Under the pieces are notes generated by a model that saw only the letters and a list, made by a program, of their open reading frames with translations, searched no databases and was not told where the DNA came from. From positions 1 through 20,292 of IMG/VR virus record IMGVR_UViG_3300049830_000134: a stretch of 20,292 nucleotides of DNA. One strand, given 5' to 3'. Shown here in pieces: positions 1 through 20,292 of this stretch. Position numbers and translations under genes: made by a program. The stretch is from a virus. Position 1 is the stretch's first letter, and the number at the start of each line of letters is the position of its first letter.

Positions 1-619
1 GAAGCCTGTCGCCATCGTTGCGCGGGGCTGGGGCATCGTCGAGACGCGCCATGGGCTTGCCCGCGGCGTCGAAATGCTTAAGCCGCACGCGGCAGCCCGT
101 CTTCTCGAGATCCTTCTTCTCGCGGGCAATGAGCTGCTTGTAGTTGTGGGTATGAACGATCTCTTGGTCGAGCCCGTCTTCGGTCCAGATCTCGGTGTAG
201 CCCGTCGGCGCAGCATCGTTGCGTCCGGAGCCCTTTGCGATCTCCTCACACCGACGCATGTAGCGTTGGTACGTTTCCACGTCGCCATGCTGCTTGGCCG
301 TCTGCGCGGCTGCCGTCAAACGAGCATGCTCTTCCATCGGATCTTTGACAGGGCCAGCATCACCGCGTCCGCGGAACGGGTTGCTGTAGTTTGTCCCGCC
401 TTCAGAATAGGCCTCCTGATAGGACGCGAGCCATGCGCGCTGCTCGGGCGATCCCATCGGGTAGGGGCAAGCACCGATGCCGGCCGAACGTGCGGCCGCG
501 GATGCGCCTTCGGCTGCTGGGTTCGCGTCAGTGCGCGCCGTGGCGAATGCTGTGCTGTCTGCACGCGCCAGGATGTCGAGAGCTGCGGCCGCGTTGTGCA
601 GGCGTTCAGGGTTTACCAC
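1..619 (-). CDS. Phage protein with Rmf-like motif, next to head genes (3' end outside window)
   Basis: Open frame of 206 codons running off the left edge. The start is a GTG at 619, chosen because AAGGAG lies 7 bases upstream and the frame begins inside the end of the head morphogenesis gene (14-base overlap). The N-terminus is Ala-rich and probably helical. At about residues 41-63 it has CPYPMGSPEQRAW followed by LASYQEAYSEG, which resembles the C-terminal half of ribosome modulation factor (CPY, then R, WL and a helix). A hydrophilic charged segment follows (EEHARLTAAAQTAK, then EKKDLEKTG). In the usual phage order a gene here would be a scaffold, protease or minor head protein, but I see no catalytic motif and do not assign one. 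The reading frame is clean to the edge. Confidence 0.8.
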   Translation of the reverse strand, partial: MVNPERLHNAAAALDILARADSTAFATARTDANPAAEGASAAARSAGIGACPYPMGSPEQRAWLASYQEAYSEGGTNYSNPFRGRGDAGPVKDPMEEHARLTAAAQTAKQHGDVETYQRYMRRCEEIAKGSGRNDAAPTGYTEIWTEDGLDQEIVHTHNYKQLIAREKKDLEKTGCRVRLKHFDAAGKPMARLDDAPAPRNDGDRL

Positions 620-1469
620 CAAGCATCTCCTTAGTCTTCTGTTTCGCCTCGGCGAGAGCCGCCTCGCCCTTCTTTGTCAGCCACTCGGCTGGCAGGTCTC
701 GGACGTTGAAGATGTAAACCCAAGAGCACCGGCAAAATACGAACTCGCCAGGTTGCTCGATCGAGTCTGTATAGTCGCCCGCCCCGCGCTTGACGAGTCC
801 TTTTTCGATTGCCCAGTTGTCACGGATGAGGAACATCTGTCCCTCCCGCTTATTGTGCGCGGGGCGCCCGTCATAGCCCTTCTGGTGTTTGTGCGATTCC
901 CACACCGCAGCAATCGCCCCGCCGCCTTCGGCAGCGACTGCGTTGATGGCTGAGATCAGCTTGGCGTTCTGATCGATGATGACTCGCCGCTCCTCAAACG
1001 GCAGCGAGGTCATGGCCTTCTGCAGATCGGACTTGACAACGATGTACTTATACGTCCCCTTCCGAACGTCGGAAGGGAAGCCGCCTTCGGGAACGGACGT
1101 CGCCCAGCCCGTGAACCGCTGCACCGTTTTGGCGATCGCGGCTGGCCGGTTCAGTTTGATTAGATCGATGCTCGAGATGATCCTGCGATTAAGCTCGGCT
1201 TGCATCTTCGGGGTCAGCTGTTGCAACGTGTAGGCTGATATCTGCGGCATGCGACGTAGCAAGCCGCCGCGCGTCACAAGACGATAGTACGCAAGGGTCA
1301 TCGTCTTGCGGACGTCGTTCTCGACTTCGTCAAGCGGCACGAACGATGACCGCGCGGCTGCCTCGATCAGACGGCGCCAGTGCTCAAGGCGCTCTTGGGA
1401 ATCGTAGCCGTGCTTGGCGAAGTCCTTAATCGCCGCCGCCACCGTTTCGTAGAACCGCCGCTTGCTCAT
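606..1469 (-). CDS. Phage head morphogenesis (minor capsid) protein
   Basis: 287 residues, placed directly after the portal and an 81-residue protein. ATG at 1469 overlaps the upstream stop as ATGA and has AAGGGA 6 bases upstream. The N-terminal two thirds is mostly helical. The C-terminal part (about residues 190-255) has a run of His, Lys and Arg (ESHKHQKGYDGRPAHNKREG), then FLIRDNWAIEKGLV, then QPGEFVFCRCSWVY. This is the layout of the Mu gpF/SPP1 gp7-type head morphogenesis domain, where an H...P...CRC pattern closes the fold. Proteins of this kind sit at the portal vertex and are needed early in procapsid assembly. Family assignment is by motif and gene order; homology to a specific phage is not tested. 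Length is usual for the family. Confidence 0.8.
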   Translation of the reverse strand: MSKRRFYETVAAAIKDFAKHGYDSQERLEHWRRLIEAAARSSFVPLDEVENDVRKTMTLAYYRLVTRGGLLRRMPQISAYTLQQLTPKMQAELNRRIISSIDLIKLNRPAAIAKTVQRFTGWATSVPEGGFPSDVRKGTYKYIVVKSDLQKAMTSLPFEERRVIIDQNAKLISAINAVAAEGGGAIAAVWESHKHQKGYDGRPAHNKREGQMFLIRDNWAIEKGLVKRGAGDYTDSIEQPGEFVFCRCSWVYIFNVRDLPAEWLTKKGEAALAEAKQKTKEMLGGKP

Positions 1470-1711
1470 TGTGCGTCCCTTGTGAGCGCCTCGAACTGCG
1501 CCATGCGACGATGCGCGGTCAGGTACAGATCAACCGCGGACTCGATCGTCGCCACCAGCTTTGCCCCTTGCGCTTGCGCAACGTCGGATTGCTGCGCATG
1601 GCACGCAGCGGCGAACACCCTCCACCCGGCGTCAAGCTCTTGCATCAGTTCGAGCGCCATCTTGGCGTCGCGGATACCGGCTTGTAGTAGCTCGTCTGCG
1701 GACTCGCTCAC
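1466..1711 (-). CDS. Small helical protein between portal and head morphogenesis genes
   Basis: 81 residues, unrecognised. The GTG at 1711 overlaps the portal stop as GTGA, and its own TGA overlaps the next ATG, so it is translationally coupled on both sides and has only a weak Shine-Dalgarno of its own. The sequence looks fully alpha-helical, with acidic and basic residues alternating with Ala and Leu (KMALELMQELDAGW, LVATIESAVDLYLTAHRRMA), and two Cys/His-containing turns without a zinc pattern. The position suggests a minor structural or assembly helper, but that is inference from context only. Confidence 0.85.
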   Translation of the reverse strand: MSESADELLQAGIRDAKMALELMQELDAGWRVFAAACHAQQSDVAQAQGAKLVATIESAVDLYLTAHRRMAQFEALTRDAQ

Positions 1712-3243
1712 AACTTCGGAAGCTTGTTCGGCGCTGGCGGCTTCGGCTCCTGAACCTCGGGACGCTCGCCCGGTCCGTCGTCCTCGCCGTCCTCGCTGTC
1801 GTCTTGTGCGTTGCCGGCTGCGAGCGCCTCGGCCTTGGCTGCCTCTGCTGCCTCGGCCTTCGCGGCTGTCTCCTCGGCGAAGTCGGCAATCGCCATAATG
1901 TCGAGTTCAAGCGGCGACGAGAACAGGTGCGTCTTCGCGTTTAGGTTATTCATCACCCAGTCAATAAGCTTCGCCTTCTCCGTCGGCGGCAGCTCAGGGG
2001 CGAGAATCGTGAAGACCGAAGTGACAGCCTCGAGCGTGACCTTTTCGGACGTCGCCTTTTCCTCGTCCGTCTCTTCGAGCAGGTTCGGCCATTCTGCATG
2101 GAACGAATTCTGCCAATCGGCGAACGCAACGTCGTATGGGACGTTGCCATACTGCTCGGGGAACTTCTCTCTGATGGCGTTAAAGAAGTCTTCGTTCCAC
2201 GCGCGGTACATCGTGCAACGGTCGAGGAAGTCGTAGATCGGGTTCAGCCAATCGCGGACGGTCATCAGGTATTGCGCGATGGCCTTTGAGTCCTCGGTGC
2301 CCTCGCCGAACCCGACTGCGAACGTGTCCTCCAGCAGAAGCTTGGCGGGCATGCCTGCACCGGCCGCCATGTCCTCGATTATGTTCTTGCGGACGGCGTT
2401 GATCGCCCCATCAACGTTCTGCAAGTTGAGCGTCTCGATGTCTTCATCTGTTGAGATCGAGATCACGTTCCCGGTCTGCGCCTCCTTGACCATCGAGCGC
2501 TTCTGACCGAGGAACCCCGACATAACGCGATCGATCGCGGACGACGGCTGGTCGATCTTCGCGATGAGCACGCCGGCCTTGAGCGCCACCATGCCGTTCG
2601 CCATCATTAGATGGATAAACTGCTTGAGGGGCACAAGAGCGCGCTGATACGCGGATCGCCCCGTATAGCCGAAGCCTGCGGACTCATAGGCGATGTAGAG
2701 GGGGTTCTCGTGTTGAATGACCACAACCCGGGTGCGATCGTATGCCTTGCCGTTGACGCGCACGCCGCTCGTCTTTTGGAAGTCGAGCGAGTTCGGATCT
2801 TGATTGAAGACAAGCGAGCCCGCGGTGTTGAGCGGGTCCCACTCGCTATAAGACATCGTCGCCTTGGACAGCTTCTTGAAGTCAAGCGGCTCGTTCGGTT
2901 CGTCGCCCTCGATTATGATGCCGATACTTGCCGGGCCGTAGATGCGCGCGAGACGTCCGACGTTCAGCAAGTGCTCGTTGCACCCATCGAGCTTCCATTG
3001 CTTCTCGAACGCTTCGATGAGATCGGTGCCGTCGCCGGCTGCACCCGGCACTGTCAGGTTGCGCGGCTTGGACGTCGCAAGGGTCAACGGCCGATCGACG
3101 ATCTTCGACCCGTGCGGGTGGTAGAGGTAGATCAGCTTGCACAACTCGTAGCCAGCAGAGTCGCCCGGGACGATGTCCTCGGCGACTAGGAGATTATTAA
3201 AAGCGTTGCCTAGCGCAATGCCCTGCTGTGTAAGTTGCGCCAC
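1708..3243 (-). CDS. Portal protein (DUF1073-like)
   Basis: 511 residues. Portal proteins form the dodecameric ring at one capsid vertex through which DNA enters and leaves. The call rests on position directly after the large terminase and on portal-like sequence: an N-terminal region with LIYLYHPHGSKIVDRPL, a middle FVSx-like core with GPASIGIIIEG, RVVVIQHENPLY and FGYTGRSAYQRALVPL, and the late helical AAGAGMPAKLLLEDTFAVGF segment typical of DUF1073-type portals. The last 60 residues are low-complexity: an Ala/Glu coiled stretch, then acidic DDSEDGEDDG and a Pro/Lys tail. The start is GTG at 3243, sharing one base with the terminase stop (TAGTG), with AAAGGA 8 bases upstream. No Acb1-type anti-CBASS domain is visible. 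Confidence 0.88.
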   Translation of the reverse strand: MAQLTQQGIALGNAFNNLLVAEDIVPGDSAGYELCKLIYLYHPHGSKIVDRPLTLATSKPRNLTVPGAAGDGTDLIEAFEKQWKLDGCNEHLLNVGRLARIYGPASIGIIIEGDEPNEPLDFKKLSKATMSYSEWDPLNTAGSLVFNQDPNSLDFQKTSGVRVNGKAYDRTRVVVIQHENPLYIAYESAGFGYTGRSAYQRALVPLKQFIHLMMANGMVALKAGVLIAKIDQPSSAIDRVMSGFLGQKRSMVKEAQTGNVISISTDEDIETLNLQNVDGAINAVRKNIIEDMAAGAGMPAKLLLEDTFAVGFGEGTEDSKAIAQYLMTVRDWLNPIYDFLDRCTMYRAWNEDFFNAIREKFPEQYGNVPYDVAFADWQNSFHAEWPNLLEETDEEKATSEKVTLEAVTSVFTILAPELPPTEKAKLIDWVMNNLNAKTHLFSSPLELDIMAIADFAEETAAKAEAAEAAKAEALAAGNAQDDSEDGEDDGPGERPEVQEPKPPAPNKLPKL

Positions 3244-4691
3244 TAGCCCGTCCTTTTGCCGTCCCCGAACGCGAGCTCCAGACCGTGGACGTAAGCATCC
3301 AAGAGATCGTCTGCGCGCTTCGCAGCATCCTTGTCACCAATGCGAAAGCCTGCTATCTGGCCGATCATATGGTTCCGATGCGTACCCTTGTATAGCGTCA
3401 CCTTGTCATACGCACAACGCAGAATCTTTGTGGTCCCCTGATAGTGGTAGGACGATACTGCAAGTGCACGTTCGTCCTTGCCGTATGTCAGCCACTGCCC
3501 GCCAATCGGGTAAACGTCCGAGCGCAGTTTGCGCGCCTGCTGCAGGAGGATCGAGCCCGACGCCTTGTCCTCGACCCATACACCGCGCACGCCCTCGCGT
3601 GCACCGAGGCGTTTGGCCATGGCTGTCAGATTCGCGAACACGCCTTCCAGCCACGGATACAGGTTCGCGCCCTCGATCTGAATGATGTCCCAGTCAACGA
3701 TATAAAGCGGCACCCCTGAGTACTTGTTCCGGGCGAAGTAAACGACGGCGGTGCCATCGTTGTTCGTGCCAGCTTTGACGGCCGAATCCACGACGGCAAA
3801 GACGGTATCGACGTGCTTCGGATCAGGCAGTGGCACGCCTTCGGGACCGAGCCATTTGTCCGTCGTGAAGAAGGCCGCGCCTGACCAATCGACGAACTCG
3901 GCTTCGTATTCCTGAGCGAAGACGAGAGGGTGCGTGCGCTCGCGCAAGGCATCGTAGAAGACTTGCACCCGCGCTTCGTGCTCGGCGTCAAGCGCAGCCT
4001 TTAGCGTCTTGTAGTCGGGATCATCCGGGAGCATCTGCGTGGGCATCGTGTGCTCAAACAGGCGCCCCGGGACGTGCGGGTTGTTCCACGTCGGTTCGTG
4101 AACTTCGATAAACCCGTGCTTGGGATCGTTGCAGATCTGCCAGAGGAAGTTCTCGGGATCGATGCCATTGGTGTTGCTCGTCACCATGCAGTCGCCGTTA
4201 AGATCGAGCAGCGTCGGCTCGATTGAACGTTCCCACACCTGGAGCATATTCGGCTTCGTAAAGCCGCCCTCGTCTATGACGACGCGCTTATACTTACGCG
4301 ATCGGCCAGCGTTCTCGTCCTCGAGCGTCCAAAAGTCGATGCGCCCGCCCGATTGCAGACGAATGACCCCGTCCGTCTTGTTCGCCCCGCCGCGCTTGAT
4401 GGTCGCAGGCTTTAGCGTCGCCTTGACCTCTTCGAAGACCTCGGACATGCGCTTGTAGTCGGGCGCGAAGATGCCACACGGGAATCCCTTGATCGCCCCA
4501 TCGCCCAGCCACACTTGGTCAAGGGCCGTCTTGCCCCACCGACGGCCGCAGCGCACGGCCTTGCGCTTGCGCGTCGCCTTCGTCGCGAAGTCTGGCGAGA
4601 TCGAGAGCTGTCGCTCGCTCGGTGCGTCGGCTTTGATTACTCGAACCTGCCCCGCGTGTAGCGTCGGCAGCTGAACCCGGATTTCCCTCAC
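3243..4691 (-). CDS. terL: Terminase large subunit (packaging ATPase/nuclease)
   Basis: 482 residues from the GTG at 4691. The terminase large subunit pumps DNA into the procapsid and cuts the concatemer. The ATPase half has Walker A CGRRWGKT at about residues 48-55 and Walker B RVVIDEGG at 136-143. The RNase H-like nuclease half has the three expected acids: Asp302 (VFAVVDS), Glu374 (VWVEDK) and Asp461/Asp462 (KRADDLLDA). The start needs a choice. A TTG at 4703 gives four more residues but AAGGA would sit directly against it. The GTG at 4691 makes a GTGA overlap with the upstream stop, like many neighbours, and AGAAGGA lies 12 bases upstream, so I prefer it. The reading frame is intact, and length and domain order are normal. 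Confidence 0.95.
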   Translation of the reverse strand: MREIRVQLPTLHAGQVRVIKADAPSERQLSISPDFATKATRKRKAVRCGRRWGKTALDQVWLGDGAIKGFPCGIFAPDYKRMSEVFEEVKATLKPATIKRGGANKTDGVIRLQSGGRIDFWTLEDENAGRSRKYKRVVIDEGGFTKPNMLQVWERSIEPTLLDLNGDCMVTSNTNGIDPENFLWQICNDPKHGFIEVHEPTWNNPHVPGRLFEHTMPTQMLPDDPDYKTLKAALDAEHEARVQVFYDALRERTHPLVFAQEYEAEFVDWSGAAFFTTDKWLGPEGVPLPDPKHVDTVFAVVDSAVKAGTNNDGTAVVYFARNKYSGVPLYIVDWDIIQIEGANLYPWLEGVFANLTAMAKRLGAREGVRGVWVEDKASGSILLQQARKLRSDVYPIGGQWLTYGKDERALAVSSYHYQGTTKILRCAYDKVTLYKGTHRNHMIGQIAGFRIGDKDAAKRADDLLDAYVHGLELAFGDGKRTG

Positions 4692-5167
4692 AAGCCGTCG
4701 CAATCCTTCTCAAGGCCGACTTCGACGCAAAGAGCGTCCCAGTTCGCGCGGCGTTCGGCGTCTGTGTAATGATGCTTGCGGGAATGCGGCGCCTGTGCCG
4801 GGCTTGTGCGCGCTGTAACGTCGCGGGGCGCCTGCGATACGCTCGCGGGCGTGTCGTGCGTCACAGCGCTTTGTGGCGCGTTGCTGGCTGGGGCGAAACA
4901 CCAGATCAGGAATGCGATTGCGGCGCCGGCTGCGATCACGTCGAGCACGCGCCAGAAGCTGCGGCGGGCCGAGCGCGAGCTCTGACGTGCGCGGATGCGT
5001 GCGGCTTCATACGCATACATCTCGTTGCCTTCGGCCCTTGCGAGCTCGAGCGCGAGCAGGTCGGCGGTGTTTTGCTGCGTCTCGCGTGCACCGCGGGCGG
5101 CTCGCCGCGTGGCGGCGTACTCAACGCCGCGAGGATCGGCTCCGTCGAAGATATAATCCCAGTTCAT
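4688..5167 (-). CDS. Single-pass membrane protein of unknown function
   Basis: 159 residues, not recognised. The N-terminal 70 residues are charged and Arg-rich (RRAARGARETQQNT). One clear transmembrane helix follows at about residues 73-91 (VLDVIAAGAAIAFLIWCFA), preceded by RRSFWR, which predicts the N-terminus in the cytoplasm. The rest is a Ser/Thr/Pro-rich linker and a short C-terminal domain with YTDAERRANWDALC. ATG at 5167 follows CTGGAG by 8 bases. The gene lies between a small SH3-like protein and terL and ends by overlapping the terL GTG. It is odd to find a membrane protein between the two terminase genes. It is not long or hydrophobic enough to be a holin pair. Confidence 0.88.
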   Translation of the reverse strand: MNWDYIFDGADPRGVEYAATRRAARGARETQQNTADLLALELARAEGNEMYAYEAARIRARQSSRSARRSFWRVLDVIAAGAAIAFLIWCFAPASNAPQSAVTHDTPASVSQAPRDVTARTSPAQAPHSRKHHYTDAERRANWDALCVEVGLEKDCDGL

Positions 5168-5189
5168 AGCGTGTCTCCAGGTTCAGGTG

Positions 5190-5426
5190 TCAGCGGTTGT
5201 GGAAGCGATCGGACGCAACGTCATCCGGATCAGCAGCGAACTCAGTCGTATCTTCAACATACAGAGCGACGCCTTTGCGGCTAACAGTGCGCCAGGCATC
5301 GCGGCCGTTGTCGCGAACGTAACGGACAATGAGTTCGTTAGTCCCGTTATCGAATCCTGTTACCTCGACTTCGTCTTTCATGCCGGGAACGGTAACGTAA
5401 TCGCCGCGCTTGAAATCTTGTGTCAT
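5190..5426 (-). CDS. Small beta-rich (SH3/KOW-like) protein
   Basis: 78 residues. I start it at the ATG at 5426 because CTGGAG sits 8 bases upstream; a longer frame to 5483 has no ribosome binding site and an unlikely N-terminus. The protein opens with FKRGDYVTVPG, then an alternating beta pattern (EVEVTGFDNGTNELIVRYV), as in small SH3-like barrel proteins, and ends in an acidic tail (EDTTEFAADPDD). The fold suggestion comes from the pattern alone. It lies between the two terminase genes, 65 bases after terS. Confidence 0.8.
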   Translation of the reverse strand: MTQDFKRGDYVTVPGMKDEVEVTGFDNGTNELIVRYVRDNGRDAWRTVSRKGVALYVEDTTEFAADPDDVASDRFHNR

Positions 5427-5491
5427 CTCGTATCTCCAGGTCTTTCGATGACCCTTTGTCCCATCCCTTGAACCGGAGAACAACTATTATC

Positions 5492-6208
5492 TCACTCGTC
5501 TGGCATGCCTCCTTCCACGATGATCCGGAGCTCATGCTCGTTGGCGTCTGCGTCCCCATACATGCCGAGGATCTTCGATACCATCTCCAGCGCCTTCATG
5601 CTGTCATGTGTCAGAACCTCGATCCCGTTGCGCGTTTGCTTCGCGCCGCGGAACAGGAGATTCGCGTCGGTCGAGTAATCCCGTGAGTCTGTGAGATGCA
5701 CTGAGCGCTCGCCGAGCCCCTTACAGTGCGGACACTTCGGATGCGGCCGTATGTCGGGATCGTAGCCGTAGCCGCCGGAATCGTCGACCGTCGGGATGCG
5801 AGCCTTGGTGAAGTTGAACTCGGTCGCGTTGATCCATTGGTAATTGAAGTCGTCGCCGAAGCAATGACGGCAGCAGAACACGCGCACCGATGAGAGCTCC
5901 CGCGCGTCGGCGGTGGCCATTGCCCACAGGCGCTTGAGCACGGTGTCCGCGTTGATCTCGGCCTCGCGTGCTCGGCGCGATTGCAGCCAGTGCAGGGCGG
6001 CGCGAACGTGCTGGCGGGTCAGGAACTTCTTGCCACAGTTCGCGAGGTTCTGCGGCGTCGGGAGCTTGCCCTTGTAGAGCGACGCGCGCCGGGCAGCCTC
6101 GCCCGGGTTCAGATCGACGATGTATTCTTGCAGGAACTCGCGCTCGTTGACAGACAGCTCCACGGCCAGCTCGCGCGGCATGCCTGCGAAGATGTAAGGG
6201 GCGTCCAT
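5492..6208 (-). CDS. terS: Terminase small subunit with zinc-binding insert
   Basis: 238 residues, Terminase_2-like. The small subunit recognises the packaging site and loads the large subunit. The N-terminal part (about residues 19-75) is the DNA-binding helical domain (LSVNEREFLQEYIVD, PGEAARRAS, then LTRQHVRAALHW). Residues 85-105 are the oligomerisation helix region (DTVLKRLWAMATADAREL). A zinc-type insert follows, with Cys113-x2-Cys116 (CRHC) and Cys159-x2-Cys162 (CPHC) and the FNYQW stretch common in this subgroup. The C-terminus has SMKALEMVSKILGMYG. ATG at 6208; the AGGGG ribosome site lies in a hairpin (see 6208-6228). Terminase large subunit follows after two small genes, which supports the call. 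Confidence 0.9.
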   Translation of the reverse strand: MDAPYIFAGMPRELAVELSVNEREFLQEYIVDLNPGEAARRASLYKGKLPTPQNLANCGKKFLTRQHVRAALHWLQSRRAREAEINADTVLKRLWAMATADARELSSVRVFCCRHCFGDDFNYQWINATEFNFTKARIPTVDDSGGYGYDPDIRPHPKCPHCKGLGERSVHLTDSRDYSTDANLLFRGAKQTRNGIEVLTHDSMKALEMVSKILGMYGDADANEHELRIIVEGGMPDE

Positions 6209-6228
6209 AGTGCCCCTATATGCGGGGC
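6208..6228 (-). promoter_or_regulatory. terS: Hairpin covering the terS ribosome binding site
   Basis: On the transcribed strand GCCCC and GGGGC pair around a 7-base loop (GCATATA), and the 3' arm is the only Shine-Dalgarno-like sequence before the terS ATG, 3 bases away. Folding would hide the ribosome site. The effect on translation is inference. Confidence 0.45.
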
Positions 6229-6263
6229 GCCGCGCGCCGTTGTCAACGAGATTGCACGTTCGC

Positions 6264-6398
6264 TCAGTGGCGCCGGCTGTTCCGACGGCGATCCTCCGCC
6301 TCGCGCTTCACGTTGCGGGTAAGCAGACGATGCGCCTCCCACACCGCGACGTGGTGGCATGGGTGCGCATCGTAGAAGGCGGCCTCGGCGTAGTTCAT
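6264..6398 (-). CDS. 44-residue basic protein upstream of terS
   Basis: A very short gene supported by its ATGA overlap with the stop of the preceding 68-residue gene, which is the pattern used throughout this phage. It starts MNYAEAAFYDAHPCHH and ends in a strongly basic helix (KREAEDRRRNSRRH). No family is recognised. A basic tail could bind nucleic acid, but that is a guess. It has no clear Shine-Dalgarno of its own, as expected for a coupled gene. Confidence 0.65.
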   Translation of the reverse strand: MNYAEAAFYDAHPCHHVAVWEAHRLLTRNVKREAEDRRRNSRRH

Positions 6399-6601
6399 GC
6401 CGCGGCCCGCTGGCAGGCTGCGTCCGCGATCGCGTCGGCGTCGTGGCGGGCCTGTGCCGCGCGTTCGTGCCCAGCCTTCGCGAGGCGACGGGCCTCCTGA
6501 TCTGCAATCAGCGCCTGGTCCGCGAGCTGTTGCGCGGTCATCGGCGGAACGTCCAAGCCCATCTCGATGATCCTGGCGAAGCTGCAAGGGTTCGTGGTCA
6601 T
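6395..6601 (-). CDS. 68-residue helical protein, unknown
   Basis: The start at ATG 6601 is set by AAGGAG 7 bases upstream. The open frame extends to 7159, but that extension is Arg/Ser-rich shadow sequence of the neighbouring gene. The protein has a short N-terminal segment (CSFARIIEMGLDVPPMTAQQ) and then a long Ala/Arg/Glu helix (ADQEARRLAKAGHERAAQARHD), likely a coiled coil. No function is recognised. It is coupled to the 44-residue gene that follows. Confidence 0.75.
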   Translation of the reverse strand: MTTNPCSFARIIEMGLDVPPMTAQQLADQALIADQEARRLAKAGHERAAQARHDADAIADAACQRAAA

Positions 6602-6637
6602 TGCGTGTCTCCTTCGGGCATCGATATAGGGCAAGGA

Positions 6638-6655
6638 CGTTACCAAACCGTTACC
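6638..6655. repeat. Direct repeat CGTTACC x2, 11 bases apart
   Basis: CGTTACC occurs at 6638-6644 and 6649-6655, one helical turn apart, in the 49-base gap before the 68-residue gene and touching the stop of the preceding gene. This spacing is typical of protein-binding half-sites, but nothing else supports a regulator here. Confidence 0.35.
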
Positions 6656-7031
6656 CTCCGTCGCGCTCGTTGTAAGGCTCGCCGCGTTCGGCACGTTCGC
6701 TGGTATCGGCCCAGCGCATCTGCTGCTCCAGCGTGGGCTCGCCCTTGCGGGCCTTCGCCTCGGCCTTGATCTGCGCCTGATCCTCGGGTGACAACGTGAC
6801 GGCGTGCCCAGCCGAGCCGGCGACGCAGAGCCAGCGTCCATCGGGCTGCTTCTCGAAGCGCTGGCCGAAGCCGACGCCCAGCCGGCAGCCGAGATTGACG
6901 AACGTCTGGTGCGCGATGTTAGCCCAGCCGCCGCCCGGGATCTTGGCGTCATACATGACGCCCTCCAGCTTGCGGCCTGAGATCTGGCAACGGTCCTCGA
7001 GCGGGCCGGTCCAATATGTAGGGATTGGCAT
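6651..7031 (-). CDS. 126-residue phage protein, unknown; first gene after the terminator
   Basis: Start ATG 7031 is fixed by CTGGAGGA 6 bases upstream. The first half looks like a compact beta domain with conserved-looking Gly and Trp (YWTGPLEDRCQISGRKLEG, then GGGWANIAHQTFVNLGCRLG), then FEKQPDGRWLCVAG. The second half is a charged helix (SPEDQAQIKAEAKARKGEP) and an acidic/basic tail. It reads like a small soluble protein conserved in siphophages. I do not recognise a named family. It is the first gene behind the strong terminator at 7094-7134, so it probably opens the late (packaging and head) transcript. Confidence 0.82.
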   Translation of the reverse strand: MPIPTYWTGPLEDRCQISGRKLEGVMYDAKIPGGGWANIAHQTFVNLGCRLGVGFGQRFEKQPDGRWLCVAGSAGHAVTLSPEDQAQIKAEAKARKGEPTLEQQMRWADTSERAERGEPYNERDGG

Positions 7032-7059
7032 GTGTCGTCCTCCAGTTGATGACAAGGGC

Positions 7060-7088
7060 ACAATATCCCGTGCGGGCTCGATCTGCAA
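7060..7088 (-). promoter_or_regulatory. Candidate late promoter
   Basis: On the minus strand TTGCAG, 17 bases, then TATTGT: a weak sigma-70-like pair with exact spacing, starting 6 bases after the T tract of the terminator at 7094-7134 and about 30 bases before the start of the 126-residue gene. GCAC/GTGC and CCCG/CGGG palindromes overlap it and could be an operator. The match to consensus is partial (3/6 and 4/6), so the placement carries most of the weight. Confidence 0.4.
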
Positions 7089-7093
7089 CCGAT

Positions 7094-7134
7094 AAAACAA
7101 CGCCCACGAACCGGGAGGGGATCGTGGGCGTTGT
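7094..7134 (-). terminator. Strong intrinsic terminator
   Basis: A perfect 13-bp stem, ACAACGCCCACGA with its complement TCGTGGGCGTTGT (7097-7109 and 7122-7134), closes a 12-base loop. On the minus strand it is followed by TTTT then ATCGG. This is the only hairpin in the window with both a long perfect stem and a T tract. It lies 61 bases after the stop of the 60-residue gene and stops the transcript arriving from the small-gene block. Confidence 0.88.
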
Positions 7135-7150
7135 CGTGCCTGGAGGACAC

Positions 7151-7170
7151 GCCTCGCAATATGGCGAGGC
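7151..7170 (-). other. Second hairpin in the same 3' untranslated region
   Basis: GCCTCGC and GCGAGGC pair perfectly (7 bp) around a 6-base loop between the stop of the 60-residue gene and the intrinsic terminator. No T tract follows on either strand. With the terminator it makes a structured 3' leader that could be a stable processed RNA, which is inference. Confidence 0.5.
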
Positions 7171-7194
7171 GAGACCCTTACGTCAAATGGAATG

Positions 7195-7377
7195 TTAAAG
7201 GCAAAACCCGTGGTGGACGCCCGGGGTGTCGAGTTCCTCGGCGGGCAAGTTCGCGAGCATGGCTTCCCAGTATTCAAGTGGCTGGCCGGGTGCGTCGGCG
7301 AGCTTCGCGGCTTTGATGAGTTCGAGAATGGCGACGCGTTGTTCTTCGTTGATGATGATGGTGTAGATCGTGGGCAT
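7195..7377 (-). CDS. 60-residue protein, last gene before the terminator
   Basis: ATG 7377 follows AAGGA by 7 bases, with the ribosome site inside a small hairpin. The protein begins MPTIYTIIINEEQRVAILEL, a beta strand then a helix, then AAKLADAPGQPLEYWEAMLANLPAEE. This strand-helix-helix form with an acidic C-terminus is common among small phage proteins of unknown role. It closes the small-gene block and is followed by two hairpins, the second an intrinsic terminator. Confidence 0.8.
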   Translation of the reverse strand: MPTIYTIIINEEQRVAILELIKAAKLADAPGQPLEYWEAMLANLPAEELDTPGVHHGFCL

Positions 7378-7382
7378 GGGCT

Positions 7383-7401
7383 GTTCCTTCGCTTGAGGAA
7401 C
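7383..7401 (-). promoter_or_regulatory. Hairpin covering the ribosome binding site of the 60-residue gene
   Basis: On the transcribed strand GTTCCT, a 7-base loop and AGGAAC form a 6-bp stem whose 3' arm is the Shine-Dalgarno (AAGGA). The start codon follows 5 bases after the stem. Translation control is inferred. Confidence 0.4.
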
Positions 7402-7638
7402 TCACGCGTATCTGAAGACACAAATGGCGTCAACCGATTTCTCAGTTTACGCCATCCGGGGCCGGCGATTAACTCATAGCGCTGAGACGGTAATCAGCCG
7501 CCTCCTCCCACCTCTTATGCCCTTGCGGGCAAATGCTGCCGCCCTACCGAGACATCCGCTTTCGCGGGATCGTTACGGTGCTACTGCTACGCTCGAGAGC
7601 GAAGGGCGAAACGGGAACGGGCGCTCGCCAGCCTGTGG

Positions 7639-7668
7639 TGACAATGCCGACCCCCGCCGGCGTTGTCA
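7639..7668 (-). terminator. Terminator-like hairpin after the 87-residue gene
   Basis: TGACAATGCCG and CGGCGTTGTCA form an 11-bp stem with one G-T wobble around an 8-base loop, starting 8 bases after the stop of the 87-residue gene. No T tract follows on the minus strand, so it may be a rho-dependent stop, an mRNA stabiliser or a processing site instead of an intrinsic terminator. Confidence 0.5.
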
Positions 7669-7676
7669 ACACCTCT

Positions 7677-7940
7677 TTACCCGGCGATTGCGACCACGTC
7701 GATTGGCACGGCGCCAAGCGGCATCACCCACACCTTGGTGGCGGCTGGGAATGTCGCGTTGAACGTGCCGCCCGTGTTGACGGGCTCAATCCCATCGGCG
7801 GGATCGGTCGGTGCAGCTGCCCCAGCCGCGACCAGGAAGTTCTGTCGCGGCGTCGCTTGCAAGATCACGGCGGTGACCGTGTCTGCGACCTTCGTCCACG
7901 TGGCAACGGGGCAGCTTGTCTTTGTCGTGGTGACGGCCAT
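7677..7940 (-). CDS. 87-residue beta-rich phage protein, possibly virion-associated
   Basis: ATG 7940 has GGAG 6 bases upstream; an in-frame ATG four codons earlier lacks a good site. The sequence alternates short beta strands and turns (ATWTKVADTVTAVILQAT, FLVAAGAAAP, TFNATFPAATKVWVMPLG) and has almost no charge. This resembles small decoration or head-fibre proteins in which each monomer is a compact beta domain, but I cannot name a family. The gene stands alone, with a strong hairpin on each side (7954-7985 upstream, 7639-7668 downstream), suggesting a separately stabilised message. Confidence 0.82.
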   Translation of the reverse strand: MAVTTTKTSCPVATWTKVADTVTAVILQATPRQNFLVAAGAAAPTDPADGIEPVNTGGTFNATFPAATKVWVMPLGAVPIDVVAIAG

Positions 7941-7953
7941 GGTAATCTCCATG

Positions 7954-7985
7954 CCTGCCGCGAGATCAGGAGATCCCGCGGCAGG
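7954..7985 (-). other. Strong intergenic hairpin before the 87-residue gene
   Basis: CCTGCCGCG pairs with CGCGGCAGG (9 bp), then one mismatch, then GATC with GATC around a 4-base loop. It begins 7 bases after the stop of the 129-residue gene and ends 13 bases before the next ATG. It has no T tract. Confidence 0.55.
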
Positions 7986-7992
7986 GACTTGG

Positions 7993-8382
7993 TCAGGCGG
8001 CGGGCGGGGTGTCCGTGACGGGCACGGGATCGCCCGAGCCGAGCGGCACGGGATCAGCTGGCGCAGGGGCCGGACCATTCGCGGGTGATTGTTCGGTCGA
8101 TACGGGAATCGGATCTGCCGGATCGCTCACGGGCGGCGCGGGCGGGTTCAGGGCATCGGCGATCTTGCCAAGGCCTGCCTCGACTACGGCGATGCGCGCG
8201 TCCTCGGTCGAGACCGAGCCATCGAGCGTCGCGAGATGTGCGTCCACCGTCGCTTCGTGAGCGGCTTCGTCCGCCAGGTGCCCATCGATCGCGGTCAGAT
8301 GCTCGAGCACCGCCGGATCGGTCTTCGTCGCGCCGCTTGCAAGCGCAACGAGCGCCGCGGCAATACGGTCGAAAATGTCCAT
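7993..8382 (-). CDS. 129-residue protein with helical N-terminus and Pro-rich tail
   Basis: ATG 8382 with GGAGGA 8 bases upstream; a longer frame to 8454 has no ribosome site. Residues 1-18 form an amphipathic helix (MDIFDRIAAALVALASG). Residues 20-80 look like a coiled coil with regular Leu/Ala and many Glu/Asp (LEHLTAIDGHLADEAAHEA). The last 45 residues are Pro/Ala/Asp-rich repeats (PADPIPVS, APADPVPLG, GDPVPV). A coiled coil followed by a Pro-rich linker is common in virion fibres and scaffolding proteins. There is no recognised family. Confidence 0.8.
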   Translation of the reverse strand: MDIFDRIAAALVALASGATKTDPAVLEHLTAIDGHLADEAAHEATVDAHLATLDGSVSTEDARIAVVEAGLGKIADALNPPAPPVSDPADPIPVSTEQSPANGPAPAPADPVPLGSGDPVPVTDTPPAA

Positions 8383-8394
8383 ATCGTTTGTCCT

Positions 8395-8413
8395 CCGTCG
8401 CGAGATGCGACGG
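8395..8413 (-). promoter_or_regulatory. Hairpin abutting a ribosome binding site
   Basis: CCGTCGC and GCGACGG pair (7 bp, 5-base loop GAGAT on the plus strand). Its 3' end on the transcript contains the first G bases of the GGAGGA site of the 129-residue gene. It may modulate initiation. Confidence 0.35.
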
Positions 8414-8467
8414 GGTGCACGATACAGCGGCGCCCCGCGGAAACGCAATGGCAATAATTCGGATCAA

Positions 8468-8806
8468 TCAGTCGCCATCGTACTCGTAGAGCTTCTGTTC
8501 CCACACGCGGAGAAAAGCGTTGACGCGATCGGCGACGAATTCCTCGCCCTCTTCGATGTCCTCGCCGATCGCCTGATAGACGGACGCGACGAACGCGTCT
8601 TGATCCTTGACGTCCTTACCATCGATCGCGAACGTGGTTTCCGTGACCTCAAGCTGCTCGTAGTCGATGCCGACATCCGGCTCCGGCGGATGGAACTTGA
8701 ACGTGAAGGTTGCAGACATGACAGGCCACGCCGGCAGCTCGTCCGAAGGATCGGTCGCCGTGAACTCGTCGCCGAAGTCGTCGAACTCGAACGTTTGGGT
8801 CGGCAT
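8468..8806 (-). CDS. 112-residue acidic protein, unknown
   Basis: ATG 8806 follows GGGAG by 6 bases and lies one base after the stop of the 51-residue zinc protein. Strongly acidic throughout (FEFDDFGDEF, EDIEEGEEF). Residues 30-40 form beta strands (SATFTFKFHPPEPD) and the C-terminal half is helical (AFVASVYQAIGEDIEE, then FLRVWEQKLYEYDGD). Acidic proteins of this sort are frequent among phage early proteins and can act as DNA mimics or host-protein binders, but nothing specific supports that here. Confidence 0.85.
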   Translation of the reverse strand: MPTQTFEFDDFGDEFTATDPSDELPAWPVMSATFTFKFHPPEPDVGIDYEQLEVTETTFAIDGKDVKDQDAFVASVYQAIGEDIEEGEEFVADRVNAFLRVWEQKLYEYDGD

Positions 8807-8807
8807 G

Positions 8808-8963
8808 CTATTCTCCCGTATCGTAGTATTCGTCCATCGCAGGACAATGCTTGCATTTGTGAACTACGCGGATGACTTCATGCTGTCCTTCCGCATAAGC
8901 GACATAGGTGTCAACCAGCCTCCACGAATGGAAGCCAAGCCAGCACAGCAGCTTGCGGATCAT
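8808..8963 (-). CDS. 51-residue DUF1660-like zinc protein
   Basis: A short gene that a length filter would miss. ATG 8963 overlaps the upstream stop as ATGA, and the TAG ends one base before the next ATG. It begins MIRKLLCWLGFHSWRL and later has HKCKHC, so one Cys and one His from a C-x3-GxH-W element precede a C-x2-C pair, as in small DUF1660-type zinc-ribbon phage proteins. The C-terminus is acidic (MDEYYDTGE). The function of that family is not known; a single zinc site is likely. Confidence 0.8.
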   Translation of the reverse strand: MIRKLLCWLGFHSWRLVDTYVAYAEGQHEVIRVVHKCKHCPAMDEYYDTGE

Positions 8964-9385
8964 CGGAAAAACAGCCACGCGAGGAAGATGGCGATGCCGA
9001 AGAGCCAGATGGCGGCAAAGCCAGCTGTCCCGAACCGCAGCGCGTGCGCGACCTTGGCGACGGTCCCGCGAGGGTAGGCGCCGTCAACGGGACTAGCGCG
9101 CTCGATCCCTTCGCGGTAGTCTTCGTCATGCCATTGCTCGATCGCACGACGCAGTCGCCGGCGCGTCGCAACTGTAGGCAGGAGCTCGAGCGCATCGCCG
9201 CGGTTGTACCCGAAGGCATAAGGATAGTTCGAGATCCACACGGTGTAGCGGCCGACCTTGCAGTCGTGCTCGGACACGTCGGACACGCCGTAAACGGACA
9301 AGGCCTCGGCGAGCGCGAGATCCCAAGGGCGAAACGTCCGGCGGGTCTGCGTCCAATAGCCGGGAATGAGGCGTTGAAGATCCAT
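8960..9385 (-). CDS. 141-residue protein with C-terminal membrane anchor
   Basis: ATG 9385 lies one base after the preceding TAA; the longer frame to 9556 is a shadow of the ParB-like gene. The soluble part is basic and aromatic (GYWTQTRRTFRPWDLALAEA, then VGRYTVWISNYPYAFGYNRG and RRRLRRAIEQWHDEDY). The last 22 residues are a single hydrophobic helix (FAAIWLFGIAIFLAWLFF), a tail anchor placing the bulk in the cytoplasm. The ribosome site is weak (GAAAG), so coupling to the upstream gene is likely. Unknown function. Confidence 0.82.
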   Translation of the reverse strand: MDLQRLIPGYWTQTRRTFRPWDLALAEALSVYGVSDVSEHDCKVGRYTVWISNYPYAFGYNRGDALELLPTVATRRRLRRAIEQWHDEDYREGIERASPVDGAYPRGTVAKVAHALRFGTAGFAAIWLFGIAIFLAWLFFR

Positions 9386-9386
9386 G

Positions 9387-9833
9387 TTATTTCTTTCGTC
9401 TTTGGGGAAGCATTTCCCCGGATGCGCGGTGGGCGATCGTGTTCGGGCCGTTCGGGTCGAAGATGAACTGTGCCCACACCTCATAGGGCAGCGCCCAGCC
9501 GCGGAGCTTGTGCACCCCGCGCTTGTGCCAGAACCAGCGACGGTGTGCGCCGTCAATGAGGATGTGGGTGCCGTCGCCCGGCCAGAAGCCGACGATGACA
9601 GGGTCGGCCGCCTCGAGCAGCGTCATCGAATCCATCCGGGACTGCTCGAGCCCGTGCCTATCGATGAGCTGCTGCTCCGTCTCGTCGGGGAAGGTCAACT
9701 CAATTACCTTGTCCATTGCGAGGTCGAGCAACATTTCCCGCAGTCGCCCGGATCGAATGTTGACCGGGGGCTCGCCGTTGTTCGGCGTGAAGCAGTATGT
9801 TTCTTCGCGGACGATCTCTGTTACTATTCGCAT
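9387..9833 (-). CDS. ParB/Srx-fold-like protein
   Basis: 148 residues. ATG 9833 with CTGGAGGA upstream. The core is DPVIVGFWPGDGTHILIDGA then HRRWFWHKRG, close to the ParB-N signature in which a variable loop precedes LIDGxHR, and it is followed by a beta strand (LRGWALPYEVWAQF). In ParB-N proteins this motif binds nucleotide; in phages such single-domain proteins are of unclear role. The N-terminal half (RSGRLREMLLDLAMDKVIEL) is helical. The assignment is by motif only. There is no ParB HTH domain, so a partition role is unlikely. Confidence 0.72.
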   Translation of the reverse strand: MRIVTEIVREETYCFTPNNGEPPVNIRSGRLREMLLDLAMDKVIELTFPDETEQQLIDRHGLEQSRMDSMTLLEAADPVIVGFWPGDGTHILIDGAHRRWFWHKRGVHKLRGWALPYEVWAQFIFDPNGPNTIAHRASGEMLPQRRKK

Positions 9834-9866
9834 TCCCTGTCCTCCAGAACGTGGAACAATCGTATA

Positions 9867-10097
9867 TCACGCCGCGGGCGTGGGCGGCAACTCCGTCGTG
9901 GGCTCACCGCGCTTGAGGTCGGCCGCGTCGCCCCCGTTCGCGTAGGCTGCGAAGTACCGTTGCACCGTCGCAACGGTCGTTGGCTCATCGGGATGCAGCT
10001 TGTTCCATGAGATTGCTGTCTGCGCAAGGCCAAAGCCTTGCAACCACTTTTGGAACATGAAGTCAGGGAACGAGAGGGTTGCAGAATGCTGCGCCAT
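9867..10097 (-). CDS. 76-residue helical protein, unknown
   Basis: ATG 10097 with AAGGA 6 bases upstream. Helical N-terminal part with aromatic residues (SFPDFMFQKWLQGFGLAQ), then a helix (TVATVQRYFAAYANGGDA) and a Pro-rich acidic end. The middle could be a small HTH-like pair of helices, but no clear recognition helix can be argued. The gene lies two bases after the 44-residue membrane protein. Confidence 0.82.
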   Translation of the reverse strand: MAQHSATLSFPDFMFQKWLQGFGLAQTAISWNKLHPDEPTTVATVQRYFAAYANGGDAADLKRGEPTTELPPTPAA

Positions 10098-10099
10098 GG

Positions 10100-10234
10100 C
10101 TATTCCTTGTCAGGCGACTCCGGATGCCAGCCACGCTTGATCTGCCACTCCTTTATGCGGATGGCTGGATCCCAGCGAGGAGGCAAAAGAACTAACACGA
10201 CGCAGAGGCCGATTAAAACGTATCCGATATCCAT
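10100..10234 (-). CDS. 44-residue single-pass membrane protein
   Basis: ATG 10234 has GGAG 6 bases upstream and lies one base after the HNH-like gene's stop; the frame to 10288 is an artefact. Residues 3-17 form a short transmembrane helix (IGYVLIGLCVVLVLLPP) with almost no N-terminal flank. The remainder is a charged C-terminal tail (IRIKEWQIKRGW), so the N-terminus probably faces out and the tail faces in. Small phage inner-membrane proteins of this form can be superinfection-exclusion or lysis-related, but no evidence selects either. Confidence 0.75.
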   Translation of the reverse strand: MDIGYVLIGLCVVLVLLPPRWDPAIRIKEWQIKRGWHPESPDKE

Positions 10235-10235
10235 C

Positions 10236-10586
10236 TCATTCTCCGTGATGCTGCCAAAGGACGGCGTTACAGTATGCGTGCACCGCACCGATGGTCAGAT
10301 CCGTCTTGTGGCAATGGTGCAGGTGCACGGGGTGACGCAAGAAGCCGGCTGCTCGCCCCGGGAACGCGTGCCAGTTCACCTTCATGGCGAGGACGCTAGG
10401 CGCGGGATCGCTGGCTAGCGCGTGCGCGCAGTGCAGGCACCGGCCCTCCTGCAGCGTCACGTAGCGTTCCCGCACGGCGACGCGCTGCGACGCGGACAGC
10501 GTCGAGTAGAGGGCGGGCACGCGATCGTCGACCGACGTTGGCGCGTGCTGTGCGGCGTTGAAGTCGAGCTTTGCCATCCTGCGCAA
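10236..10586 (-). CDS. Endonuclease VII/HNH-like zinc nuclease
   Basis: 116 residues. The C-terminal half has Cys50-x2-Cys53 (CLHC), then HLHHCHKT (His88-His93), then a helix ending HAYCNAVLW with His103 and Cys106-Asn107. This is the endonuclease VII/HNH layout (zinc pair, HxH catalytic turn, zinc pair, CN), as in single-domain phage HNH proteins. Start: a TTG at 10586 has perfect AGGAGG 5 bases upstream, while the in-frame ATG at 10577 is 14 bases away, so I prefer TTG (an alternative is 113 residues from ATG). Such nucleases resolve branched DNA or assist packaging. Activity is not shown. Confidence 0.78.
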   Translation of the reverse strand: MRRMAKLDFNAAQHAPTSVDDRVPALYSTLSASQRVAVRERYVTLQEGRCLHCAHALASDPAPSVLAMKVNWHAFPGRAAGFLRHPVHLHHCHKTDLTIGAVHAYCNAVLWQHHGE

Positions 10587-10598
10587 TATACCCTCCTG

Positions 10599-10611
10599 GC
10601 GATCAGATCGC
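10599..10611. repeat. Perfect 13-bp palindrome before the HNH-like gene
   Basis: GCGATC, one base, GATCGC, just upstream of the AGGAGG site of the HNH-like gene. It is palindromic and could be an operator or a mere GATC-rich chance match; this sequence is GATC-rich in general. Confidence 0.3.
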
Positions 10612-10631
10612 AATGCTGCGCGTTCGTGAAG

Positions 10632-11243
10632 TCAGCCCCCGGCTCGATCCATGACGAACGAGCACGGCTCGCCGCAGCCGCCGGTGATCGTTCCGTCCGC
10701 CGTGTAACGCCCAGTGCACTCTACGCGCTCAGACGTGCTGCCCCCGTCAATGCTCATAGTCGACAAGCAGTAGCGCGGTTCGACCTTCGGCCCAAGCTCG
10801 CGCCGCAGCTCGCGGTTCTTCTCGACCAGATCATTGTTGGCGCAGAGCAGATCGTCAATACGTCCGCGCAGTCGATCGCACTCGCCGTGGATGTCTCCGA
10901 GCCGCGAGAGCAGCGTCTGCATCATCGGATCTAGATCCTGATTCTCCTCTTGCCTCCGGAAAATGAATCCGATATGCTGGGAATCGGTTTGCCCGAAGAT
11001 CGCGACCAGATGCCAGTTTGATCTGCGCATGGCGTCAAGCGCCGTGGGCAAATGGATCGGGTTCACCTCGAGACCGCGGGCGTAGGCATATTGCCCACAC
11101 TCGTAGAATGCCGAGAACCGATGCGCCGGGACTTCGGGTGCGTGTGCCAGATCGTCGGGCGCGGTGTCGAGCGTCGGGAGCTTGACAGGGACGCGGCCTT
11201 CGGGCAGCTCATCCCCGTGCGGCGGTGTCGTGTCATCAGTCAT
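10632..11243 (-). CDS. 203-residue protein with coiled coil and Cys-rich C-terminus
   Basis: ATG 11243 overlaps the upstream stop as ATGA with no strong ribosome site. The N-terminal 60 residues are Pro/Asp-rich. Residues 45-95 look like a mixed alpha/beta fold (SAFYECGQYAYARGLEVN, SNWHLVAIFG, IGFIFRRQEE). Residues 105-150 are a long coiled coil (LGDIHGECDRLRGRIDDLLC, then NDLVEKNRELRRELG). The end has four Cys (RYC, VEC, GGC, PC). A dimeric protein with a metal- or disulfide-type tail is likely, but no family is recognised. Confidence 0.82.
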   Translation of the reverse strand: MTDDTTPPHGDELPEGRVPVKLPTLDTAPDDLAHAPEVPAHRFSAFYECGQYAYARGLEVNPIHLPTALDAMRRSNWHLVAIFGQTDSQHIGFIFRRQEENQDLDPMMQTLLSRLGDIHGECDRLRGRIDDLLCANNDLVEKNRELRRELGPKVEPRYCLSTMSIDGGSTSERVECTGRYTADGTITGGCGEPCSFVMDRAGG

Positions 11244-11710
11244 GGGTTCTTAAATCCTGGCAAGAATTGCACCCCGTGCGTGTTGACCAGCGCGGGGCGC
11301 CACACGATCCCGCATGTCTGACAAGCGTGGGTGTGGTGGGGCTTCTCGGCGAACTCGTGCTCGTCGATATGGCGATGCCCGTTCAGACAGAACAGGATCA
11401 TTGGTATAGTTCGGAAAGATGGGATAGCCATCTGCAGCTCGAATTGGAGCGGCGCATATTCTTCAATTCGCGCACGGCCGAATAGCTCTGCACGCGGCTT
11501 TGGCAGCTTGCGCAGACATGACTTGCACGTCACACGGGCAGGGTTATCGGTAATCAGATAGTCATCTGGAATACCGTTTGCCAGACAAAGCGTGTGCGCG
11601 TATGGTCGACCGCTCGGCTGTTGTCTGCCGCTGTTGTCCTGCGCGAAGTGCCACTTGCGTGGTCTGACAAACGGCGGGTTGGCGGACAGATCGTCCTCAA
11701 GCATTCCCAT
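11240..11710 (-). CDS. Phage zinc-finger protein, unknown
   Basis: 156 residues. ATG 11710 with GGGAG 6 bases upstream, overlapping the preceding gene by 14 bases. Two metal modules are visible: an N-terminal one with LCL, then TCKSC (Cys62, Cys65) followed by a Lys/Arg helix, and a C-terminal one with FCLNGHRHID, HTHACQTCG (Cys130, Cys133) and VWRPA, ending in GVQFLPGF. The second module is the widespread phage zinc-ribbon form that ends in a conserved VWRPA...GVxFLPG stretch. Members are small early proteins of unknown role; DNA or RNA contact is possible. Confidence 0.85.
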   Translation of the reverse strand: MGMLEDDLSANPPFVRPRKWHFAQDNSGRQQPSGRPYAHTLCLANGIPDDYLITDNPARVTCKSCLRKLPKPRAELFGRARIEEYAPLQFELQMAIPSFRTIPMILFCLNGHRHIDEHEFAEKPHHTHACQTCGIVWRPALVNTHGVQFLPGFKNP

Positions 11711-12110
11711 TGACGTTCTCCCGCCATGTTTCCTCGCCTGCGATCGGGCACCACGCCCACCAGCCTTGTGGCGAGGACGTACCATCATCGTGCGGCGGGT
11801 TCGGCATGGGCTCGCCCTTCTCGCAGTGCAGGAACCCTTGGCCCCATGCCTCAAACGAGAACTGCAGGGCCGCGCCGTGCAGATCGGGCAGCGCGTAGTC
11901 GACCCATTCTTGCGTCGCCCCCTTGGCGAGCAGCACAGCCTGCAGCGAGTTCCAGAGCTCGGTCGTGGACATCTGCTTAGCGGGGTTGTAGGCGGCCCAT
12001 GCCTGATCCTCGTCTGGCACGTCAGCGCACGAGACAGGGAATTCGTTCTTCCCTATCATGTCCTCGCCGGCGCTAAAGCCGGCTCGGAACGCCTTCTCGA
12101 TTATGCTCAT
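11697..12110 (-). CDS. 137-residue phage protein, unknown
   Basis: ATG 12110 with CTGGAGGA 6 bases upstream. The N-terminus has an amphipathic helix (IIEKAFRAGFSAGEDMIG), a pattern common in short phage early proteins. The centre has TTELWNSLQAVLLAKGATQE. The C-terminus is rich in Trp (WGQGFLHCEKGEP, then SPQGWWAWCPIAGEETW). There are three Cys but no zinc spacing. Single-domain soluble protein; no assignment. It starts 21 bases after the preceding gene. Confidence 0.82.
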   Translation of the reverse strand: MSIIEKAFRAGFSAGEDMIGKNEFPVSCADVPDEDQAWAAYNPAKQMSTTELWNSLQAVLLAKGATQEWVDYALPDLHGAALQFSFEAWGQGFLHCEKGEPMPNPPHDDGTSSPQGWWAWCPIAGEETWRENVNGNA

Positions 12111-12123
12111 TTGTCATCCTCCA

Positions 12124-12139
12124 GTAACGAATTAGTTAC
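12124..12139. repeat. Inverted repeat GTAAC/GTTAC
   Basis: GTAAC and GTTAC flank a 6-base GAATTA on the plus strand in the gap before the 137-residue gene, overlapping the end of the preceding frame and lying just upstream of its ribosome site. Short; only weakly suggestive of an operator. Confidence 0.25.
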
Positions 12140-12497
12140 CATCCCTCATTTTGCCCAGCTTGGCAAGGAGCATTTGGACCATCTCGTCGGGCATGAATTG
12201 CACCGCGTCGCCGAGGACGATCCTGCCGGCGTCGGCTGGGTTGGATTCGAGATCGCCCAGCGATTCCGATTTCCCGTGAATCCGCGCAACGTCGAGCGCA
12301 ACGAATCCCGCGCTGACCACAGGGTGTCCGCCGGCCGAGAGCAGCGCGTCAAGTTGTTTGGGACGCAGATCCTTCTTCGGATCGAGCGTGTCGAGCACGA
12401 GTTGCATGGCCCCGGCAACGAAGCAGTGCGTCAGCATCTCGGGAAAGATGATGGGCAGCCGTGCGCCGTCCTTCGTCTCGAGGACAATATACTTCAT
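12132..12497 (-). CDS. 121-residue phage protein, unknown
   Basis: ATG 12497 overlaps the upstream stop as ATGA and has AGGGGA 7 bases upstream. Begins MKYIVLETKDGARLPIIFPE then MLTHCFVAGA. The middle is PVVSAGFVALDVARIHGKSE, then SLGDLESNPADAGRIVLGD, and the end is basic (MVQMLLAKLGKMRDG). The alternation of strands and turns with a SAGFV...GKSESL core is known to me from small phage proteins whose function is not assigned. Soluble. Confidence 0.85.
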   Translation of the reverse strand: MKYIVLETKDGARLPIIFPEMLTHCFVAGAMQLVLDTLDPKKDLRPKQLDALLSAGGHPVVSAGFVALDVARIHGKSESLGDLESNPADAGRIVLGDAVQFMPDEMVQMLLAKLGKMRDGN

Positions 12498-12775
12498 ACC
12501 GTGATCCCCTGTTTAGCCTTGCGTTTGCGCGCCCACGTGGCGCGGATCTTTGCCTTCGTTTCTTCAGACTTCGGCAGCCGTCGCGGATCGTCGATAGGCA
12601 TCGTCCGCGGCTGGTTGCTCGCGCCCTTCTTTCGCCTCTCGGGCATGGGCTCGGGCGGGCGCATGATCTCGCCGCCGACGCGAGCCGCGAGGAGCTCCTG
12701 ACACAGCCGCCCCATGCCGGGGATCGACGGATCGCCGGCTAACGCACGGGCTAGAGCTATCTCGAGCTCCGTCAC
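12494..12775 (-). CDS. 93-residue basic protein, possibly DNA-binding
   Basis: I choose the GTG at 12775, which makes a GTGA overlap with the preceding stop; a GTG at 12790 adds five residues with no ribosome site. The N-terminal half is a helix (ELEIALARALAGDPSIPG, then GRLCQELLAARVGG). The C-terminal half is strongly basic (RRKKGASNQPRTMP, then SEETKAKIRATWARKRKAKQ). The SEETKAKIR piece resembles the NUMOD3-type helix found in nuclease-associated DNA-binding modules, but the match is short. A DNA contact is likely from charge alone. Confidence 0.7.
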   Translation of the reverse strand: MTELEIALARALAGDPSIPGMGRLCQELLAARVGGEIMRPPEPMPERRKKGASNQPRTMPIDDPRRLPKSEETKAKIRATWARKRKAKQGITV

Positions 12776-13059
12776 CTGCCGTTCGTCCACGGGCGTCGGA
12801 TGCGCACTTCACGCGGGAACGCGATCGGCGCGCCCTGCACAACGATCGATCGCCAACCAATGGGGATCTGCCCGTGGTACCGATGCCCCTCCGGATAGGG
12901 GAGGCCGTAGACGCCGCGCTTCCATTCGCCAGTCACGCGATTGCGCGCCTTCCATGCCTTGCCCGGCGTCGTGCCCGTGGGCAGCGAGGACGAGTACTCA
13001 AGCAGATCGTCGAACTCGCGCTTGGTCAACAGCACAGCCCCGTTGACGAGCAGCTCCAT
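12772..13059 (-). CDS. 95-residue protein, unknown
   Basis: ATG 13059 shares one base with the upstream TGA (TGATG) and has GGGAG 8 bases upstream. The N-terminus has a helix (LLTKREFDDLLEYSSSLP). The rest is Trp- and Arg-rich beta (GKAWKARNRVTGEWKRGVYG, then HRYHGQIPIGWRSIVVQGAP). Ends basic (RIRRPWTNGR). It reads like a small beta-barrel or SH3-like domain binding a charged partner. No family is recognised. Confidence 0.78.
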   Translation of the reverse strand: MELLVNGAVLLTKREFDDLLEYSSSLPTGTTPGKAWKARNRVTGEWKRGVYGLPYPEGHRYHGQIPIGWRSIVVQGAPIAFPREVRIRRPWTNGR

Positions 13060-13220
13060 CACCGCAGCTCCCAAATGGTCGATTGATGATCCGGGTAGCG
13101 CGAAGCGAGCTCTGAGATGATCGGATTCGGCATCCAGTAGACGATGATCTCGAACTCGAGCTCCATCGTGCGTTTCGAGCGCATGGGCACAATGGCCCGC
13201 TTCCTAAAGTCTGGTGTCAC
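13059..13220 (-). CDS. 53-residue protein, unknown
   Basis: Start is GTG at 13220 in a GTGA overlap, with GGAGGA 6 bases upstream; the frame to 13283 is read-through from the neighbour's reverse frame. N-terminus basic (FRKRAIVPMRSKR), then a beta strand (ELEFEIIVYW) and MPNPIISELASRYPDHQS. The C-terminus ends in WELR. Too short to classify. Confidence 0.72.
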   Translation of the reverse strand: MTPDFRKRAIVPMRSKRTMELEFEIIVYWMPNPIISELASRYPDHQSTIWELR

Positions 13221-13450
13221 GTTGCGTCCTCCTGAGCATCGATCTCGTCGAGCATATTGCAGAAGCGTGCGCCCTGCAAGCAAATAGCGCCAAGGTCAAA
13301 GCCGCCCTTGGCAGCCGTCCATCCCTCGTCAGTCCAAAATTCCTGGTCCCAGTCGTAGCCTATTTCCCAGCCGCGATATGTGACGACCGCGTCACCTTCC
13401 GGCTCTTCGGGGCGCTCAGCGGCGCTGTGCGGGCGGTCAAGGGCGGTCAC
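13217..13450 (-). CDS. 77-residue acidic protein, unknown
   Basis: GTG at 13450 overlaps the preceding stop as GTGA; a GGGAGG element is directly adjacent, so initiation is probably coupled. Core: VVTYRGWEIGYDWDQEFWTD, then GWTAAKGGFDLGAI, and an acidic end (MLDEIDAQED). This small domain, with a Trp-rich hairpin and a C-terminal LLDEID-type helix, is recurrent in phages but has no known role. Confidence 0.78.
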   Translation of the reverse strand: MTALDRPHSAAERPEEPEGDAVVTYRGWEIGYDWDQEFWTDEGWTAAKGGFDLGAICLQGARFCNMLDEIDAQEDAT

Positions 13451-13788
13451 CCTCCCATGTCCCCATTGCCCGGGCTGTACCGTTCGCGATCGAGCGCGTC
13501 TGCACGATCTTGCGAGGATGCGAGATCACGGTGCAACCGCGCAATGTAGCGACGGACGAGCGCCTCCGACCGCGGCTCCATATCGCGCAGCAGGTAGTCG
13601 ACCGTTGACCATTCGACGGGCGGGATGGATTCGGGGAACGCGTATGATCCTGTAATCTCGATCTGTTTCGCGACCTCGGCGCGGATCGCGGCGAAGTCAA
13701 GCGGGGCAGCTGCCCCTTCGCCCATCCGAGCCGCCGCGATCGTCGCGGCCAGCTCGGATTCTAGTTGCGGTGTGCGTCTGCGTGGCAT
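13447..13788 (-). CDS. 113-residue charged helical protein, unknown
   Basis: ATG 13788 with AAGGAG 7 bases upstream and one base after the previous stop; the frame to 14103 is a shadow. Basic N-terminus (MPRRRTPQ), then helices (LESELAATIAAARMG, then FAAIRAEVAKQIEITG), then VEWSTVDYLLRDM and SEALVRRYIARLHRDLAS. Overall helical and charged, probably a multi-helix bundle or oligomer. No motif is recognised. Confidence 0.78.
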   Translation of the reverse strand: MPRRRTPQLESELAATIAAARMGEGAAAPLDFAAIRAEVAKQIEITGSYAFPESIPPVEWSTVDYLLRDMEPRSEALVRRYIARLHRDLASSQDRADALDRERYSPGNGDMGG

Positions 13789-13789
13789 C

Positions 13790-14194
13790 TCAGCTCTCCT
13801 TGTGCGGCGTGATCTGCTCGGCCCTGTGGTGGCTGCTGTAGTGGTGTGTCGCCATGTAGGCTTCGCACGCCTCGCGAGACGGCCAATAGCCCAATCCCGA
13901 CAAGTGCGAGACGCTGCCTTGGATCGTGCTGAAGTTGTAGGTGATGACCCATACCTCGGGCGTGTGTTCGATCTCTTTTGTGCGGCGATGGCGAGAGACG
14001 AGGCGGCCAGTGCCCGCGAGCATCGCGGCCTTAGCGTTCTTGCTATTGACGAACGGCCCGCGGATGGACGTCGTGTCGATCCCGCTGTCTTCGTCAAGCT
14101 CATGCCAATACCAGCCGCGCAAGTTCGCGTAGCACGCGTCCCCTCGCTCTTCGGCCTTGACGACTTGGGTGCGGAGTGTGGGTTTATCTTCCAT
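13790..14194 (-). CDS. 134-residue protein, unknown
   Basis: ATG 14194 has AAGGAGGA about 8 bases upstream; it overlaps the preceding 58-residue gene by 11 bases. Begins with a charged stretch (EDKPTLRTQVVKAEERGD), then CYANLRGWYWHELDEDSG, then SIRGPFVNSKNAKAAMLAG, then a beta segment (PEVWVITYNFSTIQGS) and a His-rich end (MATHHYSSHHRAEQITPH). The two-part form suggests a small alpha/beta fold. The His-rich tail could bind metal. Unknown. Confidence 0.82.
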   Translation of the reverse strand: MEDKPTLRTQVVKAEERGDACYANLRGWYWHELDEDSGIDTTSIRGPFVNSKNAKAAMLAGTGRLVSRHRRTKEIEHTPEVWVITYNFSTIQGSVSHLSGLGYWPSREACEAYMATHHYSSHHRAEQITPHKES

Positions 14195-14360
14195 GACGAA
14201 TATCCTCCTTGGCGCCCTCTATGTAGAGATGCTGCAGGATCAGCCCGAGCAGGCCGTTGACGGTTTCACCGCTGAAAAGGGAGTAAGCAGCAAAGATGGT
14301 CACGCCAACGATAAGGATCGCGGCTCCGGGGTTTTGCTTCATCCACGATAGATCGAGCAT
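14184..14360 (-). CDS. 58-residue single-pass membrane protein
   Basis: ATG 14360 lies one base after the DUF2786 gene's stop; a G-rich site (GGGGG) is upstream. The N-terminus is MLDLSWMKQNPG, and residues 12-28 (GAAILIVGVTIFAAYSLF) form one transmembrane helix. The C-terminal part (VNGLLGLILQHLYIEGAKED) is a second, amphipathic helix ending in KEDIRHGR. Small membrane protein; role not known. Confidence 0.78.
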   Translation of the reverse strand: MLDLSWMKQNPGAAILIVGVTIFAAYSLFSGETVNGLLGLILQHLYIEGAKEDIRHGR

Positions 14361-14361
14361 C

Positions 14362-15066
14362 TCACCGCCCCCCGATCTGGAGGGCGGCGGTGTGACCAGC
14401 CTGTCGGTGCAGGCCGATGGTGTCGGCGAGCTCGCGGGCCGATGCGGTCGACTTCGTCTTCGTGCCCTTGAGCAGCGTAACGTCTGGGTACAGCTCCTTG
14501 TAGAGGGCGACGACCTGGTCAAGGACGAGCAGCGAGTTCTTTGCAGCCGCGGTCGATGGGTTCGCCTCGTCCCGGGCTTCGCGTTCGCGGATCAGGGTGA
14601 AGACGCGAGTTGCGAGGACATTGCCCACAAGGCGCGCGCCGTTTGCGTCGGTGGGGGCGCCGCCGTTCGCCTTGAGTTCGCGACCGAGGCGATTGCACTC
14701 GCCCTTGATGAAGACGAACATGAGATCCGTGGTCACGATTGCGGATTCGCGGCCGACGACTTCCTGACGATAACCCTTGTTCGTTGCGACCTTGATCGAC
14801 TTGCAGCCATAGTACCGCGCGAGTGCGCGGTAAACCTGGCGGTGCCAGGATGCGACCCATTTGCCGTCCGCGTCGATCCCGACGTGCTGCTTGACCTTGT
14901 CGGACGCGTCGCCCAGCTCGGACAGGTCGATCTGATAGAGCTCAAGGAGCTCCTCGGCCTTCGCGATGAACGCGGCCGCTTCGTGCTCGTTGTCGGTGCC
15001 CTTGGCCTTCGCGAGAAGGGCCGAGATGCGGGTCTTGATCTTGTCGAAGTTGGTTTCGTTGGTCAT
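14362..15066 (-). CDS. DUF2786-family protein
   Basis: 234 residues from ATG 15066 (GGAGG 5 bases upstream); the frame to 15141 has no ribosome site. Residues 7-47 are the DUF2786 segment (KIKTRISALLAKAKGTDNEH, then EAAAFIAKAEELLELYQID). Residues 70-95 (WVASWHRQVYRALARYYGC) and a following AIVTTDLMFVFIKGECNRLG belong to the region usually adjacent to it. The C-terminal third is helical and basic. DUF2786 proteins occur in phages and bacteria and have no established activity; the domain order here is normal. Confidence 0.88.
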   Translation of the reverse strand: MTNETNFDKIKTRISALLAKAKGTDNEHEAAAFIAKAEELLELYQIDLSELGDASDKVKQHVGIDADGKWVASWHRQVYRALARYYGCKSIKVATNKGYRQEVVGRESAIVTTDLMFVFIKGECNRLGRELKANGGAPTDANGARLVGNVLATRVFTLIREREARDEANPSTAAAKNSLLVLDQVVALYKELYPDVTLLKGTKTKSTASARELADTIGLHRQAGHTAALQIGGR

Positions 15067-15103
15067 GGGTGCCTCCAGGCATGCGTTGTTGGTGCTCGAT
15101 GTA

Positions 15104-15127
15104 TGCCCCCGCCAGAAGGCGGAGGCA
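15104..15127 (-). other. Stable intergenic hairpin with UUCU loop
   Basis: TGCCCCCGCC and GGCGGAGGCA pair (10 bp, one wobble) around a 4-base loop, in the 71-base gap between the 85-residue and DUF2786 genes. No T tract follows on the minus strand, so it is more likely an mRNA stability or attenuation element than an intrinsic terminator. Confidence 0.5.
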
Positions 15128-15137
15128 AGCATTATTT

Positions 15138-15395
15138 TCAACCGCAGATCATAATAAGGACGAAGCGCAGCGCATCGTCGCGACGGTCACGCAGATACTG
15201 CGTGGTGGCGATGGTCATGCCATCGCTGTTGTCGGCGGCCCAGAACAGGGTCTTCGCGGCGTCAATGACCCGCTTGCAATCGGCGCCGCAGATGGAGTCG
15301 AGCGGGATCGATGCGAGGTCGTTGGCTTCGTCGCCCAGCGGGAGCTTGAGGCCGGGGAACGCTTCGTTGAAGTGGTGCAGAACAGTCGTTGTCAT
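15138..15395 (-). CDS. 85-residue protein, unknown
   Basis: ATG 15395 follows GGAG by 8 bases. N-terminus TTTVLHHFNEAFPGLKLPLG, then DLASIPLDSICGADCKRVID, then a helix (AAKTLFWAADNSDGMT), then ATTQYLRDRRDDALRFVL. Two Cys in CGADC form no zinc pair. No family is recognised. Its start lies 47 bases after the first copy of the 18-bp repeat. Confidence 0.8.
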   Translation of the reverse strand: MTTTVLHHFNEAFPGLKLPLGDEANDLASIPLDSICGADCKRVIDAAKTLFWAADNSDGMTIATTQYLRDRRDDALRFVLIMICG

Positions 15396-15442
15396 CGTTC
15401 GTCTCCGTTTGCGATGATCTCCATATCCAGCACAGCAAACGC

Positions 15443-15460
15443 GGATGCAACTCTTATTTG
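15443..15460 (-). repeat. 18-bp direct repeat, copy 1
   Basis: Minus-strand CAAATAAGAGTTGCATCC, identical to 17680-17697. This copy includes the stop TAA of the DUF7220-type gene and lies 47 bases before the ATG at 15395. Exact identity over 18 bases in 20 kb is unlikely by chance. Confidence 0.8.
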
Positions 15461-15708
15461 TCCTCTCGGCGATAACGTGCCACGAACCACGCGAACGGGG
15501 ATTTCCCGTTGAACGTGCGCCGGATCACGTATTGCCGCGCGATCGAGAACACGGTGAAGATGGCGACGATGCCGATATTCTGGCGCGCGTTCGTGTGCAG
15601 GTGATAGATCGGGTTGATGACCCAAGCGTAGCACAAGACCGAGACGAGGTAGCCAATCGCCGTGTTGCTGACGACCTCGAGCACACTGTCCCAAGGGTGT
15701 TGCTTCAT
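15454..15708 (-). CDS. DUF7220-type two-pass membrane protein
   Basis: 84 residues. ATG 15708 shares its A with the preceding stop (TGATG). The order is MKQHPWDSVLEVVSNTAIGY, a first transmembrane segment (IGYLVSVLCYAWVINPI), then YHLHTNARQNIG, a second one (IGIVAIFTVFSIARQYVIRR), and a basic end. The pattern of a short N-terminus, two helices, an LHT...QN loop and SIARxYxxRR matches a small phage membrane protein family (annotated DUF7220) that I know from siphophages. Function unknown; inner-membrane location is likely. Confidence 0.85.
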   Translation of the reverse strand: MKQHPWDSVLEVVSNTAIGYLVSVLCYAWVINPIYHLHTNARQNIGIVAIFTVFSIARQYVIRRTFNGKSPFAWFVARYRREDK

Positions 15709-15809
15709 CAGCGACGGCCCGACAGACGGCCGAGCGCATAGCCGGCGATGCCGGTGCAGGCCATCGCGTAGATGACGGTGACGGCGAGGATCTCAGGGAT
15801 TGACGGCAT
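15708..15809 (-). CDS. 33-residue membrane micro-protein
   Basis: ATG 15809 with AAGGA about 10 bases upstream; ends TGATG into the DUF7220-type gene. The sequence is MPSIPEILAVTVIYAMACTG then IAGYALGRLSGRR, one transmembrane helix with Gly-rich faces (GIAGYALG) and a basic C-terminus, so the C-terminus should be cytoplasmic. Too short for a family match. Supported by spacing, coupling and hydrophobic pattern. Confidence 0.65.
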   Translation of the reverse strand: MPSIPEILAVTVIYAMACTGIAGYALGRLSGRR

Positions 15810-15813
15810 TGGC

Positions 15814-15981
15814 TTATTTCCTTTCATTTTGCATCTTTAGCCAAGCTTCGGCCTTGCCGTATGTTGCTTGGTCTGCATTGAGAAGCTTGGCTATCAGCTC
15901 TGCGTCCTCGGACGTGATAACGTCGGCGAAGTGTCTGCCGTTGTGCAGCACCTCTTTGCCCATCGCCGTGTAGATCATCAT
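15814..15981 (-). CDS. 55-residue protein, unknown
   Basis: Two ATGs at 15981 and 15978; the first overlaps the zinc micro-protein stop as ATGA, and GGGAGG lies just upstream. Begins MMIYTAMGKEVLHNGRHFAD, then ITSEDAELIAKLLNADQATY and AEAWLKMQNERK. A short strand followed by a helix (AELIAKLLN), a common small phage fold. The long frame to 16206 has no ribosome site. Confidence 0.75.
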   Translation of the reverse strand: MMIYTAMGKEVLHNGRHFADVITSEDAELIAKLLNADQATYGKAEAWLKMQNERK

Positions 15982-16067
15982 GCCCTCCCGCAGCGCGGGC
16001 ACTTGGGCCCGACGAAAGTCGGCCACTTGTAGCCGCACCAGTGACAGACGCGCTGGAACATGCTCAT
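15978..16067 (-). CDS. 29-residue zinc-ribbon micro-protein
   Basis: ATG 16067 overlaps the preceding stop (ATGA) with GGAGGACAGGG upstream; its TGA overlaps the next ATG. Within 29 residues it has CHWC and CPRC separated by 11 residues (GYKWPTFVGPK), a complete four-Cys zinc ribbon and almost nothing else. The clean pattern and coupling on both sides argue strongly for a real gene despite its size. Confidence 0.78.
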   Translation of the reverse strand: MSMFQRVCHWCGYKWPTFVGPKCPRCGRA

Positions 16068-16468
16068 CCCTGTCCTCCCCAGCCGTAGATGGCTTGATAG
16101 TCGTCCGCGTCGAGATCCGGCTCGGACGGTGGATTGAGACGCGCGGCCATATCGCGAAGGATCGCCGCGAGGAGCTCACGATCGCCATTGACCTGGAAAA
16201 GGTCAATCATGGCAATAAGACGTGAGTGCTCGTTCTGCGCCTCGCGTAGCGCCGCTGTGCGCTGCGCGAAGACAATCATCCGGTCTCGGTTGTAGCGTTC
16301 TGTCTCAGCCTCATCCCAGCCGCGTTCCCAGTGCATGCCGTTGCACGACAGGCGCGGGTTGTGCGGACACGTCGTCCGCGCCTTGCCTTCGGCATGGGCT
16401 TGACGCCCAGCCAAGCGCAGCTCCTCGATCTCAGTGCGGCGTTGCCGCTTGCGTGCGGGATTGCTCAT
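16064..16468 (-). CDS. Rmf-like domain protein
   Basis: 134 residues, ATG 16468 in an ATGA overlap with AAGGGA 7 bases upstream. The N-terminus is very basic (SNPARKRQRRTEIEEL). Residues 16-55 have AGRQAHAEGKARTTCP, HNPRLS and HWERGWDEAE. E. coli Rmf has the same run (a helix with GxxAG, then CPY, then R, WL, GGW and REA). Rmf dimerises ribosomes in stationary phase. A long helix follows (RMIVFAQRTAALREAQNEH), then an acidic tail. A phage Rmf-like protein could target ribosomes or be an unrelated use of the fold; the sequence does not decide. It is coupled to the polymerase fragment upstream. Confidence 0.78.
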   Translation of the reverse strand: MSNPARKRQRRTEIEELRLAGRQAHAEGKARTTCPHNPRLSCNGMHWERGWDEAETERYNRDRMIVFAQRTAALREAQNEHSRLIAMIDLFQVNGDRELLAAILRDMAARLNPPSEPDLDADDYQAIYGWGGQG

Positions 16469-16713
16469 GGTTTGTCCCTTCTGTGCCCGTAGAGCGCGCG
16501 GAAGTTGATGATCTTCGCGCGGTCTCGCGTGTCCTCGGTCACGTCGCCGAACAACTCGCTGGCCGTGTCTGCGTGGATGTCACCAGGCGCAAGAGCTTGT
16601 GCCAGCAGGCTCAGCTCTATCGCGGCGTAGTCGATGACCGCGGGCTCCTCGGGCAGGGGCCGAAGCCCTCGTCCTTGGCGCTGGGTGTCATCGCGGAACG
16701 TGCGTCGGGTCAT
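16465..16713 (-). CDS. 82-residue DNA polymerase I palm/fingers fragment
   Basis: A small standalone protein that matches the polymerase core of family A enzymes. VIDYAAIELSLLAQAL is motif A (Asp28 at the catalytic Asp705 position of E. coli Pol I, Glu33 at Glu710). DIHADTASELFG is the next conserved segment, with about 12 residues missing between. TEDTRDRAKIINFRALYG is the O-helix, keeping Arg63, Lys67, Phe71 and Tyr75 (754, 758, 762, 766). No motif C (HDE), thumb or exonuclease is present, so polymerase activity is not expected. The ATG at 16713 overlaps the upstream stop (ATGA). The frame is intact, with no decay. It could be a domesticated remnant or a binding module. Confidence 0.82.
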   Translation of the reverse strand: MTRRTFRDDTQRQGRGLRPLPEEPAVIDYAAIELSLLAQALAPGDIHADTASELFGDVTEDTRDRAKIINFRALYGHRRDKP

Positions 16714-16895
16714 GGCAGGTCGTTCTCGAACCGATTGCCATCGGCATCGAACAGATCGTCTTCGTTGACCGTAAACATGATGTCCCCCGCCTCGTTGCGG
16801 AAGACGAGGTAGTTGCCCGTGGGCATGACGGACAGGTTTAGATCGTTCAGATCCGACAGATTGGCCTTGAGCTGGCTAAGCTTTGCACGTGTCAT
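16710..16895 (-). CDS. 61-residue protein, unknown; opens a coupled gene block
   Basis: ATG 16895 with CTGGAGGA about 8 bases upstream. N-terminus helical and polar (AKLSQLKANLSDLNDLNLS), then beta (GNYLVFRNEAGDIMFTV) and an acidic end (NEDDLFDADGNRFEND). It is the first gene of a run of seven very short, mostly overlapping genes (16895-15454). The acidic C-terminus carries DADGNxFE, superficially like a calcium-binding loop but without a second hand. Confidence 0.82.
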   Translation of the reverse strand: MTRAKLSQLKANLSDLNDLNLSVMPTGNYLVFRNEAGDIMFTVNEDDLFDADGNRFENDLP

Positions 16896-16931
16896 CTTGT
16901 GTTCCTCCAGTTGAACGGTTCGACGTTATGC

Positions 16932-16955
16932 GCCCTTGCGAGCGATTGCAAGGGC
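16932..16955 (-). other. Intergenic hairpin with 8-bp perfect stem
   Basis: GCCCTTGC and GCAAGGGC pair perfectly around an 8-base loop between the 49-residue gene and the start of the 16895 block. No T tract follows. Probable mRNA processing or attenuation site. Confidence 0.5.
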
Positions 16956-16963
16956 TATGATAC

Positions 16964-17113
16964 TCACTTGAGTGTTACCAGCGCGGCGTTAGCCAGCGCG
17001 AACGTTTGGTGCACATAGCCCAAGGTCTCGACGACTACCCACACGGCGAGGCCCGCCGCATACGCGCGGCACGCGAAGCCCGAGAACAGCAGGCCGACGA
17101 GACGCGGGGTCAT
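16964..17113 (-). CDS. 49-residue hydrophobic protein
   Basis: ATG 17113 overlaps the preceding stop as ATGA. MTPRLVGLLFSGFACRAYAA then GLAVWVVVETLGYVHQTFAL and ANAALVTLK form one or two membrane helices with a basic N-terminus. The first part looks like a signal peptide, but SGFAC is not a good lipobox, so I call it a small membrane protein. No Shine-Dalgarno of its own, hence coupled. Not recognised. Confidence 0.65.
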   Translation of the reverse strand: MTPRLVGLLFSGFACRAYAAGLAVWVVVETLGYVHQTFALANAALVTLK

Positions 17114-17412
17114 TTGCCGTGCACCATGATGCGCTGCGGCAACGTGCGCGTTGCGGGCAACAGCACGGGCACAAGGCCCATGCAGTCAAGTAGCGGGGCC
17201 GATGCCTCGACTATCTTTGCGCTGTCGATCCGAGCAGCATCCATCTCGCGCGCGGCGACCTGGAACGCATCCATGATGCCTGCGGCGCGCGTCACGCGGG
17301 GGCTACGCCCTGCAAGTCTGTAATACGTGCCGTTCTTCGCGTCGAAGCGATCGACCGCCTGGATGCGAACTTGGCGGTCCGTGAACTGCAGCAGGAAAAA
17401 GATCGGTTCCAT
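17110..17412 (-). CDS. 100-residue protein, unknown
   Basis: ATG 17412 has GAGG 9 bases upstream; a GTG at 17427 would give a GTGA overlap but has no ribosome site, so I prefer the ATG. Begins EPIFFLLQFTDRQVRIQAVD (beta), then RFDAKNGTYYRLAGRSPRVT, a helix (DAFQVAAREMDAARIDSAKI) and LPATRTLPQRIMVHGK. Moderately hydrophobic at the start but not a membrane segment. Unknown. Confidence 0.78.
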   Translation of the reverse strand: MEPIFFLLQFTDRQVRIQAVDRFDAKNGTYYRLAGRSPRVTRAAGIMDAFQVAAREMDAARIDSAKIVEASAPLLDCMGLVPVLLPATRTLPQRIMVHGK

Positions 17413-17423
17413 CGTGTCAATCC

Positions 17424-17630
17424 TCACAGATACGAGATCTGAGCGGCAACGGCGCCGCCTGCGATCAGATCAGCCTTCGCGGCTGCAACAGTTGCGAACC
17501 CGTAGACGCAGACAAGCTCGCCCTCATAGAACTCGAGCACCGTCACCGGGGCATCGTCGCGGCTGCCATATTCGGCCTCTGCGTCTGCGCTGTTGGCGAT
17601 GGTGAACCGTTCGGGAGGCAGGTCGCTCAT
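17424..17630 (-). CDS. 68-residue protein, unknown
   Basis: ATG 17630 follows AAGGA by 9 bases; the frame to 17687 is not preceded by one. N-terminus SDLPPERFTIANSADAEAEY, then SRDDAPVTVLEFYEGELVCV (beta) and a helix (AKADLIAGGAVAAQ). Acidic first half and a hydrophobic second half. Its start lies 49 bases after the second copy of the 18-bp repeat. No family is recognised. Confidence 0.78.
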   Translation of the reverse strand: MSDLPPERFTIANSADAEAEYGSRDDAPVTVLEFYEGELVCVYGFATVAAAKADLIAGGAVAAQISYL

Positions 17631-17679
17631 GTCTTCGTGTCCTTCGTTGCGTTGCCCCCTTGTCTCTGCTATCGGATCG

Positions 17680-17697
17680 GGATGCAACTCTTATTTG
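17680..17697 (-). repeat. 18-bp direct repeat, copy 2
   Basis: Minus-strand CAAATAAGAGTTGCATCC, identical to 15443-15460. It lies in the 112-base gap after rusA and 49 bases before the ATG at 17630. Confidence 0.8.
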
Positions 17698-17742
17698 CAC
17701 CCGAGCACCCGGGCGCCACAGCGGCGCTGACAGGGGCGAGCG

Positions 17743-18228
17743 TCATTCGGGGTCCCCTTGTGACGCCTCGAGCGCTCTCGCCCTTGCATCGTCGGCATGG
17801 GCGCCCGTGTCATCGATTGTCTCGATTGTCAGCCAGAGCCCTGTCACCTCGCCATATTGCTTGCGCGCCTCGATCCAGCAGACTTGGCTGTCGTCCTTCC
17901 AGATTATCTCGTTGAGACCATCGCAGGCGATCTTTATCACGTTGTCGAGATCAGGCTTGCCCACGTGCCAGAGTTTGCCGATAGCCGCGAGGACGCGCCG
18001 CCATTTGGGCCATGACTTCGCGATAGGGAACACGGCAACGAGAGTCAGCTTGATCGGGCACTCCAGAGGCGCGAAGCTCCACACGTCTCGTCCGACGGCT
18101 TTGAGGCGAGCCTCATACAGAACTGTCTTGGCACGACTGAACGTTCGCACCCCGCCCGAAGTGCGGGCGAACTGAGGGCGTCCCTTCTGCCCGGGAACAC
18201 CGTCTAGGTACAGCTTGATCTCGCTCAT
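17743..18228 (-). CDS. rusA: RusA-family Holliday junction resolvase
   Basis: 161 residues. RusA dimers cut four-way junctions symmetrically and help recombination and concatemer clean-up in phages. The signature KPDLDNVIK has Asp93, Asp95 and Lys99, followed by DGLNEIIWKDDSQV with Asp112/Asp113, matching the catalytic Asp70, Asp72, Lys76 and Asp91 set of E. coli RusA. The N-terminus has KLYLDGVPGQKGRPQFAR, the usual strand and loop. ATG 18228 with TGGAG 5 bases upstream. The first gene after the AT-rich region, in line with a replication and recombination block. The ending is acidic and a little longer than typical (usual 120-140). Confidence 0.93.
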   Translation of the reverse strand: MSEIKLYLDGVPGQKGRPQFARTSGGVRTFSRAKTVLYEARLKAVGRDVWSFAPLECPIKLTLVAVFPIAKSWPKWRRVLAAIGKLWHVGKPDLDNVIKIACDGLNEIIWKDDSQVCWIEARKQYGEVTGLWLTIETIDDTGAHADDARARALEASQGDPE

Positions 18229-18309
18229 GTTGGCTCCATGTATCTGTTTGACAATGTATAATAGACACAGTTAAACAGCATTTTCGTTTCGTTTCATGTA
18301 TTTATGTTA

Positions 18310-18326
18310 GAATGTTTAATTGTTTA
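18310..18326 (+). repeat. 17-bp inverted repeat, left arm (iteron copy C)
   Basis: GAATGTTTAATTGTTTA, with TGTTTAAT TGTTTAAT in tandem and a third ATGTTTAAT directly after. It is the exact inverse of 18481-18497. Confidence 0.75.
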
Positions 18327-18339
18327 ATATGTTTAATAA

Positions 18340-18404
18340 TAATAGGGGGTAATAACGTGATCCTATAGCCTGTATCTGTATTGCTGCAGATCATACCCCT
18401 ATTA
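18340..18404. repeat. Imperfect inverted repeat TAATAGGGG(G)TA
   Basis: TAATAGGGGGTA (18340-18351) and TACCCCTATTA (18394-18404) are complementary with one extra G, separated by 42 bases. Could be a regulator site or a long hairpin. Confidence 0.5.
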
Positions 18405-18431
18405 CGGGGTGTTTATGGTCTATTTGACAAC

Positions 18432-18444
18432 AAACAATTAAACA
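18432..18444 (-). repeat. Iteron copy B, 13-mer
   Basis: AAACAATTAAACA, the complement of the 13-base core shared with the left arm at 18313-18325 and the right arm at 18482-18494. Confidence 0.75.
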
Positions 18445-18480
18445 ACGCAATTTCAATGCGTTAGGGCATTAAACGCCCTC

Positions 18481-18497
18481 TAAACAATTAAACATTC
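18481..18497 (-). repeat. 17-bp inverted repeat, right arm (iteron copy A)
   Basis: TAAACAATTAAACATTC, ending directly before the stop codon of the replication gene (18498-18500). Exact inverse of 18310-18326. Confidence 0.75.
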
Positions 18498-20292
18498 CTA
18501 GCCGCCCCATTGATCTCCTAGAGCGAATACTGCTGCCGTCGTGTTGAACCATGACTTCGCCGTCTTCGGATCAAGCTGAATGAGAATCCCAGATGCCACA
18601 AGGGACGCGAGAGTCTCCTTGAGCGCAGCCGATGCCCCGTTACGATGTTTCCGGAACGCTGCGCGTGCGGCTGTCCTCTGCATTAGCTCGCGCATCGGAA
18701 TGCACCCCTTGGCCTGATACGAGATTGCCGTCTTGATCTTCGACGCCATGAAGCTGGTTATGACCTTATGCAGATCAGCTTGGAGCTTTGCGTCTCCCTC
18801 GCCCACGTCGCCCTCCTTGAAGCGAGTAAGCAATACAGCCACGTCCTTCTCGACCATATCGATGGCCCACTTGGCAACGTCGTGGGTAACAAGGGGCTGG
18901 CCGTAGTTGACGCCAACGGCGACAAGGGCCGCGAGCCGCAGAGCCTTAATGTGAGCCCGATTCCACATCTGCTGCGTGACTTCGTCTTTCACGCGCATTT
19001 CCCTGTCTGCTCGTTTATCAAAGTTATCTAATAACTCCAGCCCCGCGGCATCGCAGTTCACAACGAAGACTTGTCTGTTTTGTTGCATTTGGAGACAAGC
19101 TGCAGTCAGGTCCGCAACGCTCTGCACTAGGTCCGCGGGCGGGATGGCGTGCGGATTGACGTTGCGCGGCGGCCGCTCGCCTTTGTACTCGATAATCATA
19201 AACCGAGGCAGGAAGCCGGAATCAACCAAGGATTCGTCTAGGCTCGCGAAGAAGGGCTCCGGAGCTGTCTCGCCAAGAATCGTCAATGTCGGGCTCTGCA
19301 CGTTCGCAGTATTCTTCTCAGCATCTGAGTGCACCGTCGCGCGCAGCATCTGATTGGCGCCTGACTTGTGGTACATATCTTTGAGCTCTTGCAGCAGGGA
19401 CAGATCCGCCCCGTTCGCTCGAGGTGAGGACAACCGCTTCATCGTGTCCCCGAACTCGCCAAGAATGCTGACGAAGCACGGTTGTTTCTGAAACCGCTTG
19501 TTAAGTGCTTGTCCCGATGCGAAGCGCGATGGGCCTAGGAAGGTGTCAGCCGCAGGAACTGTCTTCGTCACCTCGGCAAACAATCTGTCTATTGCAGACG
19601 CAATCGATTCTTTCCCCGTCCCCGTGCGCGCGAGCAACAGAATGTAAAGGTTCAGGCCCGTGGAGCTGATATTGTATTGCCTGCCCACGATGCCGGCCAC
19701 CGTCGCAATCGCACCTGCAAGCGCGATCTCGGGCACGGGCCTGATAGCCGCGCCATACGCGTACCGGGCAATCTCACCGATAAGCCCGGGCGGATACGAG
19801 AACGGCTCGCGCTCGGGTTCGATGAACGGGTTAACGTCCACGGGCGAGGTTGGCGCATACAAGGGCCTAGCCATCTCATGCTCGATCAAGGCTTGATCTG
19901 CGGCCTTGTTCTCGTGTTGCCTCGCCTCCTCGACCTCGCGAGCGGCTTGACTAACGGCTGCCGCGCGTGCGGCGATGGCCGTATGATCGAGCGGGGGCGG
20001 CTTGTCCTTTTCGAGCCGTGCGCGTGCGTATGCGAGGGTTCTCGGAACATAATCCGGTCGATCCGTCGCCTTGTCCCGTTCGGCCAACTTCGAGCGCATG
20101 AATAGCCGAATGACCTGCGCATTGTCGGGCGTGTAGAAGGCGAAGAACTGCAATAGGGAACAATCCGCCTCCGAATGATTCCCGCCGTGGTACGTGTCGA
20201 TATCCCCGCGGCACAATGCCAGGAACTTCTCGCTGTTCGCGGCGTTCATGGCCCTGTCAACGATCTCGAGATCCGACAGCATGGATTCGTCC
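18498..20292 (-). CDS. Phage primase/helicase-type replication protein (5' end outside window)
   Basis: At least 597 codons, open to the right edge; the ATG at 20282 is internal. The first 95 residues (LSDLEIVDRAMNAANSEKF, then LALCRGD, HSEADCSLLQFFAFYT, RLFMRSKLAERDK) match the end of the NrS-1-like primase-polymerase region. A coiled linker follows. From residue 164 of this part there is a DUF3987-like ATPase: Walker A LLLARTGTGKES (about 215-226), a Walker B-like FVSILGEFGDT, then PTLTILGETAPEPFF and SGFLPRFMI with a candidate arginine finger. The likely job is priming and unwinding at the origin. The AT-rich repeats lie directly after its stop. Family names are by motif. Confidence 0.85.
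   Translation of the reverse strand, partial: DESMLSDLEIVDRAMNAANSEKFLALCRGDIDTYHGGNHSEADCSLLQFFAFYTPDNAQVIRLFMRSKLAERDKATDRPDYVPRTLAYARARLEKDKPPPLDHTAIAARAAAVSQAAREVEEARQHENKAADQALIEHEMARPLYAPTSPVDVNPFIEPEREPFSYPPGLIGEIARYAYGAAIRPVPEIALAGAIATVAGIVGRQYNISSTGLNLYILLLARTGTGKESIASAIDRLFAEVTKTVPAADTFLGPSRFASGQALNKRFQKQPCFVSILGEFGDTMKRLSSPRANGADLSLLQELKDMYHKSGANQMLRATVHSDAEKNTANVQSPTLTILGETAPEPFFASLDESLVDSGFLPRFMIIEYKGERPPRNVNPHAIPPADLVQSVADLTAACLQMQQNRQVFVVNCDAAGLELLDNFDKRADREMRVKDEVTQQMWNRAHIKALRLAALVAVGVNYGQPLVTHDVAKWAIDMVEKDVAVLLTRFKEGDVGEGDAKLQADLHKVITSFMASKIKTAISYQAKGCIPMRELMQRTAARAAFRKHRNGASAALKETLASLVASGILIQLDPKTAKSWFNTTAAVFALGDQWGG

Follow-up and report, generated by a model that had tools for sequence, protein, structure and literature searches.

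A protein of 82 residues, encoded by a 20,292-base viral DNA record (hereafter the window, meaning the whole stretch analysed), is probably a small, non-catalytic accessory phage protein that arose from the fingers of a DNA polymerase I of bacterial type and likely serves as a binding module. We give this reading a probability of about 60%. The protein is a new, divergent representative of a scattered and poorly recognised sort of phage protein.

The mini-fingers gene and its surroundings

The gene is an open reading frame of 82 codons, from ATG to TGA, on the minus strand (16713..16465). A preliminary description of this DNA had reported the reading frame at 16465-16713 without naming a strand, and had considered it intact, coupled to its neighbours on both sides and not in decay. 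Our results agree with this on each point. The start overlaps the stop of a 61-residue gene (CATGAC) and the stop overlaps the start of a 134-residue gene (CATGAG), both in the manner of ATGA coupling. The codon-position GC of the gene (0.69/0.48/0.77) agrees with that of the neighbouring minus-strand genes. The plus strand of the same interval does not encode the protein, and its overlapping reading frame has a different codon-position GC (0.65/0.62/0.64). Hence, the reading frame, the polymerase profile match described below, the double overlap and the neighbour-like codon usage identify a real, intact gene for a coupled polymerase A fragment. The features discussed here are as follows.

16465..16713, minus strand: mini-fingers gene, 82 aa, with motif A at residues 27-38, DIH/helix M at 45-55 and O-helix at 60-76, and without helix L, motif C, thumb and exonuclease
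16486..16581, minus strand: M/O-helix module, codons 45-76, DIHADTASELFGDVTEDTRDRAKIINFRALYG, common to PPWS2, CX5, phiKMV gp12, Aci05 gp036 and PMBT3
16600..16635, minus strand: motif A-like segment, codons 27-38, IDYAAIELSLLA, with D28 = E. coli D705 and E33 = E710
16710..16895, minus strand: upstream coupled gene, 61 aa, without a confident family match, its stop overlapping the mini-fingers start (ATGA)
16064..16468, minus strand: coupled gene on the downstream side, 134 aa, whose N-terminus carries a ribosome modulation factor (Rmf/CrpP-fold) domain and whose ATG overlaps the mini-fingers stop
17743..18228, minus strand: RusA-like resolvase, by profile matches
18498..20282, minus strand: DUF3987 primase-helicase, probably truncated where the record stops

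The N-terminus of the 134-residue protein matches PF04957 (E = 8.5e-7), with a weak match to the NCBIfam Rmf/CrpP-fold phage family. Its C-terminal part has no match, and tblastn against the phage collection gave no homologue of the protein. A 259-residue protein elsewhere in the window (14362-15141, minus strand) contains DUF2786 and DUF7168 domains.

Homology to family A polymerases

The preliminary description had recognised family A polymerase sequence across motif A, the DIH segment and the O-helix. This is borne out by three profile collections. Residues 27-78 match Pfam DNA_pol_A (PF00476; E = 2.3e-7), with 30.6 bits against a gathering cutoff of 34.3 and thus below it, and further matches were obtained to PHROG 17 DNA polymerase (E = 6.4e-6) and NCBIfam DNA polymerase I (E = 1.2e-6). 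Unlike the window protein, gp05 of Pectobacterium phage PPWS2 clears the Pfam cutoff with 47.5 bits. The agreement of the window protein with the DNA polymerase profiles is not due to chance.

Alignment to E. coli Pol I equates D28 with D705, E33 with E710, H47 with H734, R63 with R754, K67 with K758, F71 with F762 and Y75 with Y766. Hence, motif A with its metal-binding Asp (D28) and the RxxxKxxxFxxxY pattern of the O-helix (R63, K67, F71, Y75) are present, as the preliminary description had claimed. The protein retains D705, Y706, I709, E710, L711 and A715 of Pol I before a deletion and D732, H734, T737, A738, R754, A757, K758, N761, F762, Y766 and G767 after it, while S707, Q708, R712, H716, R755 and G763 are lost. 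Homology ends at G767. The 27 N-terminal residues, with GRGLR, were considered as a further polymerase relic and rejected (shuffle P about 0.36).

Between motif A and DIH, the deletion that had been put at about a dozen residues measures exactly 10: the IEL..DIH span is 16 in the window protein, against 26 in all 31 full-length polymerases from Pseudomonadota genomes that formed our comparison set. It removes helix L, and thereby joins motif A (helix K) to helix M and the O-helix. A second gap of 4 residues lies ahead of the O-helix. In addition, the Gly that follows NF in 31/31 full-length polymerases is replaced by Arg (NFR).

Motif C, thumb and exonuclease are absent, as reported, and a DNA_pol_A search of the whole 20.3-kb record returned only this piece (profile columns 158-221 of 381). 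Polymerase activity would not be expected of a protein without motif C.

Structure models gave a divided result. The AF2 model of the window protein has a mean pLDDT of 64.6, with helices at 29-38, 47-55 and 60-75 predicted at low confidence, and Foldseek returned nothing significant for it (E about 3). The model of PPWS2 gp05 has a mean pLDDT of 80.7, with values of about 91-95 across residues 21-50. Its best PDB matches, at Foldseek E-values of 0.015 or worse, are the Pol I fingers, with deviations of 0.6-1.7 A across 34-40 residues.

The same short form in Pectobacterium phages

A search of phages for the same short form, as the preliminary description had suggested, was successful: tblastn recovered a 60-residue reading frame in Pectobacterium phages PPWS2 and CX5/CX5-1. 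In a tree of 48 columns, a clade of short forms was neither supported nor rejected (p-AU 0.49). Common descent is suggested by two shared states, the IEL..DIH span of 16 and NFR.

In the collections searched, the short form was not found elsewhere. Queries across the deletion yielded no further phage record with the short spacing. A DNA pattern, verified on the window and PPWS2 before scanning, matched PPWS2 and one chance sequence in the IMG/VR viral contigs, and had zero matches in 143 genomes; neither scan turned up a complete polymerase with the shortened span. Single-protein and A1-profile searches of the IMG/VR viral contigs returned PPWS2 and nothing further, and the A1 and M/O profiles detected no short form in 80 primase-related contigs. 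E. coli genomes gave no DNA match, and plasmids had full-length polA spacing only, among the matches listed. Matches in Vibrio phage 15E36.1 and Acinetobacter A31Y were dismissed as chance, being on the wrong strand or too short. Of the window form, a single copy is known.

The PPWS2 and CX5 genes occupy a site (GTGTCTAATGGGATACGC) that is empty in the related phages CB5, Koot and Khlen, where the uninterrupted sequence reads ...GATAATCGGGTGTCTAATGGGATACGCTAAGAAGC. We infer that the change at this site was an insertion, not a loss. CX5 has lost most of the upstream gene and retained the mini-gene, which is 95% identical in DNA to that of PPWS2; directly 3' of it, the two phages are clearly more divergent. 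The PPWS2-CX5 dN/dS of about 0.4 to 0.6 is based on 9 changes and is not proof of purifying selection.

The M/O module in other phages

Looser kin were found by Foldseek with the PPWS2 model, BFVD entries and the tblastn list; the BFVD search pointed to several short uncharacterised phage proteins. DNA_pol_A matches confined to DIH and the O-helix (E = 4.5e-6 to 1.6e-4) were obtained for phiKMV/LUZ19 gp12, gp036 of Acinetobacter phage Aci05 and a 120-residue protein of Pseudomonas phage PMBT3. Together with the window and PPWS2/CX5 these make five lineages. R754, K758 and Y766 are kept in all five, H734 and F762 each in four of the five, and G763 is replaced in all five. The window protein fits this pattern of a stand-alone M/O module, as a small non-polymerase reading frame that keeps R754, K758 and Y766 and has lost G763.

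Gp12, at 1443-2252 in LUZ19 and at 2004-2813 in phiKMV, is annotated as DNA polymerase, a name it should not carry; it has a Pol I fingers module after which, in a possibly permuted order, comes a stretch resembling motif A. AUM59662.1 of PMBT3, at 7887-8690 on the minus strand and annotated as DNA polymerase A, adjoins the gene of the 120-residue protein and has a weak match to Nmad5 as its sole Pfam match. A deletion of gp6-gp12 has been described in phage PE3 (PMC7835345); judging by its size, it probably does not concern phiKMV gp12. Within the collection of papers that was searched, none dealt with these small fingers proteins.

An alternative explanation might be that these genes are functionless exon debris that has survived by chance, the fragments having been spread by homing endonucleases or group I introns with a preference for the active-site region of polA. 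The recurrence of the same segment across several phage groups would be consistent with this, as would the imperfect TCTAATGG/TATAATGG copies that flank the PPWS2/CX5 insert at the start codon of the next gene, and the HNH gene that PPWS2 has some 0.9 kb upstream. Likewise, Aci05 gp036 lies 26 bases from a gene annotated as HNH endonuclease, but that gene has no Pfam match. Debris is also difficult to reconcile with open frames and coupled starts that persist at 45-55% identity, with an identical 10-residue deletion in two unrelated phages, and with O-helix residues retained in five lineages. Moreover, the module is fused into the 269-residue phiKMV gp12 family, which is conserved across phikmvviruses. 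We therefore consider this explanation improbable. The position of the HNH-annotated gene, directly 3' of Aci05 gp036 (the region 2492-3252 in Aci05), may hint at the way in which such fragments spread.

Relation to complete polymerases

The preliminary description had also offered the gene as a fragment of a phage polymerase that was replaced by the primase-polymerase. The window indeed contains no other polymerase piece. However, the record ends about 10 bases past the start of the primase reading frame, and the primase of its relatives has about 170 more N-terminal residues, which indicates that the window covers part of a phage genome only. The nearest relatives, as judged by the primase, hold PolA or another polymerase beyond the primase, i.e. 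off the record end, together with a clamp or helicase. Furthermore, PPWS2 (gp27) and PMBT3 carry a complete polymerase alongside the fragment, and an 807-residue polymerase is reported for the phiKMV-like phage PAXYB1 (PMC5638911). Finally, the fragment is of the bacterial Pol I type (DIH..TASE.F), whereas the polymerases of the relatives read DYHEMA and PPWS2's own enzyme also differs. Because of the co-occurring full polymerases, the truncation at the primase and the bacterial type of the mini-gene, a replaced polymerase is a most improbable origin.

A binding role for the fingers

We propose that the fingers of a bacterial-type Pol I were stripped out, as motif A, helix M and O-helix without palm motif C, thumb and nucleases, and that selection would retain the resulting mini-protein as a binding module, with the gene behaving as a small coupled accessory cassette. 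Most likely, it would bind a nucleoside triphosphate, pyrophosphate or a polymerase substrate weakly, since the face of the O-helix that meets the dNTP phosphates is kept (R754, K758 and Y766, and mostly H734 and F762). H734, R754, K758, F762 and Y766 form the dNTP site of the Klenow fragment. The Arg and Lys of the O-helix form salt bridges with the triphosphate (PMC4256020). This pattern would point to selection on the triphosphate-binding face. R754, K758 and Y766 belong to the best conserved positions of Pol I enzymes at large, which tempers their retention as evidence, and retention of five out of five residues between two close lineages has a P of only about 0.09.

Polymerisation is unlikely to be the job, because the motif A Asp varies from one short form to another: it is Glu in PPWS2 and CX5, and in CX5 IEL reads IGL, so that E710 is lost as well (G at 710). 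A job other than copying is also suggested by the unrelated phages that hold such pieces despite a complete polymerase of their own. Nucleotide buffering, DNA binding, a decoy role or modulation of a polymerase could be such uses. The preliminary description had proposed binding of dNTP, DNA or a polymerase partner, with interference with host Pol I; these ideas may hold, the O-helix face being retained while the motif A Asp is not. Possibly, unrelated phages have repeatedly turned Pol I fingers into free-standing binders of nucleotides or substrates (regulator, sponge or decoy), including the permuted phiKMV gp12 and the miniaturised window and PPWS2 forms; we put this broader scenario forward tentatively, as less likely than not.

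A rival explanation is that the protein is a polymerase mimic or decoy, early or accessory, which in host takeover or counter-defence would contend for a partner or substrate with host Pol I or with a defence protein that contains a polymerase. The PPWS2 and phiKMV-type versions lie within early or pre-replication blocks of small hypothetical genes, and the fragment resembles bacterial Pol I, unlike the phages' own polymerases. There is a weak PADLOC match to a DRT-associated PolA model (E = 0.017), as expected of any Pol A homologue. In contrast, the window copy sits between RusA and the structural genes, and a defence link was looked for and none was found. We know of no partner that recognises isolated Pol I fingers. 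A mimic or decoy thus seems rather unlikely.

If the proposed non-catalytic binding module is real, it would represent a catalytic domain exapted as a binding protein, with a minimal piece of the best-studied polymerase active site living apart from its enzyme in several phage groups. It would also offer a testable starting point for many small hypothetical phage proteins currently annotated plainly as DNA polymerase. By the tests applied here, phiKMV gp12, PPWS2 gp05 and similar proteins are not polymerases, and annotations should be read with this in mind.

Comparison with known systems

Bacterial DNA polymerase I, as in E. coli Pol I and Taq, is the source from which the window protein has the sequences of its motif A, helix M and O-helix. 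It differs by its exonucleases, thumb, motif C and helix L, which the window protein lacks.

The closest counterparts are PPWS2 gp05 (YP_009816166.1, annotated as DNA polymerase) and CX5 QFP93595.1. Like the window protein, they are stand-alone short reading frames with motif A, DIH/M and O-helix that stop directly past the O-helix, and they have the 10-residue deletion and NFR in common with it. The start of PPWS2 gp05 overlaps the upstream stop, as in the window gene. However, this version is only 60 residues long, lacks the N-terminal extension and is 46% identical to the window protein. It also has an NVPY loop that the window protein lacks, and Glu in place of D28.

The phiKMV/LUZ19 gp12 protein (phrog_6982, 269 aa) opens with the M/O-helix module and keeps R754, K758, F762 and Y766, as in the window. 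Unlike the window protein, it has Tyr at H734 and about 200 further residues. Its motif A-like segment DYAELETRVAASL comes after the module and not before it (PSSM, 7/5000 shuffles); for the phiKMV segment DYADLEARVAASL, 10/5000 shuffles score as high, against 7/5000 for LUZ19. This is no more than suggestive of a permuted arrangement of motif A and module.

Aci05 gp036 (55 aa) and the 120-residue PMBT3 protein resemble the window protein in their small size, M/O module, retention of R754, K758 and Y766 and loss of G763. Aci05 gp036 lacks motif A, none was found in the PMBT3 protein, and in both the flanking sequence differs from that of the window.
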